The notes under the pieces: generated by a model | Told to the model about the DNA's origin: nothing | The model's database searches: none | The model's input: the letters and a program-made list of their open reading frames with translations, nothing else | Shown here: in pieces, positions 1 to 64,000 of the stretch | How the letters are laid out: the number at the start of each line of letters is the position of its first letter | Position numbering within the stretch: the first letter of the stretch is position 1 | Translations under genes and position numbers: made by a program | Assembly (NCBI GenBank): GCA_024998595.1 | Contig: JACOEK010000002.1 | Span: forward strand, 558,001 to 622,000 | DNA length: 64,000 bases | Reading direction: 5' to 3' | Source of the DNA: Nitrospira sp. | GTDB taxonomy: Bacteria; Nitrospirota; Nitrospiria; Nitrospirales; Nitrospiraceae

Positions 1-25
1 CCATGCTCATGACCGACGTACTCAT
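1..25 (-). CDS. Possible start of DNA polymerase III delta subunit (partial)
   Basis: Reading leftwards, an ATG at 25 opens a frame (M-S-T-S-V-M-S-M) that runs off the window edge. An AAGG lies about 9 bases upstream, and the ATG is 22 bases after the lptE stop. Only eight codons are visible, so nothing in the protein itself identifies it. The guess of holA rests only on the common leuS-lptE-holA gene order. It could also be a chance ATG. Confidence 0.25.
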
Positions 26-47
26 CCGCAGAAACCTTCCAGTGACA

Positions 48-683
48 TTATCGGGCGGGCTCAGGCGGTGCATTGCCGCCGGGAAGCGCCTCGGCTTTGA
101 CGGGACGCTTCAACATTTTGTCCAGCTCGCCGGTATCCAAGAATAGTAAAAACCGGGAGGCAAGATCTTCCGCAACGAAACGGCCAGCCTGTTCTAATGC
201 TCGATTCTGCAGCACGCGGTTGAATTGCAGATCTTGCGTCAGGAAAAACTCCGAGGTTCCCTTCGCGACTTGCGACCAGACCAGTCGCTTCGTTTTGGCA
301 TCCTCGATCCTCACACTCACCAACATTTCGACCCGGCTTTCAAATGTCGTGGTCTGATCGAAGCTCAAGGTCGGCAGTAAAATTTGCATGATCTGGCCCG
401 ACAGGAACAGATCCGCCCCCCCGGAGGGGCCGACAATTTCCGCGCCCGCGCCCGCGGAAAACTCGCGGCGCAAATAATTGGCGAGCTTGATCTCGAAGTT
501 CGGCTCGTAGGTGCTGTTGGCGATGGGAAGAATGGCCAGACGCGGCGCTTGCGCTCGCTTCGCTGTCTGCTCAGGCGCGCCACCCACCGTGGGGCCGGCG
601 CCCTGCACCCGGAACTGATAGCCGCAGGCGGCGAGGTTCATCGCTGACAGACACAACACAAGCAGCAAAAAGGAGCGGCGCAT
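48..683 (-). CDS. lptE: LPS-assembly lipoprotein LptE
   Basis: 211 residues. The N-terminus is a lipoprotein signal: two Arg, a hydrophobic run, and lipobox LAAC with Cys20 followed by GYQF, the start typical of LptE. LptE is the outer-membrane lipoprotein that plugs the LptD barrel and helps place lipopolysaccharide on the cell surface. The body has the family pattern RLAILPIANSTYEPNFEIKLANYLRREF, here split for display as RLAILPIANSTYEP then NFEIKLANYLRREF, followed by a beta-rich part. It begins 4 bases after the leuS stop on the same strand, so the two are probably co-transcribed. The C-terminus (about residues 190-211) is Pro/Ala-rich and probably disordered. Its presence shows the host has an LPS outer membrane. 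Confidence 0.85.
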   Translation of the reverse strand: MRRSFLLLVLCLSAMNLAACGYQFRVQGAGPTVGGAPEQTAKRAQAPRLAILPIANSTYEPNFEIKLANYLRREFSAGAGAEIVGPSGGADLFLSGQIMQILLPTLSFDQTTTFESRVEMLVSVRIEDAKTKRLVWSQVAKGTSEFFLTQDLQFNRVLQNRALEQAGRFVAEDLASRFLLFLDTGELDKMLKRPVKAEALPGGNAPPEPAR

Positions 684-687
684 GGCA

Positions 688-3123
688 TCACACCACGAAG
701 TTCATCAACTTCTTCTCGACGTAAATGACTTTTTGAGGCTCTTTTCCCTGCAGCCATTCGGCGACTTCTTTCCTGGCAAGCGGCTCCAGCTGCTCGCGTG
801 AAGCCCCGGCATCGACCTCCAGCTTTGCGCGGAGCTTCCCGTTGACCTGAACCGGGATCGTCAATCGATCGCTGATCACCAACGCGGGATCGAATTGCGG
901 CCATGGCTGCTGGCCAGCGCTCGGCTTGTGACCGAGACGTTCCCACAACTCCTCGCTCAGATGCGGCGCAAAAGGCAGCAGCAATAAGACAAACGGTTCC
1001 AGCAGACAGCGCGGCCGCTGATCCAACTTGGTCATGTCGTTTGTAAACACCATCATCTGCGAAATGGCCGTATTAAAACGCAACGCCTCGATATCTTCGG
1101 TCACTTTTTTAATCGTGGAGTGGAGCAGTCGCTGCTGCTCGGACGTCGGTGCCGCATTCGTCACCGCCGCACTCAACGCGCCGTCTTCGCCGACCATGAG
1201 TCGCCAGACCCGGTCGAGAAATCGCGTGATGCCTTCCACTCCTCGCGTGCTCCACGGCTTCATCGATTCCAGCGGCCCCATAAACATTTCATAGAGGCGC
1301 ACCGCATCGGCGCCGAACTGGTCGATCATCTCGTCAGGGTTCACCACGTTGCCGCGCGACTTCGACATCTTCTGGTTGTCTTCGCCCAGTACGATTCCCT
1401 GATGCACCAATTTCTTGAATGGCTCCGGCGTGCTGATCACGCCCGCATCGAACAGCACCTTGTGCCAAAAGCGGCTATAGAGGAGATGGAGCACCGCATG
1501 TTCGCTGCCGCCGATGTAGAGATCCACCGGCATCCAATATTGCTCTTTCGCCGGATCGACCAACTGACGGGTGTTTTTCGGATCGATGAACCGCAGGTAA
1601 TACCAGCAGGATCCGGCCCATTGCGGCATCGTGTTCGTTTCGCGCCGCGCCGCTTTGCCGGTCGCAGGATCCGTCGTCGTCAACCACTCCTCGAGATTGG
1701 CCAGCGGACTTTCTCCGCTCCCCGACGGTTTAAAATTCTTCGTCTCGGGCAGTGGGAGAGGCAACTGTTCTTCCGGCAAGGGCCTGGGCTCGCCCTCAAC
1801 CCACACAATAGGAAAGGGCTCCCCCCAATAACGCTGCCGGGCAAAGAGCCAGTCCCGAAGTTTGTAGTTGATGGTTTTTTTGCCCTTGCCCTTGGTTTCA
1901 AGCCAGGCCGTCATCTTCGGAATCGCCTCGTTGGGCAGCAACCCGTCGAGCGAGCAGGAACCATCCGGAGTGGCCGAGTTGATGACGCGCCCTCGATCCG
2001 TGTCGGTGAAGGCTGCCTTGTCGACTTGTCCCCCTTGAATCACTTCCCTGATCGGCAGGTGATATTGCGTGGCAAAGGCCCAGTCGCGCTCGTCATGGGC
2101 CGGCACCGCCATAATCGCGCCGGTGCCATAACTCATGAGCACGTAATCGGCAATCCAGATCGGCAGGCGTTCCTGGTTGACGGGATTGATGGCATAGCCG
2201 CCCGTGAAGACGCCGGTCTTGACCTTGTCCAAGTCCTGGCGCTGCAGATCGCTTTTCCGAGCCGCCGCGTCGCGATAGTCCGTCACCTGCGCCCGCTGCG
2301 ACGGAGTGGTCACCACCTCGACAAGGGGATGTTCAGGAGCGACGACCATATAGGTGGCGCCGAACAATGTATCAGGCCGGGTCGTGAAGACACGCAGGTT
2401 CCCCGTGGTGTCGGCCAGCGCAAAGTCGACTTCGGCGCCGATCGATCGACCGATCCAGTTTTTCTGCATCTCCAGCGTGCTGGTCGGCCATTCAACCAGG
2501 CTCAGGTCATCGAGCAGCCGCTCCGCGTATGCGGTGATCTTCAACACCCATTGCCGCATTGGCTTGCGAATGACGTCGAACCCGCCAACCTCGCTCTTCC
2601 CGTCCACGATTTCTTCGTTGGCCAAGACGGTCGACAAGGCCGGACACCAATTGACCGGCACCTCGGCCACATAGGCCAACCCGCGCTCGAAGAGTTTCAG
2701 AAAAATCCACTGAGTCCAACGATAGTAGTCCTGATCGGTCGTGCTGAGTTCGCGTTCCCAGTCGTAGGACAGCCCAACGCGCTTCATCTGTCGCTTAAAG
2801 GTCGCAACATTTTGGGCCGTCGTGATGGCAGGATGCACGCCCGTTTTCACGGCATATTGCTCGGCCGGCAATCCGAACGCGTCCCAACCCATCGGATGCA
2901 GCACGTTGAAGCCGCGCATGCGTTTATAGCGGGACACAATGTCGGTCGCGGTATACCCTTCCAAGTGCCCGACATGCAGACCGGACCCGGATGGATAGGG
3001 AAACATATCCAGGCAGTAGAACTTGGGCTTCGAAGTGTCGTCCGACGCCCGAAAAGATCGGTGGGTTTCCCAATAGGCCTGCCACTTCGATTCAAGGGCC
3101 TGGTGATCGTAGGATTTGCTCAT
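688..3123 (-). CDS. leuS: Leucyl-tRNA synthetase
   Basis: 811 residues; charges tRNA-Leu with leucine in the cytoplasm. Class I signature motifs are present: HVGH at residues 50-53 (the HIGH motif) and KMSKS at 585-589. Between them lie the CP1 editing domain (about 220-420, with [15 protein letters not shown] and [17 protein letters not shown]) and the zinc-less bacterial core with [11 protein letters not shown]. The anticodon-binding and C-terminal domains end in FVV. The frame is open up to 3378, but the family start is clearly [14 protein letters not shown] at 3123; the 85 residues further upstream are Cys/Arg-rich and unlike LeuS. It is the first gene of a leuS-lptE unit and is divergent from the methyltransferase at 3347, with a 223-base shared upstream region. 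Confidence 0.97.
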
Positions 3124-3346
3124 CGTATGAACATCACATCTGACGAATGAAAATGCACTCGACTGCAGAACGGACGACTGTAGCATACGCGATACGCGGC
3201 AACAAGGACGCAGCGGGAGAAAGAGGGGCCGCCTCGGCGCCTCCGTTTCACTTGATCCGAAGCGCGACTCCTGTTCAAATGCCGGACAGGATGACGACGC
3301 GACACCACGTGCGCCCAATCGCCCGGCAAGGAGTGGCCACCCGGTT

Positions 3347-3967
3347 ATGTACGCCACCTTTATTTTTCCACGACTCATGGATTGGCTGCTCCGGGGAGAG
3401 CGCTTCCAAACCGAACGCCGTCAGCTCCTCGCTTCAGCCCAAGGGGTGGTGCTGGAGATCGGTTTTGGCACAGGGCTGAATCTTCCGCACTACCCTCCGA
3501 CCGTCACGGCCCTGCATACCGTGGAGCCCGCGACGCTCTTGCCTGACCGCGTCGCCCGACGAGTAGCGAACGCCCCCTTTCCGGTCCACGTTCGCCAACA
3601 GAGCGCAGAAATTTTGCCCTATGCCGGGGGCATGTTCGATTGCGCCGTCAGCACCTTCACCTTGTGTACGATTCCGGATCCCTGTGCGGCGTTACGCGAA
3701 GTCCGGAGAGTCCTGAAGCCCGAGGGCCGCTTCCTGTTCCTTGAACATGGTCGCAGTGATGACCTTTCCATTGCCCGCTGGCAGGACCGCCTCAACCCGC
3801 TGCAACGGGTGGTGGCCTGCGGCTGCAATCTCAATCGGCGCATCGACCAACTCGTGGTTCAAGCAGGACTTCGACTGGAACACCTTGACCGGTATGCCCT
3901 GCCCGGCGTCCCGAGAATCGGCGGAGAGATGTACCGCGGCAGCGCTTGCGCCAATGGCCCTGCGTAG
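3347..3967 (+). CDS. Class I SAM-dependent methyltransferase
   Basis: 206 residues. Rossmann methyltransferase motif I is clear ([16 protein letters not shown], about 36-51), followed by the acidic residue after strand 2 (HTVEP) and motif IV/post-I region [38 protein letters not shown], seen in two parts: [14 protein letters not shown] and [20 protein letters not shown]. This is the pattern of Methyltransf_11 proteins close to phospholipid or UbiE-like methyltransferases; the substrate cannot be read. The N-terminal [15 protein letters not shown] is amphipathic, which fits a membrane-near substrate. An AAGGAG lies about 15 bases before the ATG, rather far. It is followed by a short hairpin with five T, then by the sensor kinase. 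Confidence 0.8.
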
Positions 3968-4017
3968 CATCCATATGTCACAGGGAAATTGTATCCCTCC
4001 CGGCAATTTTGTAGACT

Positions 4018-4038
4018 GCACCTATGCAGGTGGTTTTT
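4018..4038 (+). terminator. Weak intrinsic terminator after the methyltransferase
   Basis: CACCT-ATGC-AGGTG forms a 5-bp stem with a 4-base loop and is followed by G and five T. It lies 51 bases after the methyltransferase stop and 36 bases before the kinase ATG. The stem is short, so it may only attenuate. Confidence 0.4.
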
Positions 4039-4073
4039 CGCATCGATGCTTCTAGCAGACGGGAGTAATCCCG

Positions 4074-7000
4074 ATGGCCTCCTCGCAGTTCTTTCCCGGC
4101 AACCAACCCTCTTCGGTCTCCGCCAACGAACCGATTGATTCAGCCAGAGAGACCAGTCTGAACTTGCAGCGAGTCACGCTGCTGTATCAGGCCCTGCCCG
4201 CAGCGCTCATTGCCGGCCTCGGATGCGCGGTCGCACTGGTCTTCGTCAATTGGAATGTCCTGCCGCATAATCAGCTGCTTGCCTGGCTGGCGTATCATCT
4301 ACTCTTGTCGATCGGCCGATATGGATTGGCTCACTCATTTACAGTCACAGCGCCGACGCCTGCGACGATGCGACGCTGGGACCGGGCGTTCTTGACAGGA
4401 ACGCTGCTGGCCGGACTTGGCTGGGGTTCGACGGCCCTGATCCTGTTTCCCGAGTCGTCACCTTCTCATCAGCTGTTCCTGGCCTTCGTCCTCGGGGGCG
4501 TGTCTGCCGGTGCGTCTTCTACTTTGGCTGCGCGATTCGACGCGTTCCTGTCCTTTGCCGTTCCAACCCTGGCTCCGCTGATTCTGCGCTTCTTCCTGCT
4601 CAACCATGAGCAGGCCCTGCCCATGGCCATCTGCACGCTGCTGTTTTCCCTGCTTATGGTCTATACGGCATACCGAACGTCCAACAGTGTGCTGGAAACA
4701 CTCCAGCTGAAATCTCACAACGCGCAATTGGTGGATCAGCTCGCGTCGCAATTGGAAGAGGGCGAACAGACGGCGCTGCTCTTGAATGTGCATAGCGAGC
4801 ACTATCGATTCATCATGGAGTATGCGCAGGACATTATCTACCGGACCGACCGGAGCGGCCGCTTTACGTTCATCAATCCTGCAGTGGTCCGGTTCCTCGG
4901 GTACCACGAAACCGACGTGCTTGGCCATCGCGCGCTTGATTTCGTCCACCCGAATTATCGCCGTAGCACGGAACATTTTTACATCCGCCAGTTTCTCCGC
5001 AAGACTCCCAGCACCTATTACGAATTCCCGCTGGTTACCAGAACGCACCAAACCCTGTGGGTGGGGCAGAACGTGCAACTGCTGCTCCGCGACCAGGAGG
5101 TCACCGGGTTCCAAGCCGTGATGCGCGATATCTCGGCCAGAAAGGAAACCGAAGAGGCGTTACGCTTCAGCCAGGACCGGTATCGGGCGTTGTTTGAGAG
5201 CAGCCCCGAAATGCTGTTGACCGTCGATGCGAAAGGCACCTTACTCACGGTGAATGCCACCGCCGCTGCGGAATTGGGCTATAGCGCCGAGTGGTTGATC
5301 GGCCAACCGATCTCATTGATCGTTCACGACGACGACCGCACAACCGTGCAACAACATTTTGCAGACTGCCTCAGACGACCGGGGCATGTGCTCCGCGGGG
5401 AGTTCCGGAAAATCCGCAAAGGCGGGAGTCCTCTGTGGGTGCGAGAAGCCTCACGGGCCGTGCGCAACCCCAACGGACAGTTCGACATCCTAATCGTGTG
5501 CGAAAACGTCACCGAACGGAAAGGCATGGAAGACGCCTTGACCCACACACGTCAACTCCTGGAATCCATCGTGGAGCACATTCCACATATGGTCTTCCTG
5601 AAAGATGCCCGGGAGTTGCGCTTCGCACAGTTCAATAAAGCCGGCGAACAACTCATCGGCCTGCCCCGGGAAACGCTCCTGGGGAAAAACGACTTCGACC
5701 TCTTCCCCCGTGAACAGGCGGAATTCTTTACCGCACGGGATCGTGAAGTGCTCACCGGCGGAGCGCTGCTGGATATACCCGCCGAACCGATCCAGACCAA
5801 GGATCAGGGCTTGCGGTGGCTCCATACCAGGAAACTTCCCCTCTACGATCACACCGGCGTCCCCCGGTATCTCCTCGGCATTTCGGAAGACATCACGGAC
5901 CAGAAGCGGCGACAGGAGATCGAACAACTCCGGCTGGGACAACTGGCCACGCAACAGACCGTCCTCCATAAACTCGCGGAAGATCCGTCCATTCACAGCG
6001 GACACCCCCAACAGGCGTTTCCGGTGATGACCGAACATGCGACCGGCACCTTCGCGGTTGAACGAGCGAGCATCTGGCTCTTTGACGAGACCCAATCCTC
6101 CCTGGTCCTGCAAGATTTGTTTGAAGCTACCCCCAAGCGGCATCGCCAGGGAACCTCGCTCTCCATCAAAGAGTATCCGGCCTACCTCCACGCCCTCGAA
6201 ACCGAACCCTATTCCCTCGCCGCCCATGCCGCCAGAATTGATCCACGCACCTGCGAACTCGCTTCGTCGTATCTGGAACCGCTCGGCATCGAGTCCATGC
6301 TGGACGCACCGATTCGCCGCCATGGACGTGTGGTGGGAGTCTTCTGCCTCGAACATGTCGGTCCCTCCAAGACCTGGACCAGCGAGGAAAAGGCGTTCGC
6401 CGCCTCTCTGGCCGCCATGGCCACCCTGACCCTGGAGGCGGCCGACCGCCGCCAGGCTCAAGAGGCGTTGGAACAACACGTGCGCGAACGTACGGGGGAA
6501 TTACGGCGCATGACCGCGCATCTGCAGACCATCATCGAAGAATCCCCCTTAGCGATGATCGAATTGGATCAAGCAGGCCACGTGACCACGTGGAATGCCG
6601 CCGCCACCGCCTTGTTCGGATGGACCAGGGAAGAAGTCCTGGGACGTGAGCTGCCCTATGTGCCCACGGGACAGGAAGAGGCCTCGAATGAGTTGTGGAC
6701 CTCCGTCATGAACGGCGGCGCGCCGCGCAACCTCGAACTCTGTCGCCGGAGAAAAGACGGGGCCCTGATCGATGTCAACATGTGGGGCACCTTGCTGCAA
6801 GGCCCCGGGGGCCAGACGACCGGGTCCATCGGATTCTTCATCGACGTCACGGAGCACAAACAACTCGAAGAGCAGCTCCGGCAAGCCCATAAAATGGAAG
6901 GCATCGGCAGGCTGGCCGGTGGGGTCGCCCACGATTTCAACAATCTGCTCACGGTCATCAACGGCTGCGCCATGCTGCTGTTGGAACAGGTGCGCGCCGA

Positions 7001-8015
7001 AGACCCGTTGCATCGTTCCTTGACCGAGATCCTGACCGCCGGTCAGCGGGCGGCAGCACTGACCAGACAGCTCCTGGCCTTTAGCCGTCGGCAGGTCCTG
7101 ACGTTCCAGGTCTTCGACCTCAATGAGGCGCTTTCATCGATCGGCTCGATGATCGAACGATTGATCGGAGAGGATATTGCCCTTGTGAGAGACCTCACCC
7201 CTCAGCCCTGCATCATCCGCGCAGACCGGGGCCAAATCGATCAGGTTGTGCTGAATTTGGCGGTGAATGCCAAGGACGCGATGCCGCAGGGAGGGACGTT
7301 GACCATGTCGACGCGAATCCTGACCCTTACCGCAGAGACGCCGGTCCCCCATCCCGCAATGCTTCCGGGACGGTATGTGCATCTCGCCATTCGCGACTCC
7401 GGAGAGGGAATGGACCGGAACACCCTCTCGCATATTTTTGAACCCTTCTTCACCACGAAGGAGGAGGGCAAAGGCACCGGGTTAGGGCTGGCCACGGTCT
7501 ATGGGATCGTCAAACAGAGTCAGGGTTTCATCTTTGCCGACAGTTTGCCCGGCGAAGGCGCCACCTTCGACATGTATTTTCCGTTGGCCCAGGCTCCTCC
7601 CCTGGTTGCCGCACCGCCCACCGTCTCGCGTCCCCACTGTGGCCACGAAACCATTCTGCTGGTGGAAGACCAACAGGCCGTGCGGATGCTGCTCACGCAT
7701 GCCCTTTCGGATTACGGGTATACCTTGCTCGAAGCCTCCAGCGGGCAGGAGGCGCTCCGCCTCGTCGCCGCCGCCAAGACTCCCATTGATATTCTGCTCA
7801 CCGACGTCGTCATGCCGCAGATGACGGGCCCCGCCTTGGCCGAGCGCCTACGGCAACAATGGCCCCGTCTCAGGGTGTTGTTTATGTCCGGCTATGCGGA
7901 AGGCAGTGTGCTACCGACGTTCCTCGCAGAACCGGGAACCGGCTTCATTCAAAAGCCGTTTTTGCCCACTGAGCTCGCCCAGAAACTTCGCGAATTGCTC
8001 GATTCCGTCAAGTAG
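4074..8015 (+). CDS. Membrane-bound multi-PAS/GAF hybrid sensor histidine kinase
   Basis: 1313 residues. Order read from the protein: N-terminal membrane block of about six hydrophobic segments (about 30-190); PAS domains at about 245-360, 370-480 and 490-610 (ending KETEEALRFSQDRYRALFE, ERKGMEDAL and DQKRRQEIE); a GAF domain (about 640-785, FAVERASIWLFDE ... HVGPSKTWTSEEKAFAASLA); a fourth PAS (about 815-925); HisKA with phospho-acceptor His953 in GGVAHDFNNLL; HATPase with N-box NLAVNAKDAM, G1 RDSGEGMD and G2 GKGTGLGLATVYG; then a C-terminal receiver with Asp1244 in LLTDVVMPQMTG and Lys in IQKPF. The HDFNN type with a fused receiver is common in stand-alone hybrid kinases. No response-regulator gene is adjacent, so the output partner is unknown. 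A GGGAG lies 9 bases before the ATG. It faces the yrfG-like gene, 45 bases away. Confidence 0.93.
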   Translation: MASSQFFPGNQPSSVSANEPIDSARETSLNLQRVTLLYQALPAALIAGLGCAVALVFVNWNVLPHNQLLAWLAYHLLLSIGRYGLAHSFTVTAPTPATMRRWDRAFLTGTLLAGLGWGSTALILFPESSPSHQLFLAFVLGGVSAGASSTLAARFDAFLSFAVPTLAPLILRFFLLNHEQALPMAICTLLFSLLMVYTAYRTSNSVLETLQLKSHNAQLVDQLASQLEEGEQTALLLNVHSEHYRFIMEYAQDIIYRTDRSGRFTFINPAVVRFLGYHETDVLGHRALDFVHPNYRRSTEHFYIRQFLRKTPSTYYEFPLVTRTHQTLWVGQNVQLLLRDQEVTGFQAVMRDISARKETEEALRFSQDRYRALFESSPEMLLTVDAKGTLLTVNATAAAELGYSAEWLIGQPISLIVHDDDRTTVQQHFADCLRRPGHVLRGEFRKIRKGGSPLWVREASRAVRNPNGQFDILIVCENVTERKGMEDALTHTRQLLESIVEHIPHMVFLKDARELRFAQFNKAGEQLIGLPRETLLGKNDFDLFPREQAEFFTARDREVLTGGALLDIPAEPIQTKDQGLRWLHTRKLPLYDHTGVPRYLLGISEDITDQKRRQEIEQLRLGQLATQQTVLHKLAEDPSIHSGHPQQAFPVMTEHATGTFAVERASIWLFDETQSSLVLQDLFEATPKRHRQGTSLSIKEYPAYLHALETEPYSLAAHAARIDPRTCELASSYLEPLGIESMLDAPIRRHGRVVGVFCLEHVGPSKTWTSEEKAFAASLAAMATLTLEAADRRQAQEALEQHVRERTGELRRMTAHLQTIIEESPLAMIELDQAGHVTTWNAAATALFGWTREEVLGRELPYVPTGQEEASNELWTSVMNGGAPRNLELCRRRKDGALIDVNMWGTLLQGPGGQTTGSIGFFIDVTEHKQLEEQLRQAHKMEGIGRLAGGVAHDFNNLLTVINGCAMLLLEQVRAEDPLHRSLTEILTAGQRAAALTRQLLAFSRRQVLTFQVFDLNEALSSIGSMIERLIGEDIALVRDLTPQPCIIRADRGQIDQVVLNLAVNAKDAMPQGGTLTMSTRILTLTAETPVPHPAMLPGRYVHLAIRDSGEGMDRNTLSHIFEPFFTTKEEGKGTGLGLATVYGIVKQSQGFIFADSLPGEGATFDMYFPLAQAPPLVAAPPTVSRPHCGHETILLVEDQQAVRMLLTHALSDYGYTLLEASSGQEALRLVAAAKTPIDILLTDVVMPQMTGPALAERLRQQWPRLRVLFMSGYAEGSVLPTFLAEPGTGFIQKPFLPTELAQKLRELLDSVK

Positions 8016-8060
8016 ACACTCGATGGATCACTCAGGGGACGCAGGACTCTCGCCGGTGGA

Positions 8061-8747
8061 TCACCCGGGCAGGATCGACTGGAAATTTTCGATGGATTGA
8101 AATCGTGCGGAAGGAACGGGAGAGGCTTGAGAGCTCGACTTCGAACGATGAAAGATCCTGCCGATCCCGAACTGTTCGGCTGCCGCCAGGCATTGCTCGT
8201 CGTCGTCGATATACAAGGCTCGGGACGGATCGAATCCGACCAGCTCTTGGCAGGTCGGCCAATATTCCGAGCGCATCTTGAGCCATCCCACTTCGAAGGC
8301 GTCGACAATGCGATCGACCTGCCGGTGTAGACCGGTCTTCGCGGTTTTGACCTCGACGCCCGCGCGATGCGCGTTCGTGAGAATCGTCACCCGCTTCCCC
8401 AGCCGCCGCAACGACACAAGGAACGCCTCGGCATCGGGGAGAAACCCGATCATGTGATCGAGCTCGCGGTGCATCGCCACCACATCGATCTGCACCCGTT
8501 CTGTCCAATAGTGCAAATCAGTCCAGGCGAGTTCGCCTTCCACGGAGCGGTACATGTTCATCAATCGATCCCGGGCTTCCGAGAATGCCAGCGCATGTTT
8601 GGCCGCATACCGCCTGGGCAGCTCTTCTTCGAAAAAAAAGTTGTCGAAATGGCGGTCCAGCAGCGTGCCGTCCATATCAAGCAAGACATCGTCGATTCTG
8701 GTCCAATCGACGGCTTGAGGAGTCGCGTCTGAGCCGTGGTGCAGCAT
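8061..8747 (-). CDS. yrfG: HAD-family GMP/IMP nucleotidase (YrfG-like)
   Basis: 228 residues from the ATG at 8747 (a GTG at 8750 is the alternative). HAD phosphatase motifs: motif I DMDGTLLD (the two Asp are nucleophile and acid), motif II T in ILTNAH, motif III Lys in WLKMRSEYW, and motif IV YIDDDEQCL. The cap and flanking pattern DNFFFEEELPRRYAAKH, then LNWxxLxYW-like LAWTDLHYWTERV, match E. coli YrfG, which dephosphorylates purine mononucleotides. That substrate assignment is by family, not shown here. The gene points away from der, and the two starts are so close (8747 and 8808/8826) that their promoters must overlap. Confidence 0.8.
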   Translation of the reverse strand: MLHHGSDATPQAVDWTRIDDVLLDMDGTLLDRHFDNFFFEEELPRRYAAKHALAFSEARDRLMNMYRSVEGELAWTDLHYWTERVQIDVVAMHRELDHMIGFLPDAEAFLVSLRRLGKRVTILTNAHRAGVEVKTAKTGLHRQVDRIVDAFEVGWLKMRSEYWPTCQELVGFDPSRALYIDDDEQCLAAAEQFGIGRIFHRSKSSSQASPVPSARFQSIENFQSILPG

Positions 8748-8825
8748 CACGTCAGTATAACGGAGACCGGCGCGACAAGACGAGTCATTGTGTTCGATGA
8801 AATCTCTATGATACCGTCGCGAGCC

Positions 8826-10202
8826 ATGTCACGCACAAAAACTGCCCGCGGTCCCGTTACGCCGCTCTTCACCCTTGAAGGCGGCCGCCTGCCCATTGTC
8901 GCACTGATCGGGCGGCCCAATGTGGGCAAGTCGACCCTCTTCAATCGCATTCTGGGCACACGAGCCGCCATCGTAGACGATGTCCCCGGCGTGACGAGAG
9001 ATCGTAACTATGCCGACACCACCTATCGCAACCGCCATTTCCGGCTGGTCGACACCGGCGGGCTCGATCCGACGGCCCACGAAGGTATGTTGTCTTTGAT
9101 CCGGCAACAATCCCAACTCGCCATCGCGGAGGCCGATATCCTGGTCCTCGTCCTTGATGCCCGAGCAGGGCTCACTCCCCCCGATGAAGAGGTGGTCGCG
9201 ACGTTGCGGGGCTCCGACAAACCGGTGTTTTACGTGATCAACAAGGTCGATACGCCGAAGGCCGATCCACTCGTCGCCGACTTCTATCGCCTGGGACAGG
9301 AACAGCTGTATCCCCTCTCAGCCGAACATGGGATCGGCGTTGCCGAATTGCTCGACGACCTGTTTCCCCATATGGTCGAGCCGCCGGGAGAAGAGACGCC
9401 GACGGAAATCCCGCGCGTCGCCATTGTCGGGCGTCCAAACGTCGGGAAATCCACCTTGGTCAATTCGGTTCTCGGCGAGGCGCGCGTGGTGGTCAGCAAC
9501 GTGCCCGGAACGACCCGTGATCCTGTGGACTCGATTGCGACCTTCAAGGACCGGCAATATGTTCTGACCGACACGGCCGGTATCCGCCGGCGCGGCCGTG
9601 TTGAGCGCGGCATCGAGGGCTATAGCGTGGCTCGTTCGCTCCGCGCCATCGGCCGGTCGGATATCGCGGTGCTGCTGCTCGACGCGGAAGAAGGCGTGAC
9701 GGAGCAGGATACCAAGATCGCGGGCCTCGTCCTCAAACAAGGACGCGCCTGCATTCTCGTCGTGAACAAGTGGGACCTCAAGGCCGACGATGTGGAAGCT
9801 CGGGAAGCGTACAAGCAGGAGCTCGAGCGCCGCTTTCCGTTCCTCGCTTGGGCGCCGGTCCTCTTTATCTCGGCACTGGAGCAGGATTTCTTGCGCGGCC
9901 TGTTCGCGTTGATCGACCAAGTTTATTTCTCATTTTGCAAGCGCGTCCCCACCGGCGCACTGAATCAATTTTTCCAGGGACTCCTGGAAAAACATCCGTT
10001 GCCGGTCAGAAAGGGGAAACCGGCCAAAGCGAGTAAGTCGGCCTTTATGACGCAAGTTGCGACACGGCCCCCCGCTTTTGCCCTCTTTGTGGGACACCCC
10101 GACAACATGACGCCGGCCTATCTCCGCTTTCTCGAGAACCAGATCCGGAAGGAATATCATTTCTCCGGCACCCCCATTCGTTTGATGATCCGCAAAAAGT
10201 AA
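8826..10202 (+). CDS. der: Ribosome-assembly GTPase Der (EngA)
   Basis: 458 residues from the ATG at 8826 (ATG 8808 and GTG 8736 are in frame upstream). Two GTPase domains in tandem, the mark of Der: first P-loop GRPNVGKSTLFNR with DTGGLD and NKVD; second P-loop GRPNVGKSTLVN with DTAGIRRRG and NKWD. A C-terminal KH-like domain (about 355-458) has the usual ending FSGTPIRLMIRKK. Der acts in maturation of the 50S ribosomal subunit and is essential in most bacteria. Start choice is uncertain; MSRTKTARGPVTPLF precedes the first domain directly and the longer versions add only unconserved residues. Divergent from the yrfG-like gene. Confidence 0.95.
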   Translation: MSRTKTARGPVTPLFTLEGGRLPIVALIGRPNVGKSTLFNRILGTRAAIVDDVPGVTRDRNYADTTYRNRHFRLVDTGGLDPTAHEGMLSLIRQQSQLAIAEADILVLVLDARAGLTPPDEEVVATLRGSDKPVFYVINKVDTPKADPLVADFYRLGQEQLYPLSAEHGIGVAELLDDLFPHMVEPPGEETPTEIPRVAIVGRPNVGKSTLVNSVLGEARVVVSNVPGTTRDPVDSIATFKDRQYVLTDTAGIRRRGRVERGIEGYSVARSLRAIGRSDIAVLLLDAEEGVTEQDTKIAGLVLKQGRACILVVNKWDLKADDVEAREAYKQELERRFPFLAWAPVLFISALEQDFLRGLFALIDQVYFSFCKRVPTGALNQFFQGLLEKHPLPVRKGKPAKASKSAFMTQVATRPPAFALFVGHPDNMTPAYLRFLENQIRKEYHFSGTPIRLMIRKK

Positions 10203-10364
10203 GGCACGGATAAAAAGCATCGCGTGTCGTGTCCGCTTCAAACATGACAATCATTCGTCTCCTGAATACCTGCATGCAGGTCCCGAAGGCCTTTCAACTT
10301 GACTCATACCGACCAGCATGTTATTCGCACAGGAGACGTTGTACGCCACGTACGATCCGGCAGG

Positions 10365-10391
10365 AACCGCCGCTCACGTGAATGGGCGGTT
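10365..10391 (+). terminator. Hairpin after der, possible terminator
   Basis: Arms AACCGCC and GGCGGTT (7 bp) with a 13-base loop, followed by TCTCCCCC. It sits 163 bases after the der stop and 57 bases before the next gene. There is no clear T-run. The gap 10203-10447 also holds a perfect 12-bp palindrome, CCTGCATGCAGG, near 10268, of unknown meaning. Confidence 0.3.
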
Positions 10392-10447
10392 TCTCCCCCG
10401 CTCAATCGGCGTGAAACCATTCCGAACAGCATCATTCGATACACATT

Positions 10448-11497
10448 ATGGCCACCTTCGTGAATTCCGACCAACGATTCCGATTCGTCTCGCTCACCTT
10501 GAGCGCGGTTTTTTCTCTGGGCTGCCTGCCCGCAGCAGGCTGGGCAGAAACTGCAGCCCCGCTGATCGTACCGCCCCCGCTCGCCGAACCGGCCCCGCTT
10601 GCGGAACCGGCCGACCCGGTTGTACCGGAGCTGGTTGAGCCCGAGCCGGCCCAGACCGTGGCCACGGCTCCAGTTTCCCCTTCGGTCCAAGTGTCCGGTT
10701 CAATTTGGAGATCCAAGCCGGGAATCGTCTTTCTCCAAACTCCCATCGGGCCCCTCTCACTCAGTTCCAAGACGACGCTGCGCGACGTCAAGAGCTCGCA
10801 AAAGATCACGCTCTGGGTCCACGGCACCACGACGGTGATTGATATCCGTGAGAGAGGCGCCGACAAACTGGTGCACCGGTATGTGACGGCCATGCCCAAC
10901 TTCACGTCTCCCGAGAAACAGACGGTCGCGCTCTGGACGCCGGATGGCGAACAATCCTTCGCGCTCGGTGGGCTCGCCGCGAAAATTGCCGGACGCTCGG
11001 ACGAGCAACCCTTCACCATCGAAGTCGACGGAACCGGCTCGGTTCGCGGCCTACACGACGTGCAATATGACCTTCAAGTGAATCAGATTCCCCGTACGCC
11101 GTCATCGGTACATCTTCTCTTGAACGGCACGGTCTCAAAACTGAAGTCGAATTATGTGTTCCTGAAAACCCCCCTGGGCATCGTCACCGTGAGCGGGAAA
11201 ACCGGCGTCCGCAATGCCAAGGTCGGACAGGAGATGTCGGTATGGGTGCAGGACCGGCACGTGGCCATCGACCTGTATCAGGACGGTCTTTCAACTCCGT
11301 CACGCCGGTTTCTCTCCGGACCGCTGACCTATGCGCCGGAAGGGCAGAGCGCACTGATCATGCAGGGACCGGAAGGCACACAATCCATTCCTCTCTCGCA
11401 ACGGCCGGCTGCCCTCTCGGCGGTGAAGGAAGGTTTGCCGATCACGGTTGAGCTCGGCCGGCAAGGCGAACTCCTGGACGTCCGACGCGTCAATTAG
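10448..11497 (+). CDS. Exported protein with a tandem-duplicated domain, function unknown
   Basis: 349 residues. Sec signal peptide with likely cleavage after AAGWA (about residue 33), then a Pro/Ala/Glu-rich linker (about 36-78) containing repeated LAEPAP units. The rest is two copies of a beta-rich domain of about 115 residues. Copy 1 has GSIWRSKPGIVFLQTPIGPL, KITLWV, TVIDI and FTIEVDGTGSVRGLHDV; copy 2 has GTVSKLKSNYVFLKTPLGIV, EMSVWV, VAIDL and ITVELGRQGELLDVRRV. I do not recognise the family. The repeated short strands suggest an OB- or SH3-like small barrel, which is inference. It precedes the sigma-factor gene by 78 bases, but a promoter-like element lies between, so it need not be in that operon. 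Confidence 0.75.
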   Translation: MATFVNSDQRFRFVSLTLSAVFSLGCLPAAGWAETAAPLIVPPPLAEPAPLAEPADPVVPELVEPEPAQTVATAPVSPSVQVSGSIWRSKPGIVFLQTPIGPLSLSSKTTLRDVKSSQKITLWVHGTTTVIDIRERGADKLVHRYVTAMPNFTSPEKQTVALWTPDGEQSFALGGLAAKIAGRSDEQPFTIEVDGTGSVRGLHDVQYDLQVNQIPRTPSSVHLLLNGTVSKLKSNYVFLKTPLGIVTVSGKTGVRNAKVGQEMSVWVQDRHVAIDLYQDGLSTPSRRFLSGPLTYAPEGQSALIMQGPEGTQSIPLSQRPAALSAVKEGLPITVELGRQGELLDVRRVN

Positions 11498-11534
11498 CCG
11501 CTCGCCGGCGACACACTCGCACCGGTCCGCTCGC

Positions 11535-11564
11535 TTGACAGGGTCGGAACGCCACCCGTAGACT
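11535..11564 (+). promoter_or_regulatory. Candidate sigma-70-type promoter for the ECF sigma gene
   Basis: TTGACA at 11535-11540 and TAGACT at 11559-11564 with an 18-base spacer. The sigma-factor ATG begins only 11 bases after the -10 hexamer, so a transcript from here would be nearly leaderless. The -35 is perfect; the -10 matches TATAAT at four of six bases. Confidence 0.4.
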
Positions 11565-11575
11565 CCCTTCCGCAT

Positions 11576-12208
11576 ATGGCATCACGGAAGAAAAGTCCGC
11601 CGGCAACCCCCGATGGACAGGGCCTGTCCCCCTCCTCATCCCATCCATTCGATCAACTCTATCGTGACCATGTCGACGTCATGTATCGCTTTGCCTATCG
11701 ATTGTGCGGCGAAGCCGAAGCGGCCAAAGACCTGGTCCAGGAAACCTTTCTCAACGCCTATCGCGCCTACGACCGTTTTCGCGGAGATGCGCGGGTGTCG
11801 ACCTGGCTTTATGCCATCGCCTCCCATGCCTGCCAGCGCATGCGGCGAAAGCGCAAAGGCGAACCGGAGCGCGAGCTGTCGCTCACCGAGTTCGTGCCGA
11901 CATCGGAAGGCGAGTTTGCGCTGCAAATACCGATGGAGGGACTGAGTCCTCAGGAAGCCCTCGAAAACAAGGAACTGCGCCAGATATTAGACCGTGCCAT
12001 CGCCAAATTGCCGCGCAAATACCGCATGGTGCTCGTACTGCGCGACATGGAAGGCTTGAGCGCCAAAGAAGTGGGAAACATTCTCGGGCTGACCGAGCGC
12101 GCCATCAAATCCCGGCTGCATCGAGCCCGTCTGTTTGTCAGAAAAGAACTCAGCGGAAAAGGGCTCGCGGAAGAATTTCACCGCGACGTTGCCACTGTGG
12201 ACCGATAG
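11576..12208 (+). CDS. ECF-family RNA polymerase sigma factor (RpoE-like)
   Basis: 210 residues, the usual size for a group 4 sigma factor. Region 2 spans about 22-95 (FDQLYRDHVDVMYRFAYRL, then DLVQETFLNAYRAYDRF and STWLYAIASHACQRMRR), and region 4 about 138-195 (LPRKYRMVLVLRDMEGLSA, then EVGNILGLTERAIKSRLHRAR, a helix-turn-helix). Regions 1.1 and 3 are absent. It redirects RNA polymerase to a small stress or envelope regulon. The zinc-finger anti-sigma gene starts 30 bases downstream and should hold this factor inactive, with a cytochrome c and exported proteins next. No ribosome-binding site is visible before this ATG. Confidence 0.9.
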   Translation: MASRKKSPPATPDGQGLSPSSSHPFDQLYRDHVDVMYRFAYRLCGEAEAAKDLVQETFLNAYRAYDRFRGDARVSTWLYAIASHACQRMRRKRKGEPERELSLTEFVPTSEGEFALQIPMEGLSPQEALENKELRQILDRAIAKLPRKYRMVLVLRDMEGLSAKEVGNILGLTERAIKSRLHRARLFVRKELSGKGLAEEFHRDVATVDR

Positions 12209-12237
12209 TTTGGTATAGTCACAGAGGAAGCGCTACC

Positions 12238-12537
12238 ATGGCAGACCGCGTACGAACATATCCAGGCACTCGCAAGCCCACCCCGCATCAGGGTCATCGG
12301 AAACGAAATTGTGTCAAAGTGCTCGAACGCCTCTCGGCCTACCTAGACGATGAGCTGTCCGGCGAGATCTGCCAGGAAATCCGGGCGCATCTGGGCGATT
12401 GTCCGAATTGCGAAATTTTTCTCGATTCCCTTCGCCAAACGGTTCGGCTCTGCCAGCATCGCCCTTCTCCCGCTCTCTCAGAAAAAGATCGTGCCGCACT
12501 TCGACGCCAGATCTTAAAGGCAGCCGCGACGGTGTGA
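12238..12537 (+). CDS. Zinc-finger anti-sigma factor (ZAS type)
   Basis: 99 residues, starting 30 bases after the sigma-factor stop. It contains the zinc-binding anti-sigma signature His-x3-Cys-x2-Cys (His51, Cys55, Cys58 in HLGDCPNCE), preceded by LERLSAYLDDELSGE, the usual first helix of such proteins. A further Cys25 in RKRNCVKVLE may be the fourth ligand. There is no membrane segment, so it would act as a soluble, possibly redox-sensitive, inhibitor of the adjacent ECF sigma factor, as RsrA- or ChrR-like proteins do. The Lys/Arg-rich first 25 residues are unusual. GAGGAAG lies about 8 bases before the ATG. Confidence 0.8.
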   Translation: MADRVRTYPGTRKPTPHQGHRKRNCVKVLERLSAYLDDELSGEICQEIRAHLGDCPNCEIFLDSLRQTVRLCQHRPSPALSEKDRAALRRQILKAAATV

Positions 12538-12546
12538 CCGATCGTG

Positions 12547-13029
12547 ATGCCTCCAAAGCCCAGGCCGGCTGTGAACGAGCCGGCGGCAGCCGATTCCCTT
12601 AACCATTCATCTCACAGACAGATCCACTCGGTATGGCGATTGACTCGCGTATTCGTCGATCGGCTCCTGGTCACTCTGCTGCTGATTTGCTGCGGCACCG
12701 GCGTCCTGCTCGCCCAGCCCGCTGAAGGGCTGCAGCGAGGCCAAACCATTTACCGTGAACATTGCATGGATTGTCATGGCGCCAACGGCAAGGGCGACGG
12801 TCCCAAGGCTCCGTTTCTGTCACCGCGCCCGGGGAATCTCATCTCCGCAGCCACCTCCGCCAAGACGGACAAGGAACTGCTGCGCACCATCGCGCAAGGC
12901 AAACCCCGCACCGCCATGCCCGGGTGGAAAGATGCGCTAGCGGATGAAGACCAACAAGCCGTGCTCCAATACATTCGCTCGTTGATCCAATTTTCCCGAT
13001 CTTCGGCCGTTCCTCCAGCGGCTCCGTAA
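12547..13029 (+). CDS. Single-heme cytochrome c (membrane-anchored or periplasmic)
   Basis: 160 residues from the ATG at 12547 (GTG 12544 is in frame just before). One heme-binding motif, CMDCH, at residues 73-77 and a likely distal Met in TAMPGW at about 124 give a class I cytochrome c fold; the end AVLQYIRSL is the usual C-terminal helix. An uncleaved or late-cleaved hydrophobic segment (LLVTLLLICCGTGVLLA, about 40-56) sends it across the membrane. It carries electrons in the periplasm; the partner is not visible. It begins 9 bases after the anti-sigma stop, so it is likely co-transcribed with the sigma/anti-sigma pair, possibly as part of its target operon. Confidence 0.85.
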   Translation: MPPKPRPAVNEPAAADSLNHSSHRQIHSVWRLTRVFVDRLLVTLLLICCGTGVLLAQPAEGLQRGQTIYREHCMDCHGANGKGDGPKAPFLSPRPGNLISAATSAKTDKELLRTIAQGKPRTAMPGWKDALADEDQQAVLQYIRSLIQFSRSSAVPPAAP

Positions 13030-13117
13030 ACTCGTCCTTCTCACGCCGAACCTCTTTCGTCTGAAAAGAGCCGCGTGATAGAGTGACCTTCTTTTATCCT
13101 CATCGGAGGTCGTTCGC

Positions 13118-14827
13118 ATGATTCGCGGGAACCTATTCCATCAACGACAGACCATAGCCATTCTCGCCCTCTCGCTCGCCCTGGGCGCTTGGGTTGGAAT
13201 CGCCGAATCCGCGCCGGCCGTGGGCGGAAAGGGACATGCCAAGACCGGCACCCCCAAAACCACACCGGCTATACAAACCGCCATACGGTACGCTGAAGCG
13301 CTCGCGCAGGGCGATCGCGTAACCGCCGGGCAATTAGACTTTGCCTGCCAATACCGGCACTTCACCGCTTCCCCGACGAAGGTGAAACAATTCGCACCAA
13401 AGGACGATCCTTCCTATGATGCGTGCTGGCAGAGCCTGACCGACGCCTATGCGCCGATGCTCACCAGGTCTGACATTGCCATGGATGTCATCTGGCCGAG
13501 CACGGGCCCGCTGATCTTCTTCGGCGATGACCTCCCGAGAGCGCCTGCCTCGGCCTTCGTGGCGGATGCCGTGGGTATTGCCCCTCCGGGCAGTGGCCTT
13601 CATGTCACCGCGTTGAACAGCCGCACCATACCGTCCGGATCGTTCAAGCTGGCACGGACAGGTAAAGTCCTGGCCGCTCCGACCACCCTGGTTCAACTTT
13701 CTGTGCAGTATCAGGATCCGCTGACGTCGCCGGTGACCTATGCTCCCGGCAACGTGAAGTGGACCAATACGATCAAGCGTCCGCGACGCGCGTTGAAATC
13801 CGTCACCCTGCAGTGGGTCGTCTTCACCGGGCTGAAGCAACATGGATTTCCGGGAGATACGGCAGTGTTCAATCTGCCGGTCCCTTCACAGCCGGAAACC
13901 CCTGGCATGATGGCCGATAAAATTCCTTTCACGACCGAAACCAGCCGCGCGCTGCCGGAATCCCTGGCCTGGTGGGGACCGGACGACCAACCGGGCGTCC
14001 TGACCGCCGCGGCGGCGCGGGCCGCCAGCTTTCCGGACCTGCGCGACCGAGTCGCGTTGCTGAACCGTGTTTTGATCATCGATCCCAAACAGCCCGATGC
14101 CCTCACGGTGCTGACTCGCCATCTCTACAGCGTGCTCCTGCGTGAGGCGAGGAACAATCATCAAGTGCCGGTCAAAGATCCGGCGCTCGGCATTGTGCTG
14201 GATGAATTTTATTGGAACATTTATGCACAAGGCATGCGCTTAGACCTCTCCAACGGCATGGAAATGGGCGGCCTCTCGCAACCCACGCCGGCGGATTTTC
14301 TCTATCGCCTCATACCGGCCCTCCAAACCCTGGCCGAGATCCGGCCGGAGCAGCTCGACAACCGGTTTCGTCTGGGGGTCGCTTATCGGTGGAACAATGA
14401 TCAGATCCCGATGGTCGAAACCTTTGAAGCCCTGGTCAAGGATATTCCCGAACATCGGAGAACACCCAAGTCCGAAGCGCTGCTTCAACTGGCCTGGTCT
14501 CGCATCAACAAAGTATCCTGGAACCGCATTCTGCACGACACGGAAACCCCGCGAGCCTATGCCAATGCCGAAGCGGCATTGGCCCAAGCCGAGCTTCCCC
14601 TCGACAAGTTCCTCGCAGAATATGCCATGGCCTACAGCATGATTTTTCTGCCTAACTATGGGGACAAAGCGAAGATGCTCCATCACCTCACCGAAGCCAA
14701 ACGCTGGTTCGATGAAGTGCCGGGAAAAACGGATGAGGCTTGGCGCTATTTCCTCCATACGGGCCTGCTGAAAGCGGTGCTGGATGCTGATCCGATATTC
14801 ACGCCCATCCTGGCAACGGCTCCCTAA
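13118..14827 (+). CDS. Large exported protein of unknown function
   Basis: 569 residues with a Sec signal peptide (cleavage likely near AESA, residue 32). A GGAGG lies 10 bases before the ATG. The N-terminal third (about 50-260) holds Cys pairs and beta-rich sequence; the C-terminal half (about 300-560) is helical, with TPR-like spacing such as ALLNRVLIIDPKQPDALTV and LLQLAWSRINKVSWNRI. I do not recognise a family. It follows the cytochrome c gene by 88 bases and precedes a strong hairpin at 14851, so it probably closes this block. A role in periplasmic assembly or stress would fit the neighbourhood but nothing shows it. Confidence 0.7.
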   Translation: MIRGNLFHQRQTIAILALSLALGAWVGIAESAPAVGGKGHAKTGTPKTTPAIQTAIRYAEALAQGDRVTAGQLDFACQYRHFTASPTKVKQFAPKDDPSYDACWQSLTDAYAPMLTRSDIAMDVIWPSTGPLIFFGDDLPRAPASAFVADAVGIAPPGSGLHVTALNSRTIPSGSFKLARTGKVLAAPTTLVQLSVQYQDPLTSPVTYAPGNVKWTNTIKRPRRALKSVTLQWVVFTGLKQHGFPGDTAVFNLPVPSQPETPGMMADKIPFTTETSRALPESLAWWGPDDQPGVLTAAAARAASFPDLRDRVALLNRVLIIDPKQPDALTVLTRHLYSVLLREARNNHQVPVKDPALGIVLDEFYWNIYAQGMRLDLSNGMEMGGLSQPTPADFLYRLIPALQTLAEIRPEQLDNRFRLGVAYRWNNDQIPMVETFEALVKDIPEHRRTPKSEALLQLAWSRINKVSWNRILHDTETPRAYANAEAALAQAELPLDKFLAEYAMAYSMIFLPNYGDKAKMLHHLTEAKRWFDEVPGKTDEAWRYFLHTGLLKAVLDADPIFTPILATAP

Positions 14828-14850
14828 TCTCTCGTGAAATGGTCACAGCT

Positions 14851-14882
14851 CGGATGGCGAAGGCTCAGTCCTTCGCCATCCG
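14851..14882 (+). terminator. Strong hairpin ending the sigma-factor block
   Basis: A perfect 13-bp stem (CGGATGGCGAAGG with its complement) and a 6-base loop, 23 bases after the preceding stop. No T-run follows, so termination may need Rho or the hairpin may protect the transcript end. Confidence 0.6.
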
Positions 14883-14987
14883 CCTGACCGCACCCTCGCC
14901 CTGTCGTCGCGCTTAGCCTGCCGTGCCTTGTCAACCCAGGCAAGCTGTGGTAACGATGGCGCAATAGCACTAATCTGGAAAAATCCC

Positions 14988-15413
14988 ATGCCGGAAGCAT
15001 CACACCATCGCAGCACGCAGAGCAGGGTCAGCATCGCCTTCCTCATGACCTGCTACCTCAATCTGACTGCCTGTTCCATCTTCGGCGGCAGTTCGCAACC
15101 GTTGACGGTGAATTCAGATCCGCCGGGAGCGAATGTCTTGATCAACGGCACCCTCGCCGGCACCACGCCGCTCCAACATCAGGTTCCCCGCCGGGGAGAC
15201 CTCACGGTCGAAGTGCAAAAGGCGGGCTATAAACCCCAGACCCGAATGACCGGCAGGAAACTCAGTAGCGTCGGCATCGTCGATGTCATCGGAGGAGCGA
15301 TGTTCTTGCTGCCGTTGCTGGGCCTGATTGCACCGGGTGCCTGGGAGCAGGACCCGGGCATGATCGGCATTACGCTCGAACCAGAGAACCCTCAGCCTGC
15401 GCAGGCTCAATAA
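14988..15413 (+). CDS. PEGA-domain lipoprotein
   Basis: 141 residues from the ATG at 14988; an upstream in-frame ATG at 14928 gives 161. From 14988 the N-terminus reads as a lipoprotein signal with hydrophobic VSIAFLMTCYLNLTA and acylated Cys at residue 29 (LTAC-S). Next comes a PEGA domain (about 38-80: LTVNSDPPGANVLINGTLAG, then TTPLQHQVPRRGDLTVEVQKAGY), a small beta fold found on cell-surface proteins. A second hydrophobic stretch, VIGGAMFLLPLLGLIAPGAW, follows. It is likely anchored in the outer or inner membrane facing the periplasm; the role is unknown. It stands alone between a hairpin and the alcohol dehydrogenase. Confidence 0.75.
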   Translation: MPEASHHRSTQSRVSIAFLMTCYLNLTACSIFGGSSQPLTVNSDPPGANVLINGTLAGTTPLQHQVPRRGDLTVEVQKAGYKPQTRMTGRKLSSVGIVDVIGGAMFLLPLLGLIAPGAWEQDPGMIGITLEPENPQPAQAQ

Positions 15414-15464
15414 CCACTGGGCGCGCCTGAGCTGCCAGGAATCGGAACGTAAGGAACAGCGACT

Positions 15465-16511
15465 ATGATCAACGTCAAAGGTTACGCCGCTCGCACCGCA
15501 AAATCCCGACTCGCCCCATTCGCGTTTTCACGCCGCAACGTGGGCAAGCAGGATGTGCTCATCGGCATCCGCTACTGCGGCATTTGTCATTCGGATGTGC
15601 ATCAGGCTAGGGATGAATGGGGCGGCTCGACGTTCCCCATGGTGCCGGGACATGAAATTGTCGGCATCGTCGAACAGGTCGGCGGCGCGGTGAAGCAATT
15701 CAAGGTCGGCCAAATGGTCGGCGTCGGGTGTTTCGTCGATTCCTGCCGGACCTGTCCGCAATGCAAGAAGGGCCAAGAGCAGTACTGCGAGGGCCATCTC
15801 AGCTTTACCTACAACGGGAAGGAGCGGGACGGTGTCACACCCACCTATGGCGGTTACTCGACCAAGGTGGTCGTCGATCAACGATACGTCCTTCGCATCC
15901 CTAAGCAATTGCGTCCCGAGGAGGCCGCACCCCTGTTGTGCGCCGGCATCACGACCTACTCGCCTTTGCGCCACTGGGGAGTGGGGAAAAAACATCGCCT
16001 GGCGGTGGTCGGCCTGGGAGGACTTGGTCACATGGCCGTCAAAATCGGAAAAGCCCTGGGGGCTCACGTGACCGTGCTCAGCCATTCCGACAAAAAACGG
16101 CGCGATGCGAAGCGATTAGGGGCCAAAGACTTTTTCAAGACGTCAGACCCCAAGACATTCACCAGGCTGGCCAAGCAGTTCGACTTCATTTTGGACACGG
16201 TCTCGGCGCCCCATGACCTGGATGCCCAGTTGGAATTGCTCAAGACCGACGGCACGATGATCCTCGTCGGCGTGCCGGATAAACCGGCGCAACTGGGAGC
16301 CTTTCCGTTGATCATGAAACGGCGGAGACTGGTGGGCTCATTGATCGGCGGCATTCAGGAAACGCAGGAGATGCTGGACTTCTGCGCAAAGCACAAGTGC
16401 GGCGCCGACGTGGAGGTTATCCCGATTCAGAAGGTGAATGAAGCCTACGACCGCCTGGTTCGCGGCGACGTGCGGTATCGCTTCGTCATTGACATGGGCT
16501 CCCTCGCCTAA
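15465..16511 (+). CDS. Zinc-dependent NAD(P)H alcohol/aldehyde dehydrogenase
   Basis: 348 residues, the usual length for the medium-chain family. Catalytic zinc site: Cys and His in YCGICHSDVHQARDEWGG and the GHE of VPGHEIVG. Structural zinc site: the four Cys in CRTCPQCKKGQEQYC. Cofactor motif GLGGLGHMAVKIGKALGAHV, followed by SHSDKK, where a Ser and basic residues favour NADPH. It most resembles the cinnamyl-alcohol dehydrogenase/YahK group of broad aldehyde reductases; the real substrate is unknown. AAGGAA lies about 10 bases before the ATG. It converges with nirK; a strong hairpin lies between them. Confidence 0.88.
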   Translation: MINVKGYAARTAKSRLAPFAFSRRNVGKQDVLIGIRYCGICHSDVHQARDEWGGSTFPMVPGHEIVGIVEQVGGAVKQFKVGQMVGVGCFVDSCRTCPQCKKGQEQYCEGHLSFTYNGKERDGVTPTYGGYSTKVVVDQRYVLRIPKQLRPEEAAPLLCAGITTYSPLRHWGVGKKHRLAVVGLGGLGHMAVKIGKALGAHVTVLSHSDKKRRDAKRLGAKDFFKTSDPKTFTRLAKQFDFILDTVSAPHDLDAQLELLKTDGTMILVGVPDKPAQLGAFPLIMKRRRLVGSLIGGIQETQEMLDFCAKHKCGADVEVIPIQKVNEAYDRLVRGDVRYRFVIDMGSLA

Positions 16512-16645
16512 CGCCCCGCATACACTCCGCGATGTCCCACGTATTCGACCGCGAACCTCGCACAGCCGCTCGAACATCGGGCACTTCGACGCGCGACGAC
16601 CAGCGACAGACACCGAGACCGTAGAGGGGTGAAGGAACCGAATAG

Positions 16646-16671
16646 GCAGGGCGGCCTCACGGCCGCCCTGC
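16646..16671. terminator. Bidirectional terminator between adh and nirK
   Basis: A perfect 11-bp stem, GCAGGGCGGCC, with loop TCAC and its complement, followed on the plus strand by GATTTATT. It lies 134 bases after the dehydrogenase stop and 38 bases beyond the nirK stop, so it can serve both converging genes. Confidence 0.75.
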
Positions 16672-16709
16672 GATTTATTCCTGGCGGAATGAGCGTCTCC
16701 GACTACCGG

Positions 16710-17675
16710 TTACTTGGCAGGTTCGACCAACGGCATCAAGGGCAGTTGTTTGGCGTCCTTGTCCACCTTCAGCAGCGCAATTGCGCCACGCAGGGCGTCG
16801 GTCAGCGAGTGTGTAACGATGGGATACACGCCGTCATTGCCGTCCAGCACCATATCGAGAATGGCCGCACCCGCAGGTGGAATGAGTTGCGTTTGAACTC
16901 CGCGCGTATGGTTGGCGGGGTTGCCGCTTTCCCATACGTCATCCCAAATTTCGGCGATCGGATGCACCGCCGACACATTGTTCGGTCCGGCGTTGACGAA
17001 ATAGAACCGGACACGCTCCCCCGGCTTGGCTTCCAAAAAGGCGCCGCCTGCCTTGCTGTGCACCGGATCATACCGGAAAACCGACCCGTTGAAGACGACG
17101 TGCTGATATTTCCGGTCGAACATTCCGTCGACATCGTCGGGATCTTTGAAGAGTTCGCTCTGCACCAACACGTACTCGCGATCCGCCTTGGGCATCGCCT
17201 TGGGATCCTTGGGATCAACGATGATGGCTCCCATCATGCCTCGGGCAATATGCTGAATCATGGGAGACGCACCACAGTGATACGCGAAAATGCCCGGCCA
17301 TTTGGCCTTGAAGCGATACTGCAGCGACTCGCCGGGACGCACTTCTTTGTAGTGCTCCAGGAAGTTCGTTTCTGCGGCGTGAAAATCCATCGAATGGGGC
17401 CGACCGTTGGTTTCAGGATTCTTGAGTGAAAAGACGACTTCGTCGCCTTCCTGCACTCGAATCACCGGACCGGGGAATTGCCCATTGAAGGTCCACGCGT
17501 CATAGGTATGTCCCTCGCCGTCGATCACCAACTTGGTTTCCACGGCCGTCATGGACACTTCGACGACTTTTGCGAAGGCGGATTCGACCGGCTGCACGGC
17601 CACGCCATACACTGAGGCGAGCCCCAGAACCGTGCGGAGCACCGATTGACGAAAACGGATGTTGCGTACTGTCAT
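16710..17675 (-). CDS. nirK: Copper-containing nitrite reductase (NO-forming) NirK
   Basis: 321 residues with a signal peptide (cleavage near AFA, residue 35), so it is periplasmic. Two cupredoxin domains. By comparison with classical NirK, type 1 copper ligands are His94, Cys134, His142 and Met147 (HCGASPMIQHIARGM), and type 2 ligands are His99, His133 and His289. The catalytic Asp is Asp97 in PHSMDFHAA. Oddly, the second catalytic His (His255 in Alcaligenes numbering, in the HLIGGHGD motif) falls on Ile243 in HPIAEIWDDVW, and the Trp before the type 1 His is Gln141. The enzyme reduces nitrite to nitric oxide, or could be a related two-domain oxidase. AGGAGG lies 9 bases before the ATG; a palindrome sits 87 bases upstream. 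Confidence 0.85.
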   Translation of the reverse strand: MTVRNIRFRQSVLRTVLGLASVYGVAVQPVESAFAKVVEVSMTAVETKLVIDGEGHTYDAWTFNGQFPGPVIRVQEGDEVVFSLKNPETNGRPHSMDFHAAETNFLEHYKEVRPGESLQYRFKAKWPGIFAYHCGASPMIQHIARGMMGAIIVDPKDPKAMPKADREYVLVQSELFKDPDDVDGMFDRKYQHVVFNGSVFRYDPVHSKAGGAFLEAKPGERVRFYFVNAGPNNVSAVHPIAEIWDDVWESGNPANHTRGVQTQLIPPAGAAILDMVLDGNDGVYPIVTHSLTDALRGAIALLKVDKDAKQLPLMPLVEPAK

Positions 17676-17762
17676 AATGCTGCGGCTCCTCCTGTGAAAG
17701 TGAATACGTCTGGGTTCATCCAGAACCGACCGGAGAATACCGCGCTCACCAACAAAAGCAGT

Positions 17763-17776
17763 ATGACATTTGTCAT
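17763..17776. promoter_or_regulatory. Palindrome upstream of nirK, possible operator
   Basis: ATGACA-TT-TGTCAT, a perfect 6-bp inverted repeat, centred about 95 bases before the nirK start codon in the 160-base gap to the M20 peptidase. It does not match the FNR/NnrR box TTGAT-N4-ATCAA. The position fits a regulator site for nirK; the regulator is unknown. Confidence 0.4.
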
Positions 17777-17835
17777 GTTTCGCTGCCTTCTCTGGGGCTG
17801 CAGGATTACACCTATACCCAGGTCAGAATGCCCGT

Positions 17836-19200
17836 CTATCGCTTCGCGGCCAACTCCGAAAAATAATGGACGAAGGCCTTCATGCCGCCGGAGGCCTGCC
17901 CCCAGTCGAAATATTCGTTCGGCGCATGGTAGCCGTGCTCGGGCAGGCTCAGGCCCATGAACAGAATCGGAACCTTCCACGCCTTCTGCATCGTCACCAC
18001 CGCGCCGATCGAGCCACCCTCGCGGATAAATGCCGGTTCCTTGCCGAAACCGGCCCGGACTGCACGCTTCACCGCCTCGACATACGGCCCATCGAAGACA
18101 CCGCGGAACGGATGCAACATGCCCTCCCGTTCTACCTTCACCTCGGGATTCAACTTGGCCACATATTTCTTCAACAACGCGAAGACCTTCTCAGGAGTTT
18201 GGTTCGGGACCAGCCGCATGCTGATTTTCAGCTCGCCGTGGCCGGGCACGATGGTCTTGACCCCTGGGCCATGATAGCCGCCGGTGAGCCCATGCACCTC
18301 GAACGTCGGGGCGGCCCAAATCCGCCGCATGACTTCGGCCGGGTCGTGCGTACGCAACGTCTTGAACCCGTACGCGCTCTTGAACTTGCTCACTTGAAAA
18401 CCCGACTTCAGAAAACTCGCAATCTCCATCTTCGTCGGCGGTACGACCTCGTCGTAGAAACCGGGGATCTTGACCTTACCGGTCTTGGCATCGACACAGG
18501 CATGGGCAATCTCCATTAACTCGACGAGCGGATTCCGAGCCGCCCCGCCGGTCACGCCGGAATGTGCATCCTTGGTGCCGGTCCGAAGGACAAGCCGGGC
18601 ACCGAGCAACCCTCGCAGTCCATAAGGCATCGCCGGCTGACTCTTTGAAAGCCAAATCGTATCGGAAATCACCACTGATTCCGGACGCGGTATCGCGGCC
18701 CGGTTCTTGATCGCCGCGGCAAAACTGGGACTTCCGTTTTCCTCTTCCAGTTCCCAGAGAAAACGCACATTGATCGGCACCCCCTGCTCAATCGCATATC
18801 GCGCGCCGAACAGGGCCGCCAGGGCCGGGCCCTTATCGTCCGTCGCCCCGCGCCCTCGATAGATGCCGTTGTCATTCTGGAAGGCAAACGGAGACCGTTT
18901 CCATTCAGGTTCCTGCGCCGGTTGAACATCCATGTGATTGTAGACAGTCACGGTCGGATACTTCGGGTCGATCGTCCATCCACCCGACACGACCGGGTAG
19001 CCCGGGGTCTCAACGATGTGCGCCTCCGCCCCCGCCGCCCGGAGATATTGCGTCGCCAGTTCAGCCATGCGCCGCACATCCGGCGCGTGCTGAGGATCCA
19101 TACTGATGGACGGAATCTCCACCGCCTGCCCGAGCATATCTTCATACTGCGGGCGAACATCCTTAATGTACGTCTCTATCTGCCGTTGCCCATCGCTCAT
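17836..19200 (-). CDS. M20-family metallopeptidase (dipeptidase-like)
   Basis: 454 residues from the ATG at 19200, chosen because GAAGGAG lies 6 bases upstream and the family N-terminus begins here; the frame is open to 19263. Metal-site motifs: NHMDVQP (His89, Asp91), GRGATDDKGP (Asp121) and WELEEENGS (catalytic and metal Glu about 153-154). A dimerisation insert starts with HSGVTGGAARNP, and a final His sits in EHGYHAPNEYF. This is the carnosinase/ArgE/DapE-like group acting on di- or short peptides with two zinc ions. No signal peptide is present, so it is cytoplasmic. nirK lies 160 bases downstream on the same strand, but the palindrome in between suggests separate transcription. Confidence 0.88.
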   Translation of the reverse strand: MSDGQRQIETYIKDVRPQYEDMLGQAVEIPSISMDPQHAPDVRRMAELATQYLRAAGAEAHIVETPGYPVVSGGWTIDPKYPTVTVYNHMDVQPAQEPEWKRSPFAFQNDNGIYRGRGATDDKGPALAALFGARYAIEQGVPINVRFLWELEEENGSPSFAAAIKNRAAIPRPESVVISDTIWLSKSQPAMPYGLRGLLGARLVLRTGTKDAHSGVTGGAARNPLVELMEIAHACVDAKTGKVKIPGFYDEVVPPTKMEIASFLKSGFQVSKFKSAYGFKTLRTHDPAEVMRRIWAAPTFEVHGLTGGYHGPGVKTIVPGHGELKISMRLVPNQTPEKVFALLKKYVAKLNPEVKVEREGMLHPFRGVFDGPYVEAVKRAVRAGFGKEPAFIREGGSIGAVVTMQKAWKVPILFMGLSLPEHGYHAPNEYFDWGQASGGMKAFVHYFSELAAKR

Positions 19201-19367
19201 TGCTGCTCCTTCACGATCTTCATTATGGATTGGGGGACACTCCAACCTTTTTCTGCCGGTCACGCTCGATACGTAGCATTCAACCCACGTCGCCGGCGAT
19301 TATATCCACTCGGAACCTGAAAGCCTATGTTGGCGACGATCGCGACAAAGCATGTAGAATGACCCCG

Positions 19368-19844
19368 ATGAACCGCCAACCCTTTCACGTTGCATCGCGT
19401 CTTTGCGCTGGGCTGCTTGCCTGCATGGTGTTGTGGCTTTCCGGTAGCAGTCCGCTTTCGGCGCAAGAAGCCGTCACCGTGCAAGAGGTGCTCGCCGACC
19501 CCGTGCTGTTTCACTTGCGGCAGATTACCCTCAAGGGAACCGTGCGCAATGTCCATCCGCTCGATCCTTATGAAATCCCGGCCGGCTCAACCTGCTACGG
19601 CGGCTATCTCTTCAACCTGGAAGATGACACGGCTACCCTCTCCATCGCCGTGCCAGGACTTTGCGGCGTGCCGATGGTGAAGGATCCCGATGTGGAAGAC
19701 GGCGCGCGCGTTGCGGTGGATGCGACGGTCCAGGCTCCCAGCCATGGAGGCTATGTCTTGAGCTTCAAGGGCGCAAAAATCGCCATGGATCAAGAAGGGA
19801 TTGTGCAAGCGATTGCAAACCGGATCACGCCGTTGGCGGAATAA
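19368..19844 (+). CDS. Exported small protein, OB-fold-like, function unknown
   Basis: 158 residues from the ATG at 19368 (19359 is also possible). Signal peptide RLCAGLLACMVLWLSGSSPLSA, shown here as its start RLCAGLLACMVLW and end SGSSPLSA, with cleavage before QEAVTV. The mature part, about 125 residues, begins VTVQEVLADPVLFHLRQITL then KGTVRNV, a pattern seen in exported OB-fold proteins, and has Cys in GSTCYGGYL and PGLCGVP that could form a disulfide. No enzyme motif is visible. It ends 3 bases before the next ATG and is likely translated with the downstream dehydrogenase. Confidence 0.7.
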   Translation: MNRQPFHVASRLCAGLLACMVLWLSGSSPLSAQEAVTVQEVLADPVLFHLRQITLKGTVRNVHPLDPYEIPAGSTCYGGYLFNLEDDTATLSIAVPGLCGVPMVKDPDVEDGARVAVDATVQAPSHGGYVLSFKGAKIAMDQEGIVQAIANRITPLAE

Positions 19845-19847
19845 GCG

Positions 19848-20798
19848 ATGACGAATCGTCCTCTTGAACAGACTCCCCGCGTTGCCGATCCCGCCCACAC
19901 GCGCGTCGGCTGGATTGGGACCGGCGTGATGGGGGCATCCATGTGCCGCCACCTCCAGGCAGCCCACTATCGCCTCACCCTGTACACACGAAATCGCAGT
20001 AAAGCATCGGCCATTCTTGCCAAGGGGGCGACCTGGGCCGATTCCCCCCGCGCAGTAGCCGAGCAAACCGACATTCTCATCACCATGGTGGGATTTCCGC
20101 AGGATGTGCGCGACGTGTACTTCGGTGACCACGGCGTGCTGGCAGGCACAGGCGCCGGCATGGTGCTGGTCGATATGACCACGACCGAACCTTCACTCGC
20201 ACAGGAGATCGCGCTCGCGGCTCAATCGCGGGGAGCCTGGGCGGTCGATGCGCCGGTGTCCGGCGGAGATATCGGTGCGCGCAATGCGACGCTGTCGATC
20301 ATGCTCGGCGGCGACCCCGGGGCCGTGCAAACGATCATGCCGCTTCTTGAATGTCTGGGCAAGAAGATCGTGCACCAAGGCAATTCAGGTGCCGGGCAAC
20401 ATACCAAGCTGTGTAATCAAATCGTGATCGCCGGCACCATGATCGGCGTCTGCGAAAGCCTGCTGTATGGGCACAAAGCCGGACTCGACTTGCCGCGCAT
20501 GCTGGAGTCGATCCGCGGCGGGGCAGCCGCCTGTTGGACGCTGGACAACCTGGCGCCACGCATCCTCGCTCGCAATTTCGATCCTGGGTTCTTCGTCGAA
20601 CATTTCATCAAAGACATGGGCATTGCGTTGGAAGAGGCGCGACGGCGGCAGCTTACTCTGCCCGGATTGACACTCGCGCATCAGCTGTACGAACGGGTGC
20701 AAGCACTCGGCCATGGCCGCTCCGGAACGCACGCGCTGATGCTGGCCCTCGAAGCCCTTTCCAATATCAATCCAGCCATACCCTCGACCTCACGCTAA
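19848..20798 (+). CDS. NAD(P)-dependent beta-hydroxyacid dehydrogenase (3-HIBDH family)
   Basis: 316 residues. Nucleotide-binding motif WIGTGVMGASMCRHL (about 22-36) and the family signature DAPVSGGDIGARNATLSIMLGG (read as DAPVSGGDIGARNA and TLSIMLGG). The catalytic Lys is in GAGQHTKLCNQI. This family oxidises or reduces 3-hydroxyisobutyrate, tartronate semialdehyde, succinic semialdehyde or similar. The first 18 residues before the Rossmann fold are extra. Cytoplasmic. It is tightly spaced between two exported proteins (3 bases upstream, 13 bases downstream), so the three probably form one operon. The substrate cannot be assigned from sequence. Confidence 0.87.
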   Translation: MTNRPLEQTPRVADPAHTRVGWIGTGVMGASMCRHLQAAHYRLTLYTRNRSKASAILAKGATWADSPRAVAEQTDILITMVGFPQDVRDVYFGDHGVLAGTGAGMVLVDMTTTEPSLAQEIALAAQSRGAWAVDAPVSGGDIGARNATLSIMLGGDPGAVQTIMPLLECLGKKIVHQGNSGAGQHTKLCNQIVIAGTMIGVCESLLYGHKAGLDLPRMLESIRGGAAACWTLDNLAPRILARNFDPGFFVEHFIKDMGIALEEARRRQLTLPGLTLAHQLYERVQALGHGRSGTHALMLALEALSNINPAIPSTSR

Positions 20799-20811
20799 TC
20801 ACAGGAGTCGT

Positions 20812-21543
20812 ATGAGAACGGGCACGCATCCTCTTGTTCTGGCACTCATCCTCACAATGACCTGCGCCGCCTGCACGGGAGCGCGCGGCCTGAACCGGCA
20901 CATCCTGCAGGAATCATTTCATGACCATCCCGAAGTGGTTACGGACCGCGATGTCGCATCCACCATGGCTTTGCAGGCGCAGCTACCAGCGCCCTATCGC
21001 CTCGCCATCTATTTCAAACATGAGGATTTCCCCAGTCGTCCAGCGTTGCAGCGAGTGGACTGGGTGAGCTCAGACGGCGCGCGCGTGCAACGGGCGCTTG
21101 AACCGGTCCGGGAAGAAGGCATTCTCCAACAGGCCTTCCTGCTCGCTAATTCAACCGTGCAAGGCACGACCCTTCGTGACATACGACTCGCCGCCGCCCG
21201 CTACAACGCCGACGCGATCCTTATCATCGACGGGGCCTCGGCCTTTGAACGGTACAACAACGGCCATGCCTGGTGGTATGCCACAGGAATCGGCACCTAC
21301 TTTGCTCACGGCACGGAATGTCATGCGCTGTTCATGATGGAAGGCACGTTATGGGATGTCCGGACGGGGTATCTCTACGGCACTCAAACGGCGGAAGGGG
21401 AAACGACACTCATCGGCCCGGCGCCATCACTCGACGATAAGGCCGCCATTGCCGAGGCCAAGGATGTGGCAATGACACGGTTCGGGAAAGAACTCGCCGA
21501 TACGCTGCGGCTCTTGAGAGACAAGCAACGCATTTCGAAATGA
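20812..21543 (+). CDS. Predicted lipoprotein, function unknown
   Basis: 243 residues. Lipoprotein signal with lipobox TCAAC (Cys21) followed by TGARG. The mature part has LPAPYRLAIYFKHEDFPSRP, then alternating beta strands and a GTxxHALFMMEGTLWDVRTG-type segment, ending in a basic helix. This resembles exported proteins with a curli-CsgG-like or rhombosortase-associated layout, but I cannot name the family. AGGAG lies 5 bases before the ATG. It is the last gene of the 19.4-21.5 kb unit and faces the porin gene. Confidence 0.7.
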   Translation: MRTGTHPLVLALILTMTCAACTGARGLNRHILQESFHDHPEVVTDRDVASTMALQAQLPAPYRLAIYFKHEDFPSRPALQRVDWVSSDGARVQRALEPVREEGILQQAFLLANSTVQGTTLRDIRLAAARYNADAILIIDGASAFERYNNGHAWWYATGIGTYFAHGTECHALFMMEGTLWDVRTGYLYGTQTAEGETTLIGPAPSLDDKAAIAEAKDVAMTRFGKELADTLRLLRDKQRISK

Positions 21544-21620
21544 CCAGCCGCATGGGCGCTCAGAATGGCCTTCAGGCTAGGTCGCCATGCGCGAGGGACT
21601 GAGGCCTACTCCTGTCAGTA

Positions 21621-21658
21621 CGTCGCGGGCTTGAATGAAGCGAGAACGAAGCCCGACG
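21621..21658. terminator. Hairpin between the converging lipoprotein and porin genes
   Basis: Arms CGGGCTT and AAGCCCG with a 16-base loop, extended by CGT/ACG after a small bulge. It lies in the 132-base gap between converging genes. No T-run follows, so its strength is uncertain. Confidence 0.4.
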
Positions 21659-21675
21659 CCATTTTCAGTGCCCCC

Positions 21676-22929
21676 TCACGGACTATCGAAGGTCCACAGA
21701 ATTCCCAGCAGCACCAGGTGTTGATTCGGCGTGAGACTCAGGACCCCGGGTTGCACTTCCCCGCGCCGGAAGAATCCACCTCCTGCTCCGGTCGATTCAT
21801 CCCAGCGATGTTCGAGCCGCACGGTGGTGTTGGTCCATTTGTAGGGAAGCCGGTATTCGACTGTTGATGTCACGGCCTTCACGAATTGTTCCGATCCCGT
21901 CCAGCGCCCATTCCGATCCCAGTAGAATTCAGGGCGCACCGCTAGGGCCCAAGGTCCGGTTACGTGCCAGCGTGCGACCATGTTGCCACCCATGACAAAG
22001 GCCCTCGGATGTCCGGGCCTATCGGCAACGCCCTCGGTCCCGATGTCATAGGAGGCCGCCAACGTCAGGTCCTCGCCTTTCCATTCGACGATATGGTTCG
22101 CGTAGAAACGCCAGAACTCCAGCGCCGTGTTAGTCTGATCCGGCCCCCCATAGACAGTTTGCATCAGGGTGAGCTGCGGAGTCGCCTTGTAGGCCCACTG
22201 TCCGCCATAACTCGGCTGGTCGTTCGGATGCGACAGATGATAGTAGCCGTTGACGATGAACCCCGTGATCGTCAGCTTCTCGGTGACCGGATATTTGGCA
22301 TTGATGCCGAACATCATGTAGGGCGTGTTGTCGGCAATCCAGGACCGGGTGTAGTTGACGTTGTCCTTGGCATAGAGCGACTCATACCCGATCAAACTGT
22401 TGAAGAGACCGGCCGTGATCGTGAGTCCATTGCCCACCGGAGCCAGGTAGGACACATTCGCGCGATGGAAGTGGCGGAGCGTATCGGCCCCGCCGACCTC
22501 CCGTTCCCCCTGCAGAAATGCAAAGCGCTCGGAGTCGTAGCCTCCTTGCACGCCGAGTTCCATCCCCCACCGCGATGACTCCGTCACGTCTTTGCGAACA
22601 TAGGCCAGGGCCATATTCGGTGCAAATTCATTGTGGCGGGACGCGGTCGCCCGATTCCGCCAGAGATGGTTGTCGGGAAAGTTGAAATTGACGATGTAGC
22701 CGACATCGAGATAGGCGCCGTAATGCCAGAGATCGGTTTTGGTTTCCCTGGTCGGATCGGGTGTGACGTCGACTTCAACAGCATACGCCGGTGCGACCAA
22801 CGCACAGAGGAGAATCATCCACCAGAGCCCGTGAAACAGGTTGAACGGGTGTGGCTCCTTAGCTGAGTGGACTGCGCCGTACGAGATCAGGCCGGGTTTC
22901 ATCCAACGTTCATCGTTGCACCGTTTCAT
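21676..22929 (-). CDS. Outer-membrane beta-barrel porin (BBP2-like)
   Basis: 417 residues. After an unusually long N-terminus (start MKRCNDERWMKPG) there is a hydrophobic signal (WWMILLCALVAPAYA, cleavage near residue 50). The mature protein is a chain of amphipathic strands with aromatic girdles, such as DLWHYGAYLDVGYIVNFNFP, WGMELGVQGGYDSERF, NTTVRLEHRWDES and a final strand HLVLLGILWTF ending near the C-terminus as barrel proteins do. This fits the OmpL-like BBP2 porin family. It is the last gene after kdpE (87-base gap) on the same strand. The gap holds a T-rich direct repeat like the one upstream of kdp, so it may be induced with potassium uptake. Confidence 0.8.
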   Translation of the reverse strand: MKRCNDERWMKPGLISYGAVHSAKEPHPFNLFHGLWWMILLCALVAPAYAVEVDVTPDPTRETKTDLWHYGAYLDVGYIVNFNFPDNHLWRNRATASRHNEFAPNMALAYVRKDVTESSRWGMELGVQGGYDSERFAFLQGEREVGGADTLRHFHRANVSYLAPVGNGLTITAGLFNSLIGYESLYAKDNVNYTRSWIADNTPYMMFGINAKYPVTEKLTITGFIVNGYYHLSHPNDQPSYGGQWAYKATPQLTLMQTVYGGPDQTNTALEFWRFYANHIVEWKGEDLTLAASYDIGTEGVADRPGHPRAFVMGGNMVARWHVTGPWALAVRPEFYWDRNGRWTGSEQFVKAVTSTVEYRLPYKWTNTTVRLEHRWDESTGAGGGFFRRGEVQPGVLSLTPNQHLVLLGILWTFDSP

Positions 22930-22982
22930 GAGATCGACTTTAGATCATGCCGTATCAAAACAGGATGAAAATTGACCATGGA

Positions 22983-23005
22983 GGTGTAAAGAATCTGTAA
23001 AAGTC
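22983..23005 (-). promoter_or_regulatory. Candidate KdpE box upstream of the porin
   Basis: On the minus strand, CTTTTACAGAT is followed by TCTTTACACC: two TTTACA cores exactly 11 bp apart, the spacing used by OmpR-family regulators such as KdpE. A similar pair, also 11 bp apart, lies upstream of kdp at 31382-31399. The element is 54-76 bases before the porin start, in the short gap after kdpE. Confidence 0.45.
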
Positions 23006-23016
23006 GGGAGGAAGTC

Positions 23017-23724
23017 TCATTCTGTTCGGAGACGATACCCAACACCCAGCTCCGTCACGAGGTGGCGAGGTTGCGCTGGATCAGCTTCGATCTTATTCCT
23101 CAATTGACGCATATACACACGCACATAGTGCCCCTCTTCGATATGAAGAGGACCCCACACGTCTTTAAGCAACTGGCGATGCGTCACGACCTTCCCGGCA
23201 TACCGTACGAGCGTCGTCAGTAATTTATACTCAATCGGCGTGAGGTGGACCTCCGTTCCTGAGACGAAGACCTGCCGTCGTCCCAGATCCACTGACAGGT
23301 CGCCGAACGTACACACCGGCTCGACCGCATCCCCCATCGGGCGATTGGCATGCCGCAGGGCCGCCCGCATGCGGGCCAGCAATTCCTCCACCCCGAAAGG
23401 TTTCGTGACGTAATCGTCCGCGCCAAGATCGAAGGCCTGCACCTTGACCTGTTCCTGGTCGCGCGCGGAGAGCACGATGATCGGCAAGGTTGACCAGGCC
23501 CGAATTTTCTCGATGACCGTGGTGCCGTTCATGTCGGGCAGACCGAGATCGAGCAGGATGATGTCGGGATTGCGAGCGGAGGCTTGCGCCAGTCCATCCC
23601 CGCCGCTGGTGGCTTCGTACAATCGATAGCCATAGGGGGGGAGTGTGGTGCGAAGAAATCGCCGAATTTCCGCTTCATCCTCGATAAGCAGCACAGTGAC
23701 GTCGTGAGTCGTAGCAGATGGCAT
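23017..23724 (-). CDS. kdpE: KDP operon response regulator KdpE
   Basis: 235 residues from the ATG at 23724 (a TTG at 23733 is in frame). Receiver domain at 10-125 with acidic pocket EDEAE, phospho-acceptor Asp59 in ILLDLGLPDMNG, Thr/Ser in VLSARD and Lys in YVTKPFG. A winged-helix DNA-binding domain of OmpR/PhoB type spans about 140-233 (LTPIEYKLLTTLVRYAGKVV, then HVRVYMRQLRNKIE-like YVRVYMRQLRNKIE). KdpE, phosphorylated by KdpD, turns on the potassium pump at low K+ or high osmolarity. It begins 12 bases after kdpD ends, so the kinase and regulator are translated together. Confidence 0.95.
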   Translation of the reverse strand: MPSATTHDVTVLLIEDEAEIRRFLRTTLPPYGYRLYEATSGGDGLAQASARNPDIILLDLGLPDMNGTTVIEKIRAWSTLPIIVLSARDQEQVKVQAFDLGADDYVTKPFGVEELLARMRAALRHANRPMGDAVEPVCTFGDLSVDLGRRQVFVSGTEVHLTPIEYKLLTTLVRYAGKVVTHRQLLKDVWGPLHIEEGHYVRVYMRQLRNKIEADPAQPRHLVTELGVGYRLRTE

Positions 23725-23736
23725 AGGCAACAAATC

Positions 23737-26445
23737 CTAGGTTGCCGCGCGATCGCGCTCGTTCGCTTCCGGTTCGACCGTCGGTTGTTTTTCTTCTATC
23801 GGGAGCGTGAAGCGGAACCTTGATCCGCTCCCGGCACGAGATTCCACCCATATGCGCCCACCGTGAGCTTCGATGATGCCCCGGCAGATCGTCAATCCCA
23901 GTCCGACACCACCTTCCCGATCGGGATGAAGCTGATAGAACTTTTCGAAGATCCGCCGCTCTTCGCCTGGAGGAATTCCGGGCCCTCGATCTAAGACCTC
24001 GGTCACGATCACTCCGTCCTTCACCGACGCCGTCACATCGATGGGTGAGGCCGGCGGAGAATATTTCGCGGCATTTTCCAACAAATTAATCAGCACTTGT
24101 TCAATCAAGACGCCATCGACGTGGAGCAGGGGGAGATGCTCCGGAAATGATGCCGACACAGGGTGTGTCGCGAGGCGCGATCTTACCCGGGCCAGCGCCG
24201 TACCAGCCACCTCTTCCAGCGCGTGCCACTCCTTGCGCAATTGCATGGCTCCCGCTTCCAATCTGGTCATGTCGAGGAGGTTCTTCAGCAATCGATCCAA
24301 GCGGCCTGCTTCGTCGCTGATGGACCGGACAAGTTCTTGCTGGCTCTCGGTCGACAGGGGCCGGGTCGTGGTGAGGAGGGCGCTGCTCGCCCCCACGATC
24401 GTCGCCAGCGGCGTCCGAAGGTCATGGGAAACAGAACTGAGGACGGCATTGCGCATGCGTTCCGTTTCCATCTGGACGTGAGCTTCCTGTGTTTCTTCGG
24501 CCAATCGCGCACGTTCTAGCGCCAACGCCATCTGATTCGCGAAGGTCTCCAGGAGATGAAGTTGTTCGGGAGCAAGCAGTTCGGCAGGTCGCGACGATCG
24601 GACCGCGAGGACTCCCACCGCCCCATGAGAACCTAACAGTGGCAGATACAGCGAATCAGATCCGGAAAGGGTATTCGTGCCATGACCAGCGGATTCTTTA
24701 TGGTCGAACACCCATTGCGAAATACCGGCCTCCTTCGGATCGAGCTCAAAATGCAGGGCTTCACCCCGATGAAGATGCACCCGCCTCTCCCGATCAGGAA
24801 GAAACACTGCCACCTGGCAATGAAAGACGTCATGGATATGGCGGGACGCCACCGAAGCCAGTTTGTCCACCCCCCGTTGAGTGATCAATTCCCTGCTCAT
24901 GGCATAGAGTGCGGCGGTTCGCTTTTCACGAATCAACGCCGCCTCGGCCTGTTGGCTCTTGTGGGCAGCCAGTCGGCTGATTAGCAACGCCACCACGAGC
25001 ATGACCGCAAATGTCAGCAGGTACTGCACGTCGGACACGGCGAATGAATAGTAGGGGGGAATGAAAAAGAAATCGAAGGCCGCGACGCTCATCAATGAAG
25101 CCAGCGCCGAGGGGCCCCGTCCCCATCTGGTGGCAATGACCACCACCCCAAACAGGTACACCATAATAAGATTGGCCTGCCCGAAGTATGGGGACATGAC
25201 CACACTCAATGCCGTGCAGGCCCCCACAACCGCGGAGGCATAGCCGTAGTTCCGGCGCTCACTGGTCCGTTGAAGCAATCCCTTCACCAGAGGTTTACCA
25301 GCACCTGCCTCACCGGTCATCACATAGATATCGATATCGCCACTCCCGCGAACGAGATCGTCCACAACCGAACCGAACAACCATTCCTTCCAGCGCGAGC
25401 GCAACGGTTTTCCGACTATGATTTTGGTGACATTGCGGCTTCTGGCATACGCCAACAGCTGCGCACTCACGTCGTCCCCCGTCAACGTCACCGTTTCTGC
25501 GCCCATCCGCTCGGCCAGCCGCAGGGTGTCGACACCCTGACTCCGCTCGTGCTCAGTCAACCGCAGATGCTTCGAGGTCTGGACATAGACGGCGATCCAC
25601 CTGGCGTGGAGGCCCGTGGCCATCTTTCTGGCCGCGCGAACCAACATCGGGCCCCGTGATTTCAGATTCACGCAGACCAGGATGGTCTCCGCCGCCGGCC
25701 AGGTCCCGACGACCGCATGGTCCCGACGATACACTTCCATTTGTTGATCGACTCGCTCAGCCGTCCGGCGCAAGGCCATCTCACGCAGGGCGATCAAATT
25801 GCCCTTCCGAAAGAAATGCTTCAGGGCATGTTGCGCCTGCTCCGGCATATACACCTTGCCGTCTTTGAGCCGTTGCAATAGATCGTCCGGCGGAAGGTCC
25901 ACCAATTCGACGTCGTCCGCCTGTTCGAGAATGGAATCCGGCACGGTTTCACTCACGCGAATACCGGTAATCTGAGCCACCGCGTCATTGAGGCTTTCGA
26001 TGTGTTGTACGTTCACGGTGGTATAGACGTGAATACCGGCCTGCAACAGTTCCCTGACATCCTGCCACCGCTTGGGGTGCCTGGATCCCGGAGCATTCGT
26101 ATGCGCCAGTTCGTCCATCAACAGGAGCTGCGGCCGGCGCGACAGAGCTGCGTCCAAATCGAAATCACGGAGCCTGGAGCCTCCGTAGACAACTTCACGA
26201 GGAGTCAAAGCCGGCAATCCATGGACGAGCGCTTCCGTTTCGGCCCGGCCGTGAGTCTCAACCCAACCGATCATCACATCGATGCCGTCCCGTCGCTGCT
26301 CATGGGCTGCCTGCAGCATGGCATAGGTTTTTCCGACACCTGCAGTCGCGCCGAAAAACACCTTCAGCTTGCCGCGCACCTGATCGGCCTCTTCAGCCTG
26401 CACGCGCCTCAGCAACGCATCGGGATCGGGACGCTGGGGCTCCAT
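23737..26445 (-). CDS. kdpD: Potassium-sensing histidine kinase KdpD
   Basis: 902 residues from the ATG at 26445, chosen because CAGGAG lies 5 bases upstream; the frame is open to 26535. Order: KdpD N-terminal domain (about 20-230) with Walker A GATAGVGKT and LLMDELAHTNAPGSRHPKRW; a universal-stress-protein domain (about 250-375); four transmembrane segments (about 400-500); GAF-like region; HisKA with His674 in SVSHDLRTPLA; HATPase with NLLENAAKYSP, DRGPGIPPG and GVGLGLTICRG. It senses K+ limitation and phosphorylates KdpE. Located 86 bases after kdpC and 12 before kdpE. Full length, nothing missing. Confidence 0.96.
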   Translation of the reverse strand: MEPQRPDPDALLRRVQAEEADQVRGKLKVFFGATAGVGKTYAMLQAAHEQRRDGIDVMIGWVETHGRAETEALVHGLPALTPREVVYGGSRLRDFDLDAALSRRPQLLLMDELAHTNAPGSRHPKRWQDVRELLQAGIHVYTTVNVQHIESLNDAVAQITGIRVSETVPDSILEQADDVELVDLPPDDLLQRLKDGKVYMPEQAQHALKHFFRKGNLIALREMALRRTAERVDQQMEVYRRDHAVVGTWPAAETILVCVNLKSRGPMLVRAARKMATGLHARWIAVYVQTSKHLRLTEHERSQGVDTLRLAERMGAETVTLTGDDVSAQLLAYARSRNVTKIIVGKPLRSRWKEWLFGSVVDDLVRGSGDIDIYVMTGEAGAGKPLVKGLLQRTSERRNYGYASAVVGACTALSVVMSPYFGQANLIMVYLFGVVVIATRWGRGPSALASLMSVAAFDFFFIPPYYSFAVSDVQYLLTFAVMLVVALLISRLAAHKSQQAEAALIREKRTAALYAMSRELITQRGVDKLASVASRHIHDVFHCQVAVFLPDRERRVHLHRGEALHFELDPKEAGISQWVFDHKESAGHGTNTLSGSDSLYLPLLGSHGAVGVLAVRSSRPAELLAPEQLHLLETFANQMALALERARLAEETQEAHVQMETERMRNAVLSSVSHDLRTPLATIVGASSALLTTTRPLSTESQQELVRSISDEAGRLDRLLKNLLDMTRLEAGAMQLRKEWHALEEVAGTALARVRSRLATHPVSASFPEHLPLLHVDGVLIEQVLINLLENAAKYSPPASPIDVTASVKDGVIVTEVLDRGPGIPPGEERRIFEKFYQLHPDREGGVGLGLTICRGIIEAHGGRIWVESRAGSGSRFRFTLPIEEKQPTVEPEANERDRAAT

Positions 26446-26531
26446 GGCACTCCTGAAATAAAGGATCTGACGCCGGAAACGAGATGGTGTGAAATCGGCC
26501 GAGTGGATTCTAGAAGACATGCGACAAGGCG

Positions 26532-27113
26532 TCAACGAGGCCCGACGGACGCGTCCAATGCGAGGTTCAATGCCAGCACATTGACCCGGCGTTCACCGAG
26601 CATCCCCAGCTGACGTCCTTCGGTGTGCTGACTCACCAACGTTCGGACGAATGCTTCTTCCCTCCCCCGCGCACGAGCGACCCGGCGCACTTGATACTCG
26701 GCCGAAGCGGGGCTGATGTGCGGGTCAAGGCCGCTTCCCGACGCGGTCACCAGATCGACCGGCACCGGTGTGTCATTGCCGGGATCCGAGGCTCGCAAGG
26801 CAGCCACCCTCGTTTTGACCGCCTCCGTCAGCGCGGGATTGGTGGGGCCCAGATTCGAACCGGATGAGGCGGCGGCATTATAGGGGAACGGAGCGGTCGC
26901 GGAAGGGCGCCCCCAGAAATACTTAGGCTCGTCGAAGGGTTGGCCGATCAGCGTAGAACCGATCGGCTTACCGTCTTTATAGATCAGACTCCCATTGGCC
27001 TGATGGGGGAACAGCAGCTGCGCGATTCCTGTCACGACCAGCGGATAGGCCACGCCGGTCAGGATTGTCAGGATTAAAAACACCATCAGCGCGGATCGTA
27101 GTTGAGCGGCCAT
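26532..27113 (-). CDS. kdpC: Potassium-transporting ATPase subunit C
   Basis: 193 residues, close to the usual 190. One N-terminal transmembrane segment ([24 protein letters not shown], about 9-32; core [16 protein letters not shown]), then the conserved [39 protein letters not shown] and [22 protein letters not shown] motifs. KdpC stabilises the KdpFABC complex and raises ATP affinity. It begins 10 bases after kdpB ends. The sequence ends [11 protein letters not shown]. Confidence 0.95.
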
Positions 27114-27123
27114 TGTGATCTCC

Positions 27124-29235
27124 TCAGACCAATCCCAGTGCGACCAGGACGAGGTCTATCAGCTTAATTCCAATGAACGGAACAATGATCCCTCCCAGCC
27201 CGTACAGCAGCACATTGTGGCGCAGGAGCACGGACGCTTCGATCGGCCGGAACTTGACCCCTCGAAGCGCGAGGGGGATCAACGCGACAATGATCAGTGC
27301 ATTGAAAATGACCGCCGACAACACAGCGCTTTCCGGCGTCGCCAGTCCCATGACATTCAACGCACCCAAAGCCGGATAGGTGGTGGCGAAGGCGGCCGGA
27401 ATGATCGCAAAATATTTCGCGACATCGTTGGCGATACTGAAGGTGGTGAGCGCACCTCGCGTCATGAGGAGCTGCTTGCCGATCTCGACGATCTCGATCA
27501 ATTTGGTGGGGTTGGAATCCAGATCGACGAGATTGCCCGCCTCTTTGGCGGCTTGAGTGCCGGTATTCATGGCCACGGCCACATCCGCCTGCGCCAACGC
27601 CGGCGCATCATTGGTGCCGTCGCCCGTCATGGCCACGAGACGGCCTCCAGCTTGAAGATCACGGATGAGTTTCAATTTGGCTTCGGGTGTGGCCTGCGCG
27701 AGAAAGTCATCCACGCCGGCCTCTGCGGCGATCGCGGCGGCCGTTTTCTGATTGTCTCCGGTGATCATCATCGTTTTGATGCCCATGCGGCGCAACTCGG
27801 CAAACCGTTCCTTGATGCCGCCCTTGACCACGTCTTTCAAATGAATCACACCGAGCACCGATTTCCCTTCGGCGACGACCAGGGGAGTGCCACCTTGCAT
27901 GGCAATTGTCTCGACTGCATCGCGAACGGCGGGAGGAAACGACCCGCCTTGTTGGGTCACGTAGTCTTCGATGGCCTCCGCCGCGCCCTTCCTGATCTGC
28001 CGACCGTCGAAGTCGACGCCGCTCATTCTCGTTTGCGCCGTAAACGGCAGGAAGGTGGCGCCCATCGCATGGATGTCGCGCCCTCTGAGTCCATACCGCT
28101 CCTTCGCTAAAATGACAATGCTGCGGCCTTCGGGCGTCTCATCCGCAAGGGAGGCCAACTGAGCCGCATCGGCGACGGACGTCTCCTGCACGCCCTCGGC
28201 TGGAATAAATGCCGTGGCCTGCCGATTGCCTAGCGTAATCGTTCCAGTCTTGTCGAGGAGCAGCACGTCGACATCGCCCGCTGCTTCGACGGCTTTCCCC
28301 GACATGGCGATGACGTTCGCCTGGACCATGCGGTCCATGCCGGCGATGCCAATCGCGGATAACAGTGCGCCAATTGTCGTCGGTATGAGGCAGACGAGCA
28401 GAGCGACCAGAACCGTCACCGTGATGGGCGCGCCCTGACCCGTGGCATGCACGGAGTAGAGGGAAAAGGGCAGCAAGGTCACGGTGGCCAGTAAAAAGAC
28501 GACGGTGAGGGCTGCCAACAGAATATTGAGCGCGATCTCATTCGGCGTCTTCTGGCGCTTGGCGCCCTCGACCATGGCAATCATGCGGTCGAGGAAGGTT
28601 TCACCGGCGCTGGCGGTAATTCGCACGACAAGCCAATCGGACAGCACCCGCGTACCGCCGGTCACGGCGCTTCGGTCGCCGGACTCGCGAATCACCGGAG
28701 CACTCTCGCCGGTGATCGCGCTCTCATTGACGGATGCGATCCCCTCGATGACATCGCCATCGCTGGGAATGTAATCGCCGGCTTCGACCAGCACGATGTC
28801 ACCTTTCTTCAGCAGACTGGCCGGAACGAGACAGTAGACTTCGCCGGGTTTGCCGATGGCGGCGGGCGCCGCCAGGTAATCACCTCCGGAGGCCGGTTTC
28901 CCGAATCGCTTAGCGGTCAATTCCGTCCGGGCTTTCCGGAGAGAATCGGCCTGGGCCTTTCCTCTTCCTTCGGCGATCGCTTCCGAAAAATTGGCGAACA
29001 GCACGGTGAACCAGAGCCACAGCGAGATGGCGAGGATAAACCAGGTCGGCGCTTCGCCCGCCCCGAACAACGCCTGAAAGAACAGAAGCGACGTAAAGAG
29101 GCTTCCCACGAAGACCACGAACATGACCGGATTGCGGACCTGAATACGAGGATCGAGTTTTCGCAGCGCATCCAGGATGGCCTGTCGAACAAGCGGCGGA
29201 TCGAAGAGCGGTCTGGCTTTCGTCGATGTCGTCAT
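27124..29235 (-). CDS. kdpB: Potassium-transporting P-type ATPase subunit B
   Basis: 703 residues. P-type ATPase motifs: phosphorylated Asp328 in [14 protein letters not shown], actuator TGES at 175-178, nucleotide-binding KGA and GTPLVV, hinge [21 protein letters not shown]. Transmembrane helices are at about 35-55, 62-82, 235-260, 270-300 and three near the C-terminus ([19 protein letters not shown]). KdpB hydrolyses ATP to drive K+ import through KdpA. It sits 23 bases after kdpA and 10 before kdpC. Confidence 0.97.
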
Positions 29236-29258
29236 GGAAATCCCTCTGCTCGTTCAGG

Positions 29259-31064
29259 CTAGCGAGCGACCATCAGCAAATGTTCCACCACCGGTCCCAA
29301 CGCCAGGGCCGGGACGAAGGTCAGGGCCCCAACCATGATGACGACCCCTACCAGCAAGCCGACGAAGAGCGGCGTATGAGTTGGGAGCGTGCCCAATCCT
29401 GGCGGCACCATCTTTTTGTGCGCCAACGATCCGGCGAGCGCCAATGTCGGAATCGCCAACCAGAATCTGGAGACCAGCATCGCGAGACCGCCGGTCAGGT
29501 TGAAGAATGGGGTATTGGCGTTTAACCCTCCGAAGGCGCTGCCGTTGTTGTTGCCCTGAGAAGTATAGGCATACAGAATTTCGCTGAAACCGTGTGCGCC
29601 GGGATTGAGAATGGACGACGTGCCGGACTCAGTCACGACCGCCACTGCCGTGAACCCGAGCACGATGATGGGCATGATGAGGATCAACAGGGCTGCCATC
29701 TTCATTTCATAGGTCTCGATCTTTTTCCCCAGGTATTCCGGGGTCCGACCTACCATCAGGCCGGCGATGAACACCGCGATGATGGCGAAGACCAGCATTC
29801 CGTAGAGGCCGGACCCCACCCCGCCCAGAATCACCTCGCCGAATTGCATCATGAACAGCGGGATCAATCCGCCGAGTGGCGTGAATGAATCATGCATCGA
29901 ATTTACCGCTCCGGTGGAGGTCGCCGTCGTTGCGGTGGCAAAAAGCGCCGAACGAGCAACTCCAAAACGAATTTCCTTGCCCTCCATGTTGCCGCCGGAC
30001 TGCGCTATCCCGGCGGTCTGATCGACACCCAATGCAGCCAGGCGAGGGTTTCCTGCAGACTCGGCCCAATAGGCCCCTAGCACGAAGAAGGCCAATACGC
30101 TCAGCATCGCAGCGAGGATGGCCCAACCCTGCCTGGTATCGCCAACCATCATTCCGAACGTGTAAGTCAGCGATGCGGCGATCAGGGTTTCAGCCAGGAT
30201 CAGAACGAAATCGGTGAGCGGCGTCGGGCTTTCATAGGGATGGGCCGCATTGGCATTAAAGAATCCGCCGCCGTTGGTCCCCAAATGTTTGATGGCCACT
30301 TGCGACGCGGCCGGACCGACGGCCAAGACTTGCTCAGTCCCGGTTGTTGATTCCGTCTTGGCAACGCCCTTCTCGTCCACCACCGGCTGACCTGCGGCAT
30401 CGACGACGGGCTTGTCATAGGTCACGGGCTGAAGGAGAGCGGTCTGGTGATACGACCCGAAGGTCTGAACCGTCCCCTGCGAGACGAGGAGCAGCGCGAG
30501 AACGGCGGCCAGCGGCAGTAAGATGTATAGCGTGCTGCGGGTCAGATCCACCCAGAAATTGCCGATGGTCGGAGCCGTCCGAGCGGTTAACCCGCGAATG
30601 AGCGCGACCAGCATGGCCATGCCCGTCGCGGCAGAGACGAAGTTCTGAACCGTCAGGCCGAGCATCTGCGTGAGATAACTGAGTGCCGATTCACCGGCAT
30701 AGGCCTGCCAGTTCGTATTGGTAATGAAGCTGGCGGCGGTATTGAATGCGAGGTCTGGCGCCACCGCCCCGAAAGCCGACGGATTGAGCGGCAGAAATCC
30801 CTGCAGTCGCTGCAAGGCATAGAGTGCGACCAACCCGGCGACATTGAACAACAACATGGCCACCGCATAAGTCTTCCAATTCATGTCCTCGGTTGCACGC
30901 ACGCCGCAGACGCGGTAGATCAGGCGTTCGAGGGGTCCCATAACCCGATCCATTCCGCAGGCCTGGCCCGTGTAGACACGCGCCATATACCAGCCCAGCG
31001 GTTTGACCAACGCCACCAAAACGAGAAAGAAGAGCCCGATTTGAGCCAATCCGTTGATCGTCAT
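29259..31064 (-). CDS. kdpA: Potassium-transporting ATPase subunit A
   Basis: 601 residues from the ATG at 31064, which overlaps the last base of the kdpF stop codon (TGATG), a sign of translational coupling. The frame is open to 31250, but that extension overlaps kdpF and the small upstream gene and is not KdpA-like. Selectivity-filter-like segments are present: [28 protein letters not shown] and HDSFTPLGG. About ten transmembrane helices. KdpA is the K+ channel-like subunit that takes up K+ from the periplasm. It is about 45 residues longer than E. coli KdpA, with an extra loop near 240-270 ([16 protein letters not shown]). Confidence 0.96.
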
Positions 31065-31153
31065 CAGAACCACTCCGCTTTCAGCAGCGCGATCATGAGG
31101 TACACCAACAACCCCAGTGCTAACACTGCGCCGAGCACGTACATCGCATTCAT
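31064..31153 (-). CDS. kdpF: KdpF small membrane subunit
   Basis: 29 residues: a single transmembrane helix ([19 protein letters not shown]) ending in KAEWF, the typical KdpF length and ending. KdpF lies in the membrane beside KdpA and stabilises the pump, possibly with lipid. AAAGGATG precedes the ATG at 31153. Its TGA shares one base with the kdpA ATG. Too short for most gene finders. Confidence 0.9.
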
Positions 31154-31164
31154 GGCCACATCCT

Positions 31165-31245
31165 TTAGAGTCGATCCAACGCTGAGATGAGCCAGCTGGA
31201 CAGCAGAAAAAAAACCGCGACGATCGCCAAATAGATGAGATCCAT
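31165..31245 (-). CDS. Small membrane peptide preceding kdpF
   Basis: 26 residues: [20 protein letters not shown] and a short tail ending LDRL. It is one predicted transmembrane helix with an acidic/basic tail. Similar unnamed peptides ending in CERL or CDRL stand before kdpF or kdpA in many proteobacterial kdp operons, from memory, so this is probably a real conserved gene. Its stop is 11 bases before the kdpF start. Function unknown; a further accessory of the pump is likely. Confidence 0.7.
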
Positions 31246-31381
31246 GTCACTGTTCCTTAAATGGGACGTCTCACTTAGTGAGGCGCGCTTCGCCGGAGCC
31301 TTCTTTCCGAGCCGTCCCCAACCGGCCACATCTCTGTACGCCCCTTCTCTTCCACCACATATTCAAGGTAGCGCGCAGAAA

Positions 31382-31399
31382 GTAAAAACGGTGTAAAAA
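31382..31399 (-). promoter_or_regulatory. Candidate KdpE box upstream of kdp
   Basis: Minus strand: TTTTTAC ACCG TTTTTAC, two copies 11 bp apart, about 140 bases before the first small kdp gene. The T-rich TTTTTACACC core resembles the E. coli KdpE site as I remember it. The left T-run also forms the tail of the terminator hairpin at 31401-31422, so part of the signal may be terminator sequence. Confidence 0.45.
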
Positions 31400-31400
31400 G

Positions 31401-31422
31401 CTCAGGAAATGGATTTCCTGAG
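31401..31422 (-). terminator. Intrinsic terminator of the Ehr-type operon
   Basis: Perfect inverted repeat with 10-base arms (CTCAGGAAAT) around two bases, followed on the minus strand by CTTTTT. It lies about 185 bases past the last gene of the operon and directly before the kdp promoter region. The rest of the 359-base gap 31246-31604 holds another inverted repeat (CTCGTAA, 9 bases, TTACGAG at 31482-31504) and no gene. Confidence 0.65.
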
Positions 31423-31604
31423 AAGACCTTCCTCAACAGCTGTTCACGGATTCGGAGGAGATCGCTACAGTCGACCGATCACTCGTAATACATCCACTTA
31501 CGAGCGGGGTGCTGAAGAAGGCATGTGGACGAAGCCGTGACCGGCCATTGAGCAGGTCACAGAGAATGTTGGATCAACTGGAGAGGCGTGACTGAATCAG
31601 GACG

Positions 31605-32126
31605 TTACTGATCTGAATTCGGGCAATCTTTACGTAGCTCAGCCAACACCGCCAGAATTTCCACCGGGCGCGGGGGACAGCCTGGAATGCGGACATCGAC
31701 CGGAATATGCTGATCCACCGGACCCGTCACGGCATAACTTCCCTTGAACATTCCGCAATTGACGGCACAGTCTCCCAAGGCGATGACGATCTTGGGATCC
31801 GCCGTCGCCTTGTACACGTCCTTCAAGGCTCGCTCCATGTTCACCGTCACCGGACCCGTGACGACTAACGCATCGGCGTGGCGAGGAGATGCGGCAATAT
31901 GCACCCCGAACCGCTCCACGTCGTAAACCGGATTGGCCAGTGCATTCATTTCCATCTCACACGCATTGCACGAGCCCGTATCCACTTCGCGGATCGTCAG
32001 CGAGCGCCGGAACGGTTTCGCCTTCTCGATGGCTTCCCGACTGACCAACTCGGGCGGCGCTTCCGTGTCAGGATGATCGCCCGTGACCACGCCGGTCTTC
32101 AGACTTTTATTGATGATCCGAAACAT
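31605..32126 (-). CDS. NuoB/HyfI-like small subunit with [4Fe-4S] site (Ehr-type complex)
   Basis: 173 residues. Ligands for the proximal cluster (N2-type) are all present: Cys53 and Cys56 in GSCNACEMEMNAL, Cys120 in GDCAVNCG and Cys150 in PGCPPRP. The CNACE form is typical of group 4 hydrogenase small subunits and related complexes rather than of NuoB. It would pass electrons at the junction between the soluble arm and the membrane. It is the last gene of the operon, 84 bases after the large subunit. An extra 40-residue N-terminus (TGVVTGDHPDTEAPPEL) lacks Cys. No ferredoxin-like 8Fe subunit is encoded nearby. Confidence 0.88.
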   Translation of the reverse strand: MFRIINKSLKTGVVTGDHPDTEAPPELVSREAIEKAKPFRRSLTIREVDTGSCNACEMEMNALANPVYDVERFGVHIAASPRHADALVVTGPVTVNMERALKDVYKATADPKIVIALGDCAVNCGMFKGSYAVTGPVDQHIPVDVRIPGCPPRPVEILAVLAELRKDCPNSDQ

Positions 32127-32210
32127 GGTTCCTCCACAGCCGTCAATGGTCCGCGATTAGTTCTCACCTCAGAGCCGGCGGCTGAGGGCTGATTGCTGAA
32201 AGCTTCTTTC

Positions 32211-33803
32211 TCACAGATCATTCCCTGCATAGGACAAATTGAAACTTTTATTGATCAACGGAAAGTCCGGCACGATATTGCCAAGTGCGGCCCATTGGAT
32301 CGCCGGCCAATGCACGAAGGACGGATCGCGCACTTTGCAGCGATGAATCCGCCCTTCTTCTCCGGCCATGACCATGTATAGAATTTCGCCTCGCCATCCT
32401 TCGACCGCTGACAGGGCCCATGCCCCGGGCTGCGGTTGGTGCATCGGCTGGGATACGAGCCGGCCCAGCGGAAGACCCCGACGGACCTCACGAATGAGAC
32501 GGATTGATTCATGGATCTCATCCAGGCGCACCCGCATCCTCGCGCGCACATCGCCGTAGCGGTAGAGCGCGACGTTCGGTTGGAGCACATCATAGGCAGC
32601 AAAGGGGCGGTCCCGACGAAGATCCCGATCGATCCCGGAGGCCCGGCCCACCACACCCATCACGGCATGGTCCCAGGCGATCCCTTCCGTGAGGATACCG
32701 GTATTCTCCAGCCGTTCCGTGAGCGACGCGTTCGCGAACACAATCTTTTCGATCGCCGAAAAATCCTGCTCCAGCGCATTCAGTTCTACCTCCACCTGCG
32801 CGAGCTGGATGCCTGACAGATCGAGCACCACACCGCCGACACAATTGACCCCGCGCAGAAAACGCGAGCCGGTCAAGCGATCGTTGAGCTGCATCAGTTG
32901 TTCTTTCATCCGGCCGCAGTGGGCATGGGCCAGGGCATAGGCGGTGTCGTTGCAGATGGCTCCCACATCGCCGATGTGATTGTGCAACCGCTCCAGTTCC
33001 AGAAACAGCGTGCGCAGATATCGGGCACGCGGCGAGACCTCCACGCCCAGCAATGTCTCGACGGCCTGGCAATAGGTCATGCTATGGCCGACGCTCGTGT
33101 CGCCGGAAACCCGTTCCGACAACGGGACCGCTTCCGTCAACTGCTGCTGCTCGAACAACTTCTCAATGCCGCGATGTTTCCAGAAATGGCGCACTTCGAG
33201 TTGCATGATGGGCTCACCGGCCACCGAAAACCGGAAATGACCCGGTTCGATGATGCCCGCATGGATGGGACCGACAGGAACCTCGAAGACCCCCTCACCG
33301 TGAATTTTCCGAAAGGCATACTGCCCTTGCACACGTCCCAACACCCGATCCCAGGGAAACTCTTTCTTCAGCGGATGGGAGCCTTTCGGCCAATGTTCAT
33401 GTCGAACGAGCCGCCGCATATCCGGATGGCCGACCGGAATCAGCCCGAACAGATCCCGAATCTCCCGCTCGTACCACTTTGCCGCATGGAGATGCGGGGT
33501 GATCGACGGAAATTCCCGCTCCTCTCCATGGAGATCCGTCGCGAGCAGCAGCCAGTCTTTGCGTTTCGCCAATGTGAAGAGGTAGCAGAGTTCGTAGCGC
33601 GCTTCGCGAGGGCGATGATCGACCGCCCACAGCAGCGACAACGACCCTCGTAGATTCGGATTCGTGTGTAGAAAATGGGCGACCGTCGGCAGATCCTGCT
33701 TCCTCATCCTGAGCAACGGGATGCCGTGTACGGTGCGCACCTCCGCAATGGCCTGCGTATACGCCGCTTGCACCTGTTCGACCGCCGGACGTGCGTCGCT
33801 CAT
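32211..33803 (-). CDS. HycE/HyfG-like large subunit lacking NiFe ligands (NuoC-NuoD fusion, Ehr-type)
   Basis: 530 residues. Residues 1-160 are a NuoC-like 30-kDa domain (WYEREIRDLFGLIPVGHPDM), and the rest is a NuoD/hydrogenase-large-type domain (GPIHAGIIEPGHFRF, HRGIEKLFE). In true group 4 hydrogenases the first nickel motif is E-R-x-C-G-x-C; here residues 230-237 read ERVSGDTS, with Ser233 and Thr236. The C-terminal Cys pair is also absent (ending KSFNLSYAGNDL). It therefore cannot hold a NiFe centre and is not a hydrogenase. This is the pattern described for energy-converting hydrogenase-related (Ehr) complexes. The reaction, perhaps quinone- or ferredoxin-linked, is unknown. Confidence 0.88.
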   Translation of the reverse strand: MSDARPAVEQVQAAYTQAIAEVRTVHGIPLLRMRKQDLPTVAHFLHTNPNLRGSLSLLWAVDHRPREARYELCYLFTLAKRKDWLLLATDLHGEEREFPSITPHLHAAKWYEREIRDLFGLIPVGHPDMRRLVRHEHWPKGSHPLKKEFPWDRVLGRVQGQYAFRKIHGEGVFEVPVGPIHAGIIEPGHFRFSVAGEPIMQLEVRHFWKHRGIEKLFEQQQLTEAVPLSERVSGDTSVGHSMTYCQAVETLLGVEVSPRARYLRTLFLELERLHNHIGDVGAICNDTAYALAHAHCGRMKEQLMQLNDRLTGSRFLRGVNCVGGVVLDLSGIQLAQVEVELNALEQDFSAIEKIVFANASLTERLENTGILTEGIAWDHAVMGVVGRASGIDRDLRRDRPFAAYDVLQPNVALYRYGDVRARMRVRLDEIHESIRLIREVRRGLPLGRLVSQPMHQPQPGAWALSAVEGWRGEILYMVMAGEEGRIHRCKVRDPSFVHWPAIQWAALGNIVPDFPLINKSFNLSYAGNDL

Positions 33804-33807
33804 ACGA

Positions 33808-35340
33808 TCACCTCACCACAATCACGTTGACCGCCCTGGTCAGCAACGTCTGAATCGGCTCGGGAAGCATGAAGCCCAGGCCCAGCAAAGCGACGATCAT
33901 GATCATGAGCGGCACATGGCCGACCGTCCACGATTCTCCCTGAGCGATACCGGCCGGAGGAGTGCCCCACACCATGGCCCCGATGCGAAACATAAACCCG
34001 CCGAACAATACCACCGCGAACAACAGGAACAGCGCGACGATGCCAAGGCTTCGCATTTCGTCCGAGATCGTCATCGTCACAAATCGTCCGACATGCATCG
34101 TATCGGAGGCAAAGTCCTGCGCAGCTACCGCCGAGACAATCAACAGTTCGCTGACAAAGGGTGAAAAGGGCGGCAACCCGACCAGCGCACAACCGGCCAC
34201 CAGAATCGCCACGGCGGTGATCGGCTGCGCACGCGCGACCCCTCGCACTCCGTCGATCTCCAAGGTGTCGAACCGGCGGTGGATATTGCCCGCGACAAAA
34301 AATGCCAACGCTTTGGCGACGGCGTGATTAAGCAGATGAAAGAGGCCGCCAAAAGTGCCGACCATCCCGCCCACCCCGAACCCGATCATGGCCAGTCCCA
34401 TATGCTCGATACTCGAATAGGCAAACAGCCGCTTGTAGTTATGCTGAATGAGAATGAACAGAGTGGCCACGATGAACGACAGCAGCCCGAAGGTGAGCAG
34501 CAGATTGCCGGTGAACTCGGGCGGAAGCGCCTGGTCCACCAGGGCTTTGCTGCGCAACACCGTGTAGACCGCCACCGTTTCCAGCACTCCGGCCAACATC
34601 GCGGCAATCGGCGCCGGCGCTTCGCTGTAGGCATCGGGCAACCAGGTGTGCATGGGAACCAGGCCCACTTTTGTGCCGTAGCCGACCAGGATAAAAATGA
34701 ACGCCAGCTTAAGCACATTGGGATCCAACTGGTTCGCCACGCCGATCAGCGCAGTGATATTGAGCGCTGAACTCGCATCGCCAAGGACCCTCACAGAGGA
34801 ATAATAGGTGAGCACGACTCCAAAGAGCGCGAGGGCAATACCCACCGAACAGAGAATCAGATATTTCCAACCGGCCTCCAGGGACTCCCGCCTGCGGAAA
34901 AAGGCGATCAAGAACGTCGTCGCGAGGGTGGTCCCCTCCAACGCCACCCACTGCACGCCCAGGCTGTTCGCGACCGTCGCGGCGACCATCGCAAACAGGA
35001 ACATGTGGAAGAGGAAAAAGAAGTGCCCGAGACGCTTCGGCGCAATGATGCCCCGGGCAACCCGATCGTCCATGTAGGACCACATGTAGAGGGAACAGGA
35101 CAGGCCGACGGCCGTGATGATCACCAGAATAAAGTCCGAGAGCGCATCCACATAGACAAAGCCGCCCAATGTCGTGACTGATCCTTCGGCCAACACCTGC
35201 CTCGTCAACAACGTCTCAGCAGCGGCCAGCGCCAGCATCGTCGAAAAATTCACGACGTGCAGCACCCGGGCGCGATGGATCACCAGGCTGAGGAAACCGG
35301 CGAGGACCGGCCCTGTCAGCAACACGATCATCGACCACAT
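33808..35340 (-). CDS. hyfF: HyfF/NuoN-like proton-pumping membrane subunit
   Basis: 510 residues, about 14 transmembrane helices. Antiporter-family (Proton_antipo_M) features: Lys in VGYGTKVGLVPMHTWLPDAYSEAPAPIAAMLAG (seen as GYGTKVGLVPMHTWLPDAY and EAPAPIAAMLAG), HNYKRLFAYSSIEHMG and HLLNHAVAKALAFFVAG. These charged residues in broken helices carry protons in complex I and Mrp. A hydrophilic loop, then two more helices, follow near the C-terminus. Gene order and sequence match HyfF of hydrogenase 4. It lies 37 bases after the hyfE-like stop and 4 bases before the large-subunit ATG. Confidence 0.88.
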   Translation of the reverse strand: MWSMIVLLTGPVLAGFLSLVIHRARVLHVVNFSTMLALAAAETLLTRQVLAEGSVTTLGGFVYVDALSDFILVIITAVGLSCSLYMWSYMDDRVARGIIAPKRLGHFFFLFHMFLFAMVAATVANSLGVQWVALEGTTLATTFLIAFFRRRESLEAGWKYLILCSVGIALALFGVVLTYYSSVRVLGDASSALNITALIGVANQLDPNVLKLAFIFILVGYGTKVGLVPMHTWLPDAYSEAPAPIAAMLAGVLETVAVYTVLRSKALVDQALPPEFTGNLLLTFGLLSFIVATLFILIQHNYKRLFAYSSIEHMGLAMIGFGVGGMVGTFGGLFHLLNHAVAKALAFFVAGNIHRRFDTLEIDGVRGVARAQPITAVAILVAGCALVGLPPFSPFVSELLIVSAVAAQDFASDTMHVGRFVTMTISDEMRSLGIVALFLLFAVVLFGGFMFRIGAMVWGTPPAGIAQGESWTVGHVPLMIMIVALLGLGFMLPEPIQTLLTRAVNVIVVR

Positions 35341-35377
35341 ACAGCACCTGTTCGCCGGACATCCTTCATCGGCCGGC

Positions 35378-36043
35378 TCATTCCTTCAGCACCGTCAGCG
35401 TGCTGGTGTCCACGCTATCGAACGCATCCTGCAGCCGATGCGTGTAAATCCCGACGATCAGCCCGGCCACCAACACATCGAAGAACACGCCCAATTCAAC
35501 GATCAGCGGCATGCCGTAGGCAGCGGCCGTAGCCCCCAGGAAGACGCCGTTTTCCATGACCAAAAATCCGACCATCTGCGTGATCGCTTTCTGGCGAGCG
35601 ATCATGGTGAAAAATCCGATCAAAATGATGGCCAGCGCAATGGCCAGAGAATCGCGCGTCAGCAGATAGCCGAGTGGAATGATCGGCTGCGTAATAAAGA
35701 AGGCGATCACGACCAATGCGCCGCAGATCAACAGGCCCGCCGGAATGTTGATGTTCATCCCCAACTCACGGGAGACATTCAGACGTTCGATGACCTTCCG
35801 GAGAATGCGAGGCAGCACGATCACTTTGATGACGATCGTCAGGGCTGCCGCGAAATAGATATGCTTATGTCCGGTCAGAAACGCGACAAGCGCGGCGGTC
35901 GCAGCCAGAAATGCGGACTGCAGCGCGAACAGGTCCACGCAGGCCGACAATCGACGCTGCGCCACGATGGCAAAACAACAGAGCAGCAGCAGGACCGAGC
36001 AGAGATCGACGAGTTGTGAGCCCAAGTGGGTGGAAGCCGGCAC
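35378..36043 (-). CDS. hyfE: HyfE-like membrane subunit (NuoK-related)
   Basis: 221 residues, about seven hydrophobic segments. It begins with GTG at 36043, only 4 bases after the hyfC-like stop, with AAGG upstream. The N-terminal half resembles HyfE; the C-terminal half contains QMVGFLVMENGVFLGATAAAYGMPLIVELGVFFDVLVAG (seen as VGFLVMENGVFLGATA and VELGVFFDVLVAG), where the Glu residues correspond to the NuoK membrane Glu used in proton transfer. Part of the membrane arm. Confidence 0.85.
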   Translation of the reverse strand: MPASTHLGSQLVDLCSVLLLLCCFAIVAQRRLSACVDLFALQSAFLAATAALVAFLTGHKHIYFAAALTIVIKVIVLPRILRKVIERLNVSRELGMNINIPAGLLICGALVVIAFFITQPIIPLGYLLTRDSLAIALAIILIGFFTMIARQKAITQMVGFLVMENGVFLGATAAAYGMPLIVELGVFFDVLVAGLIVGIYTHRLQDAFDSVDTSTLTVLKE

Positions 36044-36047
36044 CGCC

Positions 36048-37004
36048 TTACCCTTTCAACGTGTAGAAGAAGACCAGCGCGAGCAGCGACAGGATGAACG
36101 CCGCGCCCAGCATTTCCGGCACCCGGAACAATCGCAGCTTCGCGAACATCGATTCGATCACGCCGATCACAATGGCCAGCGCCGAAACTTTGACGAGATA
36201 GACCAGCAGCCCCACGGCGATGGCCGACGGCACCAGACTCGTGGCAATCCCCCAGGGGGCAAACACATTCACGATCAACGTCAGAAACACCAGCAACTTG
36301 ATGCCGGCCGCCCATTCCATCAACGCCAGGTACCGCCCGGAATACTCAAGCAGCATGGCCTCGTGAATCATCGTCAATTCCAGATGCGTCGCCGGATTAT
36401 CCACCGGGACACGACCGGTTTCCGCCAGCGTCACGATGAACAACGCGGCCAACGCCATCAAATGCGCAGGCGGGGCCACGACGTCCCCTTCCATCAATGC
36501 GGACTGGTGAACGATGGTGCTCAAATTTGTGGAGCCCGCCGTCAGCGCAATGGACAGGATCGAGAGCATCATGGCCGGTTCGGCCAGCGTCGCCACAATC
36601 GCCTCGCGGCTGCTGCCCATTCCCCCGAATGCCGATCCTGCATCGAGCCCCGCCAGGATCAGAAAGAACGTCCCCAACGCCAATAGATAGACGAGTGCAA
36701 TGATATTCCCGGCGAAATTGAGCGGCGTGTGGGACACGAACACCGGCATCAACAGCCCTGCCGCTATGGTCGAAGCAAACACGATGTAGGGCGCCGCGGT
36801 AAAAATCCAGGAAGTCGTCGAAGAGATCACCGGCTGCTTCCGAAAAAGCTTGGCCAGATCGGCATAGGGCTGAAACAGACTCGCCCCACGGCGGCACTGT
36901 AAACGGGCTTTGACCTTTCGGATCAGGCCGACCACAAACGGAGAGAGGGTCAGCAACAGCGCCAGCTGAAGGATGACCAGCACGATATGGATGATCGCCT
37001 GCAT
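36048..37004 (-). CDS. hyfC: HyfC-like membrane subunit (NuoH-related)
   Basis: 318 residues from the ATG at 37004; a GTG at 37016 adds four residues. About eight transmembrane helices. NuoH/HycD signature segments: KVKARLQCRRGASLFQPYADLAKLFRKQPV (seen as RLQCRRGASLFQPYADL and KLFRKQP) and VDNPATHLELTMIHEAMLLEYSG (seen as NPATHLELTMIHEAMLLEYS), with the conserved Glu and His that line the quinone or substrate channel region. It anchors the small and large subunits to the membrane. Spacing: 64 bases after the hyfB-like gene, 4 before hyfE. Confidence 0.88.
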   Translation of the reverse strand: MQAIIHIVLVILQLALLLTLSPFVVGLIRKVKARLQCRRGASLFQPYADLAKLFRKQPVISSTTSWIFTAAPYIVFASTIAAGLLMPVFVSHTPLNFAGNIIALVYLLALGTFFLILAGLDAGSAFGGMGSSREAIVATLAEPAMMLSILSIALTAGSTNLSTIVHQSALMEGDVVAPPAHLMALAALFIVTLAETGRVPVDNPATHLELTMIHEAMLLEYSGRYLALMEWAAGIKLLVFLTLIVNVFAPWGIATSLVPSAIAVGLLVYLVKVSALAIVIGVIESMFAKLRLFRVPEMLGAAFILSLLALVFFYTLKG

Positions 37005-37068
37005 AGCTCCCGTCACTCAGTGATCGAACGACCAGGCACAACCCATGCGCACAGCCCGCTGCCTCGGC

Positions 37069-39093
37069 CTACCCCGCCCATAACAACAACAGCACCAGCG
37101 TCACAAAAATGTAGGTAAGGTAGAGATGGAGACTGCCGGCCTGAATGATGCGCAGCCGGTCGGCGGTCGCCAGCATCAAGGCCACCACCGGCTGATAGAG
37201 GTATTTCTCAAAAACCGGCTCGATGTGCGACTCGAACCGTTGGTGCTTGATGAAGTACTTCGATTGCTCCAGAAACTCCTGCTCCAGCTTCACCGTCGGC
37301 TGGTAGATGGTTTCAAAGACCTGCTTGATCGGTTGTGCGAAGCCGGTCGCGGTGTATTCCATGCGAGGCGTTAGATTCAGCCCGCAGCCCCAGGTTTTGT
37401 AATAGCGCGCGCGCAGCCCCTTCCCGCAGAGTCGAGCCATCAGCAGCCCCAACGCCCCCGCCCCGACCAGGAGCATGGCGAGCACCGGCGTTGAGATGCT
37501 GGAAAATTCCACCGTCACCGGCGCCACCACCCAGCCGTCGAGCGCCAGCACCTGTGAACTGATCGCCGCGCCGGTCAATGGCGCCGTCACCCGATCCAGC
37601 AACGGAACGACCAACATGGGCGCCAGCCCCAGCACGACGCAGAGCCCTGCCAGGAAGCCCATCCCAGCCAGCATCGACCGGGGGACTTCCTTCGCATGAC
37701 GGGCCTGTGTACTGCGCGGCTGCGCCAGAAACGAGATTCCGAACGCCTTCGCAAAACAGGCCAGCGCCAGCGCACCCGTCAAAGCCAACATCGCGGCGGC
37801 AATCGGCAACATCAACTTGAGAAAGAGGGTCGGCAGTTGGAAACTGAGAAACAGACTCTGAAACACCAGCCACTCGCTGACGAACCCGTTGGTAGGCGGC
37901 AGCGCGGCGATGGAGACGGCGCCGACCAGGAAGAACGCGCCCGTCCATGGCATGCGCCGAAGGAGGCCGCCGTATTCCTCGATGTGTCTGGTATGGGTGG
38001 CAAACTGCAACGCCCCGGCGCCTAGAAACAACAGCGCCTTGAACGCCGCGTGGTTGATGGTGTGATACAGGCCAGCCAGTAATCCGAGTGCGGCCAACTC
38101 ATGCAAACCATAGGTATGGAAGATCATCCCTGCGCCGATCCCCAGCAGAATGATGCCGATGTTTTCCACACTGTGAAAGGCGAGCAGACTCTTCAGGTCA
38201 TGTTCCATCAAGGCGTACATGACGCCCAGAAGCGCCGACACCGTGCCGAGGACCAGCAACGCGAAGCCCCACCACCAGGGGAATACTCCGCCCATGAAAT
38301 CGAAGTAGACCCGGATCAAGCCGTAGATCGCCGTCTTGATCATGACCCCCGACATCAAGGCCGAGATGTGGGACGGGGCGGCGGGGTGCGCGTAGGGCAG
38401 CCACACATGCAGCGGGACGATGCCGGCCTTCGCACCGAATCCGATCAAGGCCGTAAAGAACGCAACCGACCGCAATCCCTCCGGAAGCTGCTGGTCGGGG
38501 TGGCGAAACGCTTCGAAGGAGAATGAGTCGGTTTCCTGAAAAAAAATCAGAAACGTGAGGATGATGAACGCGGTGCCGACGTGCGTCATGATGAGATAGA
38601 ACAGCCCAGCCTCGCGGACGCCGGGCTTCTCGTGCTCAGTCACCACCAGAACATAGGACAGCAGGGACATGACTTCCCAAAGGATCAGGAAGAAGAACCC
38701 GTTGTCGGCCAGGACCACCAGGGTCATGGACAGCAAAAATCCGTTGAGGAGGGAGCCCAACAATCCTACCGAGACCCGCCCGGAGAACTCCTCGACGTAG
38801 CCATACGCATAGACAGACGCAGCCAGCCCCACCAGCGAGATGGTCAACACGAAGAACGCCGCCAGTGGATCCAGCCGGAGGGCGAAGGTCAGTTGGGGAA
38901 TGTTCGAAGCGAGCGAGAGGGTCAGCGGAGCCGTTGAGAGGAGACCCGCAACACCCAGCACAAGACCGGCGACGCCCGCGGCAGCCGCACACCCATGGGC
39001 AAAAACATTCTGAAGATAGAGACGTGTTGTGCAGAGAGGGAGCAGCCCCCCCAGGAGGTAACAGGCGAGAAGAACGGTCAGGAGGGCGGTCAT
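37069..39093 (-). CDS. hyfB: HyfB/NuoL-like proton-pumping membrane subunit
   Basis: 674 residues from the ATG at 39093 (a GTG at 39096 precedes it). About 16 transmembrane helices. Antiporter motifs: LWEVMSLLSYVLVVTEH, GFGAKAGIVPLHVWLPYAHPAAPSHISALMSG (seen as GFGAKAGIVPLHVWLPYAH and APSHISALMSG), HDLKSLLAFHSVENIG and HTINHAAFKALLFLGAG. The C-terminus has an extra region with a Tyr/Glu-rich stretch (IYQPTVKLEQEFLEQ) and a final helix, as in HyfB. First gene of the six-gene operon. Upstream, 39170-39175 reads TTGACA on the minus strand, a possible -35, with no clear -10. Confidence 0.9.
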   Translation of the reverse strand: MTALLTVLLACYLLGGLLPLCTTRLYLQNVFAHGCAAAAGVAGLVLGVAGLLSTAPLTLSLASNIPQLTFALRLDPLAAFFVLTISLVGLAASVYAYGYVEEFSGRVSVGLLGSLLNGFLLSMTLVVLADNGFFFLILWEVMSLLSYVLVVTEHEKPGVREAGLFYLIMTHVGTAFIILTFLIFFQETDSFSFEAFRHPDQQLPEGLRSVAFFTALIGFGAKAGIVPLHVWLPYAHPAAPSHISALMSGVMIKTAIYGLIRVYFDFMGGVFPWWWGFALLVLGTVSALLGVMYALMEHDLKSLLAFHSVENIGIILLGIGAGMIFHTYGLHELAALGLLAGLYHTINHAAFKALLFLGAGALQFATHTRHIEEYGGLLRRMPWTGAFFLVGAVSIAALPPTNGFVSEWLVFQSLFLSFQLPTLFLKLMLPIAAAMLALTGALALACFAKAFGISFLAQPRSTQARHAKEVPRSMLAGMGFLAGLCVVLGLAPMLVVPLLDRVTAPLTGAAISSQVLALDGWVVAPVTVEFSSISTPVLAMLLVGAGALGLLMARLCGKGLRARYYKTWGCGLNLTPRMEYTATGFAQPIKQVFETIYQPTVKLEQEFLEQSKYFIKHQRFESHIEPVFEKYLYQPVVALMLATADRLRIIQAGSLHLYLTYIFVTLVLLLLWAG

Positions 39094-39347
39094 CACGACA
39101 CTACCCTCTACTCACGCGCAGCATCGCGAGGCTCACCACTCACTCAAGAGAAAGATCAACTCTTGCATTTGTCAAAGTACGAAAAAAACCCGTCGTCTTA
39201 TTTACTCATGTACCACCTTCCGTGGTGCGACGCAACTTGCGCGCGACAGCCGCGCACTGCGCGCCGATCGCAGACGTGCCCTGCGTAGGATAATGTGCTG
39301 AAGACCGTCACAGCCTGTGGAAGGACGGGAGAACCATCGGCGGGGCG

Positions 39348-39848
39348 TTACTTACGGGCCTCTCCTAGCACGCACCACAATCGCCGAGTGCCTGACTTTT
39401 GATCGGTCACAGCCTGGCCGGAGAAGAAACTTTGCTGCCAGGCGACGATGTCATCCTTGGGATGGGGCGTGGCTGTCCAATAAATGCCGGACTTGATATT
39501 GCGAAAGGGATGCCCCGCCGGAAGCGAAGGATCCTGCTGATCCACATCGACCAACGTCTTGATTTCGTCGATGCTCGGCGCGCGCCAGCCCTGCTTCCCG
39601 CCGACAGTTTTGGTGGCACATCGGGCGACGGAGCGTTCCCACACATCGAAAATGTAATCCGGCTCCCGCTCCCAGACCAGCCCGCTCGCCGAATCTTTCA
39701 CCGCTTCGCCATCCAGCATCAAGACGAACCGTGAGGCGGCCTCGTCGGCATGGACGTCGCCCGGCATCGTATAGCACCAAAGGGAGAAGAGAACGGCAGA
39801 GACCCGGAAGCAGAGCGATAGGACTGGCATGCCCGCAGTGTGCACCAT
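39348..39848 (-). CDS. Exported DUF1566 (Lcl C-terminal) domain protein
   Basis: 166 residues with a signal peptide (cleavage near VHADEA, residue 35; an internal ATG at 39830 is an alternative start). The mature part is one DUF1566 domain: LVWEREPD, then CATKTVGGKQGWRAPSIDEIKTLVD, seen as GGKQGWRAPSIDEIKTLVD, and IYWTATPHP, ending CVLGE. These domains form small surface or periplasmic folds found in adhesins and other exported proteins; no enzymatic role is known to me. The two Cys may bridge. It lies 42 bases after the zinc-ribbon membrane protein and may end that operon. The 254 bases up to the hyf-like operon hold a promoter-like TTGACA and no gene. Confidence 0.75.
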   Translation of the reverse strand: MVHTAGMPVLSLCFRVSAVLFSLWCYTMPGDVHADEAASRFVLMLDGEAVKDSASGLVWEREPDYIFDVWERSVARCATKTVGGKQGWRAPSIDEIKTLVDVDQQDPSLPAGHPFRNIKSGIYWTATPHPKDDIVAWQQSFFSGQAVTDQKSGTRRLWCVLGEARK

Positions 39849-39890
39849 GCTTGAGCACTTTTCAAGGATCGGAATGGTGAGTGGAACCGG

Positions 39891-40622
39891 CTACCAGTCC
39901 AGCCGCCGGTATTGTCGGGTTAACAGCATCGCCCCCCACAACAACGCCAACAGCATCAGGACCGTGCCGATGCCATAGGCCAGCTTCGCCAACGAATGAT
40001 CGTACTGCAGCCACCCCAGCATGGTGAGGAGGTTGTTCCAGTCGTGCGCATCAACTTCTTTGCCGGTAAATCCGCCCAGTAGGATCAGATCCATCGCGCG
40101 GGCATCATTGATGTAGGGGGCGACGTCCATGAAATTTTCCGCCGTCCACCAGAGTGCCACCGACCCACCGAACGGATCACGCGTCTTGATGAGAAATGTG
40201 CCAAGACAGACCAGCGGCATGAGGATCTGCCCGAGACTGCCGCCGAGGATGGTCATGAATCGCCCGAAGGGCATGAAGAGTAGATGGCCTGCTTCGTGGA
40301 ACGGCAGGTTCACCAGATGCAAAAACGAGTCGCCGGTGTAGTTCGTATCAAGGGGAGTAGTGATGAATCGCCAGCCCCAGATGACCAGGAGCAGAAATAC
40401 CAGCACCCGCCCGGCGAAATGAAACGGATTGACCGACTCCTCAGTCGTGAGCAACCAATCTTTGGCGTGGTTCGACCAGAGAGATTCGCGCACCGGCGCG
40501 CGCCGAGTCGCCGGTGGGATGGCTCGCGGAGGCGACACCACCATCTTGGCGAAGATAATGCCGCAGCGGGCACAATCGACCTTCCCATCCTCCTGTTCCC
40601 ATCCACATTTTGGACAGTGCAT
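39891..40622 (-). CDS. Zinc-ribbon membrane protein with HEAGH motif (putative metalloprotease)
   Basis: 243 residues. N-terminal zinc ribbon with Cys3, Cys6, Cys17 and Cys20 (CPKC ... CARC). After a linker come about five transmembrane segments. Between the first two, LPFHEAGHLLF carries His109, Glu110 and His113 in HExxH form, as in M50-like proteases and related membrane proteins of unknown activity. A third ligand is not obvious. The start is 3 bases after the stop of the site-2 protease gene, so both are made from one mRNA. The cytosolic zinc ribbon beside a membrane HExxH suggests control by a partner. Activity is unproven. Confidence 0.72.
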   Translation of the reverse strand: MHCPKCGWEQEDGKVDCARCGIIFAKMVVSPPRAIPPATRRAPVRESLWSNHAKDWLLTTEESVNPFHFAGRVLVFLLLVIWGWRFITTPLDTNYTGDSFLHLVNLPFHEAGHLLFMPFGRFMTILGGSLGQILMPLVCLGTFLIKTRDPFGGSVALWWTAENFMDVAPYINDARAMDLILLGGFTGKEVDAHDWNNLLTMLGWLQYDHSLAKLAYGIGTVLMLLALLWGAMLLTRQYRRLDW

Positions 40623-40625
40623 CGA

Positions 40626-41585
40626 TCAGCGCAGAATGAACGGTTCCCAGGAGAAGGTCACGGCAAAGATGAGCAGCGCGATCCACCCGATCAGCACACG
40701 GGCGGCTCCCAATTCGCGACCAGGATTTCGCACAGGCGGATGGGCCAAGCCCATCAACCCGGCGAGCCCCACCCACAAAAACCACCCTTTCCACCCGATC
40801 CAGCCGAACAGCATGAGGATCGGGATGAGGGCGACCGCCACGCTGCGCTGCCGTTCCCCCAAAAGAGCATAGGCGACATGCCCGCCGTCGAGCTGGCCGA
40901 TCGGCAGCAAATTGAGCGAGGTAATGAAGAGGCCGAACCAGGCGGCAAATCCAACCGGATGCAGAATCACATCCGCGGTCGGCGAGAGCGGGCCGATCAC
41001 GACCCAGGATGCGAATTGAAGCAACAACGGTTCGCCCAGGTGCATGCCATAATTGCCTTGGATCGGCACCACGGTCGAAAGGCGGAGCCCAATCACGAGG
41101 GCAAGCACCGCAACGACAAAGCCTGCGATCGGACCGGCGACCCCGATATCGAACAACGCCCGACGGTCAGTCAGCGGCGCACGCATGCGGATAATCGCCC
41201 CGAACGTTCCGACAAAATGCGGCAGCCCCGGCACGAACAACGGGAGGGAGGTCGGCACCCCGTGTAGACGCGACAACACATAGTGACCCAATTCATGCGT
41301 GACGAGAATGCCCAGCAGCGTTGCGGCAAAGGGTATCCCTTTCCATAACGAACCGGGATCGTCGACAAGAAAGTTCCATGGCCCGACCAGGGGATTGGTG
41401 TTCGTTTGGTAGGCTCCGGCCCACAATACGGTAAACACGGTGAGAAGAAACAGCAGGCCCGGGAGGAGAAACGCGGAGAAACCCGAACGTTCCTCCTCAA
41501 CCCATACCTCTTCCTCGTTGTCGTCTGACGAAGCAGAGGGCAGTTCACCCGAAGACCGGTTCTGATCCGAATCGTCGCGGTTCAT
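40626..41585 (-). CDS. M50-family site-2 membrane protease
   Basis: 319 residues. An acidic, Ser-rich cytosolic N-terminus (1-33) is followed by about seven transmembrane helices. Zinc motif THELGHYVLSRL with His97, Glu98 and His101; third ligand Asp233 in SLNLLPIGQLDGGHV. The layout (HELGH, then FVGTFGAIIRMRAPL, then GVAGPIAGF) matches the EGY1-like soluble-domain-poor S2P group. Such enzymes cut membrane proteins, for example anti-sigma factors, within the bilayer. It lies 15 bases after the HTH/MBL gene and 3 before the zinc-ribbon protein. Confidence 0.88.
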   Translation of the reverse strand: MNRDDSDQNRSSGELPSASSDDNEEEVWVEEERSGFSAFLLPGLLFLLTVFTVLWAGAYQTNTNPLVGPWNFLVDDPGSLWKGIPFAATLLGILVTHELGHYVLSRLHGVPTSLPLFVPGLPHFVGTFGAIIRMRAPLTDRRALFDIGVAGPIAGFVVAVLALVIGLRLSTVVPIQGNYGMHLGEPLLLQFASWVVIGPLSPTADVILHPVGFAAWFGLFITSLNLLPIGQLDGGHVAYALLGERQRSVAVALIPILMLFGWIGWKGWFLWVGLAGLMGLAHPPVRNPGRELGAARVLIGWIALLIFAVTFSWEPFILR

Positions 41586-41600
41586 TACAGGCCTCTGACT

Positions 41601-42437
41601 TTACGTCGCGAACGGATTGTGAAGCAGCTCTTCCTGAACCGTCGTGGCCGGTCCATGCCCGGGGAAAAGACGCGTATCCGAAGAAAGGGCCAGCACACGC
41701 TTGCGGACGGAGTCGAGATGCGTCTGATACAGCCCGGCTGGATTGGACCGGCCGATCGAGCCAGCAAACAGGGTATCACCCACGAAACACAGGGGTTCCC
41801 CTGCCTGTTCGAGGCGATAGCAGATTCCGCCTGGAGTATGGCCTGGTGTCGGCATGCACCGCAGCCTCAACCCGCCGACTTGAAGTAGGCCGTCCTGCTT
41901 GGGTACGTGCAGCACCTCTGCCGATGGACGCCAGCTGAGGAGATCGAGATCCTCAGGGCCAAGATAGACCGGCACGGGATGGGCTTTCAGAATCGCGTCG
42001 ATGCCATCGGCATGATCGGAATGGCCGTGTGTCAGGCAAATCCCTTTCAGGCGTAGCTTTCGCTCAGCCAGTTTCGCCAACATGGCGCCGGCGTTGTACG
42101 CGGTATCGACGATCACCGCTTCCCCGCGATCATGAACGATATAGCCTTTGACCTCGTAGCCGCCGATCGAACCGAGAATCGTCTCAACGTGTGCGACGGA
42201 CGGTGAGAGCGCCTTGGGGGTCCAGCCCTCCGCAACCTGCGCCAGCTGGTCTGGCCTCAGTCCCAATGCACCGGCTATGGATTGTACCTGGTCACGATTC
42301 CGTGGCGATTGCCCCCGCTCTAACTCGCTCACTTCGACTTCAGACAAGCCACTCGCACGCGCGACATCGGCCACCGACCGCTGCTGCCCGTTACGAGCCT
42401 TCTTCAGAATATCGCTGAGTTCGTCTTCAAGAGGCAT
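41601..42437 (-). CDS. HTH domain fused to metallo-beta-lactamase-fold hydrolase
   Basis: 278 residues from the ATG at 42437, preferred because GAGGA lies 9 bases upstream; an ATG at 42446 is directly against that site. Residues about 1-70 are a Cro/C1-type helix-turn-helix (SVADVARASGLSEVEVSELE, then GQSPRNRDQVQSIAGALGL). The rest is an MBL-fold hydrolase with THGHSDHADGID (His, His, Asp, His), TPGHTPGGICY, GDTLFAGSIGR and PGHGP, the glyoxalase-II-like ligand set. DNA binding joined to a hydrolase is unusual and suggests a metabolite-sensing regulator. First gene of the unit with the S2P and the zinc-ribbon protein. Confidence 0.85.
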   Translation of the reverse strand: MPLEDELSDILKKARNGQQRSVADVARASGLSEVEVSELERGQSPRNRDQVQSIAGALGLRPDQLAQVAEGWTPKALSPSVAHVETILGSIGGYEVKGYIVHDRGEAVIVDTAYNAGAMLAKLAERKLRLKGICLTHGHSDHADGIDAILKAHPVPVYLGPEDLDLLSWRPSAEVLHVPKQDGLLQVGGLRLRCMPTPGHTPGGICYRLEQAGEPLCFVGDTLFAGSIGRSNPAGLYQTHLDSVRKRVLALSSDTRLFPGHGPATTVQEELLHNPFAT

Positions 42438-42629
42438 TGTCACCATTCCTCGTCAGATAGCCACACATTCACTGAAGTGTGGACTGACTCTGCCGAACTG
42501 CGCGCATCAAGCGAATATTCCTTATCCATTCATCTTGAGCCGGTCGATCGTGGTGGCTCTCACTGCGCGCGTCCAACGAGGGCCTTCTTAGGTTGCGTGA
42601 GCAAAGAGCCGCTTGGTCTCCCGGCCCTC

Positions 42630-44078
42630 TTAACTTTCCGGCACCAGCGAAATCTCTTTCACGTCGCCGAAACTCGCCAGCACTTTCGATAAGGCGTCGC
42701 CGGAACCGACCGCGAGAATCCGCAACCGGTCAGGATTAAAATGTGTCTTCGCCGCCCGCTGGATATCATCCTTGGTCAGCTTCACCACCTTGTCCCGTAT
42801 CAGCTGCAGCCAGTCTTTCGGCAGACCGTCGTATTCGAGATCCATCAGCCGAGCCACGATGCTCGACGCGCTGGTGAACGAGAAGACGAACGAATTCACG
42901 TAGGCTTCTTTCGCTTCCTCCAACTCAGCATCCGTCACCGGCTCGTTGCGCATGCGCTCCATATTCGCCACGAAGCGATTGACCACCTCCTGCGTGGACG
43001 AGAGTTTGGTCTCCGCGCGCATCAGCCACACGCCTTCATCATACACGCTGGCCCGCAAGCCGCTGCCGACGGAATAGGCCAGCCCGCGCTTTGTGCGCAC
43101 ATCGTTAAACAGGCGGCTGCGGAACGAACTTCCGCCCAGGATGTCATTCGCGATCGCCACCGCCACGTAATCGGGATGGGTTTCTTTGACCGTCAAGTGG
43201 CCCACTCGTAAGTGGGTTTGCGACGTATCCTTGTTCACGAATCGCACCAGGCCGGTTTTGAAGTCGGACTCCGCCACAGCGGGAATCGTGACAGCAGGCA
43301 CGGTTCCTTTGGCCCAATCCCCAAAGGCTTCGCGCAACAGCGCCACCATGCCGGCCTTTTCGAAATCGCCGGTCACACCGAGAATGATGCCGTTGGGATG
43401 GACGGTCTGTCGATGGAAGGCCGCCAGATCTTCACGCGTGATCGAGTCGATCGAACGCACCGAGGTTTCTCTCGCGCTCGGGTGGGTCTGGCCATAGAGC
43501 AATTTTGCGAATTCCCGCCCTACGATGGAGCCCGGGCTGTCCTGCCGACGCCGGATTCCCTCCAGCGCCTGCAACTTCGCCAACTCGATGCGACTCTGCT
43601 CAAATGCCGGGCGCCGCAACAGATCGGCAAAGATCTGCAGCCCGCGTTTCAGGTCCTTCTTCAGCACATCCAGTGAGGCGGAGCCGGATTCTTTCCCGAA
43701 TCCAATGGAGATAGTCGCCGCTAACTGTTCGAGCTCTTCATCGACTTCGTCCGGCGACATGCCTGCCGACCCACCGGTGCGCATCGCTGCGCCGGTCATC
43801 CCCGCGAGACCGACTTTGTCCACCGGATCCAGCCAGCTGCCGGTCCTGAGCGTTGCATTGATCGTCACCAGCGGCAGTTCGTGATCTTCGAGCAGATAGA
43901 CCACCATGCCGTTTTCCAGCACGAGCCGCTCCGCATCCGGCGGATTAAACTCCACCGTGGGGAACCGCATCGCGCGAGGATTGTCCAGTGCAAGGTCTCC
44001 TGCCGTCCCCACTGCCGCTTGCATGAGGAACAAGAGAAGGAACACCGGAAATGACATCGATCTCGCCGTTTTTCTCAT
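42630..44078 (-). CDS. M16-family peptidase, non-catalytic subunit
   Basis: 482 residues from the ATG at 44078, chosen for the strong AAGGGGAG 4 bases upstream and the signal peptide that follows (SFPVFLLLFLMQAAVGTAG). The longer frame starts at 44117, overlapping the previous stop. Two M16 half-domains: LENGMVVYLLEDHELPLVTI at the start and a second in the C-half (VYDEGVWLMRAETKLSS). Where active M16 enzymes have HxxEH, this one reads GMTGAAMRTGG, so it cannot bind zinc. Such partners pair with an active subunit, here the gene just upstream, to form the peptide chamber. Periplasmic. Confidence 0.88.
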   Translation of the reverse strand: MRKTARSMSFPVFLLLFLMQAAVGTAGDLALDNPRAMRFPTVEFNPPDAERLVLENGMVVYLLEDHELPLVTINATLRTGSWLDPVDKVGLAGMTGAAMRTGGSAGMSPDEVDEELEQLAATISIGFGKESGSASLDVLKKDLKRGLQIFADLLRRPAFEQSRIELAKLQALEGIRRRQDSPGSIVGREFAKLLYGQTHPSARETSVRSIDSITREDLAAFHRQTVHPNGIILGVTGDFEKAGMVALLREAFGDWAKGTVPAVTIPAVAESDFKTGLVRFVNKDTSQTHLRVGHLTVKETHPDYVAVAIANDILGGSSFRSRLFNDVRTKRGLAYSVGSGLRASVYDEGVWLMRAETKLSSTQEVVNRFVANMERMRNEPVTDAELEEAKEAYVNSFVFSFTSASSIVARLMDLEYDGLPKDWLQLIRDKVVKLTKDDIQRAAKTHFNPDRLRILAVGSGDALSKVLASFGDVKEISLVPES

Positions 44079-44113
44079 GACACTCCCCTTCTGGACTTCA
44101 CGTACCACGCGCC

Positions 44114-45685
44114 TCATCGAGCCACCTCACCAACCGCAGCCATTTTTTTGTCGGGCGCCTTTTTCACCAAGACCCCGACCGTCCGGTTCGGCTTCGTCAA
44201 ATACTGCGAGGCCACCCGCTGCACGTCGGCGGGCGTCACGGCTGCGATGCGGGTGCGCGCATTCAACACGTACCGCCAGGTGCCGGCCACGGTTTGATAA
44301 AACGCCAGCTGCGAGGCCAGTCCGCTGTTGGAGCGCAACGATCGCACCAGATCCGCGTCAAGGCCGTTGAGGACCCGCTCGAACTCCTTCGCCGAAATCG
44401 GTTCCGTCTTCAACCGTTCGAGTTCGTCATAAATCGCCGACTCCACTTCCGCCGTCGTATGAGGCGCCAACGGAGTCGCCGCAATCACGAACAGGTTCGG
44501 CGCACGAACGCCCGGATAGTTCGTATCCGAGAGCACGGAAGCCGCCAGACGCTTGTCCCGCACCAGCGTGCTGTACAAGCGCGAGGTGACCCCTTCGGTC
44601 AGCACTTCGTCGATCACGTCGAAGACGAAATCATCCGGATGGCCGATGGTGGGCTTGTGATAGCCGATCGCCAGGGCCGGTTCGGCGTCGAATTCGATTT
44701 CGACCCGACGTTCCCCGCGCTGCGGCGGCTCTTCGGTCACCAACGTGGGAATGGGAGGCGCGGCCGGAATCTTGCCGAAGGTCTGCTCGATCAACGCAAT
44801 CACCTCTTTCGGCTGGATATCACCGACAATGGCAACGGTTGCGTTGTTCGGGCCGTAATAGGTTTTGAAGAAAGCTTCCGTGGCCGCCGGCGTGAGGGCC
44901 ATGATATCCGAGCCCCAGCCGATCGTCGGCACGCCATACTGATGCGCTTGAAAAGCCGTAGAGGTAAAGGTCTCGTACAGCAGGCCGTTCGGGCTGTCGT
45001 CGGTCCGGAGTCGCCGCTCCTCCATGACCACGCCCCGCTCCTTATAAAATTCGCGCAACACCGGATGCGCCATCCGATCGGATTCCAGCGCCGCCCACAG
45101 CGGCAACCGGTTGGCAGGCAGGCTGATCACATACCGGGTGATGTCTTTGCCCGTCGAGGCATTGAGGCCGACTCCGCCGTGGCGTTGATACAGCAGCGCC
45201 ATTTCGTTGCCCACGACGTATTCGCCCGCCTTCTCCTGCAATTCCTTGAACCGCCGCTGCAGCTGCTGCACCTCTTGCGAGGCCACATGCGGCTTGCCTT
45301 CCATTTGAGCGCGGGCAGCTTCTTCGCGCTCGCGGCGGTCGAGCTCATTCCCGACCGTGGTCAACTCGTCCAGCACGGCCTGTTCCTTCTCGTGATCCCG
45401 CGTGCCGACGGTCCGCGTGCCTTTGAAGGCCATGTGTTCGTATAAATGTGCGAGGCCGGTCAGCCCGACCTGCTCATTCACGCCACCGACGCCGAACGTC
45501 ATGTTGATGCTGACAATCGGCGCTTGATGCCGCTCCACCATTAAGACCGTCATCCCGTTGGCCAACTTGTGCTCGATGACACGATCGGCCAGGCTTGGGG
45601 ACTCCGCGTACCCCGGCGCAGCCGCCGCAAGAATGCCGGAGAGAATCACGATACCGATTGTGCGCGCTCGTTCGATGCTGATCAT
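44114..45685 (-). CDS. M16-family zinc peptidase, catalytic subunit
   Basis: 523 residues with a signal peptide (IGIVILSGILAAAAPGYA). The inverted zinc motif is intact: His80-Leu-Tyr-Glu83-His84 in GLAHLYEHMAFKGT. Between about 95 and 170 there is a charged, coiled-coil-like insert (KEQAVLDELTTVGNELDRRE) absent from short M16 members. The middle has SDRMAHPVLREFYKERGVVMEERR, and the C-half the usual GPNNATVAIVGD. It degrades peptides in the periplasm together with the next gene. Its ATG overlaps the gph stop by 4 bases (ATGA). Confidence 0.9.
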   Translation of the reverse strand: MISIERARTIGIVILSGILAAAAPGYAESPSLADRVIEHKLANGMTVLMVERHQAPIVSINMTFGVGGVNEQVGLTGLAHLYEHMAFKGTRTVGTRDHEKEQAVLDELTTVGNELDRREREEAARAQMEGKPHVASQEVQQLQRRFKELQEKAGEYVVGNEMALLYQRHGGVGLNASTGKDITRYVISLPANRLPLWAALESDRMAHPVLREFYKERGVVMEERRLRTDDSPNGLLYETFTSTAFQAHQYGVPTIGWGSDIMALTPAATEAFFKTYYGPNNATVAIVGDIQPKEVIALIEQTFGKIPAAPPIPTLVTEEPPQRGERRVEIEFDAEPALAIGYHKPTIGHPDDFVFDVIDEVLTEGVTSRLYSTLVRDKRLAASVLSDTNYPGVRAPNLFVIAATPLAPHTTAEVESAIYDELERLKTEPISAKEFERVLNGLDADLVRSLRSNSGLASQLAFYQTVAGTWRYVLNARTRIAAVTPADVQRVASQYLTKPNRTVGVLVKKAPDKKMAAVGEVAR

Positions 45686-46332
45686 ATGAAGAGCTCCATC
45701 AGTTCTTCCGGTCGTTCAATAAACCAATCCGGTTGGCACGCCGCCATCCGCTGACGATTCCCCATGCCGTATCCCACCGCACAGACCCGAATGCCCGCAT
45801 TGTGTCCGCCGTTGATGTCGTTGGTGCTGTCGCCGATGAGGACCGTGCGATCTTTGTCGACGCCGAGTTGTTCCATCACATGCACGAGCATGCCCGGCTC
45901 GGGCTTCAGGCCGAAGCCATTGTCCCCGCCGACCACATAGGCAAAGTGCTGCGGCCCGAGTCCGTTCAAAATCACGTTGGTATATTCGATCGCTTTATTG
46001 GTTGCCACGGCTTTGGGCTTCGCGGAAAAATGCGTCAGGACTTGATCGATTCCCGGGTAGAAGGTGGTGCGGTCGAGGCAATGAGTTAAGTAGTGGCCGC
46101 GAAAGATGCGCAGCGCTTCGTCGTACAGATCCTTCTTACCCTCGCCGACTGCCAGGCGCAGCAGTTTCTTCACGCCGTCGCCGACAAATCCGAAAATTTC
46201 CTCCTGCGGACGCTCCGGCACGCCCAGATCGCGCAACGTCAAATTGACGCTGTCGGCGATATCCCACTTCGACTCGATGAGCGTGCCGTCCAGGTCGAAG
46301 ATGAGCAAATCGATCTCAGACTTTTTCGTCAT
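45682..46332 (-). CDS. gph: HAD phosphatase, phosphoglycolate phosphatase-like
   Basis: 216 residues from the ATG at 46332; the frame is open further upstream but only with unrelated sequence. HAD motifs: DLDGTLIESKWDIADSVN (nucleophile and acid Asp), ATNKAIEYTN, Lys in GLKPEPGML and IGDSTNDINGGHNAGI. The helical cap (about 20-85) matches the Gph/PGP group, which removes phosphate from 2-phosphoglycolate; the exact substrate is a family guess. It overlaps the gene before it by 4 bases (46329-46332) and the M16 gene after it by 4 (45682-45685), so all three are coupled. Confidence 0.82.
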   Translation of the reverse strand: MTKKSEIDLLIFDLDGTLIESKWDIADSVNLTLRDLGVPERPQEEIFGFVGDGVKKLLRLAVGEGKKDLYDEALRIFRGHYLTHCLDRTTFYPGIDQVLTHFSAKPKAVATNKAIEYTNVILNGLGPQHFAYVVGGDNGFGLKPEPGMLVHVMEQLGVDKDRTVLIGDSTNDINGGHNAGIRVCAVGYGMGNRQRMAACQPDWFIERPEELMELFI

Positions 46333-46907
46333 TCTTTTGCCTTTCGCAATTCTACCTGCAAGGCCGCCAGCGAGGCCTGCCGCGTTCCATCTTGTTCTTC
46401 CAGCATGGCCTGCCGCACCACATTCAACATGCGTTTCTGACCCACGTGAGGCGGCAGAATCGGCTCCATGATTTTCCACCGCCCATTCATCACCTTGAGC
46501 CGGACACGCGCCTGCTCCGTGCCGGGCTCGGGCACAAACCCGGCAGTATCCAGGTACATGACGCCCAGCACGCGAAACTCCACCGGCACTACGACCTCCA
46601 GCCGGTTCACAATCTCCCATTGGCGAAAATCATCCGGCACCGTGAAGCCGGTAATGACGATGACTTTGCCCCAGGCCGGTTCTTCCTTCCAGTCGACATA
46701 CCCGGCCACCGCTTCGAAGGAACTCGCATCGAGTCGCACGCCCTTGTTATCGAGGGCGAAATATTTTTCCACCACTTTGGCCGGTGAATGCGACACTGCG
46801 TTGCTTTGCGCGTGCCCGGGCAAGGCCCAAGCCGTGAGCCAGACAATTCCCGCTATCAATCCGATGGTTGCCACGCGTAGAGACATCATACCGCTAACTG
46901 ACCTCAT
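46329..46907 (-). CDS. Exported protein of unknown function in the pyk operon
   Basis: 192 residues. Signal peptide (LRVATIGLIAGIVWLTAWALPGHA, core TIGLIAGIVWLTAWAL), cleavage before QSNAVS. The first ATG at 46907 lies inside the end of pyk; ATGs at 46889 and 46886 are better placed before the signal and also fit. The mature protein is about 160 residues, with KVVEKYFALDNKGVRL, a WEIVNRLEVVVPVEFRVLG segment and a basic C-terminal helix. It looks like a small NTF2-like or lipocalin-like fold, but I cannot name it. Coupled to pyk upstream and gph downstream by overlapping codons. Confidence 0.72.
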   Translation of the reverse strand: MRSVSGMMSLRVATIGLIAGIVWLTAWALPGHAQSNAVSHSPAKVVEKYFALDNKGVRLDASSFEAVAGYVDWKEEPAWGKVIVITGFTVPDDFRQWEIVNRLEVVVPVEFRVLGVMYLDTAGFVPEPGTEQARVRLKVMNGRWKIMEPILPPHVGQKRMLNVVRQAMLEEQDGTRQASLAALQVELRKAKE

Positions 46908-48345
46908 GCAGTTTCATGAGATTCGTTCCGCCTGGCTGCCCGACTCTTGTCCCGGACAGAATGACGATGCGTTCCCCTTGCTTGACCAGACCTTCCATCT
47001 TCAGCCGTCGCTCCGCCTCATTGACCCGCTCGTCGGTCGTCGGAATCTGCACCATGGTGTGGGGCAACAGGCCCCAATAGAGCGCCATCTGCCGACGGAT
47101 CGGCTCGAACGGAGTAAAACCGATGATCGGCGCAGCCGGACGTTGTTTGGAGACCAACCGGGCCGTCGTGCCCCGCTCGCTGAACGCCACAATAGCCGTC
47201 GCCCCGGTCGCGGCCGCCGCCGAGGAGGCGGACAAACAGATGGCCTCTTCAAACGTCAGCCGCCGATCGTCAGGCGAAGCCCTCCGGACGAAACCCGGCC
47301 CCGTTTCGACCTCCGCCGCCCGCACGATGCGGTCCATCACCTGCACCACTTCAACCGGATACTGCCCGACGGCCGTCTCGGCCGACAACATGACGGCATC
47401 AGTGCCATCGAACACGGCATTGGCCACATCCGACGCTTCCGCTCTGGTCGGCCGCATATGCTGCGTCATCGACTCCAGCATTTGCGTGGCCGTGATCACC
47501 AGGCGTCGATGTCGATTCGCAGTGGCGATAATGCGCTTCTGCAACACCGGCACAGCCTCAGGCCCCAATTCCACGCCTAAATCCCCACGCGCGACCATCA
47601 CGCCATCCGCATGCGTCAGGATGGCCTCCAAATCCGTCACCGCTTCCTGCCGTTCAATCTTTGCGATCACCGGCACATCTCCGCCGCACTCGGCGATCAG
47701 CTGTTTGGCGGCCAGGATATCCTCCGCGCCCCGCACAAATGACAGCGCGATATAATCCACGCCTTGTGCGACGCCGAATCGCAAATCCTCGCGGTCTTTG
47801 TCGGTCAACGTCGGCGCGCTGACCACCGTCCCCGGCAGATTCATGCCCTTATGCGACGTCACACGACCGCCCGCCACCACCGTGCATTCCACTGCGCCGT
47901 CGATGATACGATCAGCCGTCAATTCCACGAGGCCGTCATCGATCAGTATTTTGGCCCCTGGCCGAATGTCCCTAGTCAGCGCTTGGTACGTCACGGGAAT
48001 CTCTTGCGCCATATCGGTCGACTGCACGGCCCTGGCGCCGATCTGCCCGCCGGATCGCAATGTCATCGTCCGCAACCGCACACGTTGGCCGGCGCGAAGT
48101 TCCAATATTCCGTCGATCTCGCCGACGCGAATGCGCGGCCCTTGCAGGTCCTGAATGATGGCGACCGCCACACCTTGACGGTCAGCCGCCTCGCGAATCA
48201 CTTTGATTGCGTGTCCATGGGAGGCATGGGTGCCGTGAGAAAAGTTCAGCCGCGCCGCATTCATGCCGCTCTGTATGAGCTGCTCCAGCACGCCCGCGCC
48301 ATCGCTCGCAGGACCGATGGTACAGACGATTTTCGCTTTTCGCAT
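46894..48345 (-). CDS. pyk: Pyruvate kinase
   Basis: 483 residues from the ATG at 48345; the open frame to 48471 adds sequence unlike the family. N-terminus MRKAKIVCTIGPAS, then NFSHGTH, and the active-site region VIAKIERQEAVTDLEAIL with the catalytic Lys, followed by VMVARGDLGVELGPEAVP and TATQMLESM. A lid (B) domain spans about 70-165 and the C-terminal domain about 340-483. It makes pyruvate and ATP from phosphoenolpyruvate. First gene of a five-gene overlapping unit, and divergent from the phosphofructokinase fusion with a 208-base shared upstream region, so two glycolytic kinase-type genes are set back to back. Confidence 0.95.
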   Translation of the reverse strand: MRKAKIVCTIGPASDGAGVLEQLIQSGMNAARLNFSHGTHASHGHAIKVIREAADRQGVAVAIIQDLQGPRIRVGEIDGILELRAGQRVRLRTMTLRSGGQIGARAVQSTDMAQEIPVTYQALTRDIRPGAKILIDDGLVELTADRIIDGAVECTVVAGGRVTSHKGMNLPGTVVSAPTLTDKDREDLRFGVAQGVDYIALSFVRGAEDILAAKQLIAECGGDVPVIAKIERQEAVTDLEAILTHADGVMVARGDLGVELGPEAVPVLQKRIIATANRHRRLVITATQMLESMTQHMRPTRAEASDVANAVFDGTDAVMLSAETAVGQYPVEVVQVMDRIVRAAEVETGPGFVRRASPDDRRLTFEEAICLSASSAAAATGATAIVAFSERGTTARLVSKQRPAAPIIGFTPFEPIRRQMALYWGLLPHTMVQIPTTDERVNEAERRLKMEGLVKQGERIVILSGTRVGQPGGTNLMKLHEVS

Positions 48346-48553
48346 GCTGCGGTTCTTCTGTCTTGACAAGATTGGCCCGGCACACCATCTTGTACGTAAA
48401 CGGCAAGGCTCACGACATCCGGGATTCAGACGGCATCGGGTCATTCTAACAAACCCGTCCGCATGCCGCAAAAGAACATCTCCAGACGTTCAGACGCACA
48501 GCCGCACCGGATCTTGAACTCTTTGTGACGAACCCTACACCACGAGGCCATTC

Positions 48554-50893
48554 ATGAGTGCATCGGACAAGCAGTCAACGGAGCAGTTGGACTTTGTCAC
48601 GATGGAAGGCCTGCTGGCCTACGGAACCGCCCTTTCCCAGCGCTCATCGAGCGGGAGGTCCCTGTTGCCACCTCCGCCCCCGCCTACTTCCGACCGGCTG
48701 CAGCAGGCGCAATCAGCGGCAGAACGGATCAAAACGTTCATTCGGCATGCACAGGCGGGCCTGCCCAGCGCCGAGGCCTATCGCGCGGCACGGCAGGAGC
48801 TCATCAGCACAGCGTGCGGAAACGATCCACTGGTGTTCTTCGCCGCCTGGAATCTCTTGCTTGCCCGCGGCGAACTCGCGCCTTTGTACCGGGCGCCGAT
48901 CGGCGCGACCCAAAAACCTGCACACCGCCGGCCGGTGGCCATCGTGCCGCGGACTCAATTAACGCCGCAGCTGGCCGAAGGCCGTATCGTGCTGGATCTC
49001 GGCGATGATCGCTTCTGGCTGCTTCCCCGCGACCTGGGCGACCGCACCCTCTTTCTCACCATGCGGCACGGCGTCTCCGAGGTCGAAAGCAAAACCCATC
49101 GGGTGGGCCGGCGACTGGCGAATGTGTTGGATACCGAACGGGGTGTGCCCAGGGCGGAGGCCGTGGGCGCCGCACTGGCTCGCATGGTCGGGGTCGTCGG
49201 CCAACAATTGGGATATCTGCAATTGCGCAATTACCTCGATCCGCGCACGTTCCTACACCTCATCAGTCACAGCCCCAATACGGAGCAACTCTGCCGGCGC
49301 ATCACCAAGGCCTTGCTCCCGGAAGGGGCGGATGCGGTGCATCCCCACATTGAACCGACCTTGGAATCGCAAGATTTCGGCTGGGTCACCGGCATGGAGA
49401 AACAAGCGGAGCTGGAGGCGGCGGCACAGGCGTTCGGGGTCGATGCGAAGACCGCTAAACGGCTGATCAAGCATCCGTTCTACAGCTACCCCGGGGGGCA
49501 TTCATTTTTTGATCTCTATGTCGATGTCATCGACGGCCTCCACCGGCTGGGACGTTCACACCCGGGCGAAGTCCTGTGTCTCTATACCCACAGCTCGACC
49601 CTGCGCGCGCTGCGGATCTACCTGGACCCGCGTCCCTTCCGCGAAGCCTTTTCGGAATTCGGCGAATATAAGGAAGGGCAGGACAATGTGGTGCTGCTCA
49701 CCTTGGAGAACGGCAAGCTCTCCGGGTACTCCACCGCCGTGGGACTGATCGAAAGCGACCGGGTCGCACGTGAGGCCTGGGTCACGGTTGAACGGGAACG
49801 CAGTCAGCGCGTGACCCTGAAGCCCGGGCGCATCAAACGACTGATCGCCTTGGTGTCCGGCGGAGATTTCGGTGGCGGCGGGGCAGCCTTGAAGGAGTTG
49901 CGCGTCACCGGTAACCGTTTCGGTTTGGACGTCTTGTTTGTCCGGCATGGATTTCTCGGCTTGGCCAACAATTGGATCGATGCCGTCACCGAGGAGGATA
50001 CGCGCGGCATGAGCAGCCATGCCAGCAGCCCCATCGGCAGCAGCCGGTTCGAGGATTTCAAAGACGAGCAGGTGCAACGTGCCGCCATGCGATCCCTTGC
50101 CCCCTATCTCGAAGATTCGGCGCTTGTGGTCTTAGGAGGAGACGGCAGCTTGCGCGGCGCGCGGGCGATCCACGAGACGTACGGCGTGCAAGTGGTCGGC
50201 ATTCCCGGCACCATCGATAACAACATCGCCGGCACCACGTCGCTAGGATTTCATTCCGCGATCGCCCTCGCGAACCAGTCCATTGAATCACTGAAAGCGA
50301 CCAGCGCTGCCATGGGCAGCATCTTCTTCGTCGAGGTCATGGGCGCCGGGTCCGGCCACCTGGCCTTGGCATGCGCCTACCAAGCCAGGGCGGAAGGGAT
50401 CCTGGTCAATGAACATCCCGATCCCGATGCCTATATCGATGACATTGTCCTGGGTACGTTGCAACGCACATTGGGCGTGCCGAACAAAAGCCATATCTTT
50501 GTCGTTGCGGAGCGGACCCCCCACCGTCATCACCGGGAAGGCGGCGTCCATGGGCTGGTCGATTATGTCGCGCAGACCATTGCCACATGGCCCCAACGTC
50601 GTGAGTCTACCGGCCAGTATTCGCTGGCATCGGCCACGAAGGCCACGATTCTCGGACATACGCTCAGAGGCGCGCCCCCGACGCCGGAAGATAAAATGAT
50701 CGCGCAACATCTCGCCTACGAAACGGTTCGGCGTCTCGTCGAACAACCGGACACTATCGTCGGCTGCATGGTCGCCTATCATGATTCGAACCGGATCGAA
50801 ACGATTCCGTTGCATGCCGTGTCGCCCAAACCATTTGACTGGGAATTGTTTACCCGAATGCACGTCGCGGAGTTGCAGCACGACAGGGTTTAG
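48554..50893 (+). CDS. Histidine-phosphatase / 6-phosphofructokinase fusion protein
   Basis: 779 residues. Part 1 (about 165-400) is a histidine-phosphatase (PGM-like) domain: phosphohistidine motif FLTMRHGVSE (Arg171, His172) and second His346 in YTHSSTLRALRIYL. Part 2 (about 425-770) is a PFK fold: SGGDFGGGGAAL (435-446), GGDGS (528-532), PGTIDNN (551-557, catalytic Asp555 kept but the second Asp is Asn), EVMGAGSG (594-601) and KATILGHTLRGAPP. Gly in GGDGS points to ATP, not pyrophosphate. Two fructose-6-phosphate-binding Arg of the E. coli enzyme (162 and 171) appear replaced, so the sugar substrate may differ. The N-terminus (35-45) is Pro-rich. Divergent from pyk. Confidence 0.8.
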   Translation: MSASDKQSTEQLDFVTMEGLLAYGTALSQRSSSGRSLLPPPPPPTSDRLQQAQSAAERIKTFIRHAQAGLPSAEAYRAARQELISTACGNDPLVFFAAWNLLLARGELAPLYRAPIGATQKPAHRRPVAIVPRTQLTPQLAEGRIVLDLGDDRFWLLPRDLGDRTLFLTMRHGVSEVESKTHRVGRRLANVLDTERGVPRAEAVGAALARMVGVVGQQLGYLQLRNYLDPRTFLHLISHSPNTEQLCRRITKALLPEGADAVHPHIEPTLESQDFGWVTGMEKQAELEAAAQAFGVDAKTAKRLIKHPFYSYPGGHSFFDLYVDVIDGLHRLGRSHPGEVLCLYTHSSTLRALRIYLDPRPFREAFSEFGEYKEGQDNVVLLTLENGKLSGYSTAVGLIESDRVAREAWVTVERERSQRVTLKPGRIKRLIALVSGGDFGGGGAALKELRVTGNRFGLDVLFVRHGFLGLANNWIDAVTEEDTRGMSSHASSPIGSSRFEDFKDEQVQRAAMRSLAPYLEDSALVVLGGDGSLRGARAIHETYGVQVVGIPGTIDNNIAGTTSLGFHSAIALANQSIESLKATSAAMGSIFFVEVMGAGSGHLALACAYQARAEGILVNEHPDPDAYIDDIVLGTLQRTLGVPNKSHIFVVAERTPHRHHREGGVHGLVDYVAQTIATWPQRRESTGQYSLASATKATILGHTLRGAPPTPEDKMIAQHLAYETVRRLVEQPDTIVGCMVAYHDSNRIETIPLHAVSPKPFDWELFTRMHVAELQHDRV

Positions 50894-50943
50894 CCCGGCT
50901 GATTCATGAATGCTGTTGTGAGGCGTTCGAGCCCGAATCCCAC

Positions 50944-51017
50944 CGGGGCTTCTCGTAAGTAAGGCCGACGCAGACGTAGTTGCAGTCCGGCGAGGAGGTC
51001 GAACGAGAAAAGCCCCG
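50944..51017. repeat. Long-range inverted repeat in an intergenic region
   Basis: CGGGGCTTCTCGT at 50944-50956 and ACGAGAAAAGCCCCG at 51003-51017 can pair over 13 bases with a 2-base bulge, enclosing 46 bases. It lies 51 bases after the PFK-fusion stop and before the RNase gene. It may be a terminator-like or structured RNA element. No T-run follows. The 216-base gap 50894-51109 holds no gene that I can see. Confidence 0.35.
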
Positions 51018-51109
51018 CCGGGCGAGAGGATCGGACGGCGTAGTACGTTGACCCCTCCCATGTGACATGCTAGGGTCTTGCCTGTTGCTGTCACGGGTTG
51101 TGAATCACC

Positions 51110-51571
51110 ATGTCTGTCCCGCGCTTCACACGTCTTGTCCTCTGGCTGTGCGCGACCCTGCTCCTTCACCTGGGCCTCGCCTTAACGGCTGAAGCAGGAC
51201 AGGCACTTCTCGATTCACCGGCTCCGCTCCTCACTCCTGTGCCCCACCAGGCCCCGCCTACACAGGACGGATTAGTTCGCGCCAGCCCCGAGACGAAGCA
51301 ACGCGAAGGTCCCGACACGATCCCTCCGGCCGCCCGGGAAACCCTCAAAGCGATTGAAGCACGGCATGGAGACCCCTTGCCGGGATATATCGGGGGACGC
51401 AACTTTCAAAATCGGGAACGCGTTCTCCCACGGGGTCGCTATCGTGAATATGACGTGCATCCGAAGGTGCCGGGGAAAAACCGCGGAGCCGAACGGATCG
51501 TGATCAATCAGGCCAGCGGCAAGGCCTATTATACCGCCGATCACTATCGTTCATTTGTTCCGATGAATTGA
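51110..51571 (+). CDS. Secreted barnase/RNase Sa-type ribonuclease
   Basis: 153 residues. Signal peptide (LVLWLCATLLLHLGLALTAEA, cleavage about residue 29), a Pro-rich linker (32-70), then a catalytic domain of about 82 residues. Microbial RNase motifs are complete: IPPAARETLKAIEA, FQNRERVLP, general base Glu113 in YREYDV, Arg125 and Arg129 in NRGAERIV, and general acid His145 in YYTADHYRSF. These enzymes cut single-stranded RNA, mostly after G. The product is exported, so it may act in nutrition or against other cells. The barstar gene begins 6 bases downstream. Confidence 0.88.
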   Translation: MSVPRFTRLVLWLCATLLLHLGLALTAEAGQALLDSPAPLLTPVPHQAPPTQDGLVRASPETKQREGPDTIPPAARETLKAIEARHGDPLPGYIGGRNFQNRERVLPRGRYREYDVHPKVPGKNRGAERIVINQASGKAYYTADHYRSFVPMN

Positions 51572-51577
51572 GGACAC

Positions 51578-52114
51578 ATGTCGATTACTGCGCTCCAATC
51601 GATCAAGAAACCATGGGCCCACCTCCTGGTGCATACCGAGGGAGAGGCGCTGGATAAACTGCTGTCGGTTCCCGCCCACTTTGTGACCAAAACGATCTCC
51701 GGGAAAAAATGTAAAACCAAAGCCGGGCTGCTGGATGAATTCAGCCGGGTCTTCTCCTTTCCCGATTACTTCGGCCATAACTGGGATGCCCTGGAAGAGT
51801 GCCTGGCCGACCTCGACTGGCTACCGGCCAAAGGCTACCTCGTCGTGGTCACGGATGCCGATCAGGTGCTGACGAAACCCGACGAGGAAGACGACTTTGA
51901 AACCTTTGTCGAAATCTTGAGCGAGGCCGGTGAAGCGTGGAGCCTGAAGGAGTCCGACGACGCGACAGGAAACGGCCTGCCGTTCCATGCCGTGCTGGCG
52001 GTCCAGGAACGGCATAGACGTAGCCGCCACAATTGGTTCGCGCCGCCCCTGGCCATGGAGCGCAAGGCGACGAAATCCGGCGGCCCCAAGGGATCGAAAT
52101 CCGGCGGTCGGTAG
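51578..52114 (+). CDS. Barstar-family RNase inhibitor
   Basis: 178 residues, longer than classic barstar (about 90). The core motif is plain: FPDYFGHNWDALEECLADLDW, with Asp70 at the position of barstar Asp35 and Glu74 for Asp39, residues that plug the RNase active site. The following strands (GYLVVVTDADQVL) and helices (FETFVEILSEAGEAWS) fit. The C-terminal 30 residues are basic and low-complexity (KATKSGGPKGSKSGGR). No signal peptide, so it would protect the cytoplasm against the RNase encoded 6 bases upstream. Confidence 0.9.
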   Translation: MSITALQSIKKPWAHLLVHTEGEALDKLLSVPAHFVTKTISGKKCKTKAGLLDEFSRVFSFPDYFGHNWDALEECLADLDWLPAKGYLVVVTDADQVLTKPDEEDDFETFVEILSEAGEAWSLKESDDATGNGLPFHAVLAVQERHRRSRHNWFAPPLAMERKATKSGGPKGSKSGGR

Positions 52115-52149
52115 ACTGCGGCCATTTCAGCTTATTGAGGGAGGTCACG

Positions 52150-52560
52150 ATGGGACTGTTCGATCAACTCGGTCAGGCGGCAGCAGGGATGGTAGGACAG
52201 ACGGGCAATCAAAATCCGTTGCTGCAAGCAGTGGTCGGCCTGCTGGCGCAGAACAGCTCCGTCGGCGGGCTCGGCGGACTCATTCAGGCGTTTCAAAAGA
52301 ATGGACTGGGCGACATCGTCAATTCCTGGGTCAGCACTGGCAAGAACCTGCCGATTTCACCGGAACAGATCCAACAGGGATTGGGAGGCGACCTTCTCAA
52401 ACAATTGGCGTCGCAGGTGGGCGTGAGCACGGAGGCCGCAGGGGGCCAATTGGCGAGTCTGCTCCCCGGCTTGATCGATAAACTGACACCGGACGGCAAG
52501 ATGCCGGACTCGAAGTTGATTGAACAGGGATTGAATTTATTGCGGGGGAAACTCGGGTAG
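52150..52560 (+). CDS. YidB/DUF937-family protein
   Basis: 136 residues from the ATG at 52150, with GGGAGG 6 bases upstream. It starts MGLFDQLGQAAAGMVG and continues with Gly/Gln/Leu-rich helices (QAVVGLLAQNSSVGGLGGLI, FQKNGLGDIVNSWVSTG, LASQVGVSTEAAGGQLASLL) and the ending LTPDGKMPD, all typical of YidB-like proteins. Their role is unknown. No signal peptide. It lies 35 bases after barstar on the same strand; a link to the RNase is possible only by position. Confidence 0.8.
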   Translation: MGLFDQLGQAAAGMVGQTGNQNPLLQAVVGLLAQNSSVGGLGGLIQAFQKNGLGDIVNSWVSTGKNLPISPEQIQQGLGGDLLKQLASQVGVSTEAAGGQLASLLPGLIDKLTPDGKMPDSKLIEQGLNLLRGKLG

Positions 52561-52612
52561 GTCTGACGCCGGGCTGGTTCCGACTTGCCGGATCACTCTC
52601 ATTGGCAGATGA

Positions 52613-52855
52613 CTAGCAGAGTGAGAGTAAGCGCCCCATCTGTCGCTGCACCCACCGGGTCAGTCCCCAGGACAGGTCGTTCGCGCGTGAAAGCAGCCAG
52701 ACTTTCCGCGTAACCACCTGTTTCACGCTTGCGCTCAGCGATGTAAAATGATCCGCGCACAGGCCATGCGTCTCACTGAGATCTTCGAGCGGCAACTTCT
52801 CACGGAGAAACGCCGGCTTCCCATCTCGCACACACCAGGCACACAGCACTCTCAC
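52613..52855 (-). CDS. Small Cys/His zinc-finger-like protein, paralog 1
   Basis: 80 residues if started at the GTG at 52855 (GGAG 7 bases upstream; from there it reads MRVLCAWCVRDGKPAFLREK). The frame is open to 52912. Motif Cys-x2-Cys (CAWC) and later HGLCADH give a C2-HC/H pattern that could bind zinc. The pattern matches the gene at 53066 residue by residue in its first 37 residues (MKVICSWCESEGRPAVVREK); the C-terminal halves differ, here Arg/Trp-rich. Unknown function. The stop lies beside a 7-bp inverted repeat (ACTCTCA/TGAGAGT). Confidence 0.65.
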   Translation of the reverse strand: MRVLCAWCVRDGKPAFLREKLPLEDLSETHGLCADHFTSLSASVKQVVTRKVWLLSRANDLSWGLTRWVQRQMGRLLSLC

Positions 52856-53065
52856 TGGGTCACTCCATTCGTTGCAGTTCGACTCGCGGTCCTGGAGGCG
52901 CAAAAGCCGCACCAGGGGGCAAGGAGGAACTGTTTATAACTTTTTCAGATGGTTAGAGGAAGTAACCCGACAGGATCCGTAGATTTCCGCTGACAACCGT
53001 GTGGCATTCTGGCGTCGAATGACATTTTTTGTCTCTTGCGAAAGGTGAGGTCTCTTGCCAATCAC

Positions 53066-53293
53066 TTACAACCATGAAGGGGCTCCTTCAGCGCTTCTGC
53101 GGACCACCACAGGTTCGTAGCGTGGGCGCGATCCTTCTTCATAACAAGGGACTAGGGGGTCCCGCCCGATTCCCATTTGCTGAAGGTGGCTGGAACAAAT
53201 TCCATGGGTTTCGCGTCCATCGGCCAAGGGCGCCTTTTCTCGCACCACAGCCGGTCGCCCTTCGCTTTCACACCAGGAGCAGATTACTTTCAT
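53066..53293 (-). CDS. Small Cys/His zinc-finger-like protein, paralog 2
   Basis: 75 residues with ATG at 53293 and AGGAGA 5 bases upstream. CSWC at residues 5-8 and HGICSSH at about 30-36 give Cys-x2-Cys ... His-x2-Cys-x2-His spacing. It shares the N-terminal half with the gene 210 bases downstream. The C-terminus (CYEEGSRPRYEPVVVRR) is charged and probably flexible. No family name known to me; a zinc-binding regulator or RNA-binding peptide is possible. Confidence 0.65.
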   Translation of the reverse strand: MKVICSWCESEGRPAVVREKAPLADGRETHGICSSHLQQMGIGRDPLVPCYEEGSRPRYEPVVVRRSAEGAPSWL

Positions 53294-53413
53294 CGTATTC
53301 TCCTACGCAGTGACACCAGGGACTCAGCAAAACTTGCGCCACCCCCTCACCGATGAAAAAGCTATGATTTTTTTGATAAAATCTGATTTAATCCATTCCT
53401 GGTTCCGCCTCCT

Positions 53414-53440
53414 GTATCGATTCGGATACCACGCTGTATC
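53414..53440. promoter_or_regulatory. GTATC-N6-GATAC palindrome upstream of hemL
   Basis: GTATC-GATTCG-GATAC at 53414-53429, then a GTATCGAAT half-site at 53436, 22 bp after the first. It lies 104-130 bases before the hemL ATG, after an AT-rich tract (53360-53395) that looks like a promoter. The same palindrome recurs at 54888 and 57838-57877. Confidence 0.45.
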
Positions 53441-53543
53441 GAATCATCCCCTGGGCCGGATGGACAAGCGGCTGTTCAATTGACCGTTTTGAATTTCTCA
53501 TGATAGTTTGGCCCCCCAATTCACCCCTCGATGAAAGAGGCCC

Positions 53544-54827
53544 ATGAAAACACAACGTTCGGAACAACTCTTTGCAGAGGCACAGCAGATCATTCCCGGG
53601 GGCGTCAATAGTCCGGTTCGCGCCTTTCGCTCCGTAGGCGGACAACCCCGCTTCATCGCCCGCGCCAAGGGCGCACGCCTCTATGATGTCGATGGAAACA
53701 GCTATCTCGACTATGTGCTCTCGTGGGGCCCCATGATTCTCGGCCATGCGCCGGCTACCGTGACGAAAGCCATCCAACAGGCCGCGGCAAACGGCACCAG
53801 TTATGGCGCGCCGACCGAATTGGAAATTCAACTGGCCACGATGATTCGCGAAGCCCTGCCCTCGATGGAGCAAATCAGGCTGGTGAGTTCAGGAACCGAA
53901 GCGGTGATGAGCGCCCTCCGCGTGGCCCGCGCCTATACTAAACGCGACGGCATTCTGAAATTCGAAGGCTGTTATCACGGCCACAGCGACTACCTGTTGG
54001 CTAAAGCCGGTTCTGGCCTCACCACACTGGGCATTCCCGACTGTCCTGGCGTCCCGGAAGATTTCACGAAACACACGTTGACCGCGCCCTATAACGACCT
54101 GGTGATGGCGGAGAAGCTGATCAAGAAACACCACCGGCAGCTGGCCTGCGTCATCGTCGAGCCGATTGCCGGAAACATGGGCGTCATCCCTCCGTCGCCG
54201 GAATTCCTGGAAGGTCTGCGCAAGTTGACCGATGCCCACGGCATGTTACTGATTTTCGACGAGGTGATCTCCGGATTCAGAGTTCAATACGGCGGGGCGC
54301 AAACGCTGTACGGCATCAAACCTGACCTCACCATTCTGGGCAAGATCATCGGCGGAGGTCTGCCCGTGGGGGCCTACGGCGGGGCGAAAGACATCATGAA
54401 GATGATTGCCCCATCCGGACCGGTGTATCAGGCAGGGACCCTGTCAGGAAATCCCTTGGCGGTCACGGCAGGCATCGAAACGCTGAAGCGCTTGAAAAAA
54501 CCGGGCACCTACGAGCAACTCGAGCAACGGTCGCTCGCGCTGTCCGACGGATTGGGAAAGATCGCGAGCAAAGCCGGAATTCCGCTCACGCAGACCCGCG
54601 TCGCGTCCATGATGTGTGCGTTTTTTACTCAAGGGCCGGTGGTCGATTGGGCGACTGCCAAAAAGTCTGATACGAAAGTCTACGCGAAGTTCTTTCACCA
54701 CATGCTGGATGCGGGGATCTACCTCGCGCCATCACAGTTTGAAGCCGCCTTCATGTCAGTGGCCCATACCCCGAAGGACATTGAGCGCACTCTCAACGCG
54801 GCTCAAACCGCATTCAAGAATCTCTGA
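53544..54827 (+). CDS. hemL: Glutamate-1-semialdehyde 2,1-aminomutase
   Basis: 427 residues, full length. PLP-dependent class III aminotransferase fold: MKTQRSEQLFAEAQQIIPGG, VNSPVRAF, DYVLSWGPMILGHA, LVSSGTEAVMSALRVAR, and the PLP region LLIFDEVISGFRV with the catalytic Lys in DLTILGKIIGGGLPVGAYGG. GTLSGNPLAV follows. HemL makes 5-aminolevulinate from glutamate-1-semialdehyde, the C5 route to heme, siroheme and cobalamin, needed here for cytochromes. GAAAGAGG lies about 8 bases before the ATG. It is monocistronic, with hairpins after the stop and a palindrome array upstream. Confidence 0.97.
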   Translation: MKTQRSEQLFAEAQQIIPGGVNSPVRAFRSVGGQPRFIARAKGARLYDVDGNSYLDYVLSWGPMILGHAPATVTKAIQQAAANGTSYGAPTELEIQLATMIREALPSMEQIRLVSSGTEAVMSALRVARAYTKRDGILKFEGCYHGHSDYLLAKAGSGLTTLGIPDCPGVPEDFTKHTLTAPYNDLVMAEKLIKKHHRQLACVIVEPIAGNMGVIPPSPEFLEGLRKLTDAHGMLLIFDEVISGFRVQYGGAQTLYGIKPDLTILGKIIGGGLPVGAYGGAKDIMKMIAPSGPVYQAGTLSGNPLAVTAGIETLKRLKKPGTYEQLEQRSLALSDGLGKIASKAGIPLTQTRVASMMCAFFTQGPVVDWATAKKSDTKVYAKFFHHMLDAGIYLAPSQFEAAFMSVAHTPKDIERTLNAAQTAFKNL

Positions 54828-54877
54828 CCTGGGGTGAAGCTACGGGCAGGAGGCGTCGTTCGTGGAAAGTCGTTCCT

Positions 54878-54915
54878 GGATGCACTTCGTATCGAAATTG
54901 ATACGAAATGCATCC
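54878..54915. promoter_or_regulatory. Extended GTATC/GATAC palindrome downstream of hemL
   Basis: Core CGTATC-GAAATT-GATACG at 54888-54905. The symmetry extends outward to 16-base arms (GGATGCACTTCGTATC and its near-perfect complement, one mismatch). A further GATACG follows at 54921, 21 bp after the first. It lies 50 bases after hemL in the gap to a converging gene, so it may be an operator, a transcript-end hairpin, or both. Confidence 0.45.
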
Positions 54916-54925
54916 ATTCAGATAC

Positions 54926-54950
54926 GATGCTGGGGACCGTTTCCAGCATC
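54926..54950. terminator. Hairpin between hemL and the converging small gene
   Basis: GATGCTGG, 9-base loop, CCAGCATC: 8-bp stem directly before the stop codon of the converging gene at 54956. No T-run. It probably ends hemL transcripts together with the hairpin just upstream. Confidence 0.45.
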
Positions 54951-54955
54951 CTGAT

Positions 54956-55189
54956 CTATTCGTCGTCGTCCTCGTCGTCCATCTCCAGCGCTTCCTGCCG
55001 CTTCTGCTCTTCCATCGCATTGTGCAGGAGCATCCGGACAAACATCGAATACAACGAACCTTTTTCCAAGGTTCCGCCGGGAGGAATCGCGATCTTGCCT
55101 TCCTTGATCATGCGATCCATCCATGCCTTCTGATCCGGCGCGATCAGGATCGGCACTTCGACCAGCCCCACTTTTCCAAACATATCCAT
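54956..55189 (-). CDS. Small acidic-tailed protein of unknown function
   Basis: 77 residues. GGAGG lies 8 bases before the ATG. Sequence begins MDMFGKVGLVEVPILIAPDQ, then AWMDRMIKEGKIAIPPGGTL, and ends in an acidic run MDDEDDDE. The middle (SLYSMFVRMLLHNAMEEQKR) is helical. No signal peptide and no Cys. The tidy codon use and strong ribosome site support a real gene. Function unknown; the pattern gives no hint beyond a cytoplasmic, probably helical, protein. Confidence 0.65.
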   Translation of the reverse strand: MDMFGKVGLVEVPILIAPDQKAWMDRMIKEGKIAIPPGGTLEKGSLYSMFVRMLLHNAMEEQKRQEALEMDDEDDDE

Positions 55190-55412
55190 GAGTTAAACCT
55201 CCGTAACCTTGTCGATTAGCACACATGCCTCTCGGGAAAGACGGCGCCCGCTGAGAGCGCTTCTCGTGAACCTCGTCTCTGATCACAAAAGATGAGATTC
55301 GACGGGCATTTGAGCATGCGGTTTTTCGGCTTGTCAACCGCGGCACCGCCTGCACTGACTCGTGGCATGGAGTCTGCTGTGCCTTTCTCCAGAATCATGG
55401 AGAACCCTCAGG

Positions 55413-56042
55413 ATGCTGCACTACCTCGTACCAGACTCCCGTCTTTTGAGCCGCTTGGTCCTTCTGTTGCTAGTGGCCTCACCCACCACTCCGGCACTCG
55501 CCGTCGAGGAAGAAAGCCGGTCCACGCTTCACACCTACACCCCTGCCATCCGGAACGACCCGAGCCCCTTCCACTGCACCGACTGCTGGGATCTGAAGCC
55601 GGATCAACGGTCGTCGCTTCCCCAGCATCAGACCCAACGATCTCGACGCGGCCATCATGGTCGAGGGCTACGCCCGCACAAAAATCCGTTCGCGAAAAAA
55701 TCACATTCGTTTAGTCGAGGGCTGAGGTCGCTCCCTCGGCATGCGCTGTCGATGGGAGGATTCGAACGGACCGTGGAAGGCTGGCAAGTGCGGACGGTCG
55801 ATGGCGACACCATTCGATATGGCACCGATCGCATCCGCATTCGTGGCTACAACGCGCCGGAATTGTCCGAGCCGGGCGGGCGGGAAGCGGCCCTCCGCCT
55901 GGAGCAGCTACTACAAGACGGGACGATCAACATCGTTCCCCACGGCCACGACGTCTACGGCCGAACGCTGGCCGATGTCTTCGTGAATGGACAGAACGTC
56001 GCGGACATGATGATGTGGGAAGGGTATGGACGGAGGGGATAG
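55413..56042 (+). CDS. Exported staphylococcal-nuclease-like (thermonuclease) protein
   Basis: 209 residues from the ATG at 55413; a GTG at 55362 gives 226. Signal peptide LSRLVLLLLVASPTTPALA. A His/Arg-rich, low-complexity linker (about 60-110) follows, then an SNase-like domain (about 118-209): VRTVDGDTIRYGTDRIRIRG, YNAPEL, and DVYGRTLADVFVNG. The Asp of VDGDT, Arg of RIRG and Arg of YGRTLA match calcium-binding and catalytic positions of the Staphylococcus enzyme; the Glu of PEL fits too. It is probably a secreted or periplasmic nuclease for DNA/RNA. The domain is a little short at its C-terminus. Confidence 0.8.
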   Translation: MLHYLVPDSRLLSRLVLLLLVASPTTPALAVEEESRSTLHTYTPAIRNDPSPFHCTDCWDLKPDQRSSLPQHQTQRSRRGHHGRGLRPHKNPFAKKSHSFSRGLRSLPRHALSMGGFERTVEGWQVRTVDGDTIRYGTDRIRIRGYNAPELSEPGGREAALRLEQLLQDGTINIVPHGHDVYGRTLADVFVNGQNVADMMMWEGYGRRG

Positions 56043-56090
56043 GACAGTCAAAAGCGTTCGACCAGGATCTCAGTCACCATGGTCACTCTC

Positions 56091-56112
56091 ATCACCATGA
56101 GGCGATGGTGAT
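56091..56112. repeat. 8-bp inverted repeat after the nuclease gene
   Basis: ATCACCAT-GAGGCG-ATGGTGAT, perfect arms and a 6-base spacer, 49 bases after the nuclease stop and 118 bases before the next start. It may end transcription or be an operator for the next gene. Confidence 0.35.
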
Positions 56113-56229
56113 AAACTCCGCGTCCTCGCAGACAGATTGGCACCTTGATTATCGCCACGATCGGCGCAATAGTGCTGAGGCTCTCTGTACGTCAGCAAGA
56201 TGTCCTCCAACTATTCTGACAAGGAACTC

Positions 56230-56658
56230 ATGGCTAACCGATTGCACTGGATCCTGCTTCTCCCCGGTACATTCGCGCTGACAGCATCGGCATTGGGAGC
56301 CGTTCCGGCCGGAAATACATTGGACATTGTGATCGACAATGGACCACATGCCGGAACGTATAAGCCGCCGGCGGACACGGTGATCTGTCTGCACGCCAAA
56401 AAACAACAGCGCTATTCGGCGGCATGGAAGGATTTCGACGCGCACAATGCGAAGGCCATCGCTGAAGCCGGAATTTCGGTATCGAATCCTGACGAGGCAG
56501 GGGCAAAGCAGGGCGAAGTGCGCGTTGCGTTCGGAGACCCGGACAAGAAACCGACCGTCTACAGCATCGATCAGGCACCACTCACCATGACGAAGAATGG
56601 CAAAGGCGCCGAGATCACTTTCCAAGGAAAACTAAAGATGGCATCCAGCTTCGCGTGA
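56230..56658 (+). CDS. Small exported protein of unknown function
   Basis: 142 residues from the ATG at 56230, chosen for AAGGAA 4 bases upstream; an in-frame ATG at 56200 is less likely. Signal peptide LHWILLLPGTFALTASALGA. The mature protein begins VPAGNTLDIVIDNGPHAGTY, with one Cys in VICLHAKKQQRY; the rest alternates strands (EVRVAFGDP, PTVYSIDQAPL) and ends KMASSFA. Probably a periplasmic beta-sandwich; family unknown. Confidence 0.62.
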   Translation: MANRLHWILLLPGTFALTASALGAVPAGNTLDIVIDNGPHAGTYKPPADTVICLHAKKQQRYSAAWKDFDAHNAKAIAEAGISVSNPDEAGAKQGEVRVAFGDPDKKPTVYSIDQAPLTMTKNGKGAEITFQGKLKMASSFA

Positions 56659-56739
56659 CGGCGAAGTGCTCGGACGTTGAGGACATGTAACGCGGGTACC
56701 TACTGGAGGCGGCACCGATTGTCCCTGTGTTTCCACGCT

Positions 56740-57312
56740 ATGAAGACTCAGTACTACACAGCCACCAGCCTTGACGGCTTCATTGCCACCGAAGACGACT
56801 CACTCGACTGGCTCTTTCCGCTGGGCGACGTGAATGAGACGAGTTATCCTGCTTTCATTGCGGACGTCGGCGCCTTGGCCATGGGCTCGGCCACTTATGA
56901 ATGGATGCTCCGTCATACGGACAAGATTGCCGCTCAAACCGGCGCGGCCTGGCCCTATTCCCAGACCACATGGGTGTTCTCCACCCGCCTGCTTCCTCTG
57001 GTGCCGAAAGCTGACATTCGCCTGGTTCAAGGAGATGTTCGAAGTGTTCATACTGAAATGCGGCAGGCCGCAGGTTCAAAAAATATTTGGATTGTGGGTG
57101 GCGGAGATCTCGCCGGACAGTTTTACGATGCGGGTTTGCTGGATGAGGTAATTGTCCAGGTCGGGTCCGTGACCTTGGGGGGCGGCAAACCACTCTTTCC
57201 ACGCCGCGTCACGAATCCGCCCCTTCAATTGGTATCCGTGCGCAAAATCGGCCCCGGCTTCGCTGAGTTGCGTTATGAGGTGCCGAAAGACAAGCCGGCC
57301 GGCTCGATGTGA
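56740..57312 (+). CDS. Dihydrofolate-reductase-like protein (RibD C-terminal family)
   Basis: 190 residues from the ATG at 56740. RibD_C features: YYTATSLDGFIATEDDSLDW at the start, GALAMGSATYEWML, TTWVFSTRLLP, and IWIVGGGDLAGQFYDAGLLDEVIVQV (seen as IWIVGGGDLAG and LLDEVIVQV), then VTLGGGKPLFPRR. This family binds NADPH and reduces a pterin- or flavin-precursor-like compound; many members outside riboflavin operons have unknown substrates. Cytoplasmic. An upstream frame from 56677 adds 21 unlikely residues. Confidence 0.82.
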   Translation: MKTQYYTATSLDGFIATEDDSLDWLFPLGDVNETSYPAFIADVGALAMGSATYEWMLRHTDKIAAQTGAAWPYSQTTWVFSTRLLPLVPKADIRLVQGDVRSVHTEMRQAAGSKNIWIVGGGDLAGQFYDAGLLDEVIVQVGSVTLGGGKPLFPRRVTNPPLQLVSVRKIGPGFAELRYEVPKDKPAGSM

Positions 57313-57360
57313 TAGTTTCAAAGAATCAGACCATCGTGTTCCTTCCTTGAGAAACAATCC

Positions 57361-57795
57361 ATGCGCTTGCTCCACCTCATCAGCCTATGCGCATCAGCCT
57401 TGGTCATAGGGTGTGTCACGACTCCATCGCCTGACGTGATGAAGCAGGTCGCTGAACGGAACCGCTGGGAACTCGCCCACTGGGGCGATCATGCTGTTCC
57501 CTACGGAGACGATGGAGAACCGGTGATCCTCACCTTCAAGGAGGGCAAAGTGTCGGGTCACGCGGGATGCAATCGTTATTCTGCCGGCGTCACGTTCGGC
57601 CCCAAGACCGGTCATGTCTCAGTATCGCGCGGCATCAGCACGCGCATGGCCTGCGAGCCCCGGCGCATGGAATTCGAGGCTGCGTTCATTCGCGCCTTTG
57701 AGGCCTCAACGCGCTACCGCCTCGATGGGGAAAGCCTGTCGTTTGAGAGTGCGATCGCTCAGCCGTTGGAATTTTACCGGCGCCCCCCGGAATAA
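57361..57795 (+). CDS. META-domain lipoprotein (HslJ-like)
   Basis: 144 residues. Lipoprotein signal with lipobox VIGC (Cys18) and TTPS following. The META domain (about 30-140) shows WELAHWGDHAVP, LTFKEGKVSGHAGCNRYSAG (GCNRY is the signature) and a later TRMACEPRRMEFEAAFIRAF. META proteins sit in the outer membrane or periplasm and are tied to heat shock, drug tolerance or motility; the exact role is unclear. It is followed by the double palindrome at 57838-57877. Confidence 0.8.
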   Translation: MRLLHLISLCASALVIGCVTTPSPDVMKQVAERNRWELAHWGDHAVPYGDDGEPVILTFKEGKVSGHAGCNRYSAGVTFGPKTGHVSVSRGISTRMACEPRRMEFEAAFIRAFEASTRYRLDGESLSFESAIAQPLEFYRRPPE

Positions 57796-57837
57796 CGGCA
57801 TTTCTTCCCTGATCTTACGCATCGAGTCCTTCGAGTG

Positions 57838-57877
57838 CGTATCCCTTTTGATACGACAGCGTATCGCTTGTGATACG
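57838..57877. promoter_or_regulatory. Tandem CGTATC-N6-GATACG palindromes
   Basis: Two perfect copies: CGTATC-CCTTTT-GATACG at 57838-57855 and CGTATC-GCTTGT-GATACG at 57860-57877. Starts are 22 bp apart, two helical turns, as for a protein binding cooperatively on one face. They lie about 130 bases before the membrane-protein gene that precedes the patatin. No known regulator box is recognised. Confidence 0.55.
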
Positions 57878-58006
57878 ACGCTGATAGCACGCGTCACGAT
57901 GCAGGCCGCTGGAGTGTATCCACGCCCTCAAAACTGGCCTCTGCTTCAATCTCCATTCTGCGGGACTCTAGGCACCACTCTTGCTCAATAATTGAGTGAA
58001 CCGGGA

Positions 58007-58606
58007 ATGCATATCATGGCTGACAAGAGGTTCACCGCGTTACTCGCTCTTGGACTCCCGATGGCCGTACTGCTTTGCGGCAATGATATGCTGTCAGGCG
58101 CGAGTGGTCGAACCGCTGCCCTATGTCAGCTCACAGACGGGAAACAAGACCATCCCAGACCGCTCAATCAACGCTGGTTCGGGTATGGCGCGGATGCCGT
58201 ACAAGACTACTGGTCCTGGCTCAAACCTGCGGGGCGACGGGCCGAGGAAGCTTTCCTTGCTCTGGACTTGCTCTTCCCATTTCTTTACGGAGGGGCCCTC
58301 GCAGCGAGCCTGGGATGGATCTGGATGACCCTGGGTCGCCCGTTCCATCCTGCCTGGATTATCGCGCCGCTCGTGGTGATCACGATGGCTGACTGGCTGG
58401 AAAATCTCATACAACTGGCGCAGCTCCGTCATTACGTGTCGTCGAACGAACAGTCTGTGCAGAGCCTTTGGATCCAGCTTTCCAGCTTGGCCACAATCAT
58501 CAAGCTCTGGATCGCCAGCGGCCTTTACGTAAGCCTGGCCGGACTTGTCCTCAAAATGCTTCTCACGTTCTCGGGCCGGCGTCTGGCAAGTGATGCCGTC
58601 GAATAA
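58007..58606 (+). CDS. Integral membrane protein of unknown function
   Basis: 199 residues from the ATG at 58007 (58016 is a close alternative; a TTG at 57992 is less likely). About four transmembrane segments: ALLALGLPMAVLLCG, LFPFLYGGALAASLGWIWM, AWIIAPLVVITMADWLENL and IIKLWIASGLYVSLAGLVL. A soluble loop (about 45-85) with CQLTDGKQDHPRPLNQ follows the first helix. No family known to me. It lies 39 bases before the patatin gene and may be co-transcribed with it, downstream of the double palindrome. Confidence 0.68.
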   Translation: MHIMADKRFTALLALGLPMAVLLCGNDMLSGASGRTAALCQLTDGKQDHPRPLNQRWFGYGADAVQDYWSWLKPAGRRAEEAFLALDLLFPFLYGGALAASLGWIWMTLGRPFHPAWIIAPLVVITMADWLENLIQLAQLRHYVSSNEQSVQSLWIQLSSLATIIKLWIASGLYVSLAGLVLKMLLTFSGRRLASDAVE

Positions 58607-58645
58607 TCAGACGTTCCCGCCCGAGACCTTTCTATGGAGGCCTCT

Positions 58646-59956
58646 ATGACTACCTTGGAAGCGTTTACCCGCCATCCCACCGTAAAAACGGCTGTCCGGG
58701 ATGCGCAGACAGCCAGTAAAGGGAAGCACATTTCGGATATCGTCGATGGTAACGGGTTCCAGTATGTGGACTTCGTCATGGAGGGCGGTGGCGTACTCGG
58801 CATTGCGCTGACCGGGTACACCTATGTGTTGGAGCAGGCCGGCATTCGCTTTCTCGGCATAGGGGGAACCTCAGCGGGATCGATCAATGCCCTGATGATC
58901 GCTGCCTTAGGGCCTCCGGAAGAAGCCAAAAGCGAACGGCTGTTGAAAATTCTCGCCGGGATGCCGATGGCGAACTTCATCGACGGCGACCAGGATGCTC
59001 GTGACTTTTCTCAAGCCGCGCTGGGAAAGGTCGGAATGATGAAACTTCTCTTGAAGGCCATGCAGATCGTGGACAACCTCTCGGATGACCTGGGACTCAA
59101 TCCTGGGACGGCGTTCTTTGACTGGCTGACCGCCCAACTCCAGGGAGCCGGAGTCCGGACCAATGCCGATTTGGCCAATCGGCTGCAAACGGTGCCGGCT
59201 GGACTGCATCTTCGTCCAGACCGGACAGACCGGCAGCTCACGGAAGCAGACACCATCGGCAGACTCATCATGGTGGCCGCCGATATCACGACCGAAACGA
59301 AGGTCGAATTTCCCAGAATGGCGGAACTCTATTGGGCCAAACCGGACGAAGTGAATCCCGCGTATTTCGCACGCGCCTCCATGTCGATTCCACTCTTCTT
59401 CCACCCGTTCCGCGTGAGCAATTGTCCCAAGAACCCGGCGAAGTGGAAAGACCTTGCCGAGTATGATGGCATCCCTCCGGACACGGTCATGTTCATGGAC
59501 GGGGGCATCATGTCCAACTTTCCCATCAATTTGTTTCATCAGCCCTATCATGTACCGGCTTCTCCGACGTTCGGCGCAAAAATCGGCACCGACCGCGCAC
59601 ATCCGGCCGTTATCGACAAACCCTCACAATTACTCGGCGCGGTGTTCGATGCCGCTCGCCATACCCTGGATTTTGATTTCATCTCCCGCAACCCGGACTA
59701 CAAGCATCTGGTGTCCATGATCGATACGGGCGATCACAATTGGCTGAATTTCAGCATGGGAGACGAGGATAAAATCGATCTTTTCGCGCGCGGCGCTGCC
59801 GCGGCCGCCGAATTCTTGGAGACCTTCAATTGGACGAAATACAAGTCTATTCGCAAAGGCATTGCCGACGCCTTTCTTGCGAGCTATACCAACAATGGAG
59901 CCCCTCTGAAACTCTCGGGCAATAGCGACAGGCTCGTCGCGTTAAGCTCGCATTAG
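58646..59956 (+). CDS. Patatin-like phospholipase
   Basis: 436 residues from the ATG at 58646, chosen for GGAGG 6 bases upstream (an ATG at 58634 is in frame). Patatin catalytic dyad: oxyanion motif EGGGVLGIAL, nucleophile Ser in GIGGTSAGSINALM (GTSAG), and the Asp in MDGGIMSNFPINLF (DGG). The middle (about 95-220) is helical. These enzymes remove acyl chains from membrane lipids; in bacteria some are secreted toxins and some are housekeeping. No signal peptide is seen, so it is cytoplasmic or membrane-associated. It may form a unit with the upstream membrane protein. Confidence 0.87.
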   Translation: MTTLEAFTRHPTVKTAVRDAQTASKGKHISDIVDGNGFQYVDFVMEGGGVLGIALTGYTYVLEQAGIRFLGIGGTSAGSINALMIAALGPPEEAKSERLLKILAGMPMANFIDGDQDARDFSQAALGKVGMMKLLLKAMQIVDNLSDDLGLNPGTAFFDWLTAQLQGAGVRTNADLANRLQTVPAGLHLRPDRTDRQLTEADTIGRLIMVAADITTETKVEFPRMAELYWAKPDEVNPAYFARASMSIPLFFHPFRVSNCPKNPAKWKDLAEYDGIPPDTVMFMDGGIMSNFPINLFHQPYHVPASPTFGAKIGTDRAHPAVIDKPSQLLGAVFDAARHTLDFDFISRNPDYKHLVSMIDTGDHNWLNFSMGDEDKIDLFARGAAAAAEFLETFNWTKYKSIRKGIADAFLASYTNNGAPLKLSGNSDRLVALSSH

Positions 59957-59993
59957 GTGCTACCGGCGCGGGCGTCAAGACACCGGGCTATCG

Positions 59994-60020
59994 GGAGGGG
60001 ATGGCGTGAACATCCCCTCC
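59994..60020 (+). terminator. Hairpin terminating the patatin gene
   Basis: GGAGGGGATG, 7-base loop, CATCCCCTCC: a perfect 10-bp stem 37 bases after the stop, followed by TCCACTTTCT. Strong stem, weak T-run. Confidence 0.6.
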
Positions 60021-60122
60021 TCCACTTTCTCCCTCCACCGGAATCGAACAGCGCGGCCCATCACAGTTGATCTCCCCCGTATACTGCGGTACACATTGCC
60101 ATTGTACTTCGTGAGGATCTCG

Positions 60123-60863
60123 ATGAACCGCACCATGCCATTCCTCTTCTTTCCACTCGCGTTGCTGGTCGGCGTTCTGCTGGTATTCCTGGAGCCGACC
60201 CCGGCTTTCGCACAACAGATCCGGGCCGTGACTCCCACGCCTCAACGCGAGGCGTGGTGGATGGAACGGCATGAGCGTGCCCTGGCTCGCATACGTCAGG
60301 GCCAAGTCGATCTGCTATTCATCGGCGATTCCATTACCCAGGGATGGGAAGAGGATGGACGCCCATTGTGGGACCAATACTATGCCGGCCGCCTGGCCGC
60401 GAACCTCGGGTACAACAGCGATCAGACAGATAATGTGCTGTGGCGACTTCAGAATGGAGAACTGGACGGCATCACACCCAAGCTGGCGATCGTGATGATC
60501 GGGACGAACAACACCGCGATGCGGGAGGATCCTCCCGAGAATACCGTCGCGGGCATCCGGGCGATTTTAAACACCGTGCGCACCCGCCTGCCGGGGACAA
60601 AGATTCTGTTATTGGCCATCTTCCCCCGAGGCCTAACAAACAAAGACCCGCTCCGCCGCGTCAACGAAGCCGTCAACGACCACTTGCCAGCCCTTGCCGA
60701 CCAGCACCAGGTCTTTTTTCTGAATCTGAACGGGCGATTTCTCGACGGCGAGGGACGTTTGCCTCCAGAAATCATGTCCGATGCGTTGCACCCCAGCGCA
60801 TTGGGCTACCGCTTGTGGGCCGAAGGTATGGAGGAATCAGTTCGTAAACTCTTGGGGGAGTGA
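60123..60863 (+). CDS. Exported SGNH/GDSL-family hydrolase
   Basis: 246 residues from the ATG at 60123 (GAGGA 7 bases upstream); the frame is open to 60006. Signal peptide MPFLFFPLALLVGVLLVFLE, cleavage near AFA-QQ. SGNH blocks: Ser in FIGDSITQGW, Gly in NLGYNSDQT, Asn in MIGTNN, and Asp/His in SDALHPSALGY. This set is complete, as in PAF-acetylhydrolase-like esterases that act on acetyl esters or sugar acetates. Periplasmic or surface-bound. It follows the patatin terminator, so it has its own promoter. Confidence 0.87.
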   Translation: MNRTMPFLFFPLALLVGVLLVFLEPTPAFAQQIRAVTPTPQREAWWMERHERALARIRQGQVDLLFIGDSITQGWEEDGRPLWDQYYAGRLAANLGYNSDQTDNVLWRLQNGELDGITPKLAIVMIGTNNTAMREDPPENTVAGIRAILNTVRTRLPGTKILLLAIFPRGLTNKDPLRRVNEAVNDHLPALADQHQVFFLNLNGRFLDGEGRLPPEIMSDALHPSALGYRLWAEGMEESVRKLLGE

Positions 60864-60912
60864 ATGGAAGCAAGCCGGGAAGGCTAGAGCTCGAAGAGAC
60901 ACGCGACGCACA

Positions 60913-61026
60913 TCAAGGCTTCTTATTTTTTTTGTCCTTTGGATTATCAGAGAAGAGCAGCCATGCGAGGACGACGAAACCGATCGCCACGCCCGTCACT
61001 GCGAGCCATGTACCAAGTTTATCCAT
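60913..61026 (-). CDS. 37-residue single-helix membrane peptide
   Basis: Sequence MDKLGTWLAVTGVAIGFVVL continues through LAWLLFSDNPKDKK and ends NKKP: one transmembrane helix with a very basic cytosolic tail. Its ATG shares one base with the TAA of the thioesterase gene (TAATG), so its translation is coupled. AGGAG lies 4 bases upstream. Function unknown. Too short for normal gene calling, but the coupling, ribosome site and clean membrane pattern support it. Confidence 0.6.
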   Translation of the reverse strand: MDKLGTWLAVTGVAIGFVVLAWLLFSDNPKDKKNKKP

Positions 61027-61427
61027 TAGCTCCTCGTCTCCGGTGGTCCTTGTAACGCAGCCAGGGTGGGTTTGTCGAGCCGCTTCACTTTCATGTGTTC
61101 ATCCACCGTCACCAGTTTGGCCGAGCCTTCGACCACAATGCGCCCGCTCGTTCGCTCCCGCAACACATGTGCGAAGGTAACAGACGCCTGGCTCGCATCC
61201 GCCAGGCTCGTATCAATCACCAGGGTGTCACCATACCGCCCCGGCGACCGATAGTCCACCTCGGCATGCACCACGACAAACTGCGTCCCCTGCTCGCGCA
61301 GGCCTGCGACCGACAGTCCCCGCGCTTCGAGATAGTGCGTCCTCGCCCGCTCGAAATACTTGAGGTAGTTGGCATAGTACACCACCCCTCCGCAGTCGGT
61401 GTCCTCGTAGTAGATCCTAATTTCCAT
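61026..61427 (-). CDS. ybgC: YbgC/FadM-type acyl-CoA thioesterase
   Basis: 133 residues, the usual size for a hot-dog-fold 4HBT enzyme. Signature IYYEDTDCGGVVYYANYLKYFERARTHYLE (seen as YYEDTDCGGVVYYANYLKYF) with the catalytic Asp in EDTD and Tyr/His region. VVVHAEVDYRSPGRYGD and a C-terminal strand follow. It hydrolyses acyl-CoA or acyl-ACP thioesters; YbgC is linked to the Tol-Pal cell-envelope system, but no tol genes are here. It precedes the 37-residue peptide, with the CARF gene 42 bases upstream on the same strand. Confidence 0.87.
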   Translation of the reverse strand: MEIRIYYEDTDCGGVVYYANYLKYFERARTHYLEARGLSVAGLREQGTQFVVVHAEVDYRSPGRYGDTLVIDTSLADASQASVTFAHVLRERTSGRIVVEGSAKLVTVDEHMKVKRLDKPTLAALQGPPETRS

Positions 61428-61469
61428 GGAAACAGATCGCTGAAACTGCTAGCGGACCGCTACCAGTTC

Positions 61470-62726
61470 TTACAGATTGAGAACCGGGAACTTCGGCAAT
61501 GAAGATTCGCTCACGCTGGTGAGCTTCATCACCATATCGGAGAGTTGCTGCACCCGCTCGCCTTTGACCGCCTCAAACCCGTGACCCAACACCGCGTGAT
61601 TGGCCGCATCGAGGAGCGGTTTCATCTTGGGCCAGTCGCGAAGAAAGGCCTGTCCCATCGGGTCACCGAGACCGGCCAGCGCGCGCCACTGGCTCTGCAG
61701 TGGCAGTTTATACTTACCGTCGACATCGTCCAGATAAGAGGTGCGGCAGGTGTCCCGCATCGATTCGGGCAACTGTTCCGGCTGCACGTCCCAGCTCTTG
61801 ATCTTGTATTGTTTGAACAATTGCCGCTGCGCACAGGCTTCTAACGCTCGTACGAGAGCCACCATGGCCCGTTCATGATCATGGTCTCCATGAGCGCGGC
61901 GATGCGCATGCGCCAACAAATCGAGCACGACGCCTTCTTTGACGTCAGCGGGATCGAGCACCAGCTTTTCCAAAAAGCCGCTATTGGCCTTGATGAATGG
62001 CAACAACGCCTTCAGCCCCGGTGGCCCGCCCCAGATCGACGCCATGTCGAGCGCTTTCAAAGAGGTCTTCAACTTCTCCCAGGCCTGGCGATAGTGAAAC
62101 TGTTCCCAGAGACCGTACCCCAGCGCAAGTTCACCCAGAGCGCGATAGAGCGGCTTCTGGCCCCCGCTCACTCGAGCTTCCAACGTATGGAACAATGTCG
62201 CAGCAGCTCTGAAGGATCCTTGATTAAACGCCTCACTGGCCTCGCGACGAACGACGACAGCCGACTCGTCCCAGGGATTGCCCTGGACCCAGCGTCTGGG
62301 AAGACCATCGATGAGGATTTCCTCGCTCTCGTCAGACCCTGCCGCATCAACCAGACTGATCATCCGAGACGTCCATGGTTGGCTCACTGTCGCCAGCGCC
62401 GCGGCCATGGCAGGGGTCGCTCCGGTCAAATCGACCACCACTTCACCCACGTACACTCCCCAGGTGCGGAGGAGTTCGTGAATGGTTCGCGATAACGCCT
62501 GATGACAGGCCATGATGTCCGCCGGATCGGGCGTCACAACCCAATCCCAGCGCTTTGGCATCTGCTGCACCAGTGGCTGCACGGCCTCCTCAACCTGCGT
62601 TTTTGCCGACTCCGGCACAAAAAAACAGAGCAGTTCTGGCTGCAGCCGATTGATGACATAGGCCGCAAGTGGCGGGGCATCGGTAAAGGCCAGGATGAGC
62701 GCTTTGACGGGAGTATCGGCAGGCAT
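61470..62726 (-). CDS. Orphan CRISPR-associated CARF protein (TIGR02710/Cas02710-like)
   Basis: 418 residues. N-terminal CARF-type Rossmann domain (about 8-150): KALILAFTDAPPLAAYVI and the ring-nucleotide-binding-like motif VVVDLTGATPAMAAALA (97-113). A helical middle follows (about 155-300: LLAHAHRRAHGDHDHERAMV, then ALVRALEACAQ), the pattern of the Cas02710 family. The C-terminal HEPN-like motif, usually RNxSxLxHG, reads AANHAVLGHGF (374-384), with Ala375 in place of Arg but His382 kept. CARF proteins sense cyclic oligoadenylate made by type III CRISPR systems. No cas gene or repeat array is in this window. It sits 42 bases before the thioesterase. Confidence 0.7.
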   Translation of the reverse strand: MPADTPVKALILAFTDAPPLAAYVINRLQPELLCFFVPESAKTQVEEAVQPLVQQMPKRWDWVVTPDPADIMACHQALSRTIHELLRTWGVYVGEVVVDLTGATPAMAAALATVSQPWTSRMISLVDAAGSDESEEILIDGLPRRWVQGNPWDESAVVVRREASEAFNQGSFRAAATLFHTLEARVSGGQKPLYRALGELALGYGLWEQFHYRQAWEKLKTSLKALDMASIWGGPPGLKALLPFIKANSGFLEKLVLDPADVKEGVVLDLLAHAHRRAHGDHDHERAMVALVRALEACAQRQLFKQYKIKSWDVQPEQLPESMRDTCRTSYLDDVDGKYKLPLQSQWRALAGLGDPMGQAFLRDWPKMKPLLDAANHAVLGHGFEAVKGERVQQLSDMVMKLTSVSESSLPKFPVLNL

Positions 62727-62886
62727 ATTCGGCGGACTATACCATTGCAGTCCGGCCGCTTCAATGAACGCCGGCTACCGTGGTGGCTACGGTGTACCAA
62801 GGGATCTTCCCAGCTCCACTCCGCAGATAGCTTCACTAGAATGAGTAGTCTGCCAGGATTCTTCCAGGACATTGAAGGAACACAGT

Positions 62887-63378
62887 ATGCCGCAATTGGC
62901 TTTTCACCTTATTCTCTGCATCGTCATCGCCGGTGCGATGGGAGGCTGCATGTCGATGAAAGGTGGCTCGTCGACCACGCTCCCGACCAGCGCCTTCTTT
63001 CAAAGTGACGGCAGCGAGCGCGCAACGTTGCGGGCGATTGCAAGTGCCCAAGAACCTCTGGCGAAGACGTGTCATAAAGGTCCGGCCTGCGAAGACGCCT
63101 ACTATATTCGTGGGTTAATCGCGCTCTTTGAGAATCGAGCGGATGCCATTACCATCTTCCAGCAAATGCATATGGCCATGCCTGCGAGTCGTTATGATGG
63201 AGCGGTGGTAGGATGGCTGCATGTGTTACAGGATACTGCCTCATTATCCGTTTCAAGCCAGGCCATTCGCGACCAACTTCGCCAGGAAGTTTTGAGCACG
63301 TTGTTGATCCATTCTGACCTCATCACCGCACGAGGCGGAAAAGACCGAGACATGCACATTGTCGAGCTGAGCCAATAA
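62887..63378 (+). CDS. Predicted lipoprotein, TPR-like
   Basis: 163 residues from the ATG at 62887 (AAGGAA 7 bases upstream; a TTG at 62872 is in frame). Lipobox AGAMGGC with acylated Cys at about residue 21. The mature part is helical and Ala-rich: ERATLRAIASAQEPLAKTCH, then CEDAYYIRGLIALFENRADA, a TPR-like repeat, and WLHVLQDTASLSVSSQAIRD. Two further Cys (TCHKGPAC) may bridge. Outer-membrane or periplasmic; function unknown. Divergent from the CARF gene with a 160-base shared upstream region. Confidence 0.68.
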   Translation: MPQLAFHLILCIVIAGAMGGCMSMKGGSSTTLPTSAFFQSDGSERATLRAIASAQEPLAKTCHKGPACEDAYYIRGLIALFENRADAITIFQQMHMAMPASRYDGAVVGWLHVLQDTASLSVSSQAIRDQLRQEVLSTLLIHSDLITARGGKDRDMHIVELSQ

Positions 63379-63391
63379 CGACGCCCCTGCG

Positions 63392-63460
63392 AGTCTGGCT
63401 TTCCCCCGAATCGAATAGAACCGACTTCTCCTGCCGGTTGGCCACCCGGCTACCCAGACT
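63392..63460. repeat. Imperfect palindrome / structured intergenic element
   Basis: Outer arms AGTCTGG (63392-63398) and CCAGACT (63454-63460) enclose a smaller hairpin, GCCGG-N8-CCGGC (63433-63450). This could fold as a branched RNA on either strand, or be a dispersed repeat. It lies 14 bases after the lipoprotein stop. The rest of the 380-base gap 63379-63758 shows no gene that I can support. Confidence 0.4.
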
Positions 63461-63758
63461 TCACGCTCCATACTTCTCGATCGGAGATCGTACAAGATCT
63501 TATTGCTGGCAGACACAATAAGTCGTCTTGCTGATACCGTGGAAGAAGAACCCAAGGGAACGAATCATCGTGGCGGTGATTTCAACGAATTATTGCCCTC
63601 AAGCCTGATTTTTCCACTCACTCGATCAACGGATTAGGGCGAGCTCAGTGAACAAACCTGTTGCCCTGCCCAAATCCTTGACGCTCCCGGGAAAGACGCA
63701 TAGACTGCCGCGTGAATTCCTCTGTAATTCCGCGCACAGTGCCGATTGAGGAGAGACG

Positions 63759-64000
63759 ATGAGCTGGTGGCTCTGGGCCTTTCTGGGAATATTTCTGCTC
63801 GGCGGCGAAATGGTCACGCCCGGTGGATTCTACATGTTGTTCTTCGGCATCGGTGCGCTGCTGGTCGGCGCACTGGTCGGCCTGGACGTCATCCAGAGCG
63901 CATGGATGTCCTGGCTGTTGTTTTCCGGCTTTTCGATCGGCTCCCTGCTGCTGTTACGTCCACCACTCCGGCGACTCATGGCAACCGACCGAGGTGGCGT
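63759..64000 (+). CDS. NfeD-family membrane protein (N-terminal part)
   Basis: The first 80 codons are visible and run off the right edge. GAGGAGAG lies 2-9 bases before the ATG. Sequence: MSWWLWAFLGIFLLGGEMVT, then PGGFYMLFFGIGALLVGALV, a break at GLDVIQSA, then WMSWLLFSGFSIGSLLLLRP and a basic turn RLMATDRGG. The PGGFY turn between the first helices is typical of short NfeD proteins (YbbK type), which are usually paired with a stomatin-like gene (QmcA/YbbK pair), expected beyond the window. It affects membrane-domain organisation. Confidence 0.75.
   Translation, partial: MSWWLWAFLGIFLLGGEMVTPGGFYMLFFGIGALLVGALVGLDVIQSAWMSWLLFSGFSIGSLLLLRPPLRRLMATDRGG

Follow-up and report, generated by a model that had tools for sequence, protein, structure and literature searches.

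The animal enzyme PFK-2/FBPase-2 (PFKFB) carries a kinase and a histidine phosphatase (HP) in one chain; its kinase is a P-loop kinase, and the kinase domain comes first. In animal phosphofructokinases (PFKs), the C-terminal half became an effector site. Animal and yeast PFKs have, like the protein treated here, been extended by fusion, but what was added there is either another copy of the PFK or a domain resembling glyoxalase rather than an HP (PMC12203962). The same review describes three donor signatures: GGDG, the Gly/Lys of P(G/K)TIDXD and a third Gly. Asp129 (E. coli PfkA numbering) has been described as a Mg2+/cofactor residue, and active PPi-dependent PFKs, some of which use sedoheptulose 7-phosphate (S7P), have Met, Tyr or Cys in place of Arg162 (PMC10339645). 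The PFK fusions in the review involve other domains and the string "Nitrospir" does not occur in its main text (PMC12203962); the fusion treated in PMC2964296 is a different one. In the literature that we searched on the fusion and on Nitrospira sugar metabolism, with subscription papers mostly outside its scope, we recognized no description of an HP-PFK fusion, and no characterized family with this pair of domains was found there.

The window analyzed here, a 64,000-nucleotide stretch of a Nitrospira contig, encodes such a fusion (48554..50893, + strand; 779 amino acids, ATG start, P0001), of which full-length homologues exist. The preliminary description had proposed that an HP and a PFK domain are joined in one chain, and the open reading frame, Pfam and fold matches confirm this. 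The order is a helical N-terminus, a branch-1 HP and a PFK-superfamily domain. The helical part (residues 17-113; 48602..48892, +) has no significant Pfam or PDB-sequence match, and the N-terminal 151 residues likewise had no significant relatives in searches of Pfam and PDB sequences. The HP domain (residues 164-395; 49043..49738, +) was assigned by Pfam and fold. Its PF00300 match (residues 258-362; E 5.8e-5) is weak and above the cut-off (23.3 bits vs 21.7), and the HP region matched the same model in all 21 fusion family members scanned (E ≤ 0.1). The PFK domain (residues 427-757; 49832..50824, +) was assigned by Pfam, fold and residue mapping, and its PF00365 match is strong (residues 431-726; E 8.5e-57; 193.1 bits vs a cut-off of 30.9). 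At E ≤ 1, the Pfam matches were limited to PFK, His_Phos_1 and, below threshold, NAD kinase, with no P-loop 6-phosphofructo-2-kinase domain. None of the NCBIfam PFK models reached its cut-off (best 188 vs 253 bits; TIGR02482 175.1 vs 371.35). Two copies (L038 and L039) are split between two frames in the draft genomes G053 and G036, by assembly error or decay.

We predicted the structure with AlphaFold from a 41-sequence family alignment. The mean pLDDT of the whole protein was 71.7, and confidence was good for most of the HP and for the helices of the N-terminus and poor over much of the C-terminal half of the PFK domain. Structural alignment of the PFK part with E. coli PfkA confirmed the PFK fold (best Z 24.9, rmsd 2.7, 206 residues aligned). 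Searches of PDB sequences with the HP part, as a single sequence and as a profile, gave nothing significant; fold comparison succeeded, with Z 16.4-16.8 to branch-1 HP enzymes for the full-length model. A model of the HP alone (pLDDT 66.8, pTM 0.70) ranked PhoE/YhfR (1ebb) first (Z 13.4, 161 aligned, rmsd 3.5). Foldseek rows for the whole model had rmsd values of 11-27 Å because much of the model is of low confidence. The fusion shares with PFKFB a kinase and an HP in one chain. It differs in that its kinase has the PFK-superfamily fold, the phosphatase comes first and the HP acid position appears changed. The HP profile aligned weakly with the YxYPGGxS..DL stretch of PFKFB2, which was not significant (E 0.37, ranked below a chance match at 0.026). 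The resemblance to PFK-2/FBPase-2 pointed out earlier holds as an analogy only, because the kinase fold is the glycolytic one.

We mapped the PFK domain onto E. coli PfkA (1pfk) and tallied residues over 90 distinct relatives, using 14 stand-alone PFKs as comparators. Besides the fold, the fusion shares with PfkA the GGDG motif, the base Asp127, Arg72, Glu222, His249 and Arg252. Positions kept in 90/90 relatives are R72, D103, G104, G108, G124, D127 (D555 in the window protein), M169, G170, E222, H249 and R252. GGDGS (residues 528-532; 50135..50149, +) is an ATP-type donor signature, and all three signature positions (G104, G108, G124) are of the ATP type in 90/90, though the last D of P(G/K)TIDXD is broken. 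Unlike in PfkA, D129, R162, R171 and R243 are replaced in all 90 relatives, by Asn, by Ser (84) or Thr (6), by Ala and by Lys, respectively. In the window, PGTIDNN (551-557; 50204..50224, +) keeps the base as D555 and has N557 in place of Asp129, and MGSIFFVEVMGA (587-598; 50312..50347, +) has S589 for Arg162 and A598 for Arg171 while retaining Met169 as M596. Further on are K696 (Arg243), H702 (His249) and R705 (Arg252) (50639..50668, +). The preliminary reading by eye, that Arg162 and Arg171 are lost and that TIDND reads TIDNN, was thus correct, and with Arg243, which like Arg162 is a ligand of the phosphate of fructose 6-phosphate, also replaced, not all of the PFK sugar ligands are present.

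Stand-alone PFKs keep D129 and R162 in 14/14 cases, which leaves D129N and R162S/T as the two replacements that, within this set, occur solely in the fusion. R171 and R243 are each kept in 12 of the 14; one stand-alone PFK (L161) has Ala at Arg171, and the Bacillus methanolicus PFK and the PPi-PFK of the window's own genome have Lys at Arg243. The altered sugar-binding residues stand, whereas the loss of Arg162 is a weaker sign of lost fructose 6-phosphate use than had been stated, because active PPi-PFKs have Met, Tyr or Cys at that position. The T125 position is Thr in 54/90 relatives and Ser in 36/90, and position 128 is Asn in 73/90 and Asp in 17/90. The latter 17 read IDDN rather than IDNN (residues 553-557; 50210-50224), and this Asp, one place ahead of the lost Asp129, is possibly a compensating metal ligand.

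A family-specific His-rich loop, PHRHHREGGVHG (residues 656-667; 50519..50554, +), has P656, H657, H660, G663, G664 and G667 invariant in the tally of 90 relatives. In the fused set the effector site is altered at R25, R211 and K213; at R54 the fusion has Glu or Asp, but this position is variable among stand-alone PFKs too. As a raw count with no null expectation, 26 columns distinguish fused from stand-alone sequences at thresholds of ≥ 25/26 fused rows (23 distinct) and 12/14 stand-alone rows; they comprise 23 residue switches and 3 inserted columns and include the new R612 and N619. The conserved His-rich loop, the HP domain, the helical N-terminus, the effector-site changes and the scores below all NCBIfam PFK cut-offs set the fusion further apart from PfkA.

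The HP domain shares with branch-1 enzymes (PhoE/YhfR, phosphoserine phosphatase, dPGM) the fold, the RHG motif and the second catalytic His. RHG (R171 H172 G173; 49064..49072, +) and H346 (49589..49591, +) are present in 90/90 relatives. The earlier claim of complete RHG and His motifs is borne out to this extent, but other members of the usual HP catalytic set appear to be missing from their places (Glu244, Ser272). To place the second catalytic Arg and the usual acid we used a profile alignment, which is weak (E 0.011, probability 3.7%), together with the pattern of predicted strands and helices; these put them probably in SPNTE (residues 240-244; 49271..49285, +) and ESQD (residues 271-274; 49364..49375, +). 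Unlike in branch 1, the putative Arg position is variable: Arg in 55/90 relatives, Glu in 17/90 including the window (Glu244), and Thr, Ser, Lys, His or Gln in 18/90. The probable position of the usual Glu, four before a conserved Gly, is Ser in 89/90 (Ser272), and Asp274, two residues on, is invariant. Asp274 might serve in place of the usual HP acid.

We surveyed the distribution of the fusion at several scales. Among 61 genomes (the window's own and 60 relatives), it is full length in 35 and split in 3. It occurs in 28 of 29 genomes of the window's genus, in one of them as two pieces at contig ends. The exception, G004, is a single-contig genome that retains another PF00365 gene, so the fusion is dispensable there. 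Among 395 Nitrospirota genomes, the fusion is full length in 97 and partial or in pieces in 3 (G254, G300, G326), all within the window's class; 117 other genomes have weaker matches, which among the matches listed cover the PFK part only. The own assembly (G000) is 4.23 Mb, and copies are also found in Candidatus Nitrospira defluvii FP929003.1 (G023, same genus) and N. moscoviensis NZ_CP011801.1. For a wider contig scan we took two peptide patterns of the HP domain as queries and kept the best 80 of 113 relatives. Of these 80, 78 are labelled Nitrospira or Nitrospirota, one Nitrospinota (L088) and one Nitrosospira (L044). No place in plasmid records covered 80% of the fusion query. Within the genomes searched (395 Nitrospirota; best 80 of 113 relatives), the fusion is restricted to Nitrospira's class.

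A phylogeny of the PFK domain (26 fused rows, 23 distinct, and 14 stand-alone PFKs) placed the fusions as one group on one side of a single branch with 100/100 support. This branch is very long (5.88 changes per column) and the inner branches are short; the long branches leave the nearest relative of the fused PFK unsure. Across seven pairs, with dS saturated in some, dN/dS was 0.026-0.047 for the PFK domain and 0.017-0.085 for the HP, and six scorable pairs, again with some saturation, gave 0.05-0.15 for the N-terminus. The fusion is under strong purifying selection. We rejected degeneration, given dN/dS far below 1 and invariant catalytic residues.

A pyruvate kinase gene, pyk, lies about 0.2 kb upstream of the fusion in the window and is divergent (46894..48471, −, as a mechanical open reading frame, with a likely Met start near 48345), which agrees with the adjacency given in the preliminary description. 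Its product matches PF00224 and PF02887 and exceeds the TIGR01064 cut-off. Among the loci of the best 80 of 113 relatives, 53 have pyk close to the fusion: 32 divergent upstream, 16 downstream and co-directional, 4 convergent downstream and 1 upstream and co-directional. The gap is 44-671 bases in 52 of these loci and 2,430 in one, and 10 of the 53 carry a second pyk lineage, 38-39% identical to the window's pyk. In some groups of these loci pyk is retained where the rest of the conserved block was not found. This persistence across rearranged loci suggests that pyk and the fusion are functionally linked. The remaining 27 of the 80 loci have no pyk in the flanking DNA; in 14 of them more than 2 kb is available on both sides, so the link is truly absent there and is not universal. 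The loci without pyk include that of LK70 (L096), a complete ammonia oxidizer (PMC7078480). In 13 loci (L061, L062, L065-L070, L072, L075, L082, L090 and L098), the fusion alone is inverted relative to the window within an otherwise conserved block, between its pyk-hyp-gph and hemL sides. A 192-amino-acid protein without a Pfam match is encoded between gph and pyk (46332-46907, −) and recurs in 27 of the 80 loci.

The window's own genome encodes other enzymes of sugar metabolism. It has a separate PPi-type PFK (NF041103; 662.8 bits vs a cut-off of 550) and a class-1 fructose bisphosphatase (FBPase), so the ordinary steps can be covered. The transaldolase family PF00923 is represented by two genes and PF00300 by four loci including the fusion, one of which encodes a protein that we take to resemble dPGM.

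The reading that we favor, tentatively and with real reservations, is that the fusion is a neofunctionalized, ATP-dependent kinase of a sugar phosphate that is coupled to a phosphatase and has a link to pyruvate kinase. It would be an old bifunctional protein, found only in Nitrospira's class among the genomes searched, whose PFK domain was remodelled. The residue pattern suggests that this domain probably still binds ATP and transfers a phosphoryl group with the retained base Asp555. Its substrate may be a sugar phosphate held in the changed pocket, or turnover may be regulated and slow. The linked HP would act on a phosphate ester at the same metabolic node, in series with the kinase or opposing it, and the fusion and pyruvate kinase together could set or report the state of glycolysis versus gluconeogenesis. 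We infer, as the preliminary description had raised, that the fusion may have a different product and a role as a "switch".

Several observations support a changed function. The fusions are one group (100/100) behind the 5.88-change branch, after which the active-site changes are fixed in 90/90. A burst of change followed by fixed new residues, with the base and ATP signatures intact, points to a function that is changed and maintained. Further support comes from the 26 switched or inserted columns (a raw count), the retention of D127, R72, E222, H249, R252 and the ATP signatures in 90/90, low dN/dS, scores below all NCBIfam PFK cut-offs, and the own PPi-type PFK and FBPase. The presence of pyk in 53 of the 80 loci (best 80 of 113), in four arrangements and from two pyk lineages, adds to this: a rewritten, frozen active site and frequent pyk adjacency probably mean an altered function at a point where sugar metabolism is controlled. 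Against this reading, D129N removes a Mg2+-binding residue (PMC10339645) and could cripple catalysis, and the HP apparently has neither the acid in its standard position nor, in the window copy, the second Arg. The pyk link is not universal and G004 does without the fusion.

The changes might instead be tolerated in an ordinary, somewhat unusual, glycolytic ATP-dependent 6-phosphofructokinase with an accessory HP, which we consider possible, although on the unlikely side. In its favor, 90/90 relatives keep the base, the ATP signatures, His249, Arg252 and Glu222. Precedents exist for three of the replacements: R162 is replaced in active PPi-PFKs (PMC10339645), stand-alone L161 has R171A, and R243K occurs both in the B. 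methanolicus PFK and in the PPi-PFK of the own genome. Against it, Asp129, the last Asp of P(G/K)TIDXD, is lost in 90/90 fusions and in 0/14 stand-alone PFKs, and the very long branch with its 26 switched or inserted columns looks like more than tolerated drift. We surveyed PF00365 genes, with PfkB-type kinases outside the count, in 24 fusion-bearing and 8 other genomes, which were chosen and mostly near-complete. The fusion is the only PF00365 gene in 7/24 (G030, G044, G050, G060, G164, G224 and G319, of which G164 and G224 are single-contig genomes), a result that fits an ordinary PFK too. Another PF00365 gene is present in the other 17/24, which argues against an ordinary role. Of the 8 genomes without the fusion, 3 have another PF00365 gene and 5 have none. 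Complete glycolysis has been reported in Nitrospira (PMC8115632, PMC7078480), though Great Lakes Nitrospira were reported to lack phosphofructokinase (PMC9239080).

We judge it unlikely that the PFK domain is a pseudoenzyme or sensor that binds both ATP and a sugar phosphate, has no useful turnover of them, and controls the HP or pyruvate kinase. At the TIDNN motif, the C-terminal half of animal PFKs has NN as well (TISNN in alignments). The changed effector-site positions R25, R211 and K213, the apparently incomplete HP catalytic set and the pyk neighborhood would all suit a sensor. However, the animal C-terminal half has Ser at the base Asp127, whereas in the fusion this Asp, RHG and the second His are invariant, and a pseudoenzyme would be expected to lose such residues in some lineages.

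By analogy with PFK-2/FBPase-2, the fusion might be its bacterial counterpart, evolved independently on the glycolytic PFK fold, that makes and removes a regulatory sugar bisphosphate controlling the often-adjacent pyruvate kinase and so switches nitrifiers between building and burning sugar; we regard this as doubtful. The least probable alternative, an S7P kinase for a pentose-phosphate bypass, draws on the R162 substitution that accompanies S7P use in some PPi-PFKs (PMC10339645), but the bypass is described for organisms without transaldolase (PMC12203962) and is probably not needed with two PF00923 genes in the own genome, so we rejected it as the main role.

Nitrospira are widespread nitrite oxidizers that include complete ammonia oxidizers, and their glycolysis has been described from annotation. 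If the fusion does something other than ordinary PFK catalysis, maps of central carbon metabolism in Nitrospira may be wrong at a key step. The fusion also shows clearly how the active site of a PFK was rewritten and afterwards frozen while sharing its chain with a phosphatase, and through it the origin of kinase/phosphatase switches can be tested beyond animals.

Other genes near the fusion include, in one locus (L112), glgC and a branching-enzyme-like gene that adjoin it. We dropped a link to glycogen. PF08323 occurs in 359 of 395 genomes of the phylum, with and without the fusion, and its matches are weak in several f3 genomes that bear the fusion; the test is not decisive because glycogen synthesis in N. 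marina reportedly runs through GlgM/GlgE (PMC8115632). Directly downstream of the fusion in the window (51110-52114, +), a barnase-type ribonuclease gene (PF00545) is followed by a barstar gene (PF01337), and each accompanies the fusion in 27 of the 80 loci (best 80 of 113). Elsewhere in the window (32211-33803, −), a gene encodes a fused subunit that resembles the 30/49 kDa subunits of complex I and weakly matches NiFe hydrogenase.
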